55,932 bases of DNA from positions 1 to 55,932 of the forward strand of contig CAIXPS010000183.1 of assembly GCA_903921365.1 (NCBI GenBank), read 5' to 3'. Below the pieces are notes generated by a model. It made no database searches and was not told the DNA's origin. It saw only the letters and a list, made by a program, of their open reading frames with translations. Shown here piece by piece: positions 1 to 55,932 of this stretch; position 1 is the first letter of the stretch; every line of letters begins with the position of its first letter. Position numbers and translations under genes: made by a program. This DNA is from an uncultured bacterium. Its GTDB lineage: Bacteria; Chloroflexota; Anaerolineae; J036; Brachytrichaceae.

Positions 1-36
1 ACCAGCCGGTTTTTTTAATCAATGTTTTACCGAGAA

Positions 37-1632
37 TTACCGAGTCGACCCGTTATAACTAGAGAACGACAGAATATTTGTCGCATTCTGTCCCGGGTTG
101 CCGTCACTCGAATACAGGCCATCGCATAGCAGTGCAATTGGCTGATTGGATACCACAACTATTGAGCCATTGAAATTGCCCGTAACTTTGCTGTCAAGCA
201 ATGCGGCAGTGGCTAGATCTCCACCACCCTTCAAGTTTACTGATGCAACAGCGCCGGGCGCGATTGTTTTGCTGGGGTCGATATCAACCGTCGGGTTCAA
301 AACACCTTGGAGTGTGCCGGCAGCGTTGTAGAAGCTGATCGATACGGTTGCAGGTGCATTGCCAAGGTTAGCAATATTGACACGACTCCAATCTGTGGAA
401 GAAGTTCCAAGTCCATTGCGTACCGCATGTGCTATAAAGCCAGTTTTACCATTGGTGCCATTTCGATCAACCAAGTTAAAAATATCACCTTGCTGGTTGA
501 ACTCTTGCTTAATGGTGACAAAACCAACAATCGGAATGTTGCTTGTAACACTGATCGTGCCGGCAAATGTAACGGTTCCGGATCCGATGGACCCGCCAAG
601 CGCTTGCATTGCACTACCAGCTACTACCGGAGTACATGCCGCACAGCCACCATCTTTAGCGTTAATACCAATTGCGTTATATGCACCAATAGTGGTGTTA
701 ACTGTTAGAGAAACACCACCAGTAACTTTATTGATGAAATCTACTTGCACAGTCGCCGTGGAATTGTTGGGGTTCTGAAGAGTCAGAATACCATGTTCCT
801 GCCATGCACCTGCTTGATAGCGGCGAGGGTAGGCTACCCCTAACCAACTCGTTGACGGTGTGGTCGTGGCCTCGTCCTGTCCGGAATAAGTGGCGAATTG
901 AGTTGATAGCGCCGCGGCTAATTGACTCGTCGATGTGACAATCGCCGATCCGGTCCAAGCGCCAGTGCTGGGCAAGCTATTCAGTGCAAGAAGGTCCGGG
1001 GTTGTCCCGCCAGGATTGCCTAAATCATAAGTGTGCGCTGCATATGCGGGCACCACATCGATTGAGACGTAATCAGGCGTAAGAGCACCGCGCTTTTGCC
1101 AACTAACATAGATTGTTGCAGGTGAACCGGTGGTGTTTTGAACACCCAACTGCCCGCGCTCGCCAACTGGCACGCCACTAACCACAGCACCGTTAATGAC
1201 GATACCAGGAATATACTGGACACTTGACCCATTGTTGATGGCGCCATATGCATCACGTTCGTACTGGTCGACTTTTCCTGCGGCACCAGGGATGTTTGTC
1301 CAAACTGTCTCAGCAGCAGCGACAACATCTTGGTCAGAGCTAACTACGACAGAACCTTTCCATCCAGCGCCAAGACCACTCGCGTCTGCCATAAAAGCAA
1401 AACTGGAGCCCGGATTTATTGAAACATTCCGAGTTGCATCTGTGCTACCGGTAGGGCCGTAGTACTGAGCGACCACCGAGGCGACAGTTGTCAGTGAAGT
1501 GTTTTGAACATAAAAATTTGTGGTGCCTGTGCCTGTGACAGGTCCTGTAGCTAATGCCGGAGTGCCGAACGCAGCAAAGGCAATCCCAGCGGCCAGAAGT
1601 ACACTAGCACTTTTGGTTACGTTAATCTTCAT
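37..1632 (-). CDS. Secreted surface protein with four Ig-like repeats
   Basis: A 531-residue protein with a clear Sec signal peptide: MKINVTK, a hydrophobic core to about residue 22, and a likely cleavage after PALA. The mature part has about four degenerate repeats (roughly residues 38-110, 160-245, 278-375 and 405-507). Each begins with a 'V-Q/A-N' strand, has an alternating small-residue/Thr/Val pattern, and ends in a 'G-S-x-x-V-x-S-x-Q/x-P/x-I/L-A/V' strand. Composition is rich in Gly, Ala, Ser, Thr and Val with very little Lys and only two Cys close together (CAAC), as in S-layer or adhesin proteins. The start is supported by a GAAGGAG ribosome site 5-6 nt upstream of the ATG. It is the last gene of the minus-strand surface cluster. 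A structural cell-surface role is an inference; I do not recognise a specific named family beyond a resemblance to DUF5719-type domains. Confidence 0.75.
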   Translation of the reverse strand: MKINVTKSASVLLAAGIAFAAFGTPALATGPVTGTGTTNFYVQNTSLTTVASVVAQYYGPTGSTDATRNVSINPGSSFAFMADASGLGAGWKGSVVVSSDQDVVAAAETVWTNIPGAAGKVDQYERDAYGAINNGSSVQYIPGIVINGAVVSGVPVGERGQLGVQNTTGSPATIYVSWQKRGALTPDYVSIDVVPAYAAHTYDLGNPGGTTPDLLALNSLPSTGAWTGSAIVTSTSQLAAALSTQFATYSGQDEATTTPSTSWLGVAYPRRYQAGAWQEHGILTLQNPNNSTATVQVDFINKVTGGVSLTVNTTIGAYNAIGINAKDGGCAACTPVVAGSAMQALGGSIGSGTVTFAGTISVTSNIPIVGFVTIKQEFNQQGDIFNLVDRNGTNGKTGFIAHAVRNGLGTSSTDWSRVNIANLGNAPATVSISFYNAAGTLQGVLNPTVDIDPSKTIAPGAVASVNLKGGGDLATAALLDSKVTGNFNGSIVVVSNQPIALLCDGLYSSDGNPGQNATNILSFSSYNGSTR

Positions 1633-1672
1633 AAAGCTCCTTCAATTTCATTTACCGAACTAGGTGAATCGA

Positions 1673-1705
1673 AACATGTTTGCTTCAACATGTACAAAAA
1701 TTATA
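1673..1705 (-). promoter_or_regulatory. Candidate promoter and repeat upstream of the surface protein
   Basis: Reading on the minus strand there is a perfect -10 hexamer TATAAT (1705-1700), about 70 nt upstream of the ATG at 1632, but no good -35 element at the expected spacing. Between it and the gene lie two copies of AACATGT (1673-1679 and 1687-1693), 14 nt apart start to start, each containing the palindrome ACATGT. They could be an operator in the 5' leader or chance; only the -10 is convincing. Confidence 0.35.
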
Positions 1706-1749
1706 AGGGTTAGTAACGCTCCGTCTTTACCACTTATGGGTTATTTTGG

Positions 1750-3309
1750 CTAATTGCGCTTGTAGACCAGTGTAGTCACACCCCAGCTACCGATGCATTT
1801 CAGATCATAACTTTGGATGTCATCAGGCGCCATAGTTATGGAGTCGATTTGTGTATAGCTAGATTCAATCAAGGCTTGAAAGGGGTTCCCACCGTTCCTT
1901 GCCACCACAATAATATCCGGGACTTTCTCTGATGCAAACATATTCTGCACTTGGTTTATCTGGAATTTTTGGAAATCGGCAACCCCATTATAAAAATACA
2001 AATACTTCGTCAGGTTGCGTAGATTGGCTAGAACAAGAAACTCAGAAGCTCCGACAACTTGAACAGTTTTGTATTGACCACTTGTTAATACTTTATTGAT
2101 CCAATCTTGCTGTTGCTGCAATGTTATGGTTTCGCATTTGTTAGGAAGATGTCGGAATGAGATGCCTACTGACAACACGACAATTCCTGTCATTGTCACC
2201 TGGCGAAGTGTGATTAATTGCTTGTTGCAGATAAAGGGCTTAATACTTTTGAGTTTCTTTATGCCATATTGCCATAATGTCCAGGCAGTTAAGATATTAA
2301 TTAATGGGATCAAATCCAAAAATGGCAACAGATGAGGCCCACTAGCAAAATTGACCTGTGCAATCAGAAGATAACCAGTTGCAGTAAATAAGACTAATGC
2401 GTACGTCGTCTTGGTTTTGTCTTCAGCGGGTGATTCCGCCCGAAATTTAAAGGTAATTACTGCAAATACCGGTAGTAATGTTAGCGCAAGATGAAATTCC
2501 CATACTTCAGGTCCATAAAACCGAAATATGATACTTTCTATGTGTTGCAATTGCGCCAAGATCGTCGATGGTAGTTTCTCGGGGATATAATAGGCGAAGT
2601 TAAATAAAAAGGCTTGATCAAAGAAATCTTTCAATGCCCCTGATAATATAATGTATGTTAGAAAAAATGCGACACATACGGCCGATCCGGCGGCAAAAAA
2701 TAACAAAGGCTTTACTTTTGTTGTGGTATGAGAAGATGCTATCAGAAAAGCAAATGGAGCCAAAGCGCACAACATGAAACCTGGTTGCCAAGCCAGGCCA
2801 CACAGAATACTGCAAACCCCGGCTAAGAAATAGCGCCCTTTGAACATACAACAAATAAGCGCGGTTTGAGTCAACAGTAATACGGATTTTGGATCAATCC
2901 AAGATGCGTTTATATCGGCATAACCTGAAAAGCCAGCCAGAAAGATGGCGCTCACATATGCTGCCAGTGTCGATTTGGTGAGCTTTTTGACGAGCCAGAA
3001 CAGCAGACACACATGCACTACAGTTAGCAAGAAAGCCCCAAACCTGATAGCTAGTATGTCAGAAAGACTAATTAACCGTCCAGCGCTAATGAATAATGCT
3101 CCGACAAGCCCGAATAAGGGAGTCTTGTGATCAAAGGCTGTTAAATAAGGAGCATACCCCGTAGATATTTGCTGAGCAATATAGACGAATACGCCACCAT
3201 CCCAAAACAGAGGTTTTGTGAAGGGATTAACCTTAATAATCGGCACTGCGACTAGTATTATAAGTACTAGAAGATGCCACCATTTTCCATATCGTTGATT
3301 AAATAACAT
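1750..3309 (-). CDS. GT-C fold membrane glycosyltransferase (GT39/RgtA-like)
   Basis: A 519-residue polytopic membrane protein with about ten hydrophobic segments and a C-terminal soluble tail (from about residue 390). The first periplasmic loop carries FWDGG followed by the YAPY and FDHKTPL segments. This is the typical N-terminal acidic loop of GT39/PMT-like and RgtA/B/C/D-like enzymes, which transfer a sugar from a polyprenyl-phosphate donor on the outer face of the membrane. Donor and acceptor cannot be told from sequence. It lies 44 nt downstream of the lipoprotein gene on the same strand. The coding sequence is visibly AT-rich compared with the core genes of the window, suggesting a separate history. 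Confidence 0.75.
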   Translation of the reverse strand: MLFNQRYGKWWHLLVLIILVAVPIIKVNPFTKPLFWDGGVFVYIAQQISTGYAPYLTAFDHKTPLFGLVGALFISAGRLISLSDILAIRFGAFLLTVVHVCLLFWLVKKLTKSTLAAYVSAIFLAGFSGYADINASWIDPKSVLLLTQTALICCMFKGRYFLAGVCSILCGLAWQPGFMLCALAPFAFLIASSHTTTKVKPLLFFAAGSAVCVAFFLTYIILSGALKDFFDQAFLFNFAYYIPEKLPSTILAQLQHIESIIFRFYGPEVWEFHLALTLLPVFAVITFKFRAESPAEDKTKTTYALVLFTATGYLLIAQVNFASGPHLLPFLDLIPLINILTAWTLWQYGIKKLKSIKPFICNKQLITLRQVTMTGIVVLSVGISFRHLPNKCETITLQQQQDWINKVLTSGQYKTVQVVGASEFLVLANLRNLTKYLYFYNGVADFQKFQINQVQNMFASEKVPDIIVVARNGGNPFQALIESSYTQIDSITMAPDDIQSYDLKCIGSWGVTTLVYKRN

Positions 3310-3353
3310 CGGAATGGTGTAATGAATAAGGGTAGTCGTCTCGCTAGAAATCC

Positions 3354-4349
3354 TTAATGCTCAGAGGGGTATCCATTGTTTTTTACGTTATGGGTTAATT
3401 GTTCAATGCCAGTTCCATCTGGGTTCATGCGGAACAAATCGATTTGGTCTGGCAACAGTTTTGCGTCAAAATAGATTTTGGACCCATCAGTTGACCAGGA
3501 TGGATTTTGTTCTGGTATGGTCGACGTGCTAGTTAGTTGCACGGTTGCTTTTGTTCTTGTGTCGTAGAGGAATAAATCGCCATTGTTCGATGTCCACTTA
3601 AAGTAGACTATTTGGGTTCCATCTGGTGACCAGTTTGGCCGCCATGCCCACTCAGTTCCTACTGAAATTGTGACATCACCAGTTTTATCTGAATTGATTA
3701 TGTGTATTTGTTCTGATGTTCCACGGCGTGATGTATAAGCAATTCTTTTTCCGTCGGGTGACCATGATGGCAGGTAGTCGATATCTGAACTGGTTATAAA
3801 ACGTTCGTACTTGCCAGTTGCTACATCAACAGTATAAATCTGAAAGTGCTCATCCCAATTGGTATAGAATATTAGCCTTTTACCGTCCGGAGACCATTTT
3901 GGTGATAAGGCATAACCGGGTTTAGTGATTAACACGTGCTGCGCTGACCCATCGCCCTTCATCAAAAATAGGTATAACCCATTTTGATCATCTCTGGAAC
4001 TTGAAAATGCAATCATCGATCCATCTGGGGACATGGCAGGTTCAATGTTGCGACCGGGTGAATTCGTTAACTGTTTTACGTTATTCCCTGATGTATCAGA
4101 AGTGTATATTTGATAGCTTCCAGTGCGATCAGAGTGAAACAGAAGAATGTGCTTATCGATTAACGTCGGGGCAACTGTTGTATCGGGTGTGCTTGTAGCT
4201 GTTGTCTCGTTGCTATTCCGTTCTGGTGGGAGTGGGCTGGAGGATCCATTAACGGTTTTCGTTGGAAAGTCCTGGATAATTGTCTTGTTGTTGCAAGCAG
4301 ACAATGCAATTGCTAGAATTAATTCAAGGGCGAAAACAACTATTTTCAT
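3354..4349 (-). CDS. TolB-like WD40/PD40 beta-propeller lipoprotein
   Basis: A 331-residue protein with a lipoprotein signal peptide (hydrophobic run ending in the lipobox LSAC near residue 19), a Ser/Thr/Pro-rich linker to about residue 65, then about six PD40 repeats. Their signature is 'P-x-W/M-S-P/T-D-G-S/K/T-x-I/L-x-F/Y' (for example SWSPDGKRIAY), alternating with 'Q-I-Y/H-x-x-x' strands, which matches the C-terminal propeller of TolB. Standalone propellers of this type are usually anchored outside the membrane and bind proteins or glycans. No TolB N-terminal domain and no Tol-Pal genes are present, so it should not be called TolB. It follows the methyltransferase by only 6 nt, so the two are probably co-transcribed. 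Confidence 0.8.
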   Translation of the reverse strand: MKIVVFALELILAIALSACNNKTIIQDFPTKTVNGSSSPLPPERNSNETTATSTPDTTVAPTLIDKHILLFHSDRTGSYQIYTSDTSGNNVKQLTNSPGRNIEPAMSPDGSMIAFSSSRDDQNGLYLFLMKGDGSAQHVLITKPGYALSPKWSPDGKRLIFYTNWDEHFQIYTVDVATGKYERFITSSDIDYLPSWSPDGKRIAYTSRRGTSEQIHIINSDKTGDVTISVGTEWAWRPNWSPDGTQIVYFKWTSNNGDLFLYDTRTKATVQLTSTSTIPEQNPSWSTDGSKIYFDAKLLPDQIDLFRMNPDGTGIEQLTHNVKNNGYPSEH

Positions 4350-4355
4350 AGAGTC

Positions 4356-5156
4356 CTATGCCTGACCTTTAATTTTCATCTTGATTTTAGTTGCGTAGGT
4401 TTTTACGGCGAGATAGAAACGTATAAAGCCTGTGTTTTCCAGCATATTCAGTCGTTGACGATAATACACCAGACGATTATTAATATCCTGTAGCGTTGAT
4501 GATTCCAGATACGCGATGCTGTTCTTGTTAGCAATTGGTGTTGCGATGCTCCAGGTTTGTCCACTAGGTACTGGCGGTTCTATCTCGAATAAATAGAGTC
4601 CATTTTGTTCTGATACATTCTTCATGAAAGACTCAGTGTATGGAACACATTTTGGATATGCCCAATGACTACCTACCCAATCAGTATCGCCCTTAACATA
4701 GGTAAATACAAAATAACCGTTTGATGATATTGACTTAGACACTTCCATAAAGCATAGATTAATCTGATGTTGTGTTGCATGCGAGAAAACAGATTGGGCT
4801 AAGAAGTAATCAAACCGCACTCCAAACTTACCACATTCGAAATTGCTATCGTAACTGAATGTCGGTTGTTTTAGTTTAACAAGATCGCGACCACACTCAT
4901 GTTCTATCGCTTCATCAATAAGCCACTTTTCTGGTTCAATTCCATAATAGCAGCTAGGGTTCAGGTACATCATGAGAAGACGTCCGACACGTAATGATCC
5001 ACACCCAATATCCAACAGGCGGTGATGCGCACGCAGACCAAGAGTGGTTAGAACATTAAATTGTAATGCACCCATAAAATCATAACGATCTACCCCACCA
5101 ATAAATGCGCGGTAGTCTTTTCTTGATCCTATTGCGTGTGCTTTAGGTGGTTTCAT
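4356..5156 (-). CDS. Class I SAM-dependent methyltransferase
   Basis: A 266-residue protein from the ATG at 5156; the reading frame is open 10 codons further to a GTG, but the ATG form MKPPKAHAIG is preferred. Motif I is LLDIGCGSLRVGRL (about residues 50-63), followed by YGIEP at the end of strand 2, the usual acidic residue contacting the SAM ribose. Later comes FDYFLAQSVFSH, which resembles motif II and the helix after it. This places it in the Methyltransf_11/25-like group often found in glycan loci. The substrate is unknown; a sugar or glycan O-methylation is plausible from the neighbours. It is transcribed just ahead of the propeller lipoprotein. AT-rich codon use is shared with the genes at 1750-4349. 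Confidence 0.75.
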   Translation of the reverse strand: MKPPKAHAIGSRKDYRAFIGGVDRYDFMGALQFNVLTTLGLRAHHRLLDIGCGSLRVGRLLMMYLNPSCYYGIEPEKWLIDEAIEHECGRDLVKLKQPTFSYDSNFECGKFGVRFDYFLAQSVFSHATQHQINLCFMEVSKSISSNGYFVFTYVKGDTDWVGSHWAYPKCVPYTESFMKNVSEQNGLYLFEIEPPVPSGQTWSIATPIANKNSIAYLESSTLQDINNRLVYYRQRLNMLENTGFIRFYLAVKTYATKIKMKIKGQA

Positions 5157-5355
5157 AATAGTTAACTCGATATGTAGATAAAACACCGTTATGAATCGAC
5201 GTGGTTTGCAACTCTAATATATTTCTCGCTCGGTCCCAGGCGGGACTCAGGACAGTTGTTATTTCTCTACCCCAGACACCGCTACGATGATTGCGCACCT
5301 ACTGGCGGTGGCGTTCTAGAGGGAGGTTGTTGTAATGAACTCAAACTCGTTTGGA

Positions 5356-5375
5356 CAGGCGGATGAATCCGCCTG
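5356..5375. repeat. Perfect 9-bp inverted repeat in a 275-bp intergenic gap
   Basis: CAGGCGGAT and ATCCGCCTG are separated by 2 nt and lie between the sulfotransferase-like gene and the methyltransferase gene. No T-run follows on either strand, so it is not a canonical terminator. The rest of 5157-5431 holds no open reading frame or RNA that I recognise. Confidence 0.5.
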
Positions 5376-5431
5376 CACATTGGTGCGCTCCTGTAACACT
5401 TTGGTATCCTATAGCTTCCCATGATGAATGC

Positions 5432-6013
5432 TCAGGAACGCTGGCGGTGCAGACTAGGGTCAATGACGGTCATCATCTGCTGTTCGTTTAGTCGTCCGCT
5501 CGTAAACGTGTTTACCATGTGAACCCCCTCCGCGGGAAATTGGATCAGTGCTGCATAATCGACATACAACACGCGCATATTGACCTGCTGTGCCAGCCAC
5601 CGTTCCACGTGCTGCAAATGCCGCTCAAACGATAAGGCCATAGCCGCGTCGTTGACAGTGTCTGTGGCTTGACCACGGCGGATAAGCATCTGGCGTTGCG
5701 AGGCGAGTATTTCCTGCATCGCGCGCCGCATGAAGATGATCTTGTACTGATAGTCAGCCGGCAACTTCATGAGCAATGCCGAGATGATCTTTACTGCTTT
5801 GCCTTGTGCGGAGGGCAGCCAGCTTTGATCTTCCTGGAGCTTCTTTACACGTTCCATCTCAAAGTAACCCCTGGGGTTATCTTCGTTGGCCTGCCGGATG
5901 TTGTCGACCAGCAGCGGCATTCCGCCTGATCCCAAAAGACTCATCATCAGCGATGTGCCTGAGCGAGGCAGGCCAGATACGATGGTAATAATCGTCTCGT
6001 CAAGTGAGTGCAT
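5432..6013 (-). CDS. Sulfotransferase-like P-loop protein
   Basis: A 193-residue protein that begins with a PAPS-binding-type loop, SGLPRSGTS at about residues 13-21, the hallmark of the sulfotransferase superfamily (Sulfotransfer_1/3). A second feature is the segment around IIFMRRAMQEILASQ (about residues 90-105), matching the 3'-phosphate binding 'R-D/R-x-x-x' strand-helix. At 193 residues it is shorter than typical 250-300-residue members, yet both key regions are present and I see no frameshift. It would transfer sulfate to a glycan or other acceptor; the acceptor is unknown. It lies 28 nt downstream of the large membrane protein gene on the same strand. Confidence 0.75.
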   Translation of the reverse strand: MHSLDETIITIVSGLPRSGTSLMMSLLGSGGMPLLVDNIRQANEDNPRGYFEMERVKKLQEDQSWLPSAQGKAVKIISALLMKLPADYQYKIIFMRRAMQEILASQRQMLIRRGQATDTVNDAAMALSFERHLQHVERWLAQQVNMRVLYVDYAALIQFPAEGVHMVNTFTSGRLNEQQMMTVIDPSLHRQRS

Positions 6014-6041
6014 GAGTAAATACCATTATACATTTGCCGTT

Positions 6042-7991
6042 TTACCGTCTTGCTACTTCAAGCAAACGCGCCTCGCCCGATTGGTGGACTACCTTGAGCG
6101 CGGGGTTTCTAAGCAATTGGTCCACCAGCGTCGTATGATCTGCGCTACCATCCCCTTCCTTCCATGTGAGGGGTTTCGCGCCGATGAGGAAATACCTGTA
6201 TCCATGAGATGCCAGCCAATCCGCAGAGTCCGGTTGAGACATATCCCGCGCGTACAGTTCTTGTGTGAATGCAACTTCATTGACCTTGGCGCGTGTCGCG
6301 TTCGTCTGTTCCTGCCCCGCCGCCATGAACATCAGGTTGGTGCGATGCCCGGTGTAGAACGGTATCCACCATCCCGCGTCCCGCCCGACTGTGAAGGACT
6401 TGTACGCGATGAAGCCTGGCGCCGCGATGTGCTCGCCTGCCGGGACGTTTTCCCGTATCCAGGTCATCATCTGAATATCATCGGGAAGCACGAAGATGGA
6501 ACCGGGCGGCAAGGGCGGCAAGTGGGTAGCGCCAAAGCCACACACCGCCAGGCAGACGAGCCCTGCTGCCACGCGTGATTTCGGCCAGCGGTGCTCGATC
6601 ACATCAACTAGCGTCCCCACTGCCAGCCCGCCCAGCCCGGCTGCGGCGATGTACGATGTGATCGACAGGTGAAACTCGTCAACGAATCCCAACCGTTTGA
6701 TACCGATCAGGCGCGGATCCATGGTTATCAGACATGCGCCCATTCCCGCCACGAACCACAGCCCGTCGCGCCGTTTCACTGCCAGTATGCACACCCCGCA
6801 GAAACCCAGCAGCCAGATGGGCAGGGCATCTGTTTCAAAGCCCGCCTGACCCAGCCTGACCAGCAGTGGCGTTTGCTGATTCGCGACGGGCGCGGCGAGG
6901 TCGATCTCTGTGCTCACCCTGAGTTGAACACTGGATCCAAGTGTGCCTGGCACAATATCCCACCCGCGCGCCATGAATAGCAGCACAGCCACGCCGGCGA
7001 TGACCAGGGCGCGCCCAATCGAGGCGACTAAGGCATAGCGCACATCCCGTCGCCGCAGGTACCCTCGAATCGCGCTGAAGAGCACCAGTGGGAGGCACAG
7101 CGCGACGAAGATCACCCCGACTTTGTATTGTGCCATTCCGACTCCTGCAATAACGAGCGGCAATACGATGAGGTAGGCAATATTTTCGCGCCGGCGTGGG
7201 CTGGAAAGATATGCCGTCATCAGCACCAACGCAGTGATCAAAATGATCTGGCCGGTAAGCTGGGTATACCGCCCCCAGTAGAGGAAGTAGTAGGGGTTGG
7301 TCGAAATGAGCCCGCCGATGATGACCGCCGCCATGCCGCCCCAGGGGCTTTTGGTCCACAGGCGCGCCAATGCGTACAACCCCATCACGGCTGCGAAGTT
7401 GGCGATTTGGCCCATCATCAACACGCTGAATTCGGCGCTCATGCCGCGCATCCATGCATACAGGGTCGTGATGGCGTGAAACCCGAAGTGATAGGTGAAC
7501 GTCGTCACATCGGCATAGGGTTGCCACGACTGGAACAGCCCGCCGTTCTCAATCAGCAACTGCACGATGATGGTGTGATGCACCGAATCGCCCCACAAGG
7601 GCGCGACGAGTCCATTGATCGCCAATAGTCGCGACGCCATGACCACCGCGGACACCACGGCCAACACAATATAAGCAATTGCTCCCGACGTCCAACGTGG
7701 TTTCGGAATGCGCAGGCGCGGCAGCGGGTATAGCAATGAGCCCGCGGCGACGATGCATATCAGCCAGGGCGTTCCCCCACCGAGTTTGATGTTGAGCTTG
7801 AAACACAATGCGAAGAGAACCACATACAGGGCAGCGCTGACCCCCGGGGCGATAAACAACCGTGACAGCGCATCGATACGGCGCAGAGCCGAGAAGCGGT
7901 TGAGGATGGCCAGGCCGGGCAGATAGGCAACCAGCAGCCCAACACCCACTGCAAGCAACGCACTGGGAAGACGCATTACAAGGTCATTCAT
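6042..7991 (-). CDS. Large polytopic membrane protein, probable GT-C glycosyltransferase
   Basis: A 649-residue protein with about 12 or more hydrophobic helices and a C-terminal soluble region (after about residue 500). The loop after the first helices holds WGDSVHHT, then YHFGFHA and WGRYTQLTGQ. The acidic residue in an extracytoplasmic loop followed by His pairs is what GT-C enzymes show. The soluble tail, with an 'I-R-E-N-V-P-A-G' segment and a 'Y-R-Y-F-L-I-G' strand, resembles tails of bacterial oligosaccharyl- and glycosyl-transferases that read 'dY-vvvg'. I do not recognise a specific named family. The gene is GC-rich, unlike the genes immediately downstream, and is separated from murF-alr by 58 nt that contain a heptamer repeat array. 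Confidence 0.65.
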   Translation of the reverse strand: MNDLVMRLPSALLAVGVGLLVAYLPGLAILNRFSALRRIDALSRLFIAPGVSAALYVVLFALCFKLNIKLGGGTPWLICIVAAGSLLYPLPRLRIPKPRWTSGAIAYIVLAVVSAVVMASRLLAINGLVAPLWGDSVHHTIIVQLLIENGGLFQSWQPYADVTTFTYHFGFHAITTLYAWMRGMSAEFSVLMMGQIANFAAVMGLYALARLWTKSPWGGMAAVIIGGLISTNPYYFLYWGRYTQLTGQIILITALVLMTAYLSSPRRRENIAYLIVLPLVIAGVGMAQYKVGVIFVALCLPLVLFSAIRGYLRRRDVRYALVASIGRALVIAGVAVLLFMARGWDIVPGTLGSSVQLRVSTEIDLAAPVANQQTPLLVRLGQAGFETDALPIWLLGFCGVCILAVKRRDGLWFVAGMGACLITMDPRLIGIKRLGFVDEFHLSITSYIAAAGLGGLAVGTLVDVIEHRWPKSRVAAGLVCLAVCGFGATHLPPLPPGSIFVLPDDIQMMTWIRENVPAGEHIAAPGFIAYKSFTVGRDAGWWIPFYTGHRTNLMFMAAGQEQTNATRAKVNEVAFTQELYARDMSQPDSADWLASHGYRYFLIGAKPLTWKEGDGSADHTTLVDQLLRNPALKVVHQSGEARLLEVARR

Positions 7992-8004
7992 GTTTTATCA
8001 AGAT

Positions 8005-8032
8005 AATCTCCGGTCTCTGGTTTCCGGTCTCC
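8005..8032. repeat. Heptamer array, four units (AATCTCC GGTCTCT GGTTTCC GGTCTCC)
   Basis: Exactly 28 nt made of four 7-nt units of the form R-R-T-Y-T-C-Y, in the 58-nt gap between two minus-strand genes. It has the same period and consensus as six other places in this window (9489, 9627, 14283, 49060, 52813, 55640), which argues against chance. Confidence 0.8.
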
Positions 8033-8049
8033 ACGCAAAGCGTCTCCTC

Positions 8050-10653
8050 TTACGACACCCGTGGCACCCGCGACAGAATCGCCGAGACGACCTCATAGTT
8101 GATCGTTCCAAAGCGCTCGGCCATCTCCTCGACAGTGATTTTCTCATTACCCTGCCGGCCAATCACCACAACCTCGTCGCCGATGCGCACGCCGGCGATG
8201 TCCGTCACGTCGATCATAGTCTGATCCATGCACACGCGCCCGACGATCTGCGCCAGTTGCCCCCGCACCAGCACTTCGGTCGCATGCGCCGGGGCGCGCC
8301 GAAATCCGTCGGCATAACCGACTGGGATGACCGCGATGCGCCGTTCATCCGGGCATCGATACGTTGCCCCATACGAGACCGGGTGTCCCGCCGGCAGCGT
8401 CTTCACCTGGGCGATCGTTGTTTTCCACGCCAGTGCGGGGCGCAGTTGTGCCTGCAGGTGGATCGCGGGGTTATCCGGGTCGCCCGCTGGGCTGAACGGC
8501 GACAGCCCGTATAGTGACAATCCCACGCGCACCATGTTCAGGCGCGCCTCTGGCAGCGCGAGGGTCGCCGCGGAGTTAGCCGCGTGTAGGTAAGTGACGG
8601 CCAGCCCGCCCGGCGGCACGGGTTGGTCGTGTGTCACGATGTTCCCTTCGCGCAGCACATCCTGGAACCGCGCCAGTTGATGCCGCGTGTATTGCAAGTC
8701 TGAGTCGGCGCAGGAGAAGTGCGTGAACACGCCTTCGATCTCTATGCCCGGCAACTGCGCCGCCATGCGGATGAACGAAACGGCGTGTTCTGGCAGCACG
8801 CCCAGCCTGCCCATCCCGCTGTCGATCTTGATGTGCACTCGCGCCGCGCGTCCCAGCTCTGTGGCGGCGCGCGAGAAGGATCGCGCAATATCCATATCGT
8901 ACAGCGTGACGCTCAGGTTGCGCATCAGGGCTTCACGGGCAAGCCACGCCGGTGTGTAGCCGAGAATCAAAATCGGCTCATCAATGTTGCCGGCGCGCAA
9001 CGCAATTGCCTCATTCAGGGATGCCACGCCGCACACCTCTGCGCCGTTGTTCAGCGCTGTCCGCGCTGCTTTCACTGCGCCGTGGCCGTAGCCGTTGGCC
9101 TTCAACACGGCCATCAGCGTCACATCAGGCCCGATGTGCTGTTTGATCGCGCGCACGTTGTGCGCGATGGCGTCGAGGTCGATTTCAAGCCAGGTGGGGC
9201 GGGTGGGCTGCGCCAGGCGCACGCGCGACGAGCTTTGCGGCCAGCCCGGCTCCTGCCGCGCCAACAGACTCACATCCGCGTGATCGGCCAGCAACGCGGC
9301 TACCACGCGCTCCATACGCGCGCTCGTGTCGCCCTTCACCAGCACGATGTCGCCGGCGTTTGCGCGTGAGGTGACTGCGTCGTGAGCGTCGCGGGTGGTG
9401 TACGTAGTGATGACATGCGCCGGATCCATCCCTGCATCTAAGGCGCCCGCGGCAATGTGGCCGGCGAGTTCACCGAGGGTGATCAAGAGGAGATTAGAGA
9501 GTAGAGATTGGAGATTCGTGCCATCAAGTGATGTCTTTGCTGCGATATAGGCGCCGATATCGCGATGGAGATGGATGGCTTCGTCGCCAAGTTGATCCAT
9601 GTCGCCGAGGACGAGAAAGGTTTGGGAGAGACTAGAGGGTAGAGAGTTGGGATTTTTGGCCTCAGGTGGCGATTCGGCGATTCGCCCAGCGATAACTGCA
9701 TCGATGGCGGCGCGCATGGACGCGGGGCCGGCGGAGAAGGTGTCATCGATCAGCGTCGCGCCGTTCATGCCGCGCAAGGGGCGCATCCGCCCGGGCAGCG
9801 TGGGCAGATCGCGCAGGGCGGTATCGATGTCATTCTCAGGAATGGCAAAGTGATGGCCGATCTCGCGCGCGATGACAGCAGCAAGTTTCAAGGGTGTGTC
9901 CGCGCGCACGCCAATGACGAGTGCATGCGTGCGCGCGCGCATCGCCCAGACGCGCTCGTCATCACGATTCAGGATTGCCAGGCCAGCTTCAGGCAACGCT
10001 TCGATCAACATACCTTTCTCGGCTGCGACAGCGCCCAGAGTGCCGAACGTTGCCAGGTGCGTCTCGCTGACGTTGGTGACGATGCCCACTTGCGGTGGGG
10101 CAATCTGGCACAGCTCGTGAATCTCACCAGGCGCGTCAGTGGCCATCTCAAGCACGAGGATATTGTGCTGCGGCTCAAGCGCGCCAAGCGCGATGGGCAG
10201 CCCTAGCCGGCCATTGTAATTCGCCGGGTTGCGAAAGACGTTGTGCTTGCGCGACAGCACGGCGGCAATGGCCTCGCGGGCGCTGGTTTTGCCCACGCTG
10301 CCGGTGACGGCGATAATCGGGGCGCCGTGTTTGCGCACTATAAACGCGGCGTAACCGCTGAGCGCCTTGAATGTGTCATCGACAGCGATGATCGGCGTCT
10401 GTGGCTTGAGTCGCGCGTCGCGCGGCATGCGCCCCGCTTCAACGAGTGCGCCCGTGCAACCGCGCGCCAGTGCCTCAGTGACAAAGTCGTGACCGTCGCC
10501 CCGGTCGGTTTTGAGCGCCACAAACAACTCGCCAGGATGCGCCCGTCGTGAATCAAAGCAGTAGCCGTTGAAGACAATGGCGGCATGGTTGTGCTCTCGT
10601 CCAGTCATCAGCATCCCTGCCGTGGCGGTGAGTAGGTCGTCCAGTCGGATCAT
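8050..10653 (-). CDS. MurF-alanine racemase fusion
   Basis: An 867-residue two-enzyme protein. Residues 1 to about 480 are a Mur ligase: an N-terminal domain, the ATP P-loop TGSVGKTSA near residue 117, NYNGRLGLP, EMATDAPGEI, and a C-terminal domain with LVLGDMDQLG and VKGDTS. This matches MurF, which adds D-Ala-D-Ala to UDP-MurNAc-tripeptide in the cytoplasm. Residues from about 490 are a fold-type III alanine racemase: PLP lysine in VLKANGYGHG (about 517), the catalytic tyrosine in SYGATY (about 760), and the end motif EVVSAILSRVPRV. Fusing the two puts D-Ala supply and use on one polypeptide; such fusions are known in Bacteroidetes. Two heptamer arrays lie inside the MurF C-terminal domain and encode residues about 333-343 and 379-389 (Ser/Leu-rich loops). 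No ddl is in the window. Confidence 0.9.
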   Translation of the reverse strand: MIRLDDLLTATAGMLMTGREHNHAAIVFNGYCFDSRRAHPGELFVALKTDRGDGHDFVTEALARGCTGALVEAGRMPRDARLKPQTPIIAVDDTFKALSGYAAFIVRKHGAPIIAVTGSVGKTSAREAIAAVLSRKHNVFRNPANYNGRLGLPIALGALEPQHNILVLEMATDAPGEIHELCQIAPPQVGIVTNVSETHLATFGTLGAVAAEKGMLIEALPEAGLAILNRDDERVWAMRARTHALVIGVRADTPLKLAAVIAREIGHHFAIPENDIDTALRDLPTLPGRMRPLRGMNGATLIDDTFSAGPASMRAAIDAVIAGRIAESPPEAKNPNSLPSSLSQTFLVLGDMDQLGDEAIHLHRDIGAYIAAKTSLDGTNLQSLLSNLLLITLGELAGHIAAGALDAGMDPAHVITTYTTRDAHDAVTSRANAGDIVLVKGDTSARMERVVAALLADHADVSLLARQEPGWPQSSSRVRLAQPTRPTWLEIDLDAIAHNVRAIKQHIGPDVTLMAVLKANGYGHGAVKAARTALNNGAEVCGVASLNEAIALRAGNIDEPILILGYTPAWLAREALMRNLSVTLYDMDIARSFSRAATELGRAARVHIKIDSGMGRLGVLPEHAVSFIRMAAQLPGIEIEGVFTHFSCADSDLQYTRHQLARFQDVLREGNIVTHDQPVPPGGLAVTYLHAANSAATLALPEARLNMVRVGLSLYGLSPFSPAGDPDNPAIHLQAQLRPALAWKTTIAQVKTLPAGHPVSYGATYRCPDERRIAVIPVGYADGFRRAPAHATEVLVRGQLAQIVGRVCMDQTMIDVTDIAGVRIGDEVVVIGRQGNEKITVEEMAERFGTINYEVVSAILSRVPRVS
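9489..9516. repeat. Heptamer array inside the murF coding region (first)
   Basis: Four exact-length units, GGAGATT AGAGAGT AGAGATT GGAGATT, 28 nt. Read on the coding strand they give the NLQSLLSNL segment. The reading frame stays open, and the segment sits between two normal MurF elements, so it appears as a tolerated loop insertion. Confidence 0.8.
9627..9654. repeat. Heptamer array inside the murF coding region (second)
   Basis: Units AGAGACT AGAGGGT AGAGAGT TGGGATT, 28 nt, encode the PNSLPSSLSQ segment just before the conserved LVLGDM strand. It is the second in-frame copy within the same gene, about 110 bp from the first, and is likely a surface loop of the C-terminal Mur ligase domain. 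Confidence 0.75.
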
Positions 10654-10750
10654 GATTGCAACGATACACTAATCGAAGCTACAATGCGAGACTGTGTTCT
10701 CTCAGCCCATTCTAAGGCGCTACAGAGCAATAGGCTGTTAAGTGAACACT

Positions 10751-10795
10751 TTGATTTATATCAATTTACATCATAATGACGTCTGTCAGCGGACA
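10751..10795 (+). promoter_or_regulatory. Candidate promoter upstream of the HlyD-like gene
   Basis: TTGATT at 10751 with CATAAT at 10772 (15-nt spacing), or TAATGA at 10774 (17-nt spacing), in an AT-rich stretch that stands out from the flanks. It is followed by a small hairpin, CTGTC/GACAG, at 10783-10795. The gene start at 10822 has GCAGGAGC as ribosome site. The elements are weak, so this is only a candidate. Confidence 0.35.
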
Positions 10796-10821
10796 GGCGT
10801 AGCGCAGGAGCAAGTAAAAAC

Positions 10822-12201
10822 ATGGTTTCTTATCGTGGCCTGACGGGGGCCAGAGTTCTATTATTCAGCACACTCATCGCGGCGGTGCTGCTCGGGGCAT
10901 GCACCGCGCCCAACAGCGCTCAACCCGCGCAATCGACGCGCACCACCACACTGGCGAAGGGGGCGCTATCGGCGACCGTAAACGCGACAGGCGCGATCCA
11001 GCCGGAGACAGATGTCAAGTTAAATTTTCAGGCGACTGGCAAGGTTGCCAAAGTCAACGTGACTAAGGGCGACAGCGTCAAGAAAGGCGTGGTTATTGCG
11101 AAGCTCGACACCGCCGATCTCGAATATGCGCTCGCGCAGGCGCAGGTCGGGCTGGTAATCGCGAACGCCGGCTACAGCCGCACTGTGGATGGCCCGCGCA
11201 CCGTCGAGATCACGGCTGCTCTGGCATCGCTGAACGCAGCCTACGCCAGTTACAACAAGATTCAAACCGGACCCGACAGCGCGGATATCACCGCCGCCGA
11301 AACCGGAGTGCGTAACGCGGAAGTGGCGTTGCGCAACGCAGAAGCGGCCAACGACCTGGCCTATAAGTTCGCAACGAAGGATTATCCCAGCAGTCCGACG
11401 CTCACGCAGTTGGAGCAGGCGCGCAACAATCTGGAAGCGGCCAAGACGCAGTACGATCGGGTGCTTCGCGGGGCAGACAACGCCCAGCTTTCTACCGCAC
11501 TGCAGGCCATTGCGTCATCCAAAGCGCAGCTTGACCGGTTGCAGCAGCCCGTGCGCCAGTTCAACATTGATCAGGCCACTGCGGAACGAGAGAAGGCGTT
11601 GATCCAGATCAAGCAGGCACAGCGGCGGCTGGACCAAGCTGTGATCGTTGCGCCGATGGATGGCGTCGTTTCTGCGGTGAACATCAACGAAGGCGAGGAT
11701 TCCGGCACAGGTGTGGTTCCTGCCGTGGTGCTGGTAAATAACTCGATCCTCCATATAGACATAACGGCAGACGAGATCGACGTCGCCAAGGTGCGCCCCA
11801 GCCTGGATGTGGTTATCACGCTCGATGCGTTACCCGGCACAGAGTTGAATGGCACGGTTGATCGCGTGGCGTCCACATCGACCAACGTCAATGGTGTCGT
11901 CAGTTATGTCGTAAGAGTGGTGTTGAACAAGTCGGATGCTCCGTTGCGCATCGGCATGACGGCGAACGCATCGATCGTTCTTGATAAGCGCGACGGTGTC
12001 CTCCTGGCGCCAAACTGGACGATCCGCAAAGACAAGGCCAGCAACAAGGCTTTTCTTACCCTGAAGGTTGACGACAAGACTACGCGCGAGATCGAAGTCA
12101 AGACCGGGCTGCGCAACGACAACTTCAGCGAGATTATTTCGGGCGCCACAGAGGGGCAGATTGTGGTCGCGCCGCAGTCGACGAACCTGCTTGGCAAGTA
12201 A
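10822..12201 (+). CDS. HlyD/RND-type membrane fusion lipoprotein
   Basis: A 459-residue protein with a lipoprotein signal (hydrophobic stretch ending in the lipobox LLGAC near residue 27). Domains in order: a lipoyl half-domain (about 40-95; VKLNFQATGKVAKVNVTKGDSVKKG), a long alpha-helical hairpin rich in Ala/Gln/Glu (about 95-270), the second lipoyl half (VIVAPMDGVVSAVNINEGE), then beta-barrel and membrane-proximal domains. Such proteins link an inner-membrane exporter (ABC MacB-type or RND) to the cell exterior; in a monoderm-like envelope they act on the outer face. No exporter gene is adjacent, so the partner is unknown. The helical hairpin is long for the family, with repeated 'A-x-x-A-L-x-x-A' heptads. 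Confidence 0.85.
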   Translation: MVSYRGLTGARVLLFSTLIAAVLLGACTAPNSAQPAQSTRTTTLAKGALSATVNATGAIQPETDVKLNFQATGKVAKVNVTKGDSVKKGVVIAKLDTADLEYALAQAQVGLVIANAGYSRTVDGPRTVEITAALASLNAAYASYNKIQTGPDSADITAAETGVRNAEVALRNAEAANDLAYKFATKDYPSSPTLTQLEQARNNLEAAKTQYDRVLRGADNAQLSTALQAIASSKAQLDRLQQPVRQFNIDQATAEREKALIQIKQAQRRLDQAVIVAPMDGVVSAVNINEGEDSGTGVVPAVVLVNNSILHIDITADEIDVAKVRPSLDVVITLDALPGTELNGTVDRVASTSTNVNGVVSYVVRVVLNKSDAPLRIGMTANASIVLDKRDGVLLAPNWTIRKDKASNKAFLTLKVDDKTTREIEVKTGLRNDNFSEIISGATEGQIVVAPQSTNLLGK

Positions 12202-14305
<2,104 letters not shown>

Positions 14306-14330
14306 TCTCTAGTCCCTAATCTCTTTATCT

Positions 14331-15335
14331 ATGAAACTCGATCAATTCTGGGAGTATGTGTTCAGCGAAGAGGCTGAAAAAGTGCGCATGGCATGGGATT
14401 GGCTCGCCGAAGACGAGCGTACTTCCGTCCGCGATCATCTTGAACAGATCACGCGCGACCCCGATCGCATCGAGGCACAACGCGTCGCTGCGCGTTATGC
14501 ACTACGGGTGGTCGCCGTTCCCGCGTTCACTTTGCCCGATGGAGCGCTCGAATTTGCGCGCGAGTTGGCGCAGGGCATCGGCGAACGGCTGAAGTTTGCC
14601 AGCGGCCAGCTCATCGCCTCGACCAAAAATGACGGCACATGGGTGACTGCCTCGGATATTGAGGCGGATCAGCGCCTGGCGGAGGCTATATTAGCGCGCT
14701 ATCCCGATCATGGTGTGCTCTCCGAGGAAGGGGATAAGGTCTATCGCGGGCAGGAGTGGTGCTGGGTGATTGACCCGATCGACGGCACAACTAACTTCAC
14801 GTGGGGGTTTCCGGGGTGGGGAGTGCTCATCGGGTTGTTGTACAAGGGGCGCCCGGTGCTCGGTGTTGCCGAGTTTCCACCGGTAGGGCAGCAACTGTAT
14901 GCTGTGCGTGGAGAGGGCGCCTGGCGCAAGACTGTGACTGGTTACGGCGATGGGCCGATTCGAGCCGCGTCCGATAAGGCGTTTACAACAACGCAACTGT
15001 ACGCGGTGGGAACGCGTTCGCTAAAGCCCAGTCCGCCGAACATCCCATGCAAACTCCGGTTGCCGGGTTCGACCGGCTTCGACTTCGCCCTGCTGGCGTG
15101 CGGGGCGTGTGTAGGGGTATACGATTCCACCGTGCATGTGTGGGACATTGCCGCGTTATGGCCGATTATTGAAGAGTCCGGCGCGCACGTCCTCACCAAC
15201 CATCCTGGCGGCATTTTTCCACTGCGCGATGGGATCGACTATTCTTCGGTCGAGTTTGCAGTGCTGGGCGCGGCGACCTCAGAGTTATTGTCGGAATCGC
15301 TGGTCAGGTTATCAGATCGGTTTGCTCTGCCATAA
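14331..15335 (+). CDS. Inositol-monophosphatase-family phosphatase
   Basis: A 334-residue protein. Residues from about 85 form an IMPase/FIG superfamily domain with the metal sites LSEEGD (about 130), WVIDPIDGTTNF (about 144-155) and the late Asp in HVWDIAALWPI (about 270). All Mg-binding residues are present. Substrates in this family include inositol phosphates, 3'-phosphoadenosine 5'-phosphate, fructose-1,6-bisphosphate and histidinol phosphate; the sequence does not decide. The first 80 residues are a helical extension (EYVFSEEAEKVRMAWDWL...) absent from the basic family. Its 3' end overlaps the convergent rsmA by 97 bp. The start follows the heptamer array with a poor ribosome site. Confidence 0.8.
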   Translation: MKLDQFWEYVFSEEAEKVRMAWDWLAEDERTSVRDHLEQITRDPDRIEAQRVAARYALRVVAVPAFTLPDGALEFARELAQGIGERLKFASGQLIASTKNDGTWVTASDIEADQRLAEAILARYPDHGVLSEEGDKVYRGQEWCWVIDPIDGTTNFTWGFPGWGVLIGLLYKGRPVLGVAEFPPVGQQLYAVRGEGAWRKTVTGYGDGPIRAASDKAFTTTQLYAVGTRSLKPSPPNIPCKLRLPGSTGFDFALLACGACVGVYDSTVHVWDIAALWPIIEESGAHVLTNHPGGIFPLRDGIDYSSVEFAVLGAATSELLSESLVRLSDRFALP

Positions 15336-16171
15336 CCCCGCTCGACGTATGCTCCCGCCAGATGGGTCCATTCCGGAATGCTCAGCGTTTCGGCGCGGCG
15401 GGTGGGATCGATGTTCACGCTGGCGAGCAGATCGTCAACGTCTGGCTTGGTCATGCGTAGACCGGCTGAGATCGTGTTGCGCATTTGCTTGCGCTTCTGG
15501 CTGAAGCCGGCGCGCGCGAGATCGAACAATTCACTCGTATGTTCGACGCGACCGTGAGGGATGATGCGCACGACGGCTGAATCGACATCCGGTTGCGGGT
15601 AGAAGACGGAGGGATCGAGCTTCATCAGCATCTCAGCCTTCCCGTACACCTGGACGCCCACGGCCAGCATGCTCATATCGCCGGGTAGCGCCGCCATCCG
15701 CTCGGCTACTTCCAGTTGCACCGTCAGCACGACGGATTGCGTATTAATCCGCGACTCAAGGATGCGGCGAATCATCAGCGAGGTAATGTAATAGGGCAGA
15801 TTACCCAGGACGCGCACAGGCGTGTTTTCATCGCCTCCCGCCTCACGAATGAGGCTCGCGTAGTCCACATCGAGCGCGTCGGCCTGCAAAATCGTCACAT
15901 TCGTCGCGCCCGCCAGTTCCTGTTGCAGCAGAGGGATCAGGTTGCGGTCAATCTCGACGGCGATAACCTGTCGCACTGCCTGTGCCAGATGTTTCGTCAG
16001 CGCCCCGATCCCTGGGCCGATCTCGATCCCGATATCATCTGGCTTGCAGTTGGCCAGGCGCACGATCTTGCGGGCGACATCGTCATCGGAGAGAAAGTTC
16101 TGTCCGAGTGACTTGCGCGGCGCGAGCCCGACGGAGCGGAGTTTATTTTTGATGTTCGTTGAGTTGCTCAT
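15239..16171 (-). CDS. rsmA: 16S rRNA (adenine1518-N6/adenine1519-N6)-dimethyltransferase
   Basis: A 310-residue enzyme that dimethylates two adenines in the 3'-terminal helix 45 of 16S rRNA. It has KSLGQNFL at the N-terminus, motif I EIGPGIGALT, the acidic strand AVEIDRNL, and the catalytic NLPYYIT of the KsgA/Dim1 family. The last 35 residues or so (after GAYVERGYG) are a polar low-complexity tail (NLTSDSDNNSEV...) antisense to the end of the phosphatase gene, so it is probably an extension by stop-codon drift. It is transcribed directly after the 3D-domain gene (16-nt gap), the same order (yabE-like, then ksgA) seen in Firmicutes but without rnmV. Confidence 0.95.
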   Translation of the reverse strand: MSNSTNIKNKLRSVGLAPRKSLGQNFLSDDDVARKIVRLANCKPDDIGIEIGPGIGALTKHLAQAVRQVIAVEIDRNLIPLLQQELAGATNVTILQADALDVDYASLIREAGGDENTPVRVLGNLPYYITSLMIRRILESRINTQSVVLTVQLEVAERMAALPGDMSMLAVGVQVYGKAEMLMKLDPSVFYPQPDVDSAVVRIIPHGRVEHTSELFDLARAGFSQKRKQMRNTISAGLRMTKPDVDDLLASVNIDPTRRAETLSIPEWTHLAGAYVERGYGRANRSDNLTSDSDNNSEVAAPSTANSTEE

Positions 16172-16187
16172 AGTTCTCGGAGCGGCC

Positions 16188-17687
16188 TTATTTGATATTG
16201 TAACGAATGACGTCGGGCACGGGCGTCAGCAAGTAGACATCAACCCAGTTGTACCAGGACTTCAGGTTGCTATCGTCATAGCCCAGGTCAATACGTTTGC
16301 CGACGATGGCGCTGCCGGTGTCACAGGCATAGCCCATGCCATAATCCGGCACATAAACGTTCGTGCGGAGTGAGATGATGCGTGGATCGACTGCCACGAT
16401 GCCATGACGCATAGTATCGCCACAGCGCACCTTGCCGTAATACGACGCGCCAAGCGATGTTCCGGCTGTGTTGGCCGAATACGAAGTGGCCAGCATGTGG
16501 ATGACGCGCCAGTACTGGACGACACCGGAGGGTGTGCTCAGGCTGCGCAACACCACTTGGGTGCCGTAGTTATAAACACGGGGCTGTGGGTCCTGCGCGA
16601 TAAAATCAGCGATCAACTGCCGGCCAACCTCGACGTTATCCTCAAAGGTGATGGCGGTGCGTTGTTCGTGCACGCCTGGCTGACCCGGCTGTGCCAAAAC
16701 GACTGTATCAAGCTCGACCTCGCCACTCGGCTCCGTGCGCGTCTCAAAAGGGATGACTTCCTGATTGATCACGACTTCGTGGCGCACGCGCACGACACGA
16801 ATCTCCATGTCGTCGGTAACAACGGCATCAAGCCCGGGTTTTGCGTAGTCATCGCCATACAGGACTAGGTTCAGGTCGGCCAGCACGTCACCAATGACTG
16901 TGCGAGTCGTGCGCGTTTTGACCCGATGCCCATCCACCAGAATGTTGACCGGATGCGACCTGGACACGAAGATATGCGTGCCGGCCTTGATCGGTTCACC
17001 CGGTGAGGGGCGCACGATATCAGCCAGATAAATGCGGTAGCCGGCCTGCATCAACGCTTCACCGACCGTCGGCGCAGTCGTTAACAGGTTTTTGGGGCTG
17101 CCATTCTGCTCCTGGATCGTGACCTCCACCGCATGCTTCAGAGTGATGTCGGCGGTGACGGCTTCGCGCGCCTGACCGGTAAGCAGGCTGGACTTCGGCG
17201 ACGTGGGAACCGCGAGCACCGGAAGCTCAGAAGTGGATTGGCCGTTTACCGTCAGCCGATCACGGTCGCCAATGGCGATTCCCAGGCTGCCCAAAAGTTC
17301 TTCGGCAGTGTGTGCCTGTGTGCGCACCACCTTCGCGTTCTGCTCGTCCACATTCACACGCACAAGGCGGGCGCGGCGGATGATGATCGTGTCGTTGCGG
17401 TTTAGTGGCTCGCCGGGCAGAGGGGAGATGACATCTTCCGGCATCATTTCAATGGCAGCTTCTTTTAACGCGGCGCCTACCGTTGTCTGATGGGTTTGAA
17501 GATTTATGACGCGATCTCCGTCAATGAGCTTTGCCGAGGTAAAGGTCGACAAATAACCCGCGGTTAATAGACTAAGCGCTCCAAGAATGACAGGAACCGC
17601 AAGCCAGCGCAGTCTCGACCGTCCTGTGCGCAAACGGATATTGGCATCCGAGGTTTCGGATGACTCGGTATTTTTTGGAGTTAACAT
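16188..17687 (-). CDS. Cell-wall protein with DUF348 repeats, G5 and 3D domains (YabE-like)
   Basis: A 499-residue protein with a short basic cytoplasmic N-terminus and one membrane helix (about residues 28-50). Then come about four DUF348-type modules (about 55-300; recurring 'T-V-G-E/D-A/V-L'), a G5 domain (about 300-365; beginning VVINQEVIPFETR), and a C-terminal 3D domain (about 400-490). The 3D domain is a double-psi barrel with ATSYSA, GIVAVDPRII and the catalytic-type CDTGSAIVGKRIDL, as in MltA/Rpf-like lytic transglycosylases. It should act outside the membrane on peptidoglycan, likely cleaving glycan strands. Its presence with MurF argues that this organism makes peptidoglycan. It sits upstream of rsmA and just downstream of the SRP RNA, all on one strand. 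Confidence 0.85.
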   Translation of the reverse strand: MLTPKNTESSETSDANIRLRTGRSRLRWLAVPVILGALSLLTAGYLSTFTSAKLIDGDRVINLQTHQTTVGAALKEAAIEMMPEDVISPLPGEPLNRNDTIIIRRARLVRVNVDEQNAKVVRTQAHTAEELLGSLGIAIGDRDRLTVNGQSTSELPVLAVPTSPKSSLLTGQAREAVTADITLKHAVEVTIQEQNGSPKNLLTTAPTVGEALMQAGYRIYLADIVRPSPGEPIKAGTHIFVSRSHPVNILVDGHRVKTRTTRTVIGDVLADLNLVLYGDDYAKPGLDAVVTDDMEIRVVRVRHEVVINQEVIPFETRTEPSGEVELDTVVLAQPGQPGVHEQRTAITFEDNVEVGRQLIADFIAQDPQPRVYNYGTQVVLRSLSTPSGVVQYWRVIHMLATSYSANTAGTSLGASYYGKVRCGDTMRHGIVAVDPRIISLRTNVYVPDYGMGYACDTGSAIVGKRIDLGYDDSNLKSWYNWVDVYLLTPVPDVIRYNIK

Positions 17688-17781
17688 GGATTTACAGCAA
17701 ACTGGTAACAGTGCGTTAGCATCTATTGGTCAGCAGCTATCTATTTAAAAGCGCATTTCCTGGTATTCGGGCTGCGGTCCT

Positions 17782-17912
17782 GATGTTGTTGACTGTGTTG
17801 CCAGGCTCCCCTGTGACACCCAAAAGGGACTCCTTACCGTTGCTATCTTCCGATCCTGGCGGGGTTCGAAGGCTTTTGCCGCACAGGACCCAGCAACACA
17901 ATCAACAACATC
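17782..17912 (-). ncRNA. ffs: Bacterial small SRP RNA (4.5S-type)
   Basis: Read on the minus strand, the apical part CAGGATCGGAAGATAGCAAC matches the domain IV consensus of SRP RNA: CAGG(N)YC, a GGAA tetraloop (17851-17848) and the G-(N)2-AGCA asymmetric loop that binds the Ffh M domain. The ends form a 20-bp stem with a single G-U pair (17893-17912 with 17782-17801). Inside lie CCTGTG/CACAGG and the GAACCCCGCCAGG segment common in SRP RNAs of several phyla. Total length is about 131 nt, longer than E. coli 4.5S because of the extended closing stem. No Alu domain is seen. It may be read into the downstream 3D gene, as I see no T-run terminator after it. Exact ends are estimated from the stem. 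Confidence 0.88.
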
Positions 17913-18039
17913 AAGCATAAACCGACAAGCCAAACTACTCATGATTTGGACTGCCACACTGTGTGGCATGCTGTCATGTGAGTCCATGCGTCCATGCATG
18001 TTAGATCATACAGGTATAGCATCTGTCTGTCAATTACTG

Positions 18040-18079
18040 TATAATTGCTTTACTAGGCACGTGTACTGCGTACCTAGTA
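18040..18079 (+). promoter_or_regulatory. Candidate promoter and leader of tRNA-Arg
   Basis: A perfect TATAAT at 18040-18045, about 50 nt upstream of the tRNA, without a clear -35. The leader between it and the tRNA can form a 7-bp hairpin, TACTAGG (18051-18057) with CCTAGTA (18073-18079). A 9-nt direct repeat AGTACGCGC occurs at 18076 and 18089, the second copy running into the tRNA 5' end. Confidence 0.45.
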
Positions 18080-18093
18080 CGCGCACCAAGTAC

Positions 18094-18167
18094 GCGCCTA
18101 TAGCTCAATTGGATAGAGCACTTGACTTCGGATCAAGGGGTTGTGGGTTCAAATCCTGCTAGGCGCG
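18094..18167 (+). tRNA. tRNA-Arg (anticodon TCG)
   Basis: All four arms fold: acceptor GCGCCTA (18094-18100) with TAGGCGC (18160-18166), discriminator G18167; D arm GCTC/GAGC (18103-18106, 18116-18119) with GG in the loop; anticodon arm CTTGA/TCAAG with loop CTTCGGA, giving anticodon T18128-C-G18130 (reads CGA, arginine); T arm 18143-18159 with loop TTCAAAT. The 3' CCA is not encoded. A strong terminator follows within 15 nt, so it is a single-gene unit. tRNA 3' ends are common integration sites and the glycan island begins about 440 nt downstream, but I found no second copy of the 3' end in this window. Confidence 0.95.
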
Positions 18168-18181
18168 CTCCATGGCAGTGA

Positions 18182-18230
18182 CCCCGCATCCCATCTGTCG
18201 TTTCAGATGGCGTCTGCGGGGTTTTATTTT
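18182..18230 (+). terminator. Rho-independent terminator after tRNA-Arg
   Basis: Two-part stem: CCCCGCA (18182-18188) pairs with TGCGGGG (18215-18221), and inside it CCATCTG (18191-18197) pairs with CAGATGG (18204-18210). It is followed by TTTTATTTT. Confidence 0.9.
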
Positions 18231-18255
18231 GTCAACCCTAAAGGATACAAAGCTA

Positions 18256-18284
18256 TGTTTCACGTAGAACTTTCCCGGTGAAAC
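18256..18284. promoter_or_regulatory. GTTTCAC inverted repeat, parS-like
   Basis: GTTTCAC (18257-18263) and GTGAAAC (18278-18284) are perfect inverted arms 14 nt apart. The first arm lies in TGTTTCACGTAGAACT, which matches the bacterial parS consensus TGTTTCACGTGAAACA at 13 of 16 positions. It sits just upstream of the LAGLIDADG gene (ATG at 18297). It could be a ParB site, the homing protein's own target, or chance. Confidence 0.35.
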
Positions 18285-18296
18285 ACCGCTAACAAG

Positions 18297-18620
18297 ATGA
18301 CAGACGACTTCAAGCTCGGTTTTGTGATAGGAATCATCGCCGGTGAAGGCTCATTCACCGGGGATCACCGCACACCCGCACTGCAGGTGAAGATGCACGC
18401 GCGCGATATCGCCCTTCTTGAAACCCTTCGCGTTCAGCTGGGCGGGAAGATTTACGGTCCCTATACGCATGGCGACCGCTACTACTGTCTGTGGATATTG
18501 CGTGGCGAGGAATTGCGGCAGGCGGCCGAGTTGTTTCTCAACCGCCTGCCCGACGGTCACAAGCGCACCCAGTTCATGGAGTGGGTGCGCAAATACTACA
18601 AAGAGCTAATTGCTGAATAA
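18297..18620 (+). CDS. Small single-motif LAGLIDADG protein
   Basis: A 107-residue protein with one LAGLIDADG-type helix, FVIGIIAGEGSF (about residues 9-20), whose Glu fits the catalytic acidic position. This is followed by the alpha-beta-beta-alpha-beta-beta-alpha pattern of the fold (LQVKMHARDIALLETL, GGKIYG, YCLWILRG, then two helices). Single-motif members act as homodimers; the length is at the lower end for this family. It is not inside an intron or intein, so it is either a free-standing homing endonuclease or a domesticated DNA-binding protein. It lies between the tRNA-Arg unit and the glycan island and overlaps the convergent epimerase gene by 15 bp. Confidence 0.75.
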   Translation: MTDDFKLGFVIGIIAGEGSFTGDHRTPALQVKMHARDIALLETLRVQLGGKIYGPYTHGDRYYCLWILRGEELRQAAELFLNRLPDGHKRTQFMEWVRKYYKELIAE

Positions 18621-19643
18621 CACGCGATTTGACGTGACCCAGTCCCATAACTTGCGAACCCCTTCAGTTACAGTTGTAAGGGGTTCCCACCCGAGTGCAT
18701 GCTTTGCCTTGGTGTTATCACTCACGAATACTGGCTGATCGCCTGGACGCCAGTCGGCGTAGGTGACGCGGACATCGTGTCCCGCCAGTTTGGCCAGCAA
18801 CGGCCCAAACTCCGTCCAGATCGACAGCGTATTCTCTATGCCTCCGCCCACGTTGAACACCTGACCGCTCGCCACATCGAGGTGATTCCACGCCGCATCA
18901 TAGGCGTTGATCAGGTCTTGCACGTAGAGCAGGTCACGCACCTGTTTGCCATTGCCATAGATATTGATCGGGTGCCCCATGGCCGCTGCAATTACGAAGT
19001 GCGCCACCCAGCCCTGATCCTCCACCCCAAACTGGCGCTCGCCATAGATGCAACTCTGGCGAAACACGACCGTGCGCATGCCATAGATGCGCGCATAGTC
19101 GCGGACGTACTGATCGCCTGCCCCTTTGGAACATCCATAGGGCGAGTGGAAATCGAGCGGTTGTTGCTCGCTGACGCCCTTCGGCAGATCGCGGTAGCGA
19201 TATCGCGTTTCACCCTCTACAACCGCCACATCCTCCATGCCCCCATAGACCTTATTGGTGGACGCAAAGAATACCGCTGGCGGTTGCGCCTGCGCTCGCG
19301 CGGCCTCCAGCGCGTTAAACGTGCCAAGCGCGTTAATCTCGAAGTCCTCGCGCGGATTTTTCACTGAAGTAGTGACTGCCACCTGACTCGCAAAGTGCAC
19401 GATCAGTTCGGGTTGTGCAGCGGATACCGCGCGCCACAGCCCATCCGCATCGCGCACATCGCCGCGCACAAAAGTCAGCGTCGCATTGTCGGCGCGTCGT
19501 TGCGTGTTTAACCACTCCAGGTTGTGCTCGGTGCGCGGACGGGACAGGTTGTCGTAGACGGTGACCGTGTCGCCCCGCCCAAGGCAGCGCGCGGCAAAGT
19601 TGCAGCCGATAAATCCTGCGCCACCGGTAATAAAGGTTTTCAT
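18606..19643 (-). CDS. CDP-paratose 2-epimerase-like SDR
   Basis: A 345-residue extended short-chain dehydrogenase with the NAD site TGGAGFIG (residues 6-13), an acidic strand end VYDNLSRP, and the catalytic Y-x3-K in YGCSKG. The segments SCIYGERQFG, EDQGWVAHF, DLLYVQDL and FNVGGG are characteristic of the CDP-paratose/CDP-tyvelose 2-epimerase group (RfbE/Tyv type), which inverts C2 of a dideoxysugar nucleotide. No genes for making CDP-paratose are in the window, so the true substrate may be another NDP-sugar. It is the last gene of a minus-strand operon, 16 nt after a GT4 gene. Confidence 0.8.
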   Translation of the reverse strand: MKTFITGGAGFIGCNFAARCLGRGDTVTVYDNLSRPRTEHNLEWLNTQRRADNATLTFVRGDVRDADGLWRAVSAAQPELIVHFASQVAVTTSVKNPREDFEINALGTFNALEAARAQAQPPAVFFASTNKVYGGMEDVAVVEGETRYRYRDLPKGVSEQQPLDFHSPYGCSKGAGDQYVRDYARIYGMRTVVFRQSCIYGERQFGVEDQGWVAHFVIAAAMGHPINIYGNGKQVRDLLYVQDLINAYDAAWNHLDVASGQVFNVGGGIENTLSIWTEFGPLLAKLAGHDVRVTYADWRPGDQPVFVSDNTKAKHALGWEPLTTVTEGVRKLWDWVTSNRVLFSN

Positions 19644-19659
19644 GTTTTTCTCGTTCTTT

Positions 19660-20934
19660 TCAGTTCACTCTTAAAGGATTTAAAGCAATTTTGTGGGCGT
19701 AGGTGTGGGTGGTTTGTTCATAAAGCTCGTGATAGCGCCTCGCGACGATATCCAGGTCGCATTCCGTCCGCATCCTCGCCTGACCATTCACGCCCATCGT
19801 CAGTCGTATCTCGGGGTGTTGCCATAGATCAAGCGCCGCCTTCGCGTATGTGCTCACATCGGCGTCATGCGGCGCCAGAAGCCCGTCTACCCCGTCGCGT
19901 ATAACCGACGAAATTGCCCCGATGGACGAACCAATCACTGGCTTCCCGCACGCCCACGCTTCCGCGTACACCAGTCCAAAGGCTTCGTGGCTGGACAACA
20001 TTGCGAAGATGTCGCATGCGGCAAGCACTTCGGCCTTCTCTGCCGGTGTATGATCCACAATCAGCTGGATGCGTTCGCGATCCTTTGCAGAGAGCGCATC
20101 CCGCAATGCTTCCAGTCGCATCGTATCCTCTCCTGTTCTGCCGACAATCAGCAATCGCGCATCGGGCTGGGTCCGCCAGATGATGGGCATAGCCGATATC
20201 AGCACATCCAGGCGTTTATGCGGCAGGTGTTGCGCGACAGATGCGATCATGAGTTCATCACCGATTCCGAGCCTTGCGCGCGCCGCCCGTCGATCAAATC
20301 CGGCAAAGAAAGCAACGTCAACGCCGCCGGGGATCACCTCACACCGTTCCACCGTTAGCCCCCGCGCGGCCAGATAGTCGCGCTCATAGCCGGTATAGGC
20401 GACGTATGCATCGCAGGCTCGAATATCGTCATAAACCATCTTGCGGTCAAAGCCCCAGCGATCGGCTGTATGAAACGCCCCGAGGAGGATCACAGGAATG
20501 TGCCCGCTCTGACCGCCACGGATTGCATTGTGCATGTGGAGCAGCGGAAAAGCAGAGGCCATGATCACATCCGCGCCGCTCGCAGCGATTTCACGCGCCA
20601 AACCGGGGATAATGGGGCCAAAATAGCACCCACGCGCCCAATCTTCATACGGGAGATGGAGTTTGTGCATTACCCGCGCCAGGTTCAGCCGCAGCGCACC
20701 AAAGCGATTGAAGACCGGGAATCGCCTGACCGTAACCCCATTGATTTTCTCGATACCAGGACGCATCGCTGGTTGGCGCCGGTCGCGAAAATAGGCATTA
20801 CTATGAGCAACAGTAGTGAAAACCGTCACGTGATCCCCGAAATCACGCGTGAATCGCTCCGAAAGCTGCTGAACCATGTGCTGCGTTCCACCGACGGCAG
20901 GCGTGTACCCATGCACGACGTGCAGGATTTTCAT
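19660..20934 (-). CDS. GT4-family glycosyltransferase
   Basis: A 424-residue GT-B fold enzyme. The N-terminal domain has VHGYTPAVGGTQHMVQQL (glycine-rich acceptor-side loop), and the C-terminal domain has SVAQHLPHKRLDVL and RLLIVG. The donor-binding EX7E motif is EAFGLVYAE at about residue 325, followed by ACGKPVIGS. It would be a retaining, cytoplasmic enzyme using an NDP-sugar. The start codon overlaps the stop of the upstream GT gene (ATGA, 20931-20934), so the two are translationally coupled. Confidence 0.85.
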   Translation of the reverse strand: MKILHVVHGYTPAVGGTQHMVQQLSERFTRDFGDHVTVFTTVAHSNAYFRDRRQPAMRPGIEKINGVTVRRFPVFNRFGALRLNLARVMHKLHLPYEDWARGCYFGPIIPGLAREIAASGADVIMASAFPLLHMHNAIRGGQSGHIPVILLGAFHTADRWGFDRKMVYDDIRACDAYVAYTGYERDYLAARGLTVERCEVIPGGVDVAFFAGFDRRAARARLGIGDELMIASVAQHLPHKRLDVLISAMPIIWRTQPDARLLIVGRTGEDTMRLEALRDALSAKDRERIQLIVDHTPAEKAEVLAACDIFAMLSSHEAFGLVYAEAWACGKPVIGSSIGAISSVIRDGVDGLLAPHDADVSTYAKAALDLWQHPEIRLTMGVNGQARMRTECDLDIVARRYHELYEQTTHTYAHKIALNPLRVN

Positions 20935-21959
20935 CGCAGCGCTCCTGGCACAACGACCGACTGGTACAAGCGGACGTACTGCTCTGCCATGCCATGCGCA
21001 GTCGGTATATGTTTGCCAGCCTGGATGGCGGCCTTCACATACCCTGGGTAATCGGCAAACAACCGGCGAACCGCGATTCGCAAGTCGTCCACGCTGATGC
21101 GATCTATCACAACGCCGCTTCCGTCGCGCTCGACATCTATAGCCATCGGGATCGATCGGCTGACCAAAACCGGCTTGCCCGCAGCTAACGACTCCAGCAA
21201 CGAGTGCGGAAACGCTTTGATCAACGATGCGTCTGCTGCCAAGGCGACCGCCGCGTGCGCCCGCGCCAGAACCTGGTTGACATCCATCTGGCCGGTCAGA
21301 ACCTCAACGCGATTCTGCAACCCCGCAGCTGCTACTCGCTGGCGCATTTCGTTTTCGAGCACGCCTCGAAATAGGAAGATAAGGCGCAATTCTGACCATT
21401 CACGCGCCAGTGCGAGCAACGCATCCACTCCCTTACTGGCAAACTGCGGGACGCTCCATGGCGCCGACCCCATCAGCAGCGTCGGAGGCGTGCCCAGTGG
21501 CATCGGTTGGCGGTTGAATCGGCTGGCATCGATGCCTGATTGCACACTAATCGCGTTGGTGATTCCCCATTCACGCAGTAAGTTCAAATCGCCGTCCGAT
21601 GGCACGACAATTGACTTGGCGCGGCGCTCCAGCACCCGCGCAGCCTGCCGTTGATCCGGGCGCGCGCCCGTCACAGCGGTGTAAATGATGGGACGGCGCA
21701 TAAATCGCAACAGAGCGAAGTCGTATAGATCCGGGTTGAACACATGATGCAAATCGACGCGACGCTCGAGTTTAGACAAGGCTGGCGCAAGCCAAATGCC
21801 CCACAGTCGCCGTGGAAAACGGGTTCCTGGCGTCTTTGCGGGATACAGGTGCATGATATCGCCCGGAACCAGTGCGCGAATCGACTCGATCTCCTGGATC
21901 ACCGCATCACAACTGGCCATCCGCGATGGGGGCATCGTCACATGATAGATCGCTCTCAT
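20931..21959 (-). CDS. GT4-like (GT-B fold) glycosyltransferase
   Basis: A 342-residue protein. The N-terminal half is less conserved (MRAIYHVTMPP..., HVFNPDLYD). The C-terminal Rossmann domain shows LIFLFRGVLENEM, VEVLTGQMDVNQVL and the donor-side acidic loop KAFPHSLLESLAAGKPVLVS. The first Glu of the usual EX7E motif is not evident where expected. Both ends overlap neighbours by 4 nt (ATGA), so it is the middle gene of a tight three-gene GT set. Confidence 0.75.
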   Translation of the reverse strand: MRAIYHVTMPPSRMASCDAVIQEIESIRALVPGDIMHLYPAKTPGTRFPRRLWGIWLAPALSKLERRVDLHHVFNPDLYDFALLRFMRRPIIYTAVTGARPDQRQAARVLERRAKSIVVPSDGDLNLLREWGITNAISVQSGIDASRFNRQPMPLGTPPTLLMGSAPWSVPQFASKGVDALLALAREWSELRLIFLFRGVLENEMRQRVAAAGLQNRVEVLTGQMDVNQVLARAHAAVALAADASLIKAFPHSLLESLAAGKPVLVSRSIPMAIDVERDGSGVVIDRISVDDLRIAVRRLFADYPGYVKAAIQAGKHIPTAHGMAEQYVRLYQSVVVPGALR

Positions 21960-22891
21960 TCACCCACCCTCTGTTCTGCTGCTATCCCTGCACCGATAAA
22001 ACGCAATACGCGCGCATTCTGCCCCCCAAATCGTCCCATCAAGCCATCGACGCAACCGAGTGCCGTGGCTTTAGCGCGCCGCAGATCGCCATGCACAAGC
22101 GCGCTCAGGCTGTTGTAAGCCGCAATCAATATCCAGTATCCCCGCAGCCAGCCCTGTTGCCGGCGGTAGAACTTGTGGATGAACAGGAAGCGGTTTCGTA
22201 TCACATAATACGCGTGTAGCCCACCTCGCGCGCCAGCCGATCGGTGAAGCGCATGATTGGCGCGGGCGTTGCCATCAATACTGCAACGATATCCATGCTG
22301 CCATGCCTCGCGACAGAACGCCGCGACCTCGCCACTGAAGAAGAAAGCTTCATCCATTAGCCCCAGCACTCGCAGCACATCGATCCGAATCAGAACACAT
22401 GTTCCGGGAACATAATCAACCTCTCGCGTTTGCCCCGCTGACAAGGGAGTCTGCAGGTGCGAGGTCACGTGATGCGCGATGTCCCGCCCACCCGTTGACA
22501 GAATGCGACCAGGTGGGGGTGCGCCAGCGTCCCATAAGACCGGCCCAACCACCCCGATTTCGGAATGAGCGTCCAGCACAGCGCAGAGCGACGCGAGCGA
22601 ATCACCGTCAATGCTGGCATCATTGTTGAGGAGCAGCACGGCCTGATAGCTTTGTGACACAATTTCTGCCAGCGCGAGGTTGTTGCCGCCGGCGAAACCA
22701 CGGTTTTCCGGGCTGCGGAGCAGGTGGACGCCAGGGCAATCGCGCTGAATGCGTTCCACATCATCCCCTGACGAGGCGTTATCGACGACCCAGATATGCG
22801 CCGCGGCCAACGGCCATGCCTGGACTGCCCGCGCACAAACGACCGTATCCGCGGCTTGATTCCAGTTCACAATGACCACGGCAACCATCAT
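21956..22891 (-). CDS. GT2-family glycosyltransferase
   Basis: About 311 residues from the ATG at 22891 (MMVAVVIVNWNQ); the frame is open 20 codons further to a GTG at 22951, but those residues lack GT2 similarity and would reach into the divergent promoter region. GT-A fold signatures are VVIVNWN, VDNASSGDD, GFAGGNN and the DXD-equivalent LLLNNDASID. After about residue 230 a hydrophobic/aromatic segment with an 'R-N-R-F-L-F-I-H-K-F-Y' motif follows, as in membrane-associated rhamnosyl/galactosyl GT2 enzymes. It overlaps the next gene by 4 nt. Confidence 0.8.
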   Translation of the reverse strand: MMVAVVIVNWNQAADTVVCARAVQAWPLAAAHIWVVDNASSGDDVERIQRDCPGVHLLRSPENRGFAGGNNLALAEIVSQSYQAVLLLNNDASIDGDSLASLCAVLDAHSEIGVVGPVLWDAGAPPPGRILSTGGRDIAHHVTSHLQTPLSAGQTREVDYVPGTCVLIRIDVLRVLGLMDEAFFFSGEVAAFCREAWQHGYRCSIDGNARANHALHRSAGARGGLHAYYVIRNRFLFIHKFYRRQQGWLRGYWILIAAYNSLSALVHGDLRRAKATALGCVDGLMGRFGGQNARVLRFIGAGIAAEQRVGE

Positions 22892-22948
22892 AGAGGGTTC
22901 AGCGCTTGTCTTGAAGCCATGGATATCATACTGTTTCGTGTGATTAAG

Positions 22949-22967
22949 CACGTATACACACGTATAC
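22949..22967. repeat. Direct repeat CACGTATAC between divergent GT genes
   Basis: Two exact 9-nt copies (22949-22957, 22959-22967) spaced by one helical turn, each holding the palindrome GTATAC, in the short region between the divergent GT2 genes. It is a possible binding site for a regulator; evidence is position and spacing only. Confidence 0.35.
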
Positions 22968-22976
22968 TTCAGTGCT

Positions 22977-24020
22977 GTGTTGAATTATACGCACACTGAC
23001 AGCACAAGTCATCCCCACGTTGATATTGTCATCGTCAACTGGAACGGTCTGCGCTATCTGCCAGCATGTCTGAACGCCCTCAGCGCGCAAACCTACTCTG
23101 ATTTCAGCATATGGATCGTGGACAATGGCTCAACCGATGGCTCAGTCGAGTATGTGCGCAACCAGCACCCGTCTGTTCAACTCATCTGCAACGCCACGAA
23201 TCTGGGGTTTGCCGCTGCGAATAACCAGGTCTTTCGCACCGCCCACAGTGAGTATATCGCCCCGCTCAATAACGATACCGTCGTCGATCCTGGTTGGCTC
23301 AGTGCCCTGGTCGAGGCGATGGCGCAGCACCCTCGGGCTGGCATGGCGGCGGCGAAGATGCTGTTCGCTGCCTCGCCGGGGCTGATCAACTCGGCAGGGA
23401 TTGCCGTGGATCGCCTCGGCATCGCCTGGGATCGCCTCGGCGGCAGGCCAGAGAGTGCCAGCGAAACATCTCCGACTCCAGTGTTTGGCGTGAGCGCCGG
23501 CGCGGCACTGTACAGGCGCGCCATGCTGGACGATATAGGCCTCTTCGATGAGGGCTTTTTTGCCTATCTCGAAGATGTCGATCTGGCGTGGCGCGCGCAG
23601 TGGGCTGGCTGGGAGTCGCTATATGTGCCAGGCGCGCGCGTCACTCACCATCATTCCGCCACCAGCCGCGAAGGCTCGCCGTTCAAGAATCGCCTGCTCG
23701 GTCGTAACAAGGTGTGGCTGATTGCCAAGAACTACCCGATGCCTTACCTCTGGTTGTGCCTGCCGGTGATCATCGGGTATGACGTGGCATCGATGTTGTA
23801 CGCCATCGCCGCCCGACGCGATATCAGCCCGTTGGAGGGACGCATCGCCGGGCTGCGCGGGCTGGTCAACGCTCTGCGTAAACGCAAAACGATCCTCTGT
23901 CGAATCACGCCGCGCGCGATGATGGCGTTGCTGGCGCCGGTCGAGTCGCCGTGGCGCGTTCTCCGACGGTACAGGCATCTGACGCCCATCACTCCCGCGC
24001 CACCCGCGGCAAAAAAATAA
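22977..24020 (+). CDS. GT2-family glycosyltransferase (rhamnosyltransferase-like)
   Basis: A 347-residue GT-A enzyme: IVIVNWNG, VDNGSTDGS, NLGFAAANNQ, LNNDTVVDPGW (DXD-like), and FAYLEDVDLAWRAQWAG with the ED-x-D-L catalytic-base region, followed by a C-terminal hydrophobic segment (about 255-285). This is the WbbL/rhamnosyltransferase type of inverting GT2. It begins with GTG (or TTG one codon later), with no clear ribosome site. It is the only plus-strand GT in the cluster. Its 3' end overlaps the convergent FG-GAP gene by 32 bp. Confidence 0.8.
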   Translation: MLNYTHTDSTSHPHVDIVIVNWNGLRYLPACLNALSAQTYSDFSIWIVDNGSTDGSVEYVRNQHPSVQLICNATNLGFAAANNQVFRTAHSEYIAPLNNDTVVDPGWLSALVEAMAQHPRAGMAAAKMLFAASPGLINSAGIAVDRLGIAWDRLGGRPESASETSPTPVFGVSAGAALYRRAMLDDIGLFDEGFFAYLEDVDLAWRAQWAGWESLYVPGARVTHHHSATSREGSPFKNRLLGRNKVWLIAKNYPMPYLWLCLPVIIGYDVASMLYAIAARRDISPLEGRIAGLRGLVNALRKRKTILCRITPRAMMALLAPVESPWRVLRRYRHLTPITPAPPAAKK

Positions 24021-25905
24021 CGTTGCTGTAAAGCAGGAAGGGTCCGAGGTGAAGCGTTTCCTTTGCCCCGTTGCCGGCCCGATCGACGGCGCGCACGTGG
24101 GCATACCACGTCCCGTTCGCGAGCGTAGCCGTGAACGCAGATGCGCCAGCCTTCACATCCGTTTGCGTCCCTGACGGCGTCATCGGATCATGGTCCCACG
24201 CCACTGCATACCCCGCCAGCCCCGCGCCGATATCTGCGCCGCCTCTACCCCAGGTGATGCTGACCATCTGGGGTGAGCTATAGGTGCTGGTCGGCGGCAT
24301 CGTTGTCACGCTGATCGGATTTGTCGGCGGCACGTTGTCGAGCAGCCCCGTATGCGCAGCGTCGTGATGGAACTGCGGCCACGGCGCATACCCCGAGTTT
24401 TGCCCAGCCCACGCAAACAACCTGCCGTAATTCGACATTGTGTTTGTGTTCACTGCGCCGGCGACGACGATCGCGTTGCCGCCGGCTGGATCGAGTGCGC
24501 CGATGGCAGGGCTGAAGTTGAGCGTGGCGGTTGCCCAATACGTCACGCTGGTGCTGCTGGGCTGCCCATCGCATGCGGTCGTTGGCTGGTCGGTGTAATA
24601 CGTCCCATTCGCGTTGAGGATCACTACCTCACTGCCCTGCGTCAGGACGATCTCCGGCGCCGCATCGCCAACGACATCCGCGATCATCGGCGACGCGCGC
24701 AGATAGTGCCGATTGCCATCGACGTCGCACAACAGGCGCCTGATAAACTCATGCCCATCACTACCGCGCCATGCGTATACCGTGCTGCCCTCGGTTGTGT
24801 CTTTGTTTCCGTTTGGCGCAACCACGACCACATCAAGGATGCCGTCGCCGTCCAGATCACCGAAAGCAGGCGAAGCAGTCACATAGCCATTCGTATTCCC
24901 ATCCCAGCTCGGTGTCAGCCGTTCTGACATCTTCGGCTCCATTGGGTTATAACGCATGACCCTCACATAGTACCCCTGGTTGATCACCGCATCACCAGTG
25001 CCCACGGCAATGTCGAGCATGCCATCATTGTCCAGATCAGCAATGGCAGGGCTGGAGTACACCGGCTCATCGAATGGCATGCGGTTCATGACTCCGCCAT
25101 CCGACCGCAATACGCTCAGATAACCTGCGAGACCACCCGTTGGCGTAGTGCGGTTCGAGCCAATCACGATCTCCAGTTTGCCATCCCCGTCGAGGTCGGC
25201 TAATGCCGGCGACGAATACACGGGTTGACCGTTGTACAAACCCTGGTAATTGCACTCGCCATTCGGATACGTAGTGTTGTGCCACAGGGGTTGGCCGGCG
25301 TGGTCGAGCATGTAAATGCAGTAGTCCAGGCTGCCGAAAACCACTTCAGGCAGCCCATCGCCATTCACATCGCCGATTGCCGGCGTCGAATACACACTGG
25401 CAGAGCCGAAGCCGATCGTTGTTGCAAAGTCCCACAACATGGCGCCATTCACACCGTCAAATGCTCTCACACCGCCGTCAATAAGACAACCCTGGGCGAT
25501 ACCACCATAGCCAACAACGACGTCGTTGATTCCGTCGCCATTCAAGTCGGCGACACTCGCCCCCATTCCGGGTGGCTGTGGCAAGCTGGCGCTCCACCGC
25601 AACGTGCCATCCCCTTTGTACACATACACATGGCTGGCGCAGAGAAGCTTATTCTCGGTGCGATCCTGCGTGGCGACCACGATCTCGTTATCCACATGCG
25701 ACGCATCGATGCGCGCGATAGTGGCCTGGACTGGCAACCCAAGACCCGGTCGGCCCCCGGTGACGCCGAGGTCTATGAGGTTTTGTGGAAAGTTGGGTTG
25801 ATACGGCGGGGGGTTAGCGAGAGTCGCGATGGCGGGACTAGAGGTCACCATTCTTGCAACAACAAGTACAACTATCGCCAAAATGATCCTGCCATGGCTC
25901 TTCAT
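23989..25905 (-). CDS. Secreted FG-GAP/VCBS-repeat protein
   Basis: About 638 residues from the ATG at 25905, which has TGGAGA 6 nt upstream; an in-frame ATG 24 nt earlier lacks one. A signal peptide covers residues 1 to about 27. Then come about seven FG-GAP/VCBS blades (about 60-470) with the Ca-binding 'D-L/V-D/N-G/N-D-G-x-x-D/E-I/V-V' signature, as in integrin alpha propellers. A fibronectin-III-like domain follows (about 520-620; TYSSPQMVSITWG..., GTWYAHVRAVDRAG). The protein ends in the short motif SNVIFLPRVARE, related to the end of the beta-helix protein at 30657. Likely role: extracellular adhesion or glycan contact. It closes the long minus-strand gene series that begins at 43702. 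Confidence 0.85.
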   Translation of the reverse strand: MKSHGRIILAIVVLVVARMVTSSPAIATLANPPPYQPNFPQNLIDLGVTGGRPGLGLPVQATIARIDASHVDNEIVVATQDRTENKLLCASHVYVYKGDGTLRWSASLPQPPGMGASVADLNGDGINDVVVGYGGIAQGCLIDGGVRAFDGVNGAMLWDFATTIGFGSASVYSTPAIGDVNGDGLPEVVFGSLDYCIYMLDHAGQPLWHNTTYPNGECNYQGLYNGQPVYSSPALADLDGDGKLEIVIGSNRTTPTGGLAGYLSVLRSDGGVMNRMPFDEPVYSSPAIADLDNDGMLDIAVGTGDAVINQGYYVRVMRYNPMEPKMSERLTPSWDGNTNGYVTASPAFGDLDGDGILDVVVVAPNGNKDTTEGSTVYAWRGSDGHEFIRRLLCDVDGNRHYLRASPMIADVVGDAAPEIVLTQGSEVVILNANGTYYTDQPTTACDGQPSSTSVTYWATATLNFSPAIGALDPAGGNAIVVAGAVNTNTMSNYGRLFAWAGQNSGYAPWPQFHHDAAHTGLLDNVPPTNPISVTTMPPTSTYSSPQMVSITWGRGGADIGAGLAGYAVAWDHDPMTPSGTQTDVKAGASAFTATLANGTWYAHVRAVDRAGNGAKETLHLGPFLLYSNVIFLPRVARE

Positions 25906-25973
25906 TGCATGTCTCCAGATGGGTCTCATTTATTCTGGAACACGTACAGCGACCTGACCGGTGACTGGCTATC

Positions 25974-26597
25974 CTAGTCAGTGCTTTCAGGATGGGTTAT
26001 CCTCAGTTCGAGATCGTTAACACGCTGTCGTAGTTCGGTTATTTCGTTGAGTGTATACCCATACTCTTCCGAAAACGCTTGATTCACAACCGTCTGTTTC
26101 GAGGCAAGTATGCGCACATAGTACAACGGCAGGCCATGTAGTGCCTGGCGCAACTTGGATATCCATCGCCCTATGATAGGAATTGCGGATCTCTGTGGAT
26201 CTATAGCAACAAAAAGTGACTTGCTTTTTGTGACCTCATCAATTTTGGCAATATGCTCGGAGATTCTGATGGCGTCCGTATCTATTTGGTCCAGCAGCGC
26301 TCGTGTGGAAGCGTGAGCGTGTCGTATTTGTAGTTGCTGGGTAAGTTGCAGTTGTGTAATGGCGACTGCGGTTTCCTGAAGCAGCGTTACCAACATATCA
26401 TTCAACTGGAGGAGCCTGCCAATGCTCTGGCGCGACGGACTGCCTGTGTTGCTGATATCCAGTTCGGCGCGAAGTTTATTTTGGAATTGCCTGACAGCCT
26501 CGATACTCTCTCCAAGGTTATCTTTGGGGGGCACACCCTGTGCCAACTCAAACTCGATGTCCTTGATTACATCCTCAGCGCTTAATTTTCTCTTCAT
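25974..26597 (-). CDS. Coiled-coil protein of the glycan cluster
   Basis: A 207-residue protein without signal peptide. Residues about 1-130 are largely helical with heptad patterns (AVRQFQNKLRAEL, QETAVAITQLQLTQQLQ). Then comes an amphipathic, proline-containing segment (IPIIGRWISKLRQALHGLPLYYV, about 145-167) and a C-terminal coiled coil (NEITELRQRVNDLEL). The 'P-I-I/L-G-x-x-I/L-x-x-L-R-x-x-L-H' segment is one I associate with proteins in polysaccharide loci. No enzyme motif is present. It overlaps the GT fusion gene by 4 nt (ATGA), so it is probably made in proportion to it and could be a scaffold or membrane-docking partner. Confidence 0.6.
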   Translation of the reverse strand: MKRKLSAEDVIKDIEFELAQGVPPKDNLGESIEAVRQFQNKLRAELDISNTGSPSRQSIGRLLQLNDMLVTLLQETAVAITQLQLTQQLQIRHAHASTRALLDQIDTDAIRISEHIAKIDEVTKSKSLFVAIDPQRSAIPIIGRWISKLRQALHGLPLYYVRILASKQTVVNQAFSEEYGYTLNEITELRQRVNDLELRITHPESTD

Positions 26598-28906
26598 TGA
26601 TGATCCGCCCCTGAATTCCGTGTGATTATATTGCGATAAATCCTTGTGAAATTATTCGCCATATGTGCGGCCGTGAAATGCGTCAGAAGTCGCTGGCGAC
26701 CAGCCATCCCCATATCACGAAGCAATACTGGCGAGCACAACACTGTGGCAATTGCCTCTGCCAGAGCTTTTGGGCTTTGCGGGTCAACCAGGAGTCCGGT
26801 GACGCCATGCTCGACAACCTCTGGCACACCACCCGTATTGCAGCCGATTACAGGTTTTGAGTAGTTCATTGCTTCGATATAAATAAGGCCAAATGATTCA
26901 TATAACGACGGAGCCACAAACAGATCACAAGACTGGTAAAGCTGCTCTTGGGGTTCGCCGTCAGGAACCTCACCGACAAAGTCGACCATAGACTTGTATT
27001 CAGGAAAAGTGCGCTCAAAGTAAGATCGGTAATCCATTCCTGTGCGCTCCAAAAATCCATCATTATGGCTGTTGTCTGCCCCAGCAATGACAAATCTTGT
27101 GTTGGGCGCGTGTTTCACTACTGAAGGAATTGCATGAAATAAATCAATGATGCCTTTGCGCTTTTCCAGTCGGCCAAGAAATAGCACCTTCAGGTTTTTC
27201 TCGCTGCGCTGCAGATCATATGGTCTGGTCTTCTCGTCGGGGACGGGTTCAATGCCATACGTAGCTATGCTGTACTGATCTTCTCGTGGATGGACTCCAT
27301 AAATACCTTGTAATGTGCGCAGTGTCGCGTGAGTGTTTGGAAGCAGATGATTTGCCCGTTCAATAAACACGCGCTCCATTTCTCCCTGCAACCTTTTATC
27401 GTCGCTGTCATCTCCGTTTAGCGGCGCAATTTGCCGCATGGCTGTCACAAGCCGAATAACCACAGGGAGAATCCCGCTCAAACTTGTGACCAAACCTTCA
27501 AACTGGTAATTAGATGAGTCAATGATCTGGATACCATCATTAAGAATGAGATCCTTAACTTTCTCGTAGACGTTATGGCTGTGGTTCAGGAGGTAGTACA
27601 TTCCAGGCAAATGCTTATACTGCTCGTAATACTCAAGCCGTGTCGGTATTTCGTGCACATATGCGCCATCTCGAAAGGTCAAACGCTCACGATCCCCTTT
27701 CGTGATGACATGCACTGTTTGTCCACTTTCGAATAGTGCTTTTGCTAACATATGTGTCTGGCGACCAACCCCTCCCTTGTCCGATGGTGGGAAATCCCGG
27801 CTCAGTAGACAAATCCGCAATGGCGGCTCGCTCAGGCGCACATTAGCTTGTCGGCCATTGATTGGGTCAACTGATGGCATAAATGCAGAGTATCCGTTCT
27901 GGTATTGATGAAAAGAAGCTTTCATGGATGTGTCATCACCCGCTTGTCCGCCGTTCTGCGGTATGAGTTTACGGGGAAATGAAAAACCTTTTACCATACC
28001 GTGCAGGCCGCTGGTAACCTCATTAATGCGCATTTGCCATGCCTGAAGGCTACTGATCTTGTTATCGTGAAGAAATTGATTGGACAAGAGTAGATGACCA
28101 TGGATCAGGTTCATGCAACGACGAATGATCGTGCTTCGAGACTCCCCAGATGCGGTTCCATTCTTTACGGCCGAATAGACCGATGCGCGCGTCTGTAGCC
28201 ACCACTTCAAGTTATATGTGAACACTTGGCGATTGTGACTTGACGCAGGCACATGATATACCGGCGCCTGTTTGACGGGGTGCAGTATTTTTCCGGCGAT
28301 GGTGAAACGCATGGCAACATCTGTTTCATCGTATACCCATTCATAAAACTCATCAAAACCTCCTATATCAATGAGATCCGCGCGGCGATAGGCCATGTTC
28401 GTGCCCATCATACGGGTAACCCATTGGGTTGCTATGCCTGGAGGAACAAGATGCTCCAACCACGATGATCGCACATCAACCTGCTCAGCCAGCGACGAAA
28501 ATAATCCAAGACTGTGTTGTAAACGCGGATGGTTAGGATGAATCAAATACACGATACCACCAGTCGCGCCAATCCACGGGTCTTCGAATATACCAGCGAG
28601 TTGTTCAAGCCATCGATGCGATGGCACAGCATCGTCATCAATGTAAGCAACAATGTCGCCGGAGGATGCCAGTAACCCAATATTTCGTGAAACTCCGAGA
28701 TTCGCTGATGGACATCGCAACACCTTCACACGATCGCCATAGTTATCGAGCAACTCCATGGTATTGTCTTTGGTGGGACCAACGACTATAACCACTTCAA
28801 AGTCTGGATACGATTGTTTTTCCAACGCGCACAAAAGTGTCTGCAGGGGCTGGGCGCGATTGATTGTATTAATGATTATGGAAAAACGAGGGCTATCGGT
28901 ATTCAT
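26594..28906 (-). CDS. GT2-GT4 bifunctional glycosyltransferase
   Basis: A 770-residue fusion. Residues about 5-260 are a GT-A domain of family GT2 (SIIINTINRA, SANLGVSRNIGLL, DXD in AYIDDDAVPSHRW, then DETDVAMRF). A linker follows to about 360, then a full GT-B GT4 domain (about 362-765): LSRDFPPSDKGGVGRQTHML, LFLGRLEKRKGI, and the EX7E motif ESFGLIYIEAMNYSKPVIG. Two sequential sugar additions, one by an inverting and one by a retaining mechanism, could be made by one polypeptide; this is inference. It overlaps neighbours on both sides (14 nt upstream, 4 nt downstream). Confidence 0.85.
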   Translation of the reverse strand: MNTDSPRFSIIINTINRAQPLQTLLCALEKQSYPDFEVVIVVGPTKDNTMELLDNYGDRVKVLRCPSANLGVSRNIGLLASSGDIVAYIDDDAVPSHRWLEQLAGIFEDPWIGATGGIVYLIHPNHPRLQHSLGLFSSLAEQVDVRSSWLEHLVPPGIATQWVTRMMGTNMAYRRADLIDIGGFDEFYEWVYDETDVAMRFTIAGKILHPVKQAPVYHVPASSHNRQVFTYNLKWWLQTRASVYSAVKNGTASGESRSTIIRRCMNLIHGHLLLSNQFLHDNKISSLQAWQMRINEVTSGLHGMVKGFSFPRKLIPQNGGQAGDDTSMKASFHQYQNGYSAFMPSVDPINGRQANVRLSEPPLRICLLSRDFPPSDKGGVGRQTHMLAKALFESGQTVHVITKGDRERLTFRDGAYVHEIPTRLEYYEQYKHLPGMYYLLNHSHNVYEKVKDLILNDGIQIIDSSNYQFEGLVTSLSGILPVVIRLVTAMRQIAPLNGDDSDDKRLQGEMERVFIERANHLLPNTHATLRTLQGIYGVHPREDQYSIATYGIEPVPDEKTRPYDLQRSEKNLKVLFLGRLEKRKGIIDLFHAIPSVVKHAPNTRFVIAGADNSHNDGFLERTGMDYRSYFERTFPEYKSMVDFVGEVPDGEPQEQLYQSCDLFVAPSLYESFGLIYIEAMNYSKPVIGCNTGGVPEVVEHGVTGLLVDPQSPKALAEAIATVLCSPVLLRDMGMAGRQRLLTHFTAAHMANNFTRIYRNIITRNSGADHQ

Positions 28907-30605
28907 AGTCGATCATTAGCTCGATTGACCTGACGCGCGCATCCATCATTTGCAACTGCTGGTTCAGCAACTCAATCTGCTGACCCAACTTGGTGAGCCA
29001 CCCACTAATGATCTGCTGATTTTCCTCAACTAACTCAAGTCTATGATTCATTTCCCCCTGTATCCGGTTGTGTTTTAACCCCGCCTGATTTTGTGGCGCA
29101 CGTAACACATTAATATGCTCTGCGTGTTGGGAAATCGCTGACGCGTTCTGCTCGTATGTCAACTGATGCAAGCGCACGATGATATCCATCTGTGCGCCAT
29201 TCAGCCTGATCATATCTGACAGGACTTGATAATCACGCCCACTAAGGAGCCTTTCCGCGCGTTGCACAAACTGTGGCATTTTGCGCACGACGGACGATGT
29301 GGCTCTCTTACCCCTGCTAGAGAATTCGTTGATGTTGTTATGAAGGTCCCGCTCTTCAACGCGTAAGTCCTCCAGTTGTTTATACAATGCCGAAAGATCA
29401 GCCCCTGGAGCAATAGTGAACTTGGGTTGCACTTCCAAAACGCGGTTATCCGCGGGCGTCTCCTGGAATCCTTTGTCGCTAATAGGATTTTGTTGTTCGC
29501 CAGTAATCTTGCCAAACGCTATCGGCTGCTCTGTCTGAATTTGCGACGGGGAAGATGCTGGATTAGAGGGGATGCGATAGTCCAAAGCGCCGACTATGGA
29601 TAAATGTGCAAGCGCGCCTTCGTTTGGCACAGTCACTGATGCCTTCAGAAGTTGGCGAATGGCTGCAATAGCTTGCTTCCTGATTCGGGTAAATCCGACT
29701 TCTAACAATCTGTCATGAGCTGATGAAGTCACACGGGCGAAGTGTTCTTCCGCATCCGAGATTGTCTGAGATAGGTGGCGCAGAGTGTCTTGCGCCGCTA
29801 AGGCACGACCAAGTAAATGCTCCGGGTAAACAGCAGATTCAATTGAGCCACGCTCATTCTCAAAGAACAGGCCAAGTTCATCATCACGAAAATGCTTGAT
29901 GACAAAACGATAGCGTGAGTGATTCTGGTTAGCCCAGAACACATACGGATCTTTTCGCCATTCTTCACTTGTTAACAAATGGGTCGCTTTTGCGTCTGGG
30001 ATAAAGGTGATTTTGCTGCCGTGATATGCGGCGCGATAACAATAGTCAACTTCCTCATAATAAGCGGGGTAGAACCCTTCATCGAATCGCCCCGTTTCTT
30101 TCCAGCACTTGCGCCGTATTGCAAAAACAGCGCCTGTAACATACTCCACATCTTGAGGCTGATTGCTTAACACCTCGGTGATATGAACACCGTAAGCACC
30201 CGGGCGACTTAAATAGGCGCCTGCATGATTAATACTGCCGTCCTTATTTAGTATGGTGCAACCCGCGATGCCGATTTCCTCGCGGGACTCCATCGTCTGG
30301 ACAATCGCATCCAACCAGCCTGGAAGCACCAGACAATCCTGGTTGATAAGAATAAATAGATCGCCAGTGGCAGCATCAATACCCGCATTGACGCCTCCTG
30401 CAAATCCAAGGTTAACAGCTTCATGTATTATTTTTACGTGAGGATACAGGCTCTGGATGAGACTCGCAGAATTGTCGTGAGAAGCGTTGTCAACACAAAT
30501 GACCTCATGCAGATTCGCGCCACTATTCGCGAAAATGTTTTTCAGACAATCAGCGATTGTGCTTGCGCCGTTCCAGACAGGAATAATGACACTTGCAGAC
30601 ATCAT
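28893..30605 (-). CDS. GT2 glycosyltransferase with long coiled-coil tail
   Basis: A 570-residue protein. Residues 1 to about 240 are a GT2 domain (SVIIPVWNGA, VDNASHDNSA, NLGFAGGVNAG, INQDCLVLPGW, YYEEVDYCYRA). Residues about 260-570 have no enzyme motif: mixed linker, a region EDLRVEERDLHNNINEF, and a C-terminal coiled coil (RLELVEENQQIISGWLTKL, QIELLNQQLQMMDARVRSIEL). Similar tails occur on other proteins of this locus. The first two codons are both ATG. It lies 51 nt after the beta-helix gene. Confidence 0.8.
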   Translation of the reverse strand: MMSASVIIPVWNGASTIADCLKNIFANSGANLHEVICVDNASHDNSASLIQSLYPHVKIIHEAVNLGFAGGVNAGIDAATGDLFILINQDCLVLPGWLDAIVQTMESREEIGIAGCTILNKDGSINHAGAYLSRPGAYGVHITEVLSNQPQDVEYVTGAVFAIRRKCWKETGRFDEGFYPAYYEEVDYCYRAAYHGSKITFIPDAKATHLLTSEEWRKDPYVFWANQNHSRYRFVIKHFRDDELGLFFENERGSIESAVYPEHLLGRALAAQDTLRHLSQTISDAEEHFARVTSSAHDRLLEVGFTRIRKQAIAAIRQLLKASVTVPNEGALAHLSIVGALDYRIPSNPASSPSQIQTEQPIAFGKITGEQQNPISDKGFQETPADNRVLEVQPKFTIAPGADLSALYKQLEDLRVEERDLHNNINEFSSRGKRATSSVVRKMPQFVQRAERLLSGRDYQVLSDMIRLNGAQMDIIVRLHQLTYEQNASAISQHAEHINVLRAPQNQAGLKHNRIQGEMNHRLELVEENQQIISGWLTKLGQQIELLNQQLQMMDARVRSIELMIDYEYR

Positions 30606-30656
30606 AAAATTACTCGCGTTGTTATGCGTCGAAGGGACGCCAGGAAAGACAAACGC

Positions 30657-32543
30657 TTACCGGGTGACGCCAGGCACATATGTTGAATACGCGAAATGAT
30701 GGTACTGATAGGCTCCAATATCCGGTATTCCAATGCGGGGCAGATTATCTGCATCTACTACTGTTGTGCTTCCTGCCGCCTGGCTGCGTGCTGGCGAGGA
30801 TTGTACAATATGGTAATCGAATCCTGGAAAACCAGGGGATACGAAACCAGCCGAGTTTGTGCCGGTCACGTTCAACGCGTTATTGTCGATCAGCGTTCCA
30901 TATCCAGCCATCTGGTTTGTATTTCCTGCCCACAAAGTATAGTCGAGAGAAACAGTGTTACCCGTTTGCACATTCAACGCCGCGTCCGTGCAACATATGT
31001 GATCTGCGATGATACTATATTTAAATATAGCGTTAGTCGCATGTGCTACGCCGTAATTCATAGCCAATATAGCCTGACCAATAGTACCCGTGGCGCCCGT
31101 GTTCGAGGTAACGAGTTGATTTCGGACAAGTGTGGCATGGGTCACAGTGATGTTAATTCCCTGCAACCACAGCCCTCCGCCCCCCCCTCCCTGGGTAAAA
31201 CCCGTGCCAATTCTGACCGTATTGTCAGCTATCAAGATATTGGTTAGTCGATGTGTCAGATTCAGAGAGCCCACGCGGACAATAGCGGCTCCACCACCAC
31301 CTGCCGGGCCGGAGTTAACGGCCCCATTTCCACCAATCGCGGAATTGCCGGTTAATCTACCCCGATCAACGACAAGACTGGAATCCCATGCAAAAATGCC
31401 GCCGCCCTCACCAATCCAACCATCATGCCCATTTCCCCCCGTGGCACTATTGTTTGACACAGTAATATCATATAGTGTAACGGATGTTGATGCGGTTGTG
31501 CCTTGATTCTCAAGATACACACCGCCACCAAAACCAGCACCAGGGTATAGGCGGGCATCGCCACCAATCGCCTGATTACCGGTTACGACTAACCTTGTTG
31601 CCGTAATGACAGAACCCTCTTTGAACGCAACGCCGCCTCCCTGTGCGTCAGCGCGCTCGCCGGTGGCTATTTCCTTCCCATCGCAGGCGCAGGAAAGGGT
31701 TGTAGCCTGGTTGTTCTGCAAGACCATGTTCGTAATGACCCCAGTAGTATCATATGTAAACATGCCGGCGCCATGGGAATAGCCGCTACGTTGGGCGCCA
31801 GTCCCGCCAATCGTTTTGTTATAGCTTGACGTGATATTGGTCATAATCAGATGGCTTACACTCTTAAGAGCAATTCCCCCACCAACTGCAGCTCCACCAA
31901 CTACCGTATCTGTGGACCCCACCGTGCTTGTGCCAATAGCACTGTTATTGGTGATAACCAGGTTATCAAGGTATAAATCCGTTGTATTCTCAGCAAACAG
32001 GCCGCCACCCAACGCGAAATATCTCTCCGGCGAGGGTCTGCCACTAATGCCACGCGCCAAGCCACCAGTGATAATAAAGTTCTTAAGCGTCAGGCTTGCT
32101 GTTGGTCCAGTGCTTGTGATCCACACGCCGCGATACTGGTTCTGGCCGGAGATGATGGTTGAATTGGCGATTGAATCCGGTTGGATCCAATTCGTTGTTG
32201 TATACCCGCCGATAATTGACAAGCGTTTATTTATTATGCACACCACGGCAGTGGAGGTGAGAAACAATAAACACTCATCTCTTATACCAGTAGTGTACAC
32301 ATAGTTACCCGCAGCGACGCGAATTGTGCCTTCACCTGAATACGGTATCAGATTGACAGCATACTGAATGGTCTTGCATGGAGTAGTGGACGCTATACCG
32401 CAACTTAAAACATCATTGCCGGTTGGCGACACATAATAAGTGCCAGATTGACTAACCCTCAGCGTTTGAGCAATGACATCTGGCAGACTTGTGCCACCAA
32501 GTGTAAGCATAAGTGTGGTTAGAATCCTGATAAATACAAGCAT
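30657..32543 (-). CDS. Secreted right-handed beta-helix protein (choice-of-anchor Q type)
   Basis: About 628 residues from the ATG at 32543 (signal peptide MLVFIRILTTLMLTL..., cleavage near VIAQ). An upstream in-frame start would overlap the previous gene by 143 nt and bury the signal peptide, so it is rejected. The N-terminus YYVSPTGND...CKTIQYAVN is typical of pectate-lyase-like beta-helices. The body has many 'N-N-x-A-x-G-G/T-x-x-x-x-G-G-G-x-A/F' turns (GGGLFAEN, GGGIALKS, GGGVAFKE). The C-terminal SSPARSQA plus RIGIPDIGAYQY marks the choice-of-anchor Q family. It ends in YSTYVPGVTR, like the FG-GAP protein's end. Probable extracellular glycan-binding or surface protein; no catalytic residues can be assigned. 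Confidence 0.85.
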   Translation of the reverse strand: MLVFIRILTTLMLTLGGTSLPDVIAQTLRVSQSGTYYVSPTGNDVLSCGIASTTPCKTIQYAVNLIPYSGEGTIRVAAGNYVYTTGIRDECLLFLTSTAVVCIINKRLSIIGGYTTTNWIQPDSIANSTIISGQNQYRGVWITSTGPTASLTLKNFIITGGLARGISGRPSPERYFALGGGLFAENTTDLYLDNLVITNNSAIGTSTVGSTDTVVGGAAVGGGIALKSVSHLIMTNITSSYNKTIGGTGAQRSGYSHGAGMFTYDTTGVITNMVLQNNQATTLSCACDGKEIATGERADAQGGGVAFKEGSVITATRLVVTGNQAIGGDARLYPGAGFGGGVYLENQGTTASTSVTLYDITVSNNSATGGNGHDGWIGEGGGIFAWDSSLVVDRGRLTGNSAIGGNGAVNSGPAGGGGAAIVRVGSLNLTHRLTNILIADNTVRIGTGFTQGGGGGGLWLQGINITVTHATLVRNQLVTSNTGATGTIGQAILAMNYGVAHATNAIFKYSIIADHICCTDAALNVQTGNTVSLDYTLWAGNTNQMAGYGTLIDNNALNVTGTNSAGFVSPGFPGFDYHIVQSSPARSQAAGSTTVVDADNLPRIGIPDIGAYQYHHFAYSTYVPGVTR

Positions 32544-32547
32544 AATA

Positions 32548-34044
32548 TTACGTGCCTTGCTTGGTTTCGCGTTTAATAGCGGATGCAAAAATAAGCAGTG
32601 ATAGGAAAATGATCCAATCAAAAGGTGTTGTTGCTCGCTCGAAGGGGGATACTGAGACTGCGTGCAACCCGGCGATACATATACACGCAATTAAAATCGG
32701 CCACACTGCCCGGTACTGATCAGGTAAGTGACCTCGTCCAAATCGGATCCGTAACAAACCCCAATACGACAGCATGACAATTACGATCAGAAATATACCG
32801 CCGCGAAAAATCTGCAAATAAATCAGGCCAATCCGTGAGAAAAGCAATGACATTGCTGTGGGTTGAACTGTGTCTCGTTGTAGTGTGAAGGGCTTCAGAT
32901 CTGGGATAGCAGCCATACTCTTGTTCTGGGTTTGCAGCATCTGTGAGTCATTCATGATCATGAACCAACTTGAGGCGTCGTGCAACCTGCTGTCATCTGA
33001 CCATGACGGCCATACGCCACCAAACCGAAATAGCGACGTAACCACAGCACTAATATAACTCAAGGGGTGTGCAGTGATTTGTTCACGCACGATTTGCCAA
33101 GCCAATCCTTCGTCCTGATACGGTTGTTGTTGTCTCAACTGCCAAATAAAGTTCCAAATCGTCTCAGGATGGCTGGGATCGTATACTTTGTTTATCGATT
33201 TTGTAACAGGCAGTAAAGCATCAAATACATCATTTTGCCAAAGAAAGACGATGAAATTGCGATTGTTATTGCAGGTGATGGACACTATCCCGCACTGGAG
33301 TGCATTTCGGTTAACCCATATCCCAATAAGCATTATTGTGACAACCAAACAGACTAATGCTGCGTGTATTGTCTGCTTTGCCAGCTTAAATTCGCGTCGA
33401 AGTAAACCCGTATAGGCGAGAAGAGTCAGCACTAGAAAATATGCGATTCCATTTGCTCGAGTCAAAATACCCAATCCTGTGAGTATCCCAAACAGAATAG
33501 CTGTAGGTAGTTTTCTATCACCTCGATACACTTTTATCGAAATAAGTGTCGCAAGAAGCAGCAGGAACAAGAAAAGTCCTTCTGTCATTATGGCGTGCGC
33601 GTTCAGGATGTAGACAGGGTTTACGGCAATAAACCCAGCCAGTCCCAGAGCTACAGCACGAGAACGAAACTCTCTTCCCAGCAAGTAAGCCAATGGAATG
33701 CATAATAAGTCCACGAGAACTTGTGCAGCCAGGATGTTGTCCGACATGTAGCCGGCGACATACGACGACACTGCTAAGAACAACGGATATCCAGGCATAC
33801 GCCAGTCCCCCAAACGCGAAAAATCGAGATTTTTTGCGATAGCAATCATGGATGCAAGGTAATCCGGGGAGTCATTTGTCAACAAGACTGGCATATAGCT
33901 AATGAGCCACGCTCGTATCACTACACCTACGATAAGGATTAACACAAGGCCAATAATGGTAGATCGAGTCTCAATCATCGGCATGAGTTGATGTTGGCGT
34001 TGACGCCTATCAACAACAGGTGCAGTTTCAAGAAACATATTCAT
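32548..34044 (-). CDS. GT39-like membrane glycosyltransferase
   Basis: A 498-residue polytopic protein with a hydrophilic N-terminus of about 28 residues, then about 11 helices. The first external loop has NDSPDYLAS and then WRMPGYPLFLA, the ArnT/PMT-like GT-C signature with the acidic catalytic residue in SPDY. A cytoplasmic-side Arg-rich loop and a hydrophilic region with paired Cys (CGIVSITC, about 250) follow. It would use polyprenyl-phosphate sugars to glycosylate an external acceptor. The neighbouring secreted beta-helix protein, starting 4 nt after its stop, is a possible acceptor. Confidence 0.8.
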   Translation of the reverse strand: MNMFLETAPVVDRRQRQHQLMPMIETRSTIIGLVLILIVGVVIRAWLISYMPVLLTNDSPDYLASMIAIAKNLDFSRLGDWRMPGYPLFLAVSSYVAGYMSDNILAAQVLVDLLCIPLAYLLGREFRSRAVALGLAGFIAVNPVYILNAHAIMTEGLFLFLLLLATLISIKVYRGDRKLPTAILFGILTGLGILTRANGIAYFLVLTLLAYTGLLRREFKLAKQTIHAALVCLVVTIMLIGIWVNRNALQCGIVSITCNNNRNFIVFLWQNDVFDALLPVTKSINKVYDPSHPETIWNFIWQLRQQQPYQDEGLAWQIVREQITAHPLSYISAVVTSLFRFGGVWPSWSDDSRLHDASSWFMIMNDSQMLQTQNKSMAAIPDLKPFTLQRDTVQPTAMSLLFSRIGLIYLQIFRGGIFLIVIVMLSYWGLLRIRFGRGHLPDQYRAVWPILIACICIAGLHAVSVSPFERATTPFDWIIFLSLLIFASAIKRETKQGT

Positions 34045-34075
34045 TTTGTGTTTAGTCAGAAAATACCTAGGCGTT

Positions 34076-34789
34076 TTACGACCGCGGTCTAAACTGGGCT
34101 AGCAATAACCCTCCCCAAGACACTGCAACATGATCCGGGCTTTCCATATAAGTCACTTCACGGGTTAGTGTTCCGAGACTCGTTATGGTGTTACGTTCGT
34201 CATTCACAACCTCGTCTATTCCGCGCCGAACGGCCGGATTAAAACTATCGTGAAAGAGTATGTGGGCGCCAGGAGTTAAAAACGGAATGATGCCATTACC
34301 GTCTCGCACTACTCCTTCATAACTATGATCTCCATCCATAAGCACAAAATCAAATAGGCCTCCAGCGATTTGTCGTGCTTTCGGAAGTGCTGCCGGTGAA
34401 TACTCCTCGACCAGAAACGAACGCCGTTTCAATATATTCCAATGCTCATCCGCAATATGCGGTTCTGGATCGACCAGTGTTAACGTGCCGTCTGATTCAG
34501 CTGACTTCATTGCTGCTTCAACGATCAACGCGGACCCGCCCTGAAAAGTGCCTATCTCAAGGTACCTGCGCGGCCTGACAGAATAAATAAGCGTATAGAG
34601 CAATAACCGTTCAGCGCCTGTCATCCATCCAGGCGCCCACTTAACTACATCGATCAGAGCGAGATCAATATGTGAGGTGTTCTTCGAAACATCAACCATA
34701 CCGGTTTCAACAATAGTATCTTTATTGTGATTAACGCGTAAAGACTTTTTCGAGAGTTTTTTCGTAATATCGCTCAGTATCTTGCTCAT
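34076..34789 (-). CDS. Class I methyltransferase (Methyltransf_24/CmcI-like)
   Basis: About 237 residues from the ATG at 34789; an in-frame TTG at 34846 is less likely. Motif I is YLEIGTFQGGSALI, the SAM acidic residue is in LTLVDPEPH, and FDFVLMDGDHSYEGV is the metal-binding/catalytic segment typical of Methyltransf_24 and cephalosporin-hydroxylase-like O-methyltransferases. HILFHDSFNPAVRRG follows. The substrate is probably a sugar hydroxyl or a lipid-linked intermediate, inferred from context. It is separated by 164 nt from the upstream GT-C gene, the largest gap in this gene series, so an internal promoter may lie there (34790-34953; no consensus seen). Confidence 0.8.
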   Translation of the reverse strand: MSKILSDITKKLSKKSLRVNHNKDTIVETGMVDVSKNTSHIDLALIDVVKWAPGWMTGAERLLLYTLIYSVRPRRYLEIGTFQGGSALIVEAAMKSAESDGTLTLVDPEPHIADEHWNILKRRSFLVEEYSPAALPKARQIAGGLFDFVLMDGDHSYEGVVRDGNGIIPFLTPGAHILFHDSFNPAVRRGIDEVVNDERNTITSLGTLTREVTYMESPDHVAVSWGGLLLAQFRPRS

Positions 34790-34953
34790 AATCAGTTCGT
34801 ATGAATGGTATAAATTGTTTATAGAACCTATTTCTTGTATTGACAATCATGTGTTTGGCTTATGCTATCCCGTGCGCCAAATGCATTATTATAAAGAGGA
34901 GTCAGCTTTGGGGTTCCTCCTGTTGCCAGCATCCGAACATGATGCAGCGGGCG

Positions 34954-36345
34954 TCACCGAAGTAGGCGCATACTGGTAAATGACGCCAAAAGAAACCCCG
35001 GCCACATTTGCAGCATGACCCTGTCCAGTGAACTCCCCAGGTGATATTCCAAGCCCAGGGGTGTGGTTACGTAGACAAAAAAGTACCCGACAGACATCAA
35101 ACCAACAACAATAAATGCTGTGCGAGTGACAGCGGCTCTTTTTATCCCCCCTGATATCAAGACGATGAAAATAACCGGCAGCCAAAGGTAGTCTTTTATC
35201 AACTCACCTGCGATAGCTCCAATGATTCGCACATACCTGCCAACATTCAGAATCATTCGAAGCGTTTGCTGGCCTTGACCGCTGACCAGGTCATTCGGCG
35301 GCGCGAAAACGACTTTGAAATACATGACAAGCGCCAAAACTGGAAGAACCCCTGCTCCAAATAACAGCGCCTGACAAGCAATAGTCTTCAATGGTTGTCT
35401 TCGAAGCAATGACAGCACCAGTGACACTGCCACGACGACTATCAAAAGGAGCCCCTCGTTTTTTGTCCAGGCAGCAAGCCCTGAAAACGCGCCAGCCATC
35501 GTCAATGCCAGACTGTTCCCTGTGCGTTCTGAAATCGTTATCAGAGTAAGTGCGGCCAGGCTATAGTAAGCAACCGGCACATCGGCTGTCTGATAAACGC
35601 CTTGCAGTAAAAACAACGTTGTTGAGATGAGAACTGCGCCGGCCGCGAAACCGTGCAATACCCCGCGAAATGCCATTACGGCGAACGCCAATAAACCAAC
35701 TGTGGCGCAGGTAAAAGTCACGGCAACGATTGCGGGAACGTACTGGGTATCGGTTCCCACATATACCCAGCCGCGCATAACGGTTAATGGCAGAAGCAAC
35801 GGATAATCCGTATGCGGCATGACTGGATTGAATGCATTGGCCCATGATGCTCCACTGAGAAATAGAAAACGGGCGCGCATGTTCCAGATAGCCCAGGCAT
35901 CAAACCCGCCGTGAGGAAAAACAAGCACCATGTGCGCGACCAATACCATTGCCACTATCGCTACCATACCAAAGCCAAAGCAGGCGATCTTCTGAGTTAA
36001 AGTGGCGCTCTTGAATGCTTGCAGCGCATCGAATCGTCGTAACGTGTCAGCGCTCTTTCTTTGCCGTAAGGACAAGTAGAGTAGCAAAACAGTAAACCCG
36101 ATGCAGAGCAGCACTTCAGAGATGACATATCCAGTGCTGACACTGCGAACAACAATCAGCCACAAAAAGAGGTATAGGGATGACAGTCCAAATCCCAACC
36201 CGACAGCAAGGCACGCGCTTATTGCATATAGAACAATTCCAGGCGTGTTTTGCAACGCTTGCTCTACAATATGTTTAGTTAAGAAAAAAGACGGGATGAA
36301 AGGCAGACTAATAAACAGGATGATGAGTAGATAGGGCAATAACAT
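34954..36345 (-). CDS. GT-C membrane protein, GT39-like, lacking a soluble tail
   Basis: A 463-residue protein with about 11 hydrophobic helices running to the C-terminus. The catalytic-type loop is FPHGGFDAWAIWNMRARFL with PHTDYPLLLP shortly after, a pattern I know from Chloroflexota and Acidobacteria GT-C proteins. Unlike the protein at 1750 it has almost no C-terminal soluble domain; the small protein encoded 19 nt upstream on the same strand may supply it. Function: transfer of a lipid-linked sugar at the outer membrane face (inferred). Confidence 0.7.
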   Translation of the reverse strand: MLLPYLLIILFISLPFIPSFFLTKHIVEQALQNTPGIVLYAISACLAVGLGFGLSSLYLFLWLIVVRSVSTGYVISEVLLCIGFTVLLLYLSLRQRKSADTLRRFDALQAFKSATLTQKIACFGFGMVAIVAMVLVAHMVLVFPHGGFDAWAIWNMRARFLFLSGASWANAFNPVMPHTDYPLLLPLTVMRGWVYVGTDTQYVPAIVAVTFTCATVGLLAFAVMAFRGVLHGFAAGAVLISTTLFLLQGVYQTADVPVAYYSLAALTLITISERTGNSLALTMAGAFSGLAAWTKNEGLLLIVVVAVSLVLSLLRRQPLKTIACQALLFGAGVLPVLALVMYFKVVFAPPNDLVSGQGQQTLRMILNVGRYVRIIGAIAGELIKDYLWLPVIFIVLISGGIKRAAVTRTAFIVVGLMSVGYFFVYVTTPLGLEYHLGSSLDRVMLQMWPGFLLASFTSMRLLR

Positions 36346-36364
36346 GATCCGCTGTTATGCAGCA

Positions 36365-36880
36365 CTATTGCGAATCACCGGCATTATGGAACAGAATAAC
36401 GCCATCGCCATAATCCTGGTTGACATCAAGATGCATCCTTGAAGTCACTACGCTGACGTCCACGGGCGGGTTAAAGTCCCCTATTACCCACTCATATTTG
36501 ATTTTTGTCCCCGACACTACTTCAGACACTAGAAGCGGGGCCAGAGAATACTGTGTCTGGTACAGTCCGCCGCTCTTATCGATAAGATTAAGTGTTCTAT
36601 TGTTCATATACGCAACATGGCCGTTAACCGGTAATGCTTTCTTGATCTTCTCGAATCTCTTGTCAACATTAGTGCTCAAGTTTCTTCTATTGACCATGTC
36701 ACTGAGCATTACGCCAAAATCTGATTTGAGATAAGGGGATTGATATGCGTTGACCAGCAGTGAAATCAGCGCTACGGCAATAAAAACCAATCCCTTGAAG
36801 AGACTGTGTTTCAGGATGAGCACGCGAAGGCGATAAAACGCCTTTGTGTAACCTTTTCGGCGTAAGTCTGGCAAATGCAA
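36365..36880 (-). CDS. Single-pass membrane protein, possible detached GT-C soluble domain
   Basis: A 171-residue protein starting at TTG with AAGGTG about 8 nt upstream; there is no ATG until residue 58 or so. It has a basic N-terminus, one membrane helix (about 28-45) and an external domain with VNGHVAYMNNR, LYQTQYSLAPLLV and VILFHNAG. The 'Y-x-x-Q-Y-x-L-A-P' element is what one finds in the C-terminal soluble tails of GT39-like enzymes. It therefore looks like such a tail made as a separate membrane-anchored subunit of the next gene's enzyme. This is inference; no function is assigned. Confidence 0.55.
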   Translation of the reverse strand: MHLPDLRRKGYTKAFYRLRVLILKHSLFKGLVFIAVALISLLVNAYQSPYLKSDFGVMLSDMVNRRNLSTNVDKRFEKIKKALPVNGHVAYMNNRTLNLIDKSGGLYQTQYSLAPLLVSEVVSGTKIKYEWVIGDFNPPVDVSVVTSRMHLDVNQDYGDGVILFHNAGDSQ

Positions 36881-36932
36881 AGAAATTCACCTTGTAACGA
36901 AACCTGGCGCGTGATGGGATTTTTCCAAGACG

Positions 36933-39900
36933 TTAAGTGCGCTCCGACAAAACTTGTTTGAGCACACTTTGGAATGTCTCACGTGAGCACTCACGCTTGA
37001 TGCGATTGAGCGCATTCAACCGCAGCCTTTCCCATAACCCCTGATCAGAATATAACCTCGCGCATTGAGATGCGAAACCCGCCGGATCATCACTGACGAG
37101 TACTTCAACATCATGTTGCCAGCCAACTTCAGTCGCGAGCAACTGGGTGCATACGATTGGTATCCCATGCGCAGCGGCATGATGGACCTTCATGGGAATC
37201 CCTGCTGCATAACGAGTGGGTGCAACGAAGATGCGCGCATGATCATAATATGGGGTCAAATCATCTACCCGTCCCGTGACGCGAACGCCGATGGCGTTCA
37301 ATTGCCGTATTCTTGCAGAACCATTGCTCCCTACTATTGTAACCGTGATATCGGCGTTCAACTGCTGGCGTATTCGCGGTAATATCTCGTTGACAAACCA
37401 GCACACTGCGTCTGTGTTAGGCGCGGCGTCATCATCCATGGCTCCCACAAAAAGGAATCCGCTGCGCTGTGCAAAACCAGCCGGTGTAGGCTCAGGGTCA
37501 ATCGAGTGACCAACTATGTATACTTTGGTGTAACCCGCCGCAGTAAAATGCGCTCGTTCACCCTCCGAGACGCATAGAACAGCATCCATGTCCAATGCGA
37601 GGTCAGTCTCAACTTTTATGGCGGCATTCAGGGCCACAGCGTCCACGTTTATGCCTTGCAAGCGTCGTTTTGCCGCTTCGCGGGTGGCGTAGACAGCTTC
37701 CGCGTCAAAAATGATCCTGGTGTGCGCAAACCAATCACGATGCCGGGCAATAATCGGTTGCAGAACCAGCGCGTTATGAGGCCGGCTCACCACAATTATG
37801 TCGTAATACCCAATGCGCGTCTCAAGAAAGCGCTCCAGGTTCTTCACACCATGGTTGGTCATGACCTCAACTGTATGCGGTATTTCCTGGTATACCATGT
37901 CCCAGGATTCCGTCGGTATCACCAGCGGGTATAACGTCACCTGGAAACCGGCCTCAACGAATGTCAAGAGTAGTTCTCGCGCGCGCGGAAATCCAGAACC
38001 GCTGGACTGATGTGGCACTCGGTCGTCGATAAACAGGATGCGTCTGCGCCGATCATCCACAGGCGTCCGCGCAAACAACACCAAGGCAGGATTTGTTGGC
38101 GCATAGTGCTGTTTTAGCCGCTCCGCATGCTTCTGAACCAGCTTTACTCGATTACGCTCCTGCAACTGAACAGCATTGCTTTTCGGCGATCCCTGATAGG
38201 ACGCCGTTTCGTAATGCAGAATCGTTGCGTTGGGCTCATAGACCACGCGCCTGCCTATCGCCCAGATGGCTAGACAGTAATCGCTGTCCTCATAATATGC
38301 TGGCGCATAGCGTTCATCGAAGCCGCCGACCTGATTGAATAGATCAAGAGGCGTCAACAGAAAGGCGCCCGAACAGTAATCGACCTCACGCGTGAACATA
38401 TAAGGCGGCGCATCGGGTCTGTCCCCACGGCCATAGCCCCGACAACTCCCATCGCTCCACACAATACTGCCTGCTTCCTGTAAAGCGCCATCCAGCTGGA
38501 TGATGCGTGCGCCTACGGCGCCGATATCCGCGTTGGGCGCTGAGGTCATTGTCCTAAGCGCCGCATCAATTGCGCCAGGGAATAATTGCGCATCGTTATT
38601 CAGGAACAGGATGAATTTTCCCTTTGCCAATCTGGCTGCCCGATTGCAACTGCGCAGAAAATGCAGATTCTCGATATTATGGACAATGGTTGCGCCACTG
38701 ATACGGTTGAGTAATGCGCGCGTGTCATCAGTGGACGCGTCGTCAACAATGATGATCTCGTATGGTTGCGTGGCGGCGGCCTGTATCGAGCGGAGACACT
38801 GCAAAGTCAATTCTGCCCTGTTATAAATCGGGATGATGATCGACGTTACCGGAGAATCAAATTGCGGGAACGCCATCATCTGCCCAGATGACATAAAACC
38901 GGTCAACACATCCTGGCACAACTGCGTCACTAGCTCTTTGGTCTGCCTGCCCGAAGTAGCGAGCATCTCTTTACCGACATCGAAAGGGGACTGCCAGTCG
39001 ATGGGCTGCGCAGGTTCCGCGAGTGCCGGGATTGAGCGAATTTGCGGCCTTGACACCTTCGCTGTTGAAGGATGCCGCAAGAGATTCTTGAGCCGGATAT
39101 GCGCGCCAATGATCGCACGCATCAATCGGCCATTGAGAAGCCCCTCAATGATCCTGTTTTGGTATGCCGCATACTGAGTCAACACTGCAACATGCTCATC
39201 GACCTGGGCAAGACGGGCTCTCAACAGATTTCCGCGCTCCGCCTGCTCAGTCAGTAGAAGATTTGCGGCGGTATATTGCTGCTCCAGTTGCGTGATCTGC
39301 GCATGGAGGGCCGCCATCGCCGCAGATTGCGCCTGCTCCTGTGTTTGAGTGTGATCCTTCTGCCATGTCTGCATCTGGCGCACACTACGCACTGCCGGTC
39401 GCGCAGAGTCCGCAACAGTTGAGGCGACAATCCCGGCATAGGTTTCATACCATTCGCCAGCATGTTCAGAAAGAAGCCATTTTCCCTTGATGGTTGCCTG
39501 TGCCGCAATACCCATCCTTGACCTCAGAATGGGATTATCGATCAGGTCTCGAAGATACGACTCCCACTCGTCGAGGTCGCGTGCGAGGTACCCATTCTCC
39601 CCGTGTAATACTGTTTCATTGAAAGGAGTGAGAGCGCTGTAAACGCCTGGTAGACCAAGCGCGCCGTACTCCAGGAATTTGATAGCGCTCTTGCATCGGT
39701 TAAAGGCGGAGTCTTTGAGCGGGGCAATCGCGATGTCGGGCTTGTTTTGATCAAAAAGCGTTGCGAACCGTCGATAGTCGCCGCTATCCAATGGCGTCCA
39801 CTCCACTGGACATGGATATGCCAGATATGTTATTGAGCCTGGTGGTTTCATGCCTAGAAACCTTAAGCAAATGTGGTCGCCATAACACTTGGCCAGGCGG

Positions 39901-40478
39901 CGCAGCACAGGAGCCACGAAGTCAATATCTGGCTGATGGCTCTCCCCGCCCATGAAGCCGATTACTACCTGCTGTTGATTAGAACTGGTCGGTGCGCGCA
40001 GTTGCCAGACGTGGTTGTTGAGGTAGTTCTGCAACAACCAGGTATTGGGGTTAAAAGACTGATAGTAAGACCTGAGTGGCTCCGTGCTTACCGTTACCGC
40101 ATCCGCCTCAACGACAGCGCGCAACATGCCTGCCAGCGAATGGTCATAATATCCTGTGATCCGATCTGGATGATCAGCAGGCAACTCGAAAATCAAATCA
40201 TCGATGTCGAATATGACGCGCTTGCCTTGGGCGCGTGCCAGTTCCATCACTTGTTCGTAAGCCTCGGTGTAGCGCGGGAAATCGCGATGGATCACAACGA
40301 CATCTGCGAGCAAGATGCGTTCAGGATAGCTATGCGCGTCGTCATTTCCTTCGATGAACAGCATGCCGCAAGCGCGCAACGGTCCCACAAGCCGTAGAAT
40401 GGACAGGGCGCAAGTCCAGTTATTGGCTGAGAAGCCTATCACTGTTCGTGGGGCTTTGTCCTGACGAAGCACGTCCAT
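36933..40478 (-). CDS. Three-domain glycosyltransferase fusion (GT-B, GT2, GT4)
   Basis: About 1181 residues from the ATG at 40478, which overlaps the upstream stop by one base (TGATG). Residues about 8-370 form a GT-B domain (VIGFSANNW, FDIDDLIFELP near 88, VIGFMGGESH, then EYGALGLPGVYS). Residues about 378-430 are coiled coil. Residues about 543-800 are a GT2 GT-A domain (SIIIPIYNRAEL, IVDDASTDD, LFLNNDAQL, YYEDSDYCLAI). Residues about 807-1181 are a second GT-B domain of GT4 type (ILFIDDRVPHQSSGSGFPR, FLFVGAMDDDAAPNTDAV, VAPTRYAAGIPMKV). Each domain keeps its donor-binding features, so up to three transfers are possible on one chain. It lies directly after the Wzt-like gene. Confidence 0.85.
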   Translation of the reverse strand: MDVLRQDKAPRTVIGFSANNWTCALSILRLVGPLRACGMLFIEGNDDAHSYPERILLADVVVIHRDFPRYTEAYEQVMELARAQGKRVIFDIDDLIFELPADHPDRITGYYDHSLAGMLRAVVEADAVTVSTEPLRSYYQSFNPNTWLLQNYLNNHVWQLRAPTSSNQQQVVIGFMGGESHQPDIDFVAPVLRRLAKCYGDHICLRFLGMKPPGSITYLAYPCPVEWTPLDSGDYRRFATLFDQNKPDIAIAPLKDSAFNRCKSAIKFLEYGALGLPGVYSALTPFNETVLHGENGYLARDLDEWESYLRDLIDNPILRSRMGIAAQATIKGKWLLSEHAGEWYETYAGIVASTVADSARPAVRSVRQMQTWQKDHTQTQEQAQSAAMAALHAQITQLEQQYTAANLLLTEQAERGNLLRARLAQVDEHVAVLTQYAAYQNRIIEGLLNGRLMRAIIGAHIRLKNLLRHPSTAKVSRPQIRSIPALAEPAQPIDWQSPFDVGKEMLATSGRQTKELVTQLCQDVLTGFMSSGQMMAFPQFDSPVTSIIIPIYNRAELTLQCLRSIQAAATQPYEIIIVDDASTDDTRALLNRISGATIVHNIENLHFLRSCNRAARLAKGKFILFLNNDAQLFPGAIDAALRTMTSAPNADIGAVGARIIQLDGALQEAGSIVWSDGSCRGYGRGDRPDAPPYMFTREVDYCSGAFLLTPLDLFNQVGGFDERYAPAYYEDSDYCLAIWAIGRRVVYEPNATILHYETASYQGSPKSNAVQLQERNRVKLVQKHAERLKQHYAPTNPALVLFARTPVDDRRRRILFIDDRVPHQSSGSGFPRARELLLTFVEAGFQVTLYPLVIPTESWDMVYQEIPHTVEVMTNHGVKNLERFLETRIGYYDIIVVSRPHNALVLQPIIARHRDWFAHTRIIFDAEAVYATREAAKRRLQGINVDAVALNAAIKVETDLALDMDAVLCVSEGERAHFTAAGYTKVYIVGHSIDPEPTPAGFAQRSGFLFVGAMDDDAAPNTDAVCWFVNEILPRIRQQLNADITVTIVGSNGSARIRQLNAIGVRVTGRVDDLTPYYDHARIFVAPTRYAAGIPMKVHHAAAHGIPIVCTQLLATEVGWQHDVEVLVSDDPAGFASQCARLYSDQGLWERLRLNALNRIKRECSRETFQSVLKQVLSERT

Positions 40479-41761
40479 CACTTCGCACCCTTTATCGGGT
40501 TTGGCAAACCAGTCACTGCCTGTTTTGGCTCGGGTGACGCACCCTCCGCCTGAACACGCCATTTTCCCTCAAGGGCGATGAGGCCGTATCGCTCACTGGT
40601 CCCGCCGGGGACAACCGTAAAGCGCCCGCCGTGATACCAGTAATCGTAGCGATGCGTGTCTTCCCAGTCGTAAATGGAAGTGTCAACCAGATAATCGCCT
40701 GGCAGGAGTGGCAGATGTTCAATGCGATAGTCAACGTACCCACGTCCTCGAATCTCGGGAATCTCCAGGCTGCCGAACTTGCTGTTTGGTCCGGCCAGAT
40801 GTGCGCCCGAAGCCGCGTGATGCAACGCCATCCCGAACATCGGGCGTTCGACGGGTTCCTTTGCCTCATAATGAATCCGTGCGATCAGCGGTTCATTTGT
40901 CAGAAAGACGTGGCGCGGGAGCATCTCTTCGCCAAGGAACTCTATGTCCGTGACGTATGCCTCACCGCTGCCCAGCCGGTTCTCCGCCCATGATTCATTC
41001 TGTTCGTTTTTTGCGCTTTGCTCCAATACGTATCTGAAGTAGCTGTCGGTCACCTTTGATGCCGCGCCGTCAAGCTTCACCACGCCATGATCCAGCCAGA
41101 CTGCGCGCGAGCACAACCGCCAGATGGCATCGATGTCGTGTGAGACCAGCAAGATGGTGACGCCTTTCTTGCGCATGTTGAGCATGCGTTCGTTGCATTT
41201 CTGTTGGAAACTCTGGTCGCCAACCGACAGCACTTCGTCTATCAACAAAATGTGCGGGTCCAGATATACCGACACGGAAAATCCAAGCCGCGCATACATG
41301 CCGCTGGAGTAGTTCCGCACCGGCACATCAATAAACTCCTGCAACTCGGCAAAGTCGATGATGGCGTCCACCCGGTAGTCAATCTCCTTGCGTGACAGCC
41401 CCATCACTGTGCCGTTTAAGAAGATGTTGTCGCGCCCGCTCAATTCAGGATGAAATCCTGCGCCGAGTTCAAGAAGCGCCGTGACGCGCCCATTGATTTT
41501 TATGTTGCCCGATGTTGGCGACAGAATGCGGCTGATCAGCTTAAGCGTGGTGCTCTTGCCCGATCCGTTGGACCCGATGAGACCGAGTGTCTCGCCTTTA
41601 TGAACCTCAAAACTGACATCCTTCAGCGCCCAGAATTCCTGCGCCTTGCGGTTTTTACGCCGCTGCGCCATAGTGATGAACAAATCCTGGAACGCGCGAG
41701 GTTTGTCGCGTTCCAGCCTGAAGTATTTTGATACGTGTGAAAACTCAATCGCTGTCGTCAT
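40478..41761 (-). CDS. Wzt-like polysaccharide ABC transporter ATPase
   Basis: A 427-residue protein. Residues about 1-245 form the ATPase: Walker A GSNGSGKST (63-71), signature YSSGMYARL, Walker B ILLIDEVLSVGD, and the H-loop LLVSHD. From about 270 a beta-sandwich domain follows (VTDIEFLGEE, FGMALHHAASGAHLAGPNS, LPLLPGDYLVDTSIYDW), like the Wzt C-terminal domain that recognises the finished glycan end. It would energise export of the island's polysaccharide. Its permease partner (Wzm type, six helices) is not adjacent or anywhere in the window. A coupled start (TGATG) links it to the GT fusion. Confidence 0.9.
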   Translation of the reverse strand: MTTAIEFSHVSKYFRLERDKPRAFQDLFITMAQRRKNRKAQEFWALKDVSFEVHKGETLGLIGSNGSGKSTTLKLISRILSPTSGNIKINGRVTALLELGAGFHPELSGRDNIFLNGTVMGLSRKEIDYRVDAIIDFAELQEFIDVPVRNYSSGMYARLGFSVSVYLDPHILLIDEVLSVGDQSFQQKCNERMLNMRKKGVTILLVSHDIDAIWRLCSRAVWLDHGVVKLDGAASKVTDSYFRYVLEQSAKNEQNESWAENRLGSGEAYVTDIEFLGEEMLPRHVFLTNEPLIARIHYEAKEPVERPMFGMALHHAASGAHLAGPNSKFGSLEIPEIRGRGYVDYRIEHLPLLPGDYLVDTSIYDWEDTHRYDYWYHGGRFTVVPGGTSERYGLIALEGKWRVQAEGASPEPKQAVTGLPNPIKGAK

Positions 41762-41790
41762 TCTTTCCCTGCAACACCTGATAGTTCGGC

Positions 41791-42696
41791 TTATACCGTC
41801 GCGTGGCTGCCTGGCTCGACGATGCTCACATATTCAGCCAGAGCCTCATGCCAGTCGCGCAGCCGGTCAATGCCGAGGTTGCGCAGGGCGCGGTTCTCCA
41901 GCACAGAGTAGGCAGGTCGCCGAGCAGGTGCGCCGTATTCCTCGCTCGTGATTGGAATCACCTGTGGCGACAGGCCGGCCAGCCGGAATATCTCGCGCGC
42001 AAACTCAAACCACGTGCACGCGCCGTCGCTTGTGGTGTGATAGACGCCGTATTGCCCTGTCGTGATCAGTAAAGCAATCTGCTCAGCTAGATCCTTCGTG
42101 TAGGTGGGGGTGCATACCTGGTCGGCGATGACCTTGACGGGTTTGTCGCCGCGCGCCAACTTGAGCATGATGTTGACGAAATTACCACCTTTCCCCATTG
42201 CGCCCGCTGTGCCGTACAAACCGCACGGGCGGATGATATAGTGCTTGTGCCAGGCTGACCGCACCAGCAACTCGCCGGCCAGCTTGGTCGCCCCGTATGC
42301 GCTGATAGGATTGGGTAAATCGGTCTCGACATAGGGCGTCTGCTTTTTGCCATCAAACACATAATCCGTGCTGATATGCAGCAGAGCTATATCTGCGTCG
42401 TGGCACGCTAACGCCAGTTGCTGCGCCGCAAACGCGTTGACCTGAAGCGCCACTGAGGCGTCGCGCTCGATGTCATCCACGCGGTGAAACGCGGCGGTAT
42501 TGATGATCACATCCGGTTTGTGTTGCGTGATCGCCGCGCGCACGGCGGTGTTGTTACTGATGTCCAGTTCCAGCACCTGCGCCAGCCGCGCGCTGTCAGT
42601 GCCAGGCTGAATCGCGTTCACGACATCATGCTGTGCCAGGGCGCTGACCAGATCCGTGCCCAGTTGTCCATTGGCCCCGATGAGTATTATTTTCAT
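41791..42696 (-). CDS. rfbD: dTDP-4-dehydrorhamnose reductase family protein
   Basis: A 301-residue SDR with GANGQLG (7-13), TAAFHRVDD, STDYVFDG, and the catalytic Y-x3-K in YGATKLAGE, the pattern of RmlD/RfbD. RmlD reduces dTDP-4-dehydro-rhamnose to dTDP-L-rhamnose in the cytoplasm. One unusual point: the family usually reads 'TAYTAVDKAE' where this has TAAFHRVDDIE. RmlA, RmlB and RmlC are not in the window, so they must lie elsewhere or the substrate differs (for example dTDP-6-deoxy-talose). It starts 4 nt after the methyltransferase stop. Confidence 0.85.
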   Translation of the reverse strand: MKIILIGANGQLGTDLVSALAQHDVVNAIQPGTDSARLAQVLELDISNNTAVRAAITQHKPDVIINTAAFHRVDDIERDASVALQVNAFAAQQLALACHDADIALLHISTDYVFDGKKQTPYVETDLPNPISAYGATKLAGELLVRSAWHKHYIIRPCGLYGTAGAMGKGGNFVNIMLKLARGDKPVKVIADQVCTPTYTKDLAEQIALLITTGQYGVYHTTSDGACTWFEFAREIFRLAGLSPQVIPITSEEYGAPARRPAYSVLENRALRNLGIDRLRDWHEALAEYVSIVEPGSHATV

Positions 42697-42700
42697 GCCA

Positions 42701-43702
42701 TTACGCTGCCAGTTTCTTTACAATATCGAACCACCATCTCTCACGCCGGCTGCCTGGGGGCAGTAGGCGTGTCCGCACCTGTCCGACGCGCGTCACGAAC
42801 CGCCACCCTGGGCTGTTCAGAATATCACTTACCTGCGCGCTGAGCCGTCGATTTGCAGCCTGCGCATCCTTTAACTCATTCGCAATCGACTCCGCAACCT
42901 GCAATTCGGCCATGATCCGTTGCTGATCACGCTGTGCAGCCGCTATTTCGGCGCGCAACCACGCAATGCCCTGGTCGCGCTCGGTGAGTTTGGCGACATA
43001 TTCTGCGATCTGCTTGTCACGCTCTGCCAACTGCACGCGCGACTCGAGTGCGAACTCGCGCGCGCCGTTGCTCTCTCTGGCCAGTTGCCACAGTCGTCGC
43101 TCATACGCTTCGACCAATCGGTAGACCGGCTGATATGCGCGGACAAAACGCATCGTCCACGGAGTAATATATGACGCGTCGTATTCGACATCACGATAAA
43201 ACCCGTAACGCGCAAACAAACCGGCCCAGTATTCAGGTGGGCGGACGTTGATGTGCGTGGCTTCGCGATAGTCGTCCGGCGTCGAACTGAACAACACCTG
43301 ATCGGAAAACAGGCAAAAGTTGGCTACGGCTACATCACACTCCGCTGGCGACAGATGCTCGAGCACCTCAATGCAAACGATCAGATCATATTTGCGCGGG
43401 AACGGATCGAGCACGGACCCCACTGTACAGTACGGTTTGATTTCCTCGACAACCTGCTGGATGGCGTAATCGGAGATATCGATCCCATAAGCCTCGACGC
43501 CGCAGGCGCGCAGCGTCTCGACGAGGAAACCCTTCGCGCAGCCGGCATCGAGGACCGTGGTCGGATCGATCTCGTTGTGGATATGATCCGCAATGCGGCC
43601 AAACTGGCGCAACCAGAAGTCATTGCGCACATATTCATTGCCGCAACAATGCTGGTAATAGAAGGCGTCGTAGAGCGCGGCGCTGGCGGAGGGTTCCATC
43701 AT
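42701..43702 (-). CDS. SAM methyltransferase with coiled-coil tail
   Basis: A 333-residue protein. Residues about 30-190 form a class I methyltransferase (VLDAGCAKGFLVETL, YGIDISDYA, YDLIVCIEVLEHL). Residues about 200-300 form a coiled coil (RVQLAERDKQIAEYVAKL, AQRDQQRIMAELQVAES). The end GWRFVTRVGQVRTRLLPPGS is a basic amphipathic segment seen on many glycan-cluster proteins, perhaps for membrane contact. The coiled coil plus methyltransferase layout recalls chain-length-terminating enzymes such as WbdD, though there is no kinase domain. It is the first gene of the long minus-strand series. Confidence 0.8.
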   Translation of the reverse strand: MMEPSASAALYDAFYYQHCCGNEYVRNDFWLRQFGRIADHIHNEIDPTTVLDAGCAKGFLVETLRACGVEAYGIDISDYAIQQVVEEIKPYCTVGSVLDPFPRKYDLIVCIEVLEHLSPAECDVAVANFCLFSDQVLFSSTPDDYREATHINVRPPEYWAGLFARYGFYRDVEYDASYITPWTMRFVRAYQPVYRLVEAYERRLWQLARESNGAREFALESRVQLAERDKQIAEYVAKLTERDQGIAWLRAEIAAAQRDQQRIMAELQVAESIANELKDAQAANRRLSAQVSDILNSPGWRFVTRVGQVRTRLLPPGSRRERWWFDIVKKLAA

Positions 43703-43828
43703 CTGATTTTAATTCTCGGTATACAGAATTGCATAAAATGGTCCAGTCCCTATTATCGCCGAATTGGAAGGGCTTGCCCCTACCGTCCCCATCGAAGAGT
43801 TGACGCATGAGGTATCATCAACGTCAAA

Positions 43829-44905
43829 ATGGCAAATAAGATACCTGTCGCTGTTCTTGGCGCAACCGGCGCCGTCGGGCAGCGTTTCATCCAACTCCTG
43901 CAGAATCATCCGGTATTTGAGATTGCCGCGTTGACGGCTTCTGACCGCAGCGAAGGCAAACGTTATTCGGATGCGGTGCATTGGGTCATCGAAGGCGATG
44001 TCCCGGAGGCCGTGCGCGACATTGTGCTCTTGCCCACTCAGGCGAGTATCGTGGGCGCGCGCGTCGACGCGCGCATCGCGTTTAGCGCATTGCCCAACGA
44101 TTCGGCGCAGATTGCCGAGCCAGAGTTCGCCGCAGCCGGCGTCACAGTGTTCTCAAACGCCTCGTTCCATCGCATGGTTAAGGATGTGCCGCTGGTCATC
44201 ACCGAAGTCAATCCCACACACCTGCAACTGCTGCATCGCCAGCGCGCCATGCGTGGCTGGAGCGGCGGCATCGTGTGCAACACCAACTGCACGGTGAGCG
44301 GCCCTGCCATGTCACTGCGCCCGCTGTACGACGCGTTTGGCGTAAAACGCGTATTCGCCGTGTCGATGCAAGCCGAGAGCGGCGCCGGATATCCGGGCGT
44401 GCCCTCGCTGGATATTACCGATAATGTGCTGCCCTTCATCAAGGGCGAAGAAGATAAGATGGAAGCTGAAGCGCGTAAGCTACTCGGTATCCTGCGCGGC
44501 GACCACGTCGAAGATGCGTCGCTGGCGTTGAGCGCGCATTGCAACCGCGTGGCCGTCATTGACGGCCACATCGTCACTATGTCGGTCGAACTGGCTTCGC
44601 CAGCCACGCCGGCCGACGCCATCCGCGTGCTCAGTGAATACCGCTGCGCCGAGGTGGCTGGCCTGCACATGGCCCCCGACCAGCCTGTGGTGGTTCGGAG
44701 CGAGTCCGATCGCCCGCAGCCGCGCCGCGATCGCATGACCGGTAAAGGCATGAGCACCGTGGTGGGCCGTGTTCGCGCAGAGCCGTTGTTCGGTGAATGC
44801 GGCATCAAGTTCGTGACGCTCTCTCATAACACCATTCGCGGCGCGGCAGGCGGCAGCCTGCTCAACGCCGAGTTGGCCGCCAGGTGGAACCTGGTAAACA
44901 ACTAG
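43829..44905 (+). CDS. asd: Aspartate-semialdehyde dehydrogenase
   Basis: A 358-residue enzyme converting aspartyl-phosphate to aspartate semialdehyde with NADPH, on the path to diaminopimelate/lysine, threonine and methionine. NADP site [10 protein letters not shown] (residues 8-17), active-site Cys in NTNCT at about 154, substrate Arg/His region [13 protein letters not shown]. The cysteine context and the CNRV-x-V-x-DGH motif fit the archaeal/fungal-type branch rather than the E. coli type. It is the first core gene after the glycan island and is divergently transcribed from it; the 126-nt gap 43703-43828 should hold both promoters, though I see no consensus. Confidence 0.93.
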
Positions 44906-44933
44906 CATTCGAAGCGCAAGGAAAGGCACAGTC

Positions 44934-46337
44934 ATGAAGAATATTGCCGTCATTGGTGTCGGATACGTGGGTTTGGTCACAGGGACCTGTTTCGCAGACA
45001 TGGGCAACCGTGTCATCTGCGTGGATGTCAACGAGGATCGCATCGCCAACCTGCGCCAGGGCATTTTGCCGATCTACGAGCCCGGGCTGGAAGAGATGGT
45101 GCGCCGCAACGTCAACGCCGGGAGATTGTTCTTCACCACCTCCTATCAAGACGCGCTCAACGACCCGGAAGCGCGCGCCGATATGGTATTCGTCGCCGTG
45201 GGCACGCCTGAAGGTGTGGATGGCGAGGCTGACCTGCGCTATGTGCGCGCCGTTGCGGAAACGGTGGCTGAGATCGTCGATCACCCCGTGATCATCGTCA
45301 ACAAGAGCACTGTGCCGGTGGGCACTGGCGACTGGGTGGCCGACATCGTCAGCCATAAACAGCCCAACGCGGTGCCTTTCAGCGTGGTGAGTAACCCCGA
45401 GTTTCTGCGCGAGGGTTCGGCCATTGCCGACTTCCTCAACCCCGACCGCATCATCCTCGGATCCCTCGACCGCAGCGCGGCTGAGGCCATTGCGCAACTG
45501 TACATCCCGTTGCGCGCGCCAATCATGGTCACCGACCTGCGCACCGCGGAGATGATCAAGTATGCCAGCAATGCGTTTCTCGCAACCAAGATTTCGTTCA
45601 TCAACGAGATCGCAAACATCTGCGAGGCGCTCGGCGCCGACGTGAAGGAAGTGGCAGTCGGCATGGGCTATGACAAGCGCATCGGGCGCGCGTTCCTCGA
45701 CGCGGGTCTGGGCTATGGCGGTTCGTGCTTCCCCAAAGATGTGAGCGCGTTGACGCATATGGCGAATGTGCAGGGCAAACACCCGCAGATGCTTGAAGCA
45801 GTGATGCAGATCAACGCCGACCAGCGCCGCAGCGTGATGCTGAAGGCGCGCGAACTATGCGGCGATCTTAACGGCAAGACCATTGGCATTCTGGGTCTGG
45901 CCTTTAAACCCAACACCGACGATATCCGGGATTCACCGGGCATCGATCTGGCGCGCATGTTCCAGGAGCAGGGCGCCGCTGTAAAGGCATTTGACCCAGT
46001 GGCGATGCCCAACACTGCGCGTATTCTCAAGGATGTAAAGTTGTGCGCTGATTCGTACGAAACCGTCGAGGGTTGTGATGTCGTCATCCTCGCGACCGAG
46101 TGGAATGAATTCAAGAACATCAACCTCATCCGCGTGAAGAATCTGATGAGGTTGCCGATCTTTATCGACGGGCGCAACCTGTATGACCCCGCCATGATGT
46201 ACGAGCTTGGCTTTATTTACCGCGGCCTGGGCCGTGGATATGGCAAGCCTGTGGCAAATGGTCATAAGGGTCAGGCAGCGGGCGCGACGCAGGCGTGGGG
46301 CGATTGGAACGCCACCGCAAACAACAAAGGAAAGTAA
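44934..46337 (+). CDS. ugd: UDP-glucose 6-dehydrogenase
   Basis: A 467-residue enzyme oxidising UDP-glucose to UDP-glucuronate with two NAD. NAD site GVGYVGL (8-14), [24 protein letters not shown], the catalytic Cys in GGSCFPKD at about residue 265, and [10 protein letters not shown]. All signature residues are present. After about residue 435 a Gly/Ala/Asn-rich tail ([13 protein letters not shown]) extends beyond the usual end. GGAAAGG is the ribosome site. It would feed glucuronate, or sugars derived from it, into the neighbouring glycan cluster. It lies 28 nt after asd and 3 nt before the first M16 gene. Confidence 0.93.
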
Positions 46338-46340
46338 AGA

Positions 46341-47762
46341 ATGCCCAAAACCACTCCGACGCATTTGGCGGGACCGGCGCGAAAAACCGCAGCCGGACCT
46401 GCGTCGCGCAAGCTGCGCGCGCGCGTGACAAGGCTGGACGGCATCACCAAAGCGGTGCTGCCAAATGGCATGACGCTGGTGATGCGCGAGATGCACGCGG
46501 CGCCGGTCACATCCTTCTGGGTGTGGTTCCGCGTCGGCTCGCGCAATGAGCATCTCGGCATCACCGGCATCTCACACTGGGTGGAGCACATGCTCTTCAA
46601 AGGCACGCCCTCCTACACTGAGAGCGACTTGGACCGGATGATCAGCCGTGAAGGGGGCGCGCGCAACGGCATGACCTGGATCGACTGGACCACGTACTAC
46701 GAGACGATGCCGTCAAACAAGATTGACCTGGCGTTGCGCATTGAGGCTGACCGCATGGCCAACTCGTTGATCGACCCGCAGGAGGTGCTGAGCGAACGCA
46801 CCGTCATCATCAACGAGCGCCAGGGTTCCGAAAATAGCCCAGGTTTCCGGCTGTCGGAGGAAGTGCAGGCCGCAGCGTTTAGAGTGCACCCGTATGGGCA
46901 TGAGGTGCTGGGGCACACATGCGACCTGCAAGCCATGACGCGCGCGGATCTTTACACGCACTATCGCACCTACTACGCGCCGAACAACGCCATCGCCGCC
47001 GTGGCGGGCGACTTTGATACGACCGAGATGCTGGAAAAGCTGACTAAGCTTTACGGCAAACTCAAGCCGGTGGCGGCGATTCCGGCTGTCAACGCGGTTG
47101 AGCCGCCGCAGCGCGGCGAGCGGCGCGTGACTGTGAAGGGTGAGGGCAATACCGACTACCTGTTGCTGGCTTTTCACGCGCCGCCGACAGTGCAGCGCAA
47201 TCCCAAAGCGCGACCTGGGGCGCCCACCCCTGCGCACGAGGACTTCTTCCCGTTGCTGGCGCTCGACTCAGTTCTATGCGGCGCGAGCGGGTTGTCGTTC
47301 CTGGGCGGAGGCTCCAGCAATCGCAGCAGCCGCCTGAGCAAGGCGCTGGTGGACAGCGGGCTGGCCGCGGACATCGGTGGAGGCGTCACCCCGACGATTG
47401 ACCCATACCTCTATTCATTCTTCGCCACACCTCAGCAGGGCAAGGACATCAACGAAGTCGAGCGGGCTTTGTGGAATGAACTGGAGCGGGTGCAGCAGGA
47501 CTCCGTCACGCAGGCTGAACTGGACAAGGCGATTAAGCAGACGCGCGCCCAGTTTGCCTTCGGCAGCGAGAGCGTCACCAATCAGGCCTTCTGGCTGGGC
47601 TATTGCGAGATCTTTGCCGATTACTCGTGGTTCGCCAGTTACCTCGACAAACTCAGCGCCGTCAGCATCGACGACGTGAAGCGCGTGGCCAACCGGTATC
47701 TGACGCGCGACAACGTCACTGTCGGTCATTACCGTGGACAGGCCAACGCGGAGCAATCCTAA
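46341..47762 (+). CDS. M16 zinc metallopeptidase, catalytic subunit
   Basis: A 473-residue protein with the inverted zinc motif HXXEH (HWVEH, about residues 79-83) and the distal Glu ligand in IINERQGSENS about 75 residues later. Two M16 halves are visible; the second contains the conserved DLKAM-like site as DLQAM and GDFD. The first 30 residues are Arg/Ala/Thr-rich without a signal peptide. Two-gene M16B pairs form a heterodimer in which only this subunit binds zinc, degrading peptides in its closed chamber. Directly followed, 1 nt after its stop, by the inactive partner. Confidence 0.9.
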   Translation: MPKTTPTHLAGPARKTAAGPASRKLRARVTRLDGITKAVLPNGMTLVMREMHAAPVTSFWVWFRVGSRNEHLGITGISHWVEHMLFKGTPSYTESDLDRMISREGGARNGMTWIDWTTYYETMPSNKIDLALRIEADRMANSLIDPQEVLSERTVIINERQGSENSPGFRLSEEVQAAAFRVHPYGHEVLGHTCDLQAMTRADLYTHYRTYYAPNNAIAAVAGDFDTTEMLEKLTKLYGKLKPVAAIPAVNAVEPPQRGERRVTVKGEGNTDYLLLAFHAPPTVQRNPKARPGAPTPAHEDFFPLLALDSVLCGASGLSFLGGGSSNRSSRLSKALVDSGLAADIGGGVTPTIDPYLYSFFATPQQGKDINEVERALWNELERVQQDSVTQAELDKAIKQTRAQFAFGSESVTNQAFWLGYCEIFADYSWFASYLDKLSAVSIDDVKRVANRYLTRDNVTVGHYRGQANAEQS

Positions 47763-47763
47763 T

Positions 47764-49056
47764 ATGTCGAAAACCAAGACACACCGGACAGCGCCACAGA
47801 TATCGTTGCCCTGTTCATCCAACATCGCCCAGTTCACGCTATCGAACGGCATCCATGTATACAGTTACGAGAATTTCGCCAGCCCGGCGATTGTCATCAG
47901 CGGCTACCTGATCAACGGGGCGCGCGATGAAGCGCGCGAGAAGGCGGGGCTGGCCGGGTTCACCGCCGACTGCCTGATGCGTGGCGCCGAGCACTACACC
48001 TACGAGCAATTGTTCGAACAGACCGAGGCGATTGGCGCGAACGTCAGCGTCTCAGCCGGGGTGCATACCACCGGCTTTTATGCGAAGAGCCTGGCTGAGG
48101 ACATGCCCCTGATGTTCGATATGTTGAGCGACGTCATTCGCCGCCCCACTTTCCCCGAGGCCGAACTGGAGAAAGAGCGCAATGAGTGGCTCACCAGCCT
48201 GGAGGAACGCACCAACAGCACCCGCGCGATGGCCGGCATGGCCTTCGGCGAATTGGCCTACCCCGAAGGGCATCCTTACCATTACTCCTCCGACGGCTAT
48301 CCGGAGACGGCGCGCGCGATCACGCGTGATGACGTGGTGAATTTCCACCGTTCGCACTATTCACCGCGCGATATGGTGGTGTGCGTCGTCGGCGCAATTC
48401 ATGCCGGCGAAGCGCGCGATCGCGCCGAAGCCGCCTTTGGCGACTGGCAGGCCGAGCGCCCCGCCCGCGTGGAGTTGCCGCCTGTTCCGAAAATCAATGG
48501 CCGCGTGAGCAGGCACATCCCCATGCAAGGCAAGAGCCAGACCAACCTGAGATGGGGGTTCCCCGGCCCGTCGCGGCTGGAACCCGACTGGACTCACAGC
48601 GTAATCATGAACAGCATCCTCGGTCAATTTGGGATGTACGGGCGGCTAGGCGAGAGCGTGCGCAAGGAGGAGGGACTGGTGTATTACATCGGCAGCAGCT
48701 TCCAGGGCGGCCCCGGGCCGGGATCGTGGCAGGTGTACGCTGGAACCAATCCGCAGACCGTCGACCGTGTGGTGGACATCTCGCTGAAAGAAGTGCGTCG
48801 CATCCAGCAGCGCAAGGTCACCGCAGAGGAGTTGTCCGACAACCAGTCGTATTACATCGGCGTGCTGCCGCTTCAAATGGAGACGAATGAGGGCATGGCC
48901 AGTCAGATCATGAATATGGCGCGCTACAACCTGGGGTTTGACTACCTGTTGCAGTACCCCGATATGATCCGAGCCATTACCGTGAACGACATTCGCGCCG
49001 CCGCACAGAAGTGGCTGGACACGGAAAACTTTGTGCTTACAAGCGCTGGGTCATGA
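47764..49056 (+). CDS. M16 peptidase-like protein, non-catalytic subunit
   Basis: A 430-residue M16 homologue starting at the ATG at 47764, just after the upstream stop. At the place of HXXEH it reads FTADCLMRG, so it cannot bind zinc. It retains the C-half Arg-Tyr region as SSFQGGPGPGSWQVYAGT, which positions substrate. This is the usual second subunit of a bacterial M16B pair. An inverted heptamer repeat begins 4 nt after its stop codon. Confidence 0.88.
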   Translation: MSKTKTHRTAPQISLPCSSNIAQFTLSNGIHVYSYENFASPAIVISGYLINGARDEAREKAGLAGFTADCLMRGAEHYTYEQLFEQTEAIGANVSVSAGVHTTGFYAKSLAEDMPLMFDMLSDVIRRPTFPEAELEKERNEWLTSLEERTNSTRAMAGMAFGELAYPEGHPYHYSSDGYPETARAITRDDVVNFHRSHYSPRDMVVCVVGAIHAGEARDRAEAAFGDWQAERPARVELPPVPKINGRVSRHIPMQGKSQTNLRWGFPGPSRLEPDWTHSVIMNSILGQFGMYGRLGESVRKEEGLVYYIGSSFQGGPGPGSWQVYAGTNPQTVDRVVDISLKEVRRIQQRKVTAEELSDNQSYYIGVLPLQMETNEGMASQIMNMARYNLGFDYLLQYPDMIRAITVNDIRAAAQKWLDTENFVLTSAGS

Positions 49057-49059
49057 GGA

Positions 49060-49132
49060 GAGAATTGGGATTGGAGATTAGAGATTGGAGATTACGGGTC
49101 AGACAATCTCGAATCTCAATTCTCTAATCTCT
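49060..49132. repeat. Inverted pair of heptamer arrays
   Basis: Five units in one orientation (GAGAATT GGGATTG GAGATTA GAGATTG GAGATTA, 49060-49094), a 10-nt spacer, then four in the other (AATCTCG AATCTCA ATTCTCT AATCTCT, 49105-49132). The halves can pair into a long imperfect hairpin. It lies between the M16 pair and acpS, where it could act as a transcription or mRNA-stability element. The acpS frame stays open through part of it, but the real start is the ATG after it. Confidence 0.85.
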
Positions 49133-49144
49133 CTGTTAAGAATT

Positions 49145-49519
49145 ATGCTTACATCAGGCGTCGATATCATCTTTGTTCCCCGTGTGGAACGGGCGGTGCA
49201 GCAGTTTGGCTCACGTTTTCTCGAACGCGTGTACACCCCGCTGGAGCGGTTGTATTGTCGTGAACGCGTGCCCGAGCTGGCAGTGCGCTTCGCCGCAAAG
49301 GAGGCCGTGGCAAAGGCGCTTGGCGTGGGCATGCGCATCCTCGCGCGCGACGGCATTCACTGGCATGACGCAGAGATCGTGGGTGACTTTCGCGGCAAGC
49401 CGATAGTGCGGTTGCATGGGATTGCGGCGGCGCGCGCCGACGAACTTGGACTGAAGGAATGGACGGTGTCGCTCTCGCACGAGCGCGAATACGCCGTCGC
49501 GTTTGTCGTCGCGATGTAG
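49145..49519 (+). CDS. acpS: Holo-[acyl-carrier-protein] synthase
   Basis: A 124-residue enzyme of normal length that transfers 4'-phosphopantetheine from CoA to apo-ACP. N-terminal GVDII with the Mg-binding Asp at residue 7, the ACP/CoA helix RFAAKEAVAKALG with its catalytic Glu/Lys, and VSLSHEREYAVA near the end. An earlier in-frame ATG exists at 49085, but its 20 extra residues are encoded by heptamer repeat DNA; the ATG at 49145 gives the family's normal N-terminus. Confidence 0.93.
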   Translation: MLTSGVDIIFVPRVERAVQQFGSRFLERVYTPLERLYCRERVPELAVRFAAKEAVAKALGVGMRILARDGIHWHDAEIVGDFRGKPIVRLHGIAAARADELGLKEWTVSLSHEREYAVAFVVAM

Positions 49520-49580
49520 TTGAATCAATACTATACGCGACAGCCAGGATCGCGTATAAATTTGTCTCAGGTGGATAGTC

Positions 49581-50027
49581 ATGGTGAAGTGGAAGAAAGG
49601 TCGTGGAAAACTAGGAGTGTTCGCGCCGCTGCTGGGGCAGTGGCAAGCAGAGTCTGATTCAGCCCAAGGGCATGTCCGCTGCACGCGAGTCCTTGATTAC
49701 ACACTCGACAGAACACACCTCCTGATGACCACGCGCTGGGAATTCGGCAAACGCGCCTACACCGACATAACGTACATTGGCGTGGACACTTTGGGCAACA
49801 CCCGCTTCTGGTCGTTCACCTCCGATGGCAAGCAATCCACAGGTCAACTGGCAGATGTCAGCGACTTTCATGCGCAGGCAATCGGCTTCGTAGCAGACAT
49901 GCCGGCTGGAACGGCGCGCCAGGCGTTCTGGCCCGATGACGAAAGAGGCTTTTTCTGGGCCGTCGAAGCACAGAATAAAAAAGGCTGGAAGCGCTTTGTG
50001 GAACACCACTACAGGGCAATCGAATAA
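49581..50027 (+). CDS. Small lipocalin-like hypothetical protein
   Basis: A 148-residue protein with no signal peptide. It opens with a basic stretch (MVKWKKGRGK), then FAPLLGQWQAESDSAQG and alternating strands (RTHLLMTTRWEFG, DITYIGVDTLGNTRFWSFTSDG). The 'L-x-G-x-W' start followed by up-down strands resembles DUF1579 and lipocalin-like barrels that bind small ligands. No active-site motif is visible. A hairpin terminator follows 7 nt after the stop. Confidence 0.6.
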   Translation: MVKWKKGRGKLGVFAPLLGQWQAESDSAQGHVRCTRVLDYTLDRTHLLMTTRWEFGKRAYTDITYIGVDTLGNTRFWSFTSDGKQSTGQLADVSDFHAQAIGFVADMPAGTARQAFWPDDERGFFWAVEAQNKKGWKRFVEHHYRAIE

Positions 50028-50033
50028 AAACAA

Positions 50034-50065
50034 CAAACAGCGCACGGAACCCAGTGCGCTGTTTG
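50034..50065 (-). terminator. Intrinsic terminator, strongest on the minus strand
   Basis: Perfect 12-bp arms CAAACAGCGCAC and GTGCGCTGTTTG with an 8-nt loop. On the minus strand it is followed by TTGTTTTTATTC, a good U-tail, so it would end transcripts from the small minus-strand genes at 50083-50548. On the plus strand the tail is poor (TATTCGTTTG), though it could still slow readthrough from the gene ending at 50027. Confidence 0.85.
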
Positions 50066-50082
50066 TATTCGTTTGTCGATGT

Positions 50083-50232
50083 TCAAAATGCGGACTTCAC
50101 CCTCTGTTCGGACATTTTCCGTCCTTTCATCCATGCGCCGGAACCATAGCGATAGACGCTAGCGGCCAGAGCATACAGCACCGTCATCCCTGCGATGATT
50201 GCAACATTCTTGCCGACCACCGACAGGCTCAT
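50083..50232 (-). CDS. Possible 49-residue membrane protein
   Basis: Starts at ATG 50232 (MSLSVVGKNVAIIAGM) with one membrane helix (about residues 9-27) and a basic C-terminus (WMKGRKMSEQRVKSAF). A strong minus-strand terminator lies 17 nt past its stop, which supports transcription in this direction. The ribosome site is weak. I do not recognise a family. Confidence 0.4.
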   Translation of the reverse strand: MSLSVVGKNVAIIAGMTVLYALAASVYRYGSGAWMKGRKMSEQRVKSAF

Positions 50233-50254
50233 CGCATCAATCCCGCCACTGCTT

Positions 50255-50548
50255 TCATGACTCGCCCCGCCGCCTTGCGGGGGCCAGCGCGTCCTGCATT
50301 TGCGGAGACGCCTGCCCCGCCTGAAAACCGCCATGCCCCTGCCCTGAACCAACCAGCGAGGTCGCCAGACTTGTCTGCGCAACCAGAACGGTTGCGCCCA
50401 CCACACCAAGCGCCACATGCGCCCCAACCACAAAACAACCGCGTCTGCAGACAGCGAGCGCAATTGCTTCCAAGTGCTGCCGCACGCTGTTTGTATTCCC
50501 AGCAACGTCAACGCAGATTCGGAAATCATTGCCACTCGTGGATTGCAA
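50255..50548 (-). CDS. Possible 97-residue single-pass membrane protein
   Basis: An open frame from TTG with GC-rich, coding-like codon use (many GCG, GTG, CTG). One likely membrane helix (GCFVVGAHVALGVVGATVLVA) precedes a Gly/Gln-rich tail (GSGQGHGGFQAG). The start codon is uncertain and no ATG is available, so the true N-terminus could be different. It is 22 nt upstream of the 49-residue frame, so they could form a small operon or be remains of one gene. The remaining 157 nt to 50706 hold no feature I can support. Confidence 0.35.
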   Translation of the reverse strand: MQSTSGNDFRICVDVAGNTNSVRQHLEAIALAVCRRGCFVVGAHVALGVVGATVLVAQTSLATSLVGSGQGHGGFQAGQASPQMQDALAPARRRGES

Positions 50549-50705
50549 TCCTGCTCAATCGCGGCACCGTGGCGACGAGAAAGGCCACAAAGCAAGTTCG
50601 GTTGGATTTAGGCTCGCCTAGCGATATCAGTCTGTCATGTGCGTCTCATTTAGGGTATAGTAATCATCTGGTTGTAGCGTTTGTAGTGTTACTACGGAGT
50701 GTCAT

Positions 50706-52835
50706 ATGCCGCCGAATCTTGCTGACCGATTGACCGCTGCCCGCCGCCGCCGGTTTGTCGGGCGTGTATCAGAACGCGCGCTACTCGAATCCGCCCTCAG
50801 CGCCGCTGAATTGCCGTTCTACATCCTGCATGTGTATGGGCCTGGCGGCGTGGGTAAGACATCGCTGCTGAAGGAGTTTCTGGCGATAGCGCAGGCAGCG
50901 CATACGCCTGCGATCTATCTGGACGCGCGCAACATAGAAGCAACACCGAATGGTTTTGAGGACGCGTTGCGCCTGGCAATGGGGTTGCCGGCGCAGACCT
51001 CACCGGTCGAGGCGCTCAAGGCGCAGACCGGGCGGTACGTCATCCTGATCGACACCTTTGATTCGCTCGATTCCCTCGATGGCTGGTTGCGCGACATGTT
51101 CCTTCCACAACTGCCGGAGACTATTCTATTCGTGCTGGCCGGGCGTAACCCGCCCTCGTCCGGCTGGCGCGCCGACCCTGGCTGGCAAATGTTGATCCGC
51201 ACGGTTGCGCTGCGCAATCTCAGTCCCGACGAAGGGCGGGCGTATCTGCGCGAGCGCAATGTGCCGCTGGATCAGCACGCCGAGACGCTTGAGTTTACGC
51301 ACGGGCATCCGCTGGCGCTCTCGCTCGTGGCTGACACGTTTGCCCAGCGCGGCGACATGCGCTTCGAGCCGCAATCGGCGCCCGATATGATCAAAACGCT
51401 GCTGGAACAGTTCGTGCAGAAGGCGCCTGGCCCAGCTCATCGCGCCGCGCTCGAAGCCTGCGCCCTGGCACGAGTGATGACCGAGACGTTGCTATCGCAG
51501 GCGCTCAACATTCCTGATGTGCACGAGTTATTCGAATGGTTGCGTGGTTTGTCATTTATCGAGTCAGGGCCGATCGGCCTCTTCCCGCACGACCTCGCGC
51601 GCGAGGCGCTGATCGTCGATGTGCGATGGCGCAACCCGGAGTGGTATGCCGAATTGCACAAGCGCATCCGCAACTATTATGGGACGCGGCTTCAGCAAAC
51701 GCGCGGCAACGAGCAACAGGCGCTTTTGATCGACTACATCTTCCTGCACCGCGACAACCCCGTCGTGCGGCCGTTCGTCGTCCAACTGCAATCGCAGCGC
51801 CACGAGAGGTCCGGCATTGTCACGGACGTGATGCGCGACGGCGACCAGCCTGAGATCGTGGAGATGGTTGCCCGGAACGAGGGTATTCGCGCGGCTGAAC
51901 TGGCTGAATACTGGTTAACGCGGCAGCGTCGCGAACATGTCGTGATATTCCGCGACGCGCAGGGCATGCCGGTCGGGTTTCTGCTGCTGTTGCAATTGCA
52001 TCATGCCAGCCCGTCCGATATTCAGAACGACCCGGGCGCGCGCGCGGCATGGAACCACTTGCACAACTATGCCCCGCTGCGCTCCGGCGAGGGCGCCACG
52101 TTATTCCGTTTCTGGATGGCGAAGGACAGCTACCAGGATGTTGGCCCGATTCAGAGTTTGATTTTCGTCAACATGGTGCGCCACTACGTCACCATGCCCG
52201 GCCTGGCATTTACCTTCCTGCCGATCATCCAGCCCGATAAGTGGGCGGCTATGTTCGGTTACGCCGACCTGGCGCGACTCCGCCACGCCGACTTCGAGGT
52301 GGAGGGGCGCAAGTTCGGGATGTACGGCCATGACTGGCGTATCACGCCGCCACTGGCATGGTTGTCGATGCTGGCCGAGCGCGAAGTAGCCAGCACCGAG
52401 GCGGACAGTCTGGCGCCAAAACCGAATGTGTCGCTGGTCGCGCTCAGCCAGGAGGAGTTCGCTCAGGCAACCCGCGACGCCTTGCATGATATGACGCGTC
52501 CTGCAGCGCTTCGTCGCAACCCATTGTTGCGCTCACGCATGATTATGGAACAGGCCGGTTCTGGCGCCAGTGAGACTGAGCGGGCTGAGGTGCTACACGC
52601 AACTCTGAAGAAGACCATCGAGTCGCTGCAAACCTCGCCACGCGAGAACAAACTCTACCGCGCGCTGTATCACACCTATCTGCAACCTGCCATAACACAG
52701 GAGCAGGCTGCCGAGATTCTGGACCTGCCCTTCAGCACTTTCCGCCGCCACCTGCAATCGGGTGTGGCACGGGCGACCGAGTTGATGTGGGAGAAAGAGC
52801 TGGGTGAGGCAGACAGAGTGGAGAGCAGAGACTAG
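50706..52835 (+). CDS. STAND-type ATPase with GNAT-like domain and C-terminal HTH
   Basis: A 709-residue protein. Residues about 15-330 form a STAND/AAA NTPase: FVGR entry motif, Walker A GPGGVGKTS (about 45-53), Walker B YVILIDTFDSLD, sensor LFVLAGR, then winged-helix-like HALALEACALARVM.... Residues about 375-560 resemble a GNAT acyltransferase fold (VVIFRDAQGMPVGFLLLLQL, DPGARAAW, FRFWMAKDSY, hDWRITPPLAWL). Residues about 640-700 are a sigma-70 region-4-like helix-turn-helix (ITQEQAAEILDLPFSTFRRHL). It looks like a signal-responsive switch or regulator; no known target. The 3' end contains a heptamer array and stops 3 nt before the convergent FHA gene. Confidence 0.7.
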   Translation: MPPNLADRLTAARRRRFVGRVSERALLESALSAAELPFYILHVYGPGGVGKTSLLKEFLAIAQAAHTPAIYLDARNIEATPNGFEDALRLAMGLPAQTSPVEALKAQTGRYVILIDTFDSLDSLDGWLRDMFLPQLPETILFVLAGRNPPSSGWRADPGWQMLIRTVALRNLSPDEGRAYLRERNVPLDQHAETLEFTHGHPLALSLVADTFAQRGDMRFEPQSAPDMIKTLLEQFVQKAPGPAHRAALEACALARVMTETLLSQALNIPDVHELFEWLRGLSFIESGPIGLFPHDLAREALIVDVRWRNPEWYAELHKRIRNYYGTRLQQTRGNEQQALLIDYIFLHRDNPVVRPFVVQLQSQRHERSGIVTDVMRDGDQPEIVEMVARNEGIRAAELAEYWLTRQRREHVVIFRDAQGMPVGFLLLLQLHHASPSDIQNDPGARAAWNHLHNYAPLRSGEGATLFRFWMAKDSYQDVGPIQSLIFVNMVRHYVTMPGLAFTFLPIIQPDKWAAMFGYADLARLRHADFEVEGRKFGMYGHDWRITPPLAWLSMLAEREVASTEADSLAPKPNVSLVALSQEEFAQATRDALHDMTRPAALRRNPLLRSRMIMEQAGSGASETERAEVLHATLKKTIESLQTSPRENKLYRALYHTYLQPAITQEQAAEILDLPFSTFRRHLQSGVARATELMWEKELGEADRVESRD

Positions 52836-52840
52836 AGATT
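52813..52840. repeat. Heptamer array at a convergent gene junction
   Basis: ACAGAGT GGAGAGC AGAGACT AGAGATT, 28 nt, covers the last codons and stop of the STAND-type gene and reaches the stop codon of the FHA gene on the other strand. It encodes the terminal DRVESRD of the former. Confidence 0.7.
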
Positions 52841-53615
52841 ATGGGGCGGGCTGATCGTTGGTCTCCACGTTGAGGGGCGTGTTAGCGCGCGTGGACTGCA
52901 AGGTAAACTCCTCGCCGTAGATAATCTCGACTCCGCCAAGCGACAGGATATCGCCGGCTTCGAGCGTGCACTGCTGGATTGGGTACCCATTCAGCTTGGT
53001 GCCGCCGGTGCTGTTCCGGTCGCGATACAGGAACTTTGAAGTTTCGTGCTGCCAGCGCAACTCAGCATGATAGCGTGACACGCGCCGATCATCCGCGACA
53101 ATATCGTTATCGCGCGAGCGGCCAATCTGCACTACCTCGCTGGTGAGCGCGATCTGCCGCCGCCCATCCACGATCAGGAAAGGTTTGCGCGGGAACGACA
53201 TAGCATGTTCTCCCGCAGCTGGAAACGCCGAAGTGGAAATGGCGGGCAGGTCGGGCGGAATCCAGCGCGCGATTACCCGAATTTCATGCGCGGGCAGGTC
53301 GACGATGCCTTGCAGCAGCACGCGCGGCGGCATGTCCATGCGCAACCCCATCTGCACGATCATCTGGCGCACGTTTTCGGCCAGTTGATCGGCGAAGTCG
53401 GGCTGGTGGTATTCAAGCGGCGCCAGATCCTGCTCGCTCAACGTTACCCAGAAATGGTTGGGCGCAATCGCCTCACCATCGGCGCCGGCGGCATGCGCAT
53501 CCTCAATGGCGCGCACCACGGCATGCAGGACATCTTCGGGGCGCAGGCGTTCGCGCAGAATGCGCGCGAGCGAGTTCTCGATCAAACGCTGGGCCAAGTC
53601 TTCAAATCGATTCAT
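52839..53615 (-). CDS. DUF3662-FHA domain protein (FhaA-like)
   Basis: A 258-residue protein. Residues 1 to about 115 match DUF3662 (RFEDLAQRLIENSLARIL, then APNHFWVTLSEQD), the N-terminal domain of actinobacterial FhaA. A linker follows, then an FHA domain (about 155-240) with the phosphothreonine-binding GRSRDND, SRYHAEL and NSTGGTKLNG residues. It would bind Thr-phosphorylated partners of a Ser/Thr kinase, which in Actinobacteria touches cell-wall synthesis. No kinase is in the window. It is divergent from the UbiA gene. Confidence 0.88.
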   Translation of the reverse strand: MNRFEDLAQRLIENSLARILRERLRPEDVLHAVVRAIEDAHAAGADGEAIAPNHFWVTLSEQDLAPLEYHQPDFADQLAENVRQMIVQMGLRMDMPPRVLLQGIVDLPAHEIRVIARWIPPDLPAISTSAFPAAGEHAMSFPRKPFLIVDGRRQIALTSEVVQIGRSRDNDIVADDRRVSRYHAELRWQHETSKFLYRDRNSTGGTKLNGYPIQQCTLEAGDILSLGGVEIIYGEEFTLQSTRANTPLNVETNDQPAP

Positions 53616-53669
53616 GTCGGCTAACGCGATTTTACACCGTCCTAAGGATACAAGGCCATGAACCCCATT

Positions 53670-53725
53670 CCCCTGCGAAGGTTATCGCCACGACACGTCA
53701 ACGGCAAGACGATCCTTCGCAGGGG
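53670..53725. repeat. 12-bp inverted repeat in the FHA/UbiA divergent gap
   Basis: CCCCTGCGAAGG (53670-53681) and CCTTCGCAGGGG (53714-53725) are perfect arms around a 32-nt loop, in the 136-nt gap between divergent genes. No T-run follows. It could be a large operator, a 5' leader structure of the UbiA mRNA, or a small palindromic element. A motif CCTAAGGATACAAGGCCATG just before it (53641) resembles one at 18236. Confidence 0.6.
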
Positions 53726-53751
53726 TCTGGTGTATCGATTATGATTGTCTT

Positions 53752-54675
53752 ATGCGTGTGAATCAAGAAGCAGTCGCGCGGCCAAAGGGAATCACGACCA
53801 TCGCGCGCGGCTTGCTGCGCTCAATGCGCCCAAAGCAGTGGACGAAAAACGGCTTCGTCTTTGCCGCGCTGCTCTTCGATGGCAAACTGTTTCAGTGGGG
53901 CCCGGTCATCAGTTCGTTGATCGGGTTTGCCGTGTTCTGCTTGCTGTCCAGCGCCGTCTATCTGATCAACGATTCCGTCGATGCGCCGGCTGACCGTCTG
54001 CATCCTACCAAGCGCAACCGCCCGATCGCTCGTGGCGACGTGCCTATTCCAGTCGCAGTGAGTTGGGCCGCTTTGCTTGCGATTGCATCGCTGGCTGTTG
54101 CGTTTGCCATGAACCCGGGCTTCGGGATCATCGGGTTGTTGTACTTCAGTTCTACCGTCCTCTACACATTTGTCCTGAAGCACATTGTCATCATCGATGT
54201 GCTGGTGCTGGCGCTCGGCTTTGTGTTGCGCGTCGGCGCCGGCGCAGTGCTGGTCGCTGCCATCCGTTTCTCGCCGTGGATGTATGTGTGCATGATGATG
54301 CTGGCGCTTCTACTCGGCTTTGGCAAGCGCCGGCAGGAACTGGTGGAACTTGATGGCAACGCCGGCACGCGCGCTATCCTGAGCGAATACAGCGTGCCGT
54401 TGCTCGATCAGATCATCTCGATCATCACTGGCGCAACACTGGTCGCGTATGCGTTCTACACGTTCTCCGCGCCGCAGCTGCCGGCCAATCACAGCATGAT
54501 GCTGACGATTCCGTTTGTCATTTATGGCATTTTCCGCTATCTCTACCTCGTGCATGTGAAAGGAGCTGGCGGCGCGCCCGACGAAATCCTGCTGAGCGAT
54601 CGCCCGTTGCAGATCACCATCGTGCTCTGGGGGCTGGCCGCCGTGGTTGTGTTGTACATTTTGCCGCAAGGATAG
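53752..54675 (+). CDS. UbiA-family polyprenyl-phosphate phosphoribosyltransferase
   Basis: A 307-residue membrane protein with about nine helices. MRPKQWTKNGFVFAAL opens the family domain and the Mg-diphosphate site is NDSVDAPADRLHP, followed by KRNRPIARG. This pattern is that of decaprenyl-phosphate phosphoribosyltransferase (Rv3806c type), which joins PRPP to a polyprenyl phosphate to start polyprenyl-phosphoarabinose synthesis. The second Asp motif normally near DVxxLx3FxLR is present as IIDVLVLALGFVLRVGAG. Genes for the following epimerase steps are not in the window. The stop is 4 nt before the mevalonate kinase start. Confidence 0.88.
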   Translation: MRVNQEAVARPKGITTIARGLLRSMRPKQWTKNGFVFAALLFDGKLFQWGPVISSLIGFAVFCLLSSAVYLINDSVDAPADRLHPTKRNRPIARGDVPIPVAVSWAALLAIASLAVAFAMNPGFGIIGLLYFSSTVLYTFVLKHIVIIDVLVLALGFVLRVGAGAVLVAAIRFSPWMYVCMMMLALLLGFGKRRQELVELDGNAGTRAILSEYSVPLLDQIISIITGATLVAYAFYTFSAPQLPANHSMMLTIPFVIYGIFRYLYLVHVKGAGGAPDEILLSDRPLQITIVLWGLAAVVVLYILPQG

Positions 54676-54678
54676 CGC

Positions 54679-55602
54679 ATGGCAGACGCCGTCACGCGCA
54701 CTGCGTGCGCCAAAATCATCCTGTGTGGTGAGCATGCCGTGGTGTATGGCCGCCCTGCGATTGCACTGCCGCTGTCGCACCTGCGCGCGCGCGCAACCGT
54801 CGCAGCCGGGACGGGCGCCTTTCGCATCAACGCGCCCGATATTCGCGCCGACTTTGACATCGTCAGCGACCCCACACGTCCGTTGTCGGTGCTTAGCCGC
54901 CTGACCTTTGAGGCGCTCGGCCAGTCGCCAGCCGCCGCAATCCTCACGATCATGTCGGACATCCCACCTGCATCGCACCTCGGCAGCAGCGCCTCAGTGG
55001 CGGTTGCATGTGCGCGCGCGATTGCCGCCTACTGCGGGCGTGAGTTGTTGGCAGACGAAGCCAGCCGTCTGGCGTTTGAGGTCGAGAAGATCTACCATGG
55101 CTCGCCCAGCGGGATCGACAACACCGCGGTGGCGTATGAGCAGCCGGTGTGGTTTGCGCGTGGGCGGCCCGACGCTGGCGCGATCATTATCTCGATCCCA
55201 CAATCACCCCACCTCGTCATTGCAGACACCGGTGTGGCAGTGCCCACGCGTGTGCCGGTCGGGGATGTGCGCAAGGGCTGGGAAGCTGACCCTGCGCGCT
55301 TCGAGCGGCTATTCGATCAGGTTGCTGACGCAGTTACCGCGGCGCGCAATGCGTTGTTAACGAGTGACTGGCCAGCGCTCGGCGCCCAGATGAACACCAA
55401 CCACGCACTCTTACAGCAACTGGGCGTGTCGTCGCCCGAACTCGACGCCTTGTGTGATACGGCGCGCAGGGCCGGCGCGCTCGGCGCCAAGCTATCAGGC
55501 GGCGGACGCGGTGGGAATATGATCGCGCTCGCGCCCGATGCCCAGAGCGCAGACCAATTGCGAATCGCGCTGCGGGCATCCGGCGCGGCGCGCGTGATGT
55601 AG
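54679..55602 (+). CDS. mvk: Mevalonate kinase
   Basis: A 307-residue GHMP kinase: AKIILCGEHAVVYGRPAIALPL at the N-terminus (substrate Lys and His), ATP motif PPASHLGSSASVAVA near residue 100, SGIDNTAV with the catalytic Asp, and KLSGGGRGGN near 272. This is the mevalonate-kinase pattern (LGSSAS with GxDNxx), not galactokinase. It phosphorylates mevalonate toward isopentenyl diphosphate, thus precursors of the polyprenyl phosphate used by the gene before it. AAGGA serves as ribosome site. Other mevalonate genes are not in the window. Confidence 0.93.
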   Translation: MADAVTRTACAKIILCGEHAVVYGRPAIALPLSHLRARATVAAGTGAFRINAPDIRADFDIVSDPTRPLSVLSRLTFEALGQSPAAAILTIMSDIPPASHLGSSASVAVACARAIAAYCGRELLADEASRLAFEVEKIYHGSPSGIDNTAVAYEQPVWFARGRPDAGAIIISIPQSPHLVIADTGVAVPTRVPVGDVRKGWEADPARFERLFDQVADAVTAARNALLTSDWPALGAQMNTNHALLQQLGVSSPELDALCDTARRAGALGAKLSGGGRGGNMIALAPDAQSADQLRIALRASGAARVM

Positions 55603-55624
55603 TCTTGATAACCGGATACGACAA

Positions 55625-55932
55625 ATGGCAAATTCATCCAATCTCGAATCTCCAATCTTCGCCTACCAATCCCCCTTCACCACGCGTTATGCCAGCTCGG
55701 CCATGCGCGAGATATGGAGCGAGCGCACCAAGCGCCTGTTGTGGCGGCGCATCTGGGTGGCGCTGGCCGAGGTGCAATGCGATATGGGCATCGTTAACGC
55801 GGAACAGGTCGCTGATCTGCGCGCGCGCACCGAAGACGTGACCGAAGCCAGTATCGCGCGCGCGATGGAGATCGAGCACGACATCCAGCATGACCTGATG
55901 GCCGAGGTGCGCGCCTACGCGGAGCAATGCCC
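55625..55932 (+). CDS. purB: Adenylosuccinate lyase, 5' part, cut by the window edge
   Basis: The frame opens at ATG 55625 and runs 102 codons to the window end. YQSPFTTRYAS, AMREIWSERTK, WRRIWVALAEVQ and EIEHDIQHDLMAEVRAY are the N-terminal hallmarks of PurB, including the His pair region involved in substrate binding. PurB cleaves SAICAR and adenylosuccinate in purine synthesis. The first 12 codons (MANSSNLESPIF) are largely encoded by a heptamer repeat array, so the N-terminus is longer than usual. Confidence 0.9.
   Translation, partial: MANSSNLESPIFAYQSPFTTRYASSAMREIWSERTKRLLWRRIWVALAEVQCDMGIVNAEQVADLRARTEDVTEASIARAMEIEHDIQHDLMAEVRAYAEQC
55640..55660. repeat. Heptamer array, three units, at the purB start
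   Basis: AATCTCG AATCTCC AATCTTC, 21 nt, in frame inside the first codons of purB (encoding NLESPIF). Same family as the other arrays in the window. Confidence 0.75.

Follow-up and report, generated by a model that had tools for sequence, protein, structure and literature searches.

Dozens of otherwise unrelated Chloroflexota proteins, predicted to be exported, end in a common C-terminal tag of about eight residues with the consensus [VAT]-[YF]-[LV]-P-[LMI]-[VI]-x-R-COOH, roughly Tyr-Leu-Pro-Leu-Val-x-Arg. The tag is likely a new C-terminal surface-sorting or retention signal, its function being unproven. It resembles an address label that directs proteins to the cell surface, a location that is inferred; no description of it was found in the open-licence PubMed Central literature searched (preprints and subscription journals lay outside the scope). 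How Chloroflexota position proteins in their unusual multilayered envelope and keep them there is not settled. Being recognizable in sequence, the tag would yield a list of candidate surface proteins from Chloroflexota genomes, and it offers a direct assay of whether it is cut, and by what.

The tag and its enrichment in predicted exported proteins

Two tagged proteins are encoded on the minus strand of the window, the whole 55,932-nucleotide stretch of DNA analysed. The FG-GAP repeat protein (646 aa; 23989..25929), an open reading frame with Pfam FG-GAP_3 and FG-GAP matches, ends in the translated sequence ...YSNVIFLPRVARE, and its tag, FLPRVARE, occupies 23992..24015 (minus strand). The beta-helix-type protein (628 aa from the ATG; 30657..32543) ends in ...AYSTYVPGVTR, with the tag YVPGVTR at 30660..30680 (minus strand), and matched the choice-of-anchor Q model (NF041518) weakly, at 13.9 bits against a cut-off of 25, over residues 578-614 of 628. 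Its AlphaFold model, computed with nine relatives, showed a regular strand pattern at a mean pLDDT of 60; pLDDT was below 50 over the last 90 residues, therefore the model says nothing on the tag. In an alignment (n = 10) that set it beside tagged proteins from named Chloroflexota genomes, the Pro and Arg columns of YVPGVTR (P624 and R628) were invariant.

The earlier note had claimed that the two proteins share a similar C-terminal motif, that both have signal peptides, and that unrelated domains precede the motif. The first claim held, both ends being as described; as to the third, 44 tagged proteins fell into 26 homology groups. On the second, a crude signal-peptide rule classed the FG-GAP protein as exported and the beta-helix protein as 'TM'. 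The N-terminus of the latter resembles a signal peptide despite this class. Both window tags are untypical: they have Arg or Gly at position 4, which in most tags is Leu, Met, Ile or Val, and the FG-GAP protein has one extra residue beyond the Arg. Degenerate as they are, the two would not reach significance alone; the phenomenon is nevertheless real and larger than the earlier note stated.

In the whole genome of the window, the pattern [FY]-h-P-h-[VIM]-x-[RS]-stop was matched 13 times and the reversed pattern not once; 11 of the 13 matches close an open frame of ≥40 aa, and one ends in TGG, which is no stop. In an unbiased sample of this genome (712,477 bases, comprising 60 stretches and the window), the strict motif was found at the C-terminus of 7/45 genes predicted as exported (SEC), 2/158 TM and 1/376 cytosolic (CYT) genes. 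The exported vs. cytosolic comparison within one organism, proposed in the earlier note as the test, was thereby passed (p 7.5e-7). The nine tagged SEC and TM genes compare with a mean of 0.036 when the last 14 residues were shuffled, and a looser pattern with a gene caller trained on fewer loci gave 8/45 SEC, 3/161 TM and 1/377 CYT. Lipoprotein-like SEC genes in the sample carried no tag (0/11). The gene caller and the signal-peptide rule were home-made, and some exported proteins were misclassed as TM or CYT. Unbiased sequence of a second genome, G163 (200 kb), had 0/155 genes tagged (0/10 SEC), and 96 kb of G366 had 0/4 SEC and 1/19 TM genes tagged; with strict matches at a density of about 18 per 5.8 Mb, samples of this size should contain about zero tags.

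The tagged proteins carry FG-GAP, beta-helix, Ice_binding, Big_3_5, trypsin, NHL, Laminin_G, Kelch, DUF11 and CarboxypepD_reg domains. No two of the 35 tags of one genome share a DNA string, and six codons for Leu, four for Pro and five for Arg are in use, demonstrating conservation at the protein level. Arg or Lys lies 0 to 2 residues from the C-terminus in 43/44 tags, and no transmembrane or hydrophobic segment is present in the tag. No NCBIfam or Pfam model matched the tag itself in the proteins scanned. The data support the existence and position of the tag, its protein-level conservation and its enrichment among proteins predicted to be exported; export of each protein and its surface location are inferred, without experimental evidence.

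Distribution of the tag and of PorU-like C25 peptidases

Tag abundance varies among Chloroflexota families, being plentiful in some and near background in others, a distribution that the data support directly; the earlier impression that the motif is frequent on secreted Chloroflexota proteins is borne out to this extent. When 84,980 species were searched for the tag together with a choice-of-anchor Q domain, 21 stretches matched, all from Chloroflexota, with the tag directly C-terminal to the domain. In the tag-poor families f2 and f30, the tag closes 0/13 choice-of-anchor Q tails that have a visible stop; three SLH repeats occur in one of these tails, another is hydrophobic with a sub-cutoff MYXO-CTERM match, and nothing was recognized in the others. 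In families f1, f5, f25, f35, f49 and f64, 9/9 such tails end in the tag or a close variant; 6/6 further tails from f25 are tagged, and in the window's own genome 16/19 distinct choice-of-anchor Q proteins with a visible stop are tagged, 12 with the strict [FY]hP core. Because the tag stands where other anchors follow this domain, a role in sorting or anchoring, which the earlier note called possible, is now better than merely possible, its function still unproven. SLH as the anchor of tag-rich genomes was rejected, PF00395 being found in 0/80 genomes searched. One f2 genome, outside this 80-genome set, has SLH behind choice-of-anchor Q.

All-against-all BLAST of 29 hit-centred loci revealed no conserved neighbour of tagged genes, and the co-occurring membrane protein suggested by the earlier note did not emerge in that form. 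The factor that co-occurred best was a PorU-like C25 peptidase, predicted to be exported, with sortases and LPXTG-type proteins among its gene neighbours. Peptidase C25 was detected at E≤1e-20 in 40/47 tag-rich (by a threshold set in this study) vs. 23/353 other genomes, and by family in 8/12 tag-rich vs. 7/77 others (p 3.3e-5); a p-value across the 400 genomes overstates the link, because related genomes share ancestry. Within f62, genus g117 has neither tag nor C25, and its sister genera carry both. Six tag-rich genomes (G034, G255, G147, G361, G020 and G167) are without strong C25 and G182 has a weak match only; in tag-rich genomes lacking strong C25, the PorU model found no match at E≤1. 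The solid exceptions are the pair G034/G255 and G147, which is 99% complete in 4 contigs. Conversely, 23 genomes have C25 without many tags.

For 5/5 C25 proteins scanned, the best NCBIfam match was PorU (NF033707; 134 to 169 bits), and in the PDB comparison PorU (9.9e-9) came ahead of gingipain (1.2e-5). At the equivalog cut-off of 420 bits, 0/45 genomes scored above it, the best reaching 232.8 bits (G067) and G163 reaching 167.7, indicating that the Chloroflexota C25 proteins are homologous to PorU and not PorU equivalogs. The catalytic-type His and Cys columns are invariant in 20/20 aligned C25 domains and match the GH and C in the PorU alignment. Both the statistical C25 link and the intact active-site residues are therefore shown. 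The C25 proteins may also be cargo, because 15/20 C25 frames themselves end in the tag or a variant. Gene clusters combine C25 with a tagged DUF11 protein and with either a sortase or a DUF11 protein that has an LPXTG-like tail; L242, from a named Anaerolineae MAG, combines C25, beta-helix, choice-of-anchor Q and tag in a single protein.

Proposed pathway and rival explanations

In the proposed pathway, the N-terminal signal peptide would export the protein, and the tag, then exposed outside the membrane, would be read there, whereby the protein would be held within the multilayered envelope or attached to it. The most likely candidate for the reader is the PorU-like C25 cysteine peptidase, which would work as a transpeptidase and may cleave at or near the tag and join the new C-terminus to a surface acceptor; the acceptor is a guess, either a glycan or the sortase-anchored DUF11 protein encoded alongside. 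That the C25 enzyme reads the tag is a testable proposal that falls a little short of an even chance; cleavage and the enzyme-tag pairing are inferred, without experimental evidence. The finding suggests that sortases of the PorU type may also function outside the type IX secretion of Bacteroidota. A bolder reading, which is unlikely, holds that Chloroflexota use a two-step surface attachment outside type IX secretion: a sortase would anchor an LPXTG-type DUF11 base protein, and the C25 transpeptidase would then join YLP-tagged proteins, including large DUF11 fibres resembling the grappling-hook protein GhlA of Litorilinea, to this base or to an envelope glycan by way of the eight-residue tag. 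Were this true, a C25 sortase system would function with neither the type IX translocon nor the large C-terminal domain of that pathway.

The closest rival, ranked only marginally behind the C25 reading and likewise not quite favoured, is non-covalent retention, in which the tag stays on and docks, probably by contributing an extra beta strand, to a protein of the envelope or of a fibre, C25 peptidases being merely common tagged cargo, like gingipains in type IX secretion. It is supported by the lack of a hydrophobic segment or leaving domain, by the Arg or Lys near the C-terminus in 43/44 tags, by the tag or variant on 15/20 C25 frames, by the tagged genomes without C25 (G147, G034 and G255), and by the union of C25, beta-helix, choice-of-anchor Q and tag in L242. 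However, it alone leaves unexplained the concentration of C25 in tag-bearing families, the PorU resemblance, and the sortase and LPXTG-type gene neighbours of C25; no receptor was found, nor any conserved neighbour of tagged genes in the 29 hit-centred loci.

The remaining explanations fare worse. The tag might serve its own protein, as a cap protecting against proteases or a folding aid for extracellular beta-rich proteins, without any sorting machinery; tagged proteins are indeed mostly beta-rich, but the recurrence of one sequence in no fewer than 26 unrelated groups of proteins, and its absence from tag-poor Chloroflexota homologues and lipoproteins (0/11), are hard to square with this, and it is considered very improbable. 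Rated lower still is processing of the tag by a classical sortase (PF04203) as an LPXTG-like site. The tag includes L-P-x-[VI], sortase genes occur in 66/80 genomes, the window's own included, and a sortase adjoins C25 in L252, L256, L257 and L266. However, none was found in the tag-rich G255 and G333 (nor in G165 and G338), sortases are common among tag-poor genomes (27/38), the tag is without the hydrophobic segment and basic tail of a substrate, and true LPXTG-like tails are present in the same loci as tagged genes; not tracking the tag across genomes, the sortase was rejected as an obligate partner. Chance likeness of hydrophobic C-termini, to which the degenerate window tags by themselves would lend some support, is practically eliminated by the 13 vs. 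0 matches, the nine tagged genes vs. a mean of 0.04 after shuffling, and the recurrence of matches from one genome to the next.

Comparison with known sorting systems

The closest likeness is to type IX secretion of Bacteroidota, in which a signal peptide and a C-terminal signal also occur on many unrelated surface proteins, and which likewise has a C25-family enzyme; the Chloroflexota one has PorU as its best curated match, with catalytic-type His and Cys, and in both cases PorU-like proteins carry the signal themselves. In contrast, the Chloroflexota tag is about eight residues and not a beta-sandwich domain (the T9SS sorting-domain model of NCBIfam found no match in 8 tagged proteins at E≤5), and the Chloroflexota C25 scores far under the PorU equivalog cut-off. 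SprA (PF14349) was found in 0/45 genomes, but no positive-control genome matched either. According to PMC13319060, Chloroflexota are considered to have no standard outer membrane, which also sets them apart from type IX secretion hosts.

With LPXTG/sortase systems the tag shares a C-terminal surface-sorting signal with an L-P pair, and sortases and LPXTG-like proteins occur in the same clusters; it differs in having no Thr-Gly, hydrophobic segment or basic tail, and the NCBIfam LPXTG model had no match in the 8 tagged proteins. PEP-CTERM/exosortase (PMC1569441), recognized in a phylogenetic-profile study, similarly shows short C-terminal homology on unrelated exported proteins, while the Chloroflexota tag has neither PEP motif nor membrane segment. 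Exosortase matched in 5/80 genomes, 4 of them above the family cut-off, and in none of the own genome, G000, f25 and f62; it was rejected as an obligate partner, not tracking the tag. MYXO-CTERM/myxosortase and GlyGly-CTERM/rhombosortase (PMC11980579, PMC3237569) likewise involve C-terminal sorting tags that span a lineage and occur on dozens of its proteins, but these tags possess the membrane segment that is absent here. In the NCBIfam choice-of-anchor Q family (NF041518), the domain is cargo and not the tag, and the tag sits directly behind it, where anchors sit, supporting the anchor reading. What these systems have in common, a short C-terminal sequence on unrelated exported proteins that is rare on cytosolic ones, is met by the Chloroflexota tag (7/45 vs. 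1/376; 26 groups).

Enrichment of the tag on predicted exported proteins

Both C-termini that the earlier note had claimed for two secreted proteins were confirmed, as the FG-GAP protein (window 23989–25929, minus strand) ends in FLPRVARE and the beta-helix protein (window 30657–32543, minus strand) in YVPGVTR. By themselves these two tags are little proof, therefore the motif was tested throughout G000, the 6.88-Mb genome whose contig C183 is made up entirely by the window, and in relatives. Structure prediction gave no information at the tag. Both genes lie within a large cluster (window 21956–43702) that also holds glycosyltransferases and PMT-like membrane proteins, and may comprise surface polysaccharide or protein glycosylation genes. 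Elsewhere in the window, a 107-aa frame at 18297–18620, starting MTDDFKLGFVIGIIAGEGSF, was noted, which resembles a piece of a LAGLIDADG-type endonuclease, judged by its motif alone.

Across G000, the DNA pattern [FY]-[hydrophobic]-P-[hydrophobic]-[VIM]-x-[RS]-stop gave 13 matches vs. 0 for the reversed control; one of the 13 carried TGG at its end and hence no stop, while 11 terminated an open frame of ≥40 aa. Genes were then called with an in-house program and classed as exported, membrane-type or cytosolic by a rough rule for signal peptides in 712,477 bases, that is, 60 stretches chosen regardless of content plus the window. The strict tag ended 7/45 exported, 2/158 membrane-type and 1/376 cytosolic genes (exported vs. 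cytosolic, p 7.5e-7), so the enrichment over cytosolic proteins of the same organism, which the earlier note had put up as its check, held. Shuffling the last 14 residues produced a mean of 0.036 tags vs. the 9 observed in the exported and membrane-type classes, and 0/11 lipoprotein-like genes were tagged. With a looser pattern and an earlier training of the gene caller, the counts were 8/45, 3/161 and 1/377; one of these hits, in locus L074, was false, being a lipoprotein-like protein which we take to be a substrate-binding protein. Small unbiased samples of two other Chloroflexota genomes yielded tags in 0/155 (G163) and 1/79 genes (G366), and these low counts fit the expectation from the tag density of those genomes.

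The tag was described from 44 proteins of G000, G163 and G302, with three pattern hits left out (L074, L078 and one in L145). Its consensus is [VAT]-[YF]-[LV]-P-[LMI]-[VI]-x-R, the last position being Arg or Lys in 43/44 and followed by no residue in 37, one in 4 and two in 3. The 44 proteins fall into 26 groups without detectable mutual homology (the biggest with 12 members), and their domains include FG-GAP, Ice_binding, Big_3_5, trypsin, NHL, Laminin_G, Kelch and CarboxypepD_reg. In another genome, G218, 35 tags were encoded by 35 distinct DNA sequences with many synonymous codons, indicating that the likeness is maintained at the protein level and not by copied DNA. Tagged genes at times formed adjacent same-strand pairs (L145 6570–14720, L139 7298–17069, L131 8993–11103 and L152 10027–17909).

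Tails behind the choice-of-anchor Q domain and distribution of the tag

The NF041518 domain, named 'choice-of-anchor Q' by NCBI, was found at 30 loci used for comparison across families, with a stop visible in 22. In families f2 and f30 the tag ended 0/13 tails; five stopped ≤5 residues past the domain, one ran on into three SLH repeats (88.5 bits), and one had a hydrophobic end with a sub-cutoff MYXO-CTERM match. In f1 (the own family), f5, f25, f35, f49 and f64, all 9/9 tails were the tag or a close variant, with His replacing the aromatic residue in some. For G000 itself, 22 of the 30 domain matches found were read; two run off a contig and two share one protein, leaving 19 proteins, 16 of which, judged by eye, carried a hydrophobic-hydrophobic-Pro core at the C-terminus, and 12 the strict [FY]-hydrophobic-Pro core. 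Further f25 tails had the core in 6/6 (also by eye). The tag thus occupies the position that an anchor takes in relatives, and nothing else speaks as strongly for a sorting or anchoring role, although this role is inferred from sequence and the function remains unproven.

Among 400 Chloroflexota genomes, the tag pattern was well over control in some families (up to 51 matches vs. 2 in f25, up to 25 vs. 0 in f62, and 13 vs. 0 in f1); in many others it stayed at the level of the control. The end of choice-of-anchor Q plus the tag, scanned as a single pattern in 84,980 species genomes, returned 21 stretches, and every one of their titles names a Chloroflexota lineage (Chloroflexaceae, Anaerolineae, Anaerolineales, Anaerolineaceae, Brevefilum, Thermoflexales, Chloroflexota or Chloroflexi). 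This is an undercount, because the pattern requires ATC for Ile and the exact tag.

Candidate readers of the tag

In 29 loci centred on hits, no gene family recurred as a neighbour of tagged genes. Candidates were evaluated in 80 genomes picked to span tag-rich (≥3 matches and >2× control) and tag-poor (≤2 matches) families, 5 of the 80 belonging to neither class. Exosortase matched in 5/80 (4 over cut-off) and not in G000. Classical sortase occurred in 66/80, yet the tag-rich genomes G255 and G333 lack it and 27/38 tag-poor genomes have it. SLH was found in 0/80, as against locus L180 of another genome (G109, f2), where choice-of-anchor Q precedes three SLH repeats. Peptidase C25 tracked the tag, being present in 34/37 tag-rich vs. 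3/38 tag-poor genomes.

Since the 80 had been chosen by tag count, the C25 test was repeated on the 400 genomes (tag-rich, ≥4 matches and >2× control; C25 at E ≤ 1e-20), and C25 was present in 40/47 tag-rich vs. 23/353 other genomes. By family, the only level of phylogenetic correction, the figures were 8/12 vs. 7/77 (p 3.3e-5). Within f62, genus g117 (G139, G371) lacks both tag and C25, and its sister genera have both. Six tag-rich genomes were without strong C25 (seven with G182, which has a weak match only), and no PorU-model match was found in them at E ≤ 1.

The C25 active-site His and Cys were invariant in 20/20 domains. Of the C25 frames that were read to their stop, 15/20 had at the C-terminus the tag or a variant whose first residue is not aromatic (e.g., TLPLVQR, DVPLLQR), those without it being L259 and the four from f4 and f8, namely L262 (partly masked), L263 and two in L264. 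C25 was adjoined by a DUF11 protein with a terminal tag in L265, L266, L267, L270 and L271, and by one with an LPXTG-like sequence, hydrophobic segment and basic tail in L261, L269, L270 and L271, TIGR01167 exceeding its cut-off only in L261 and L269. A sortase adjoined C25 in L252 (own genome), L256, L257 and L266, and as a DUF11-sortase fusion in L267; no such DUF11 or sortase neighbours were seen at other C25 loci, e.g., L254, L258 and L268. The fusion in one genome (L267 3344–4564) corresponds in its relative (L266 3193–4388) to two overlapping frames, DUF11 with LPETG and then sortase. Sortase domains also lie within very long open frames of 2490 to 3838 aa (G069, G093, G213) and near choice-of-anchor Q in a frame of equal length (G005, G052); these could be secreted proteins with a built-in sortase. 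Separately, a 1913-residue frame of an Anaerolineae MAG (L242, JAFGKB010000185.1, 1–5742) bears the tag and combines C25 with Ig-like domains, a beta-helix and choice-of-anchor Q.

Rival roles and comparison with known systems

Porphyromonas PorU, the type IX secretion sortase, cuts off a C-terminal domain and adds a glycolipid (PMC8545088), and by analogy the C25 protein would act on the YLP tag. That a C25 enzyme reads the tag is only a tentative proposal, held with a little less than even confidence. Against it stand the tag-rich genomes without strong C25, most firmly G147 and the pair G034/G255, and the C25 proteins that are tagged themselves, as such proteins may be cargo. The rival, in which the tag is a docking peptide without cleavage and C25 is cargo, accounts for the tag almost as well; it is likewise doubtful, and we place it just behind the C25 pairing.

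The C25 pairing has its nearest known counterpart in PorU. The 884-aa C25 protein of G163 matched PorU in the PDB (9.9e-9) better than gingipain (1.2e-5), and NF033707 (PorU) was the best NCBIfam model in 5/5 C25 proteins scanned; however, the scores of 134 to 169 bits are well under its 420-bit cut-off, which sets them apart from type IX PorU. For the surface filament protein GhlA, peptides are reported up to residue 6,566 (PMC13319060), the passages of that paper drawn on here do not discuss a C-terminal motif, and a tag on it is not established. In domain content, on which the likeness rests, the DUF11 proteins of the C25 clusters resemble GhlA, whose 6,596 residues with 49 DUF11 domains make the grappling-hook filaments of the Chloroflexota species Litorilinea aerophila (PMC13319060).
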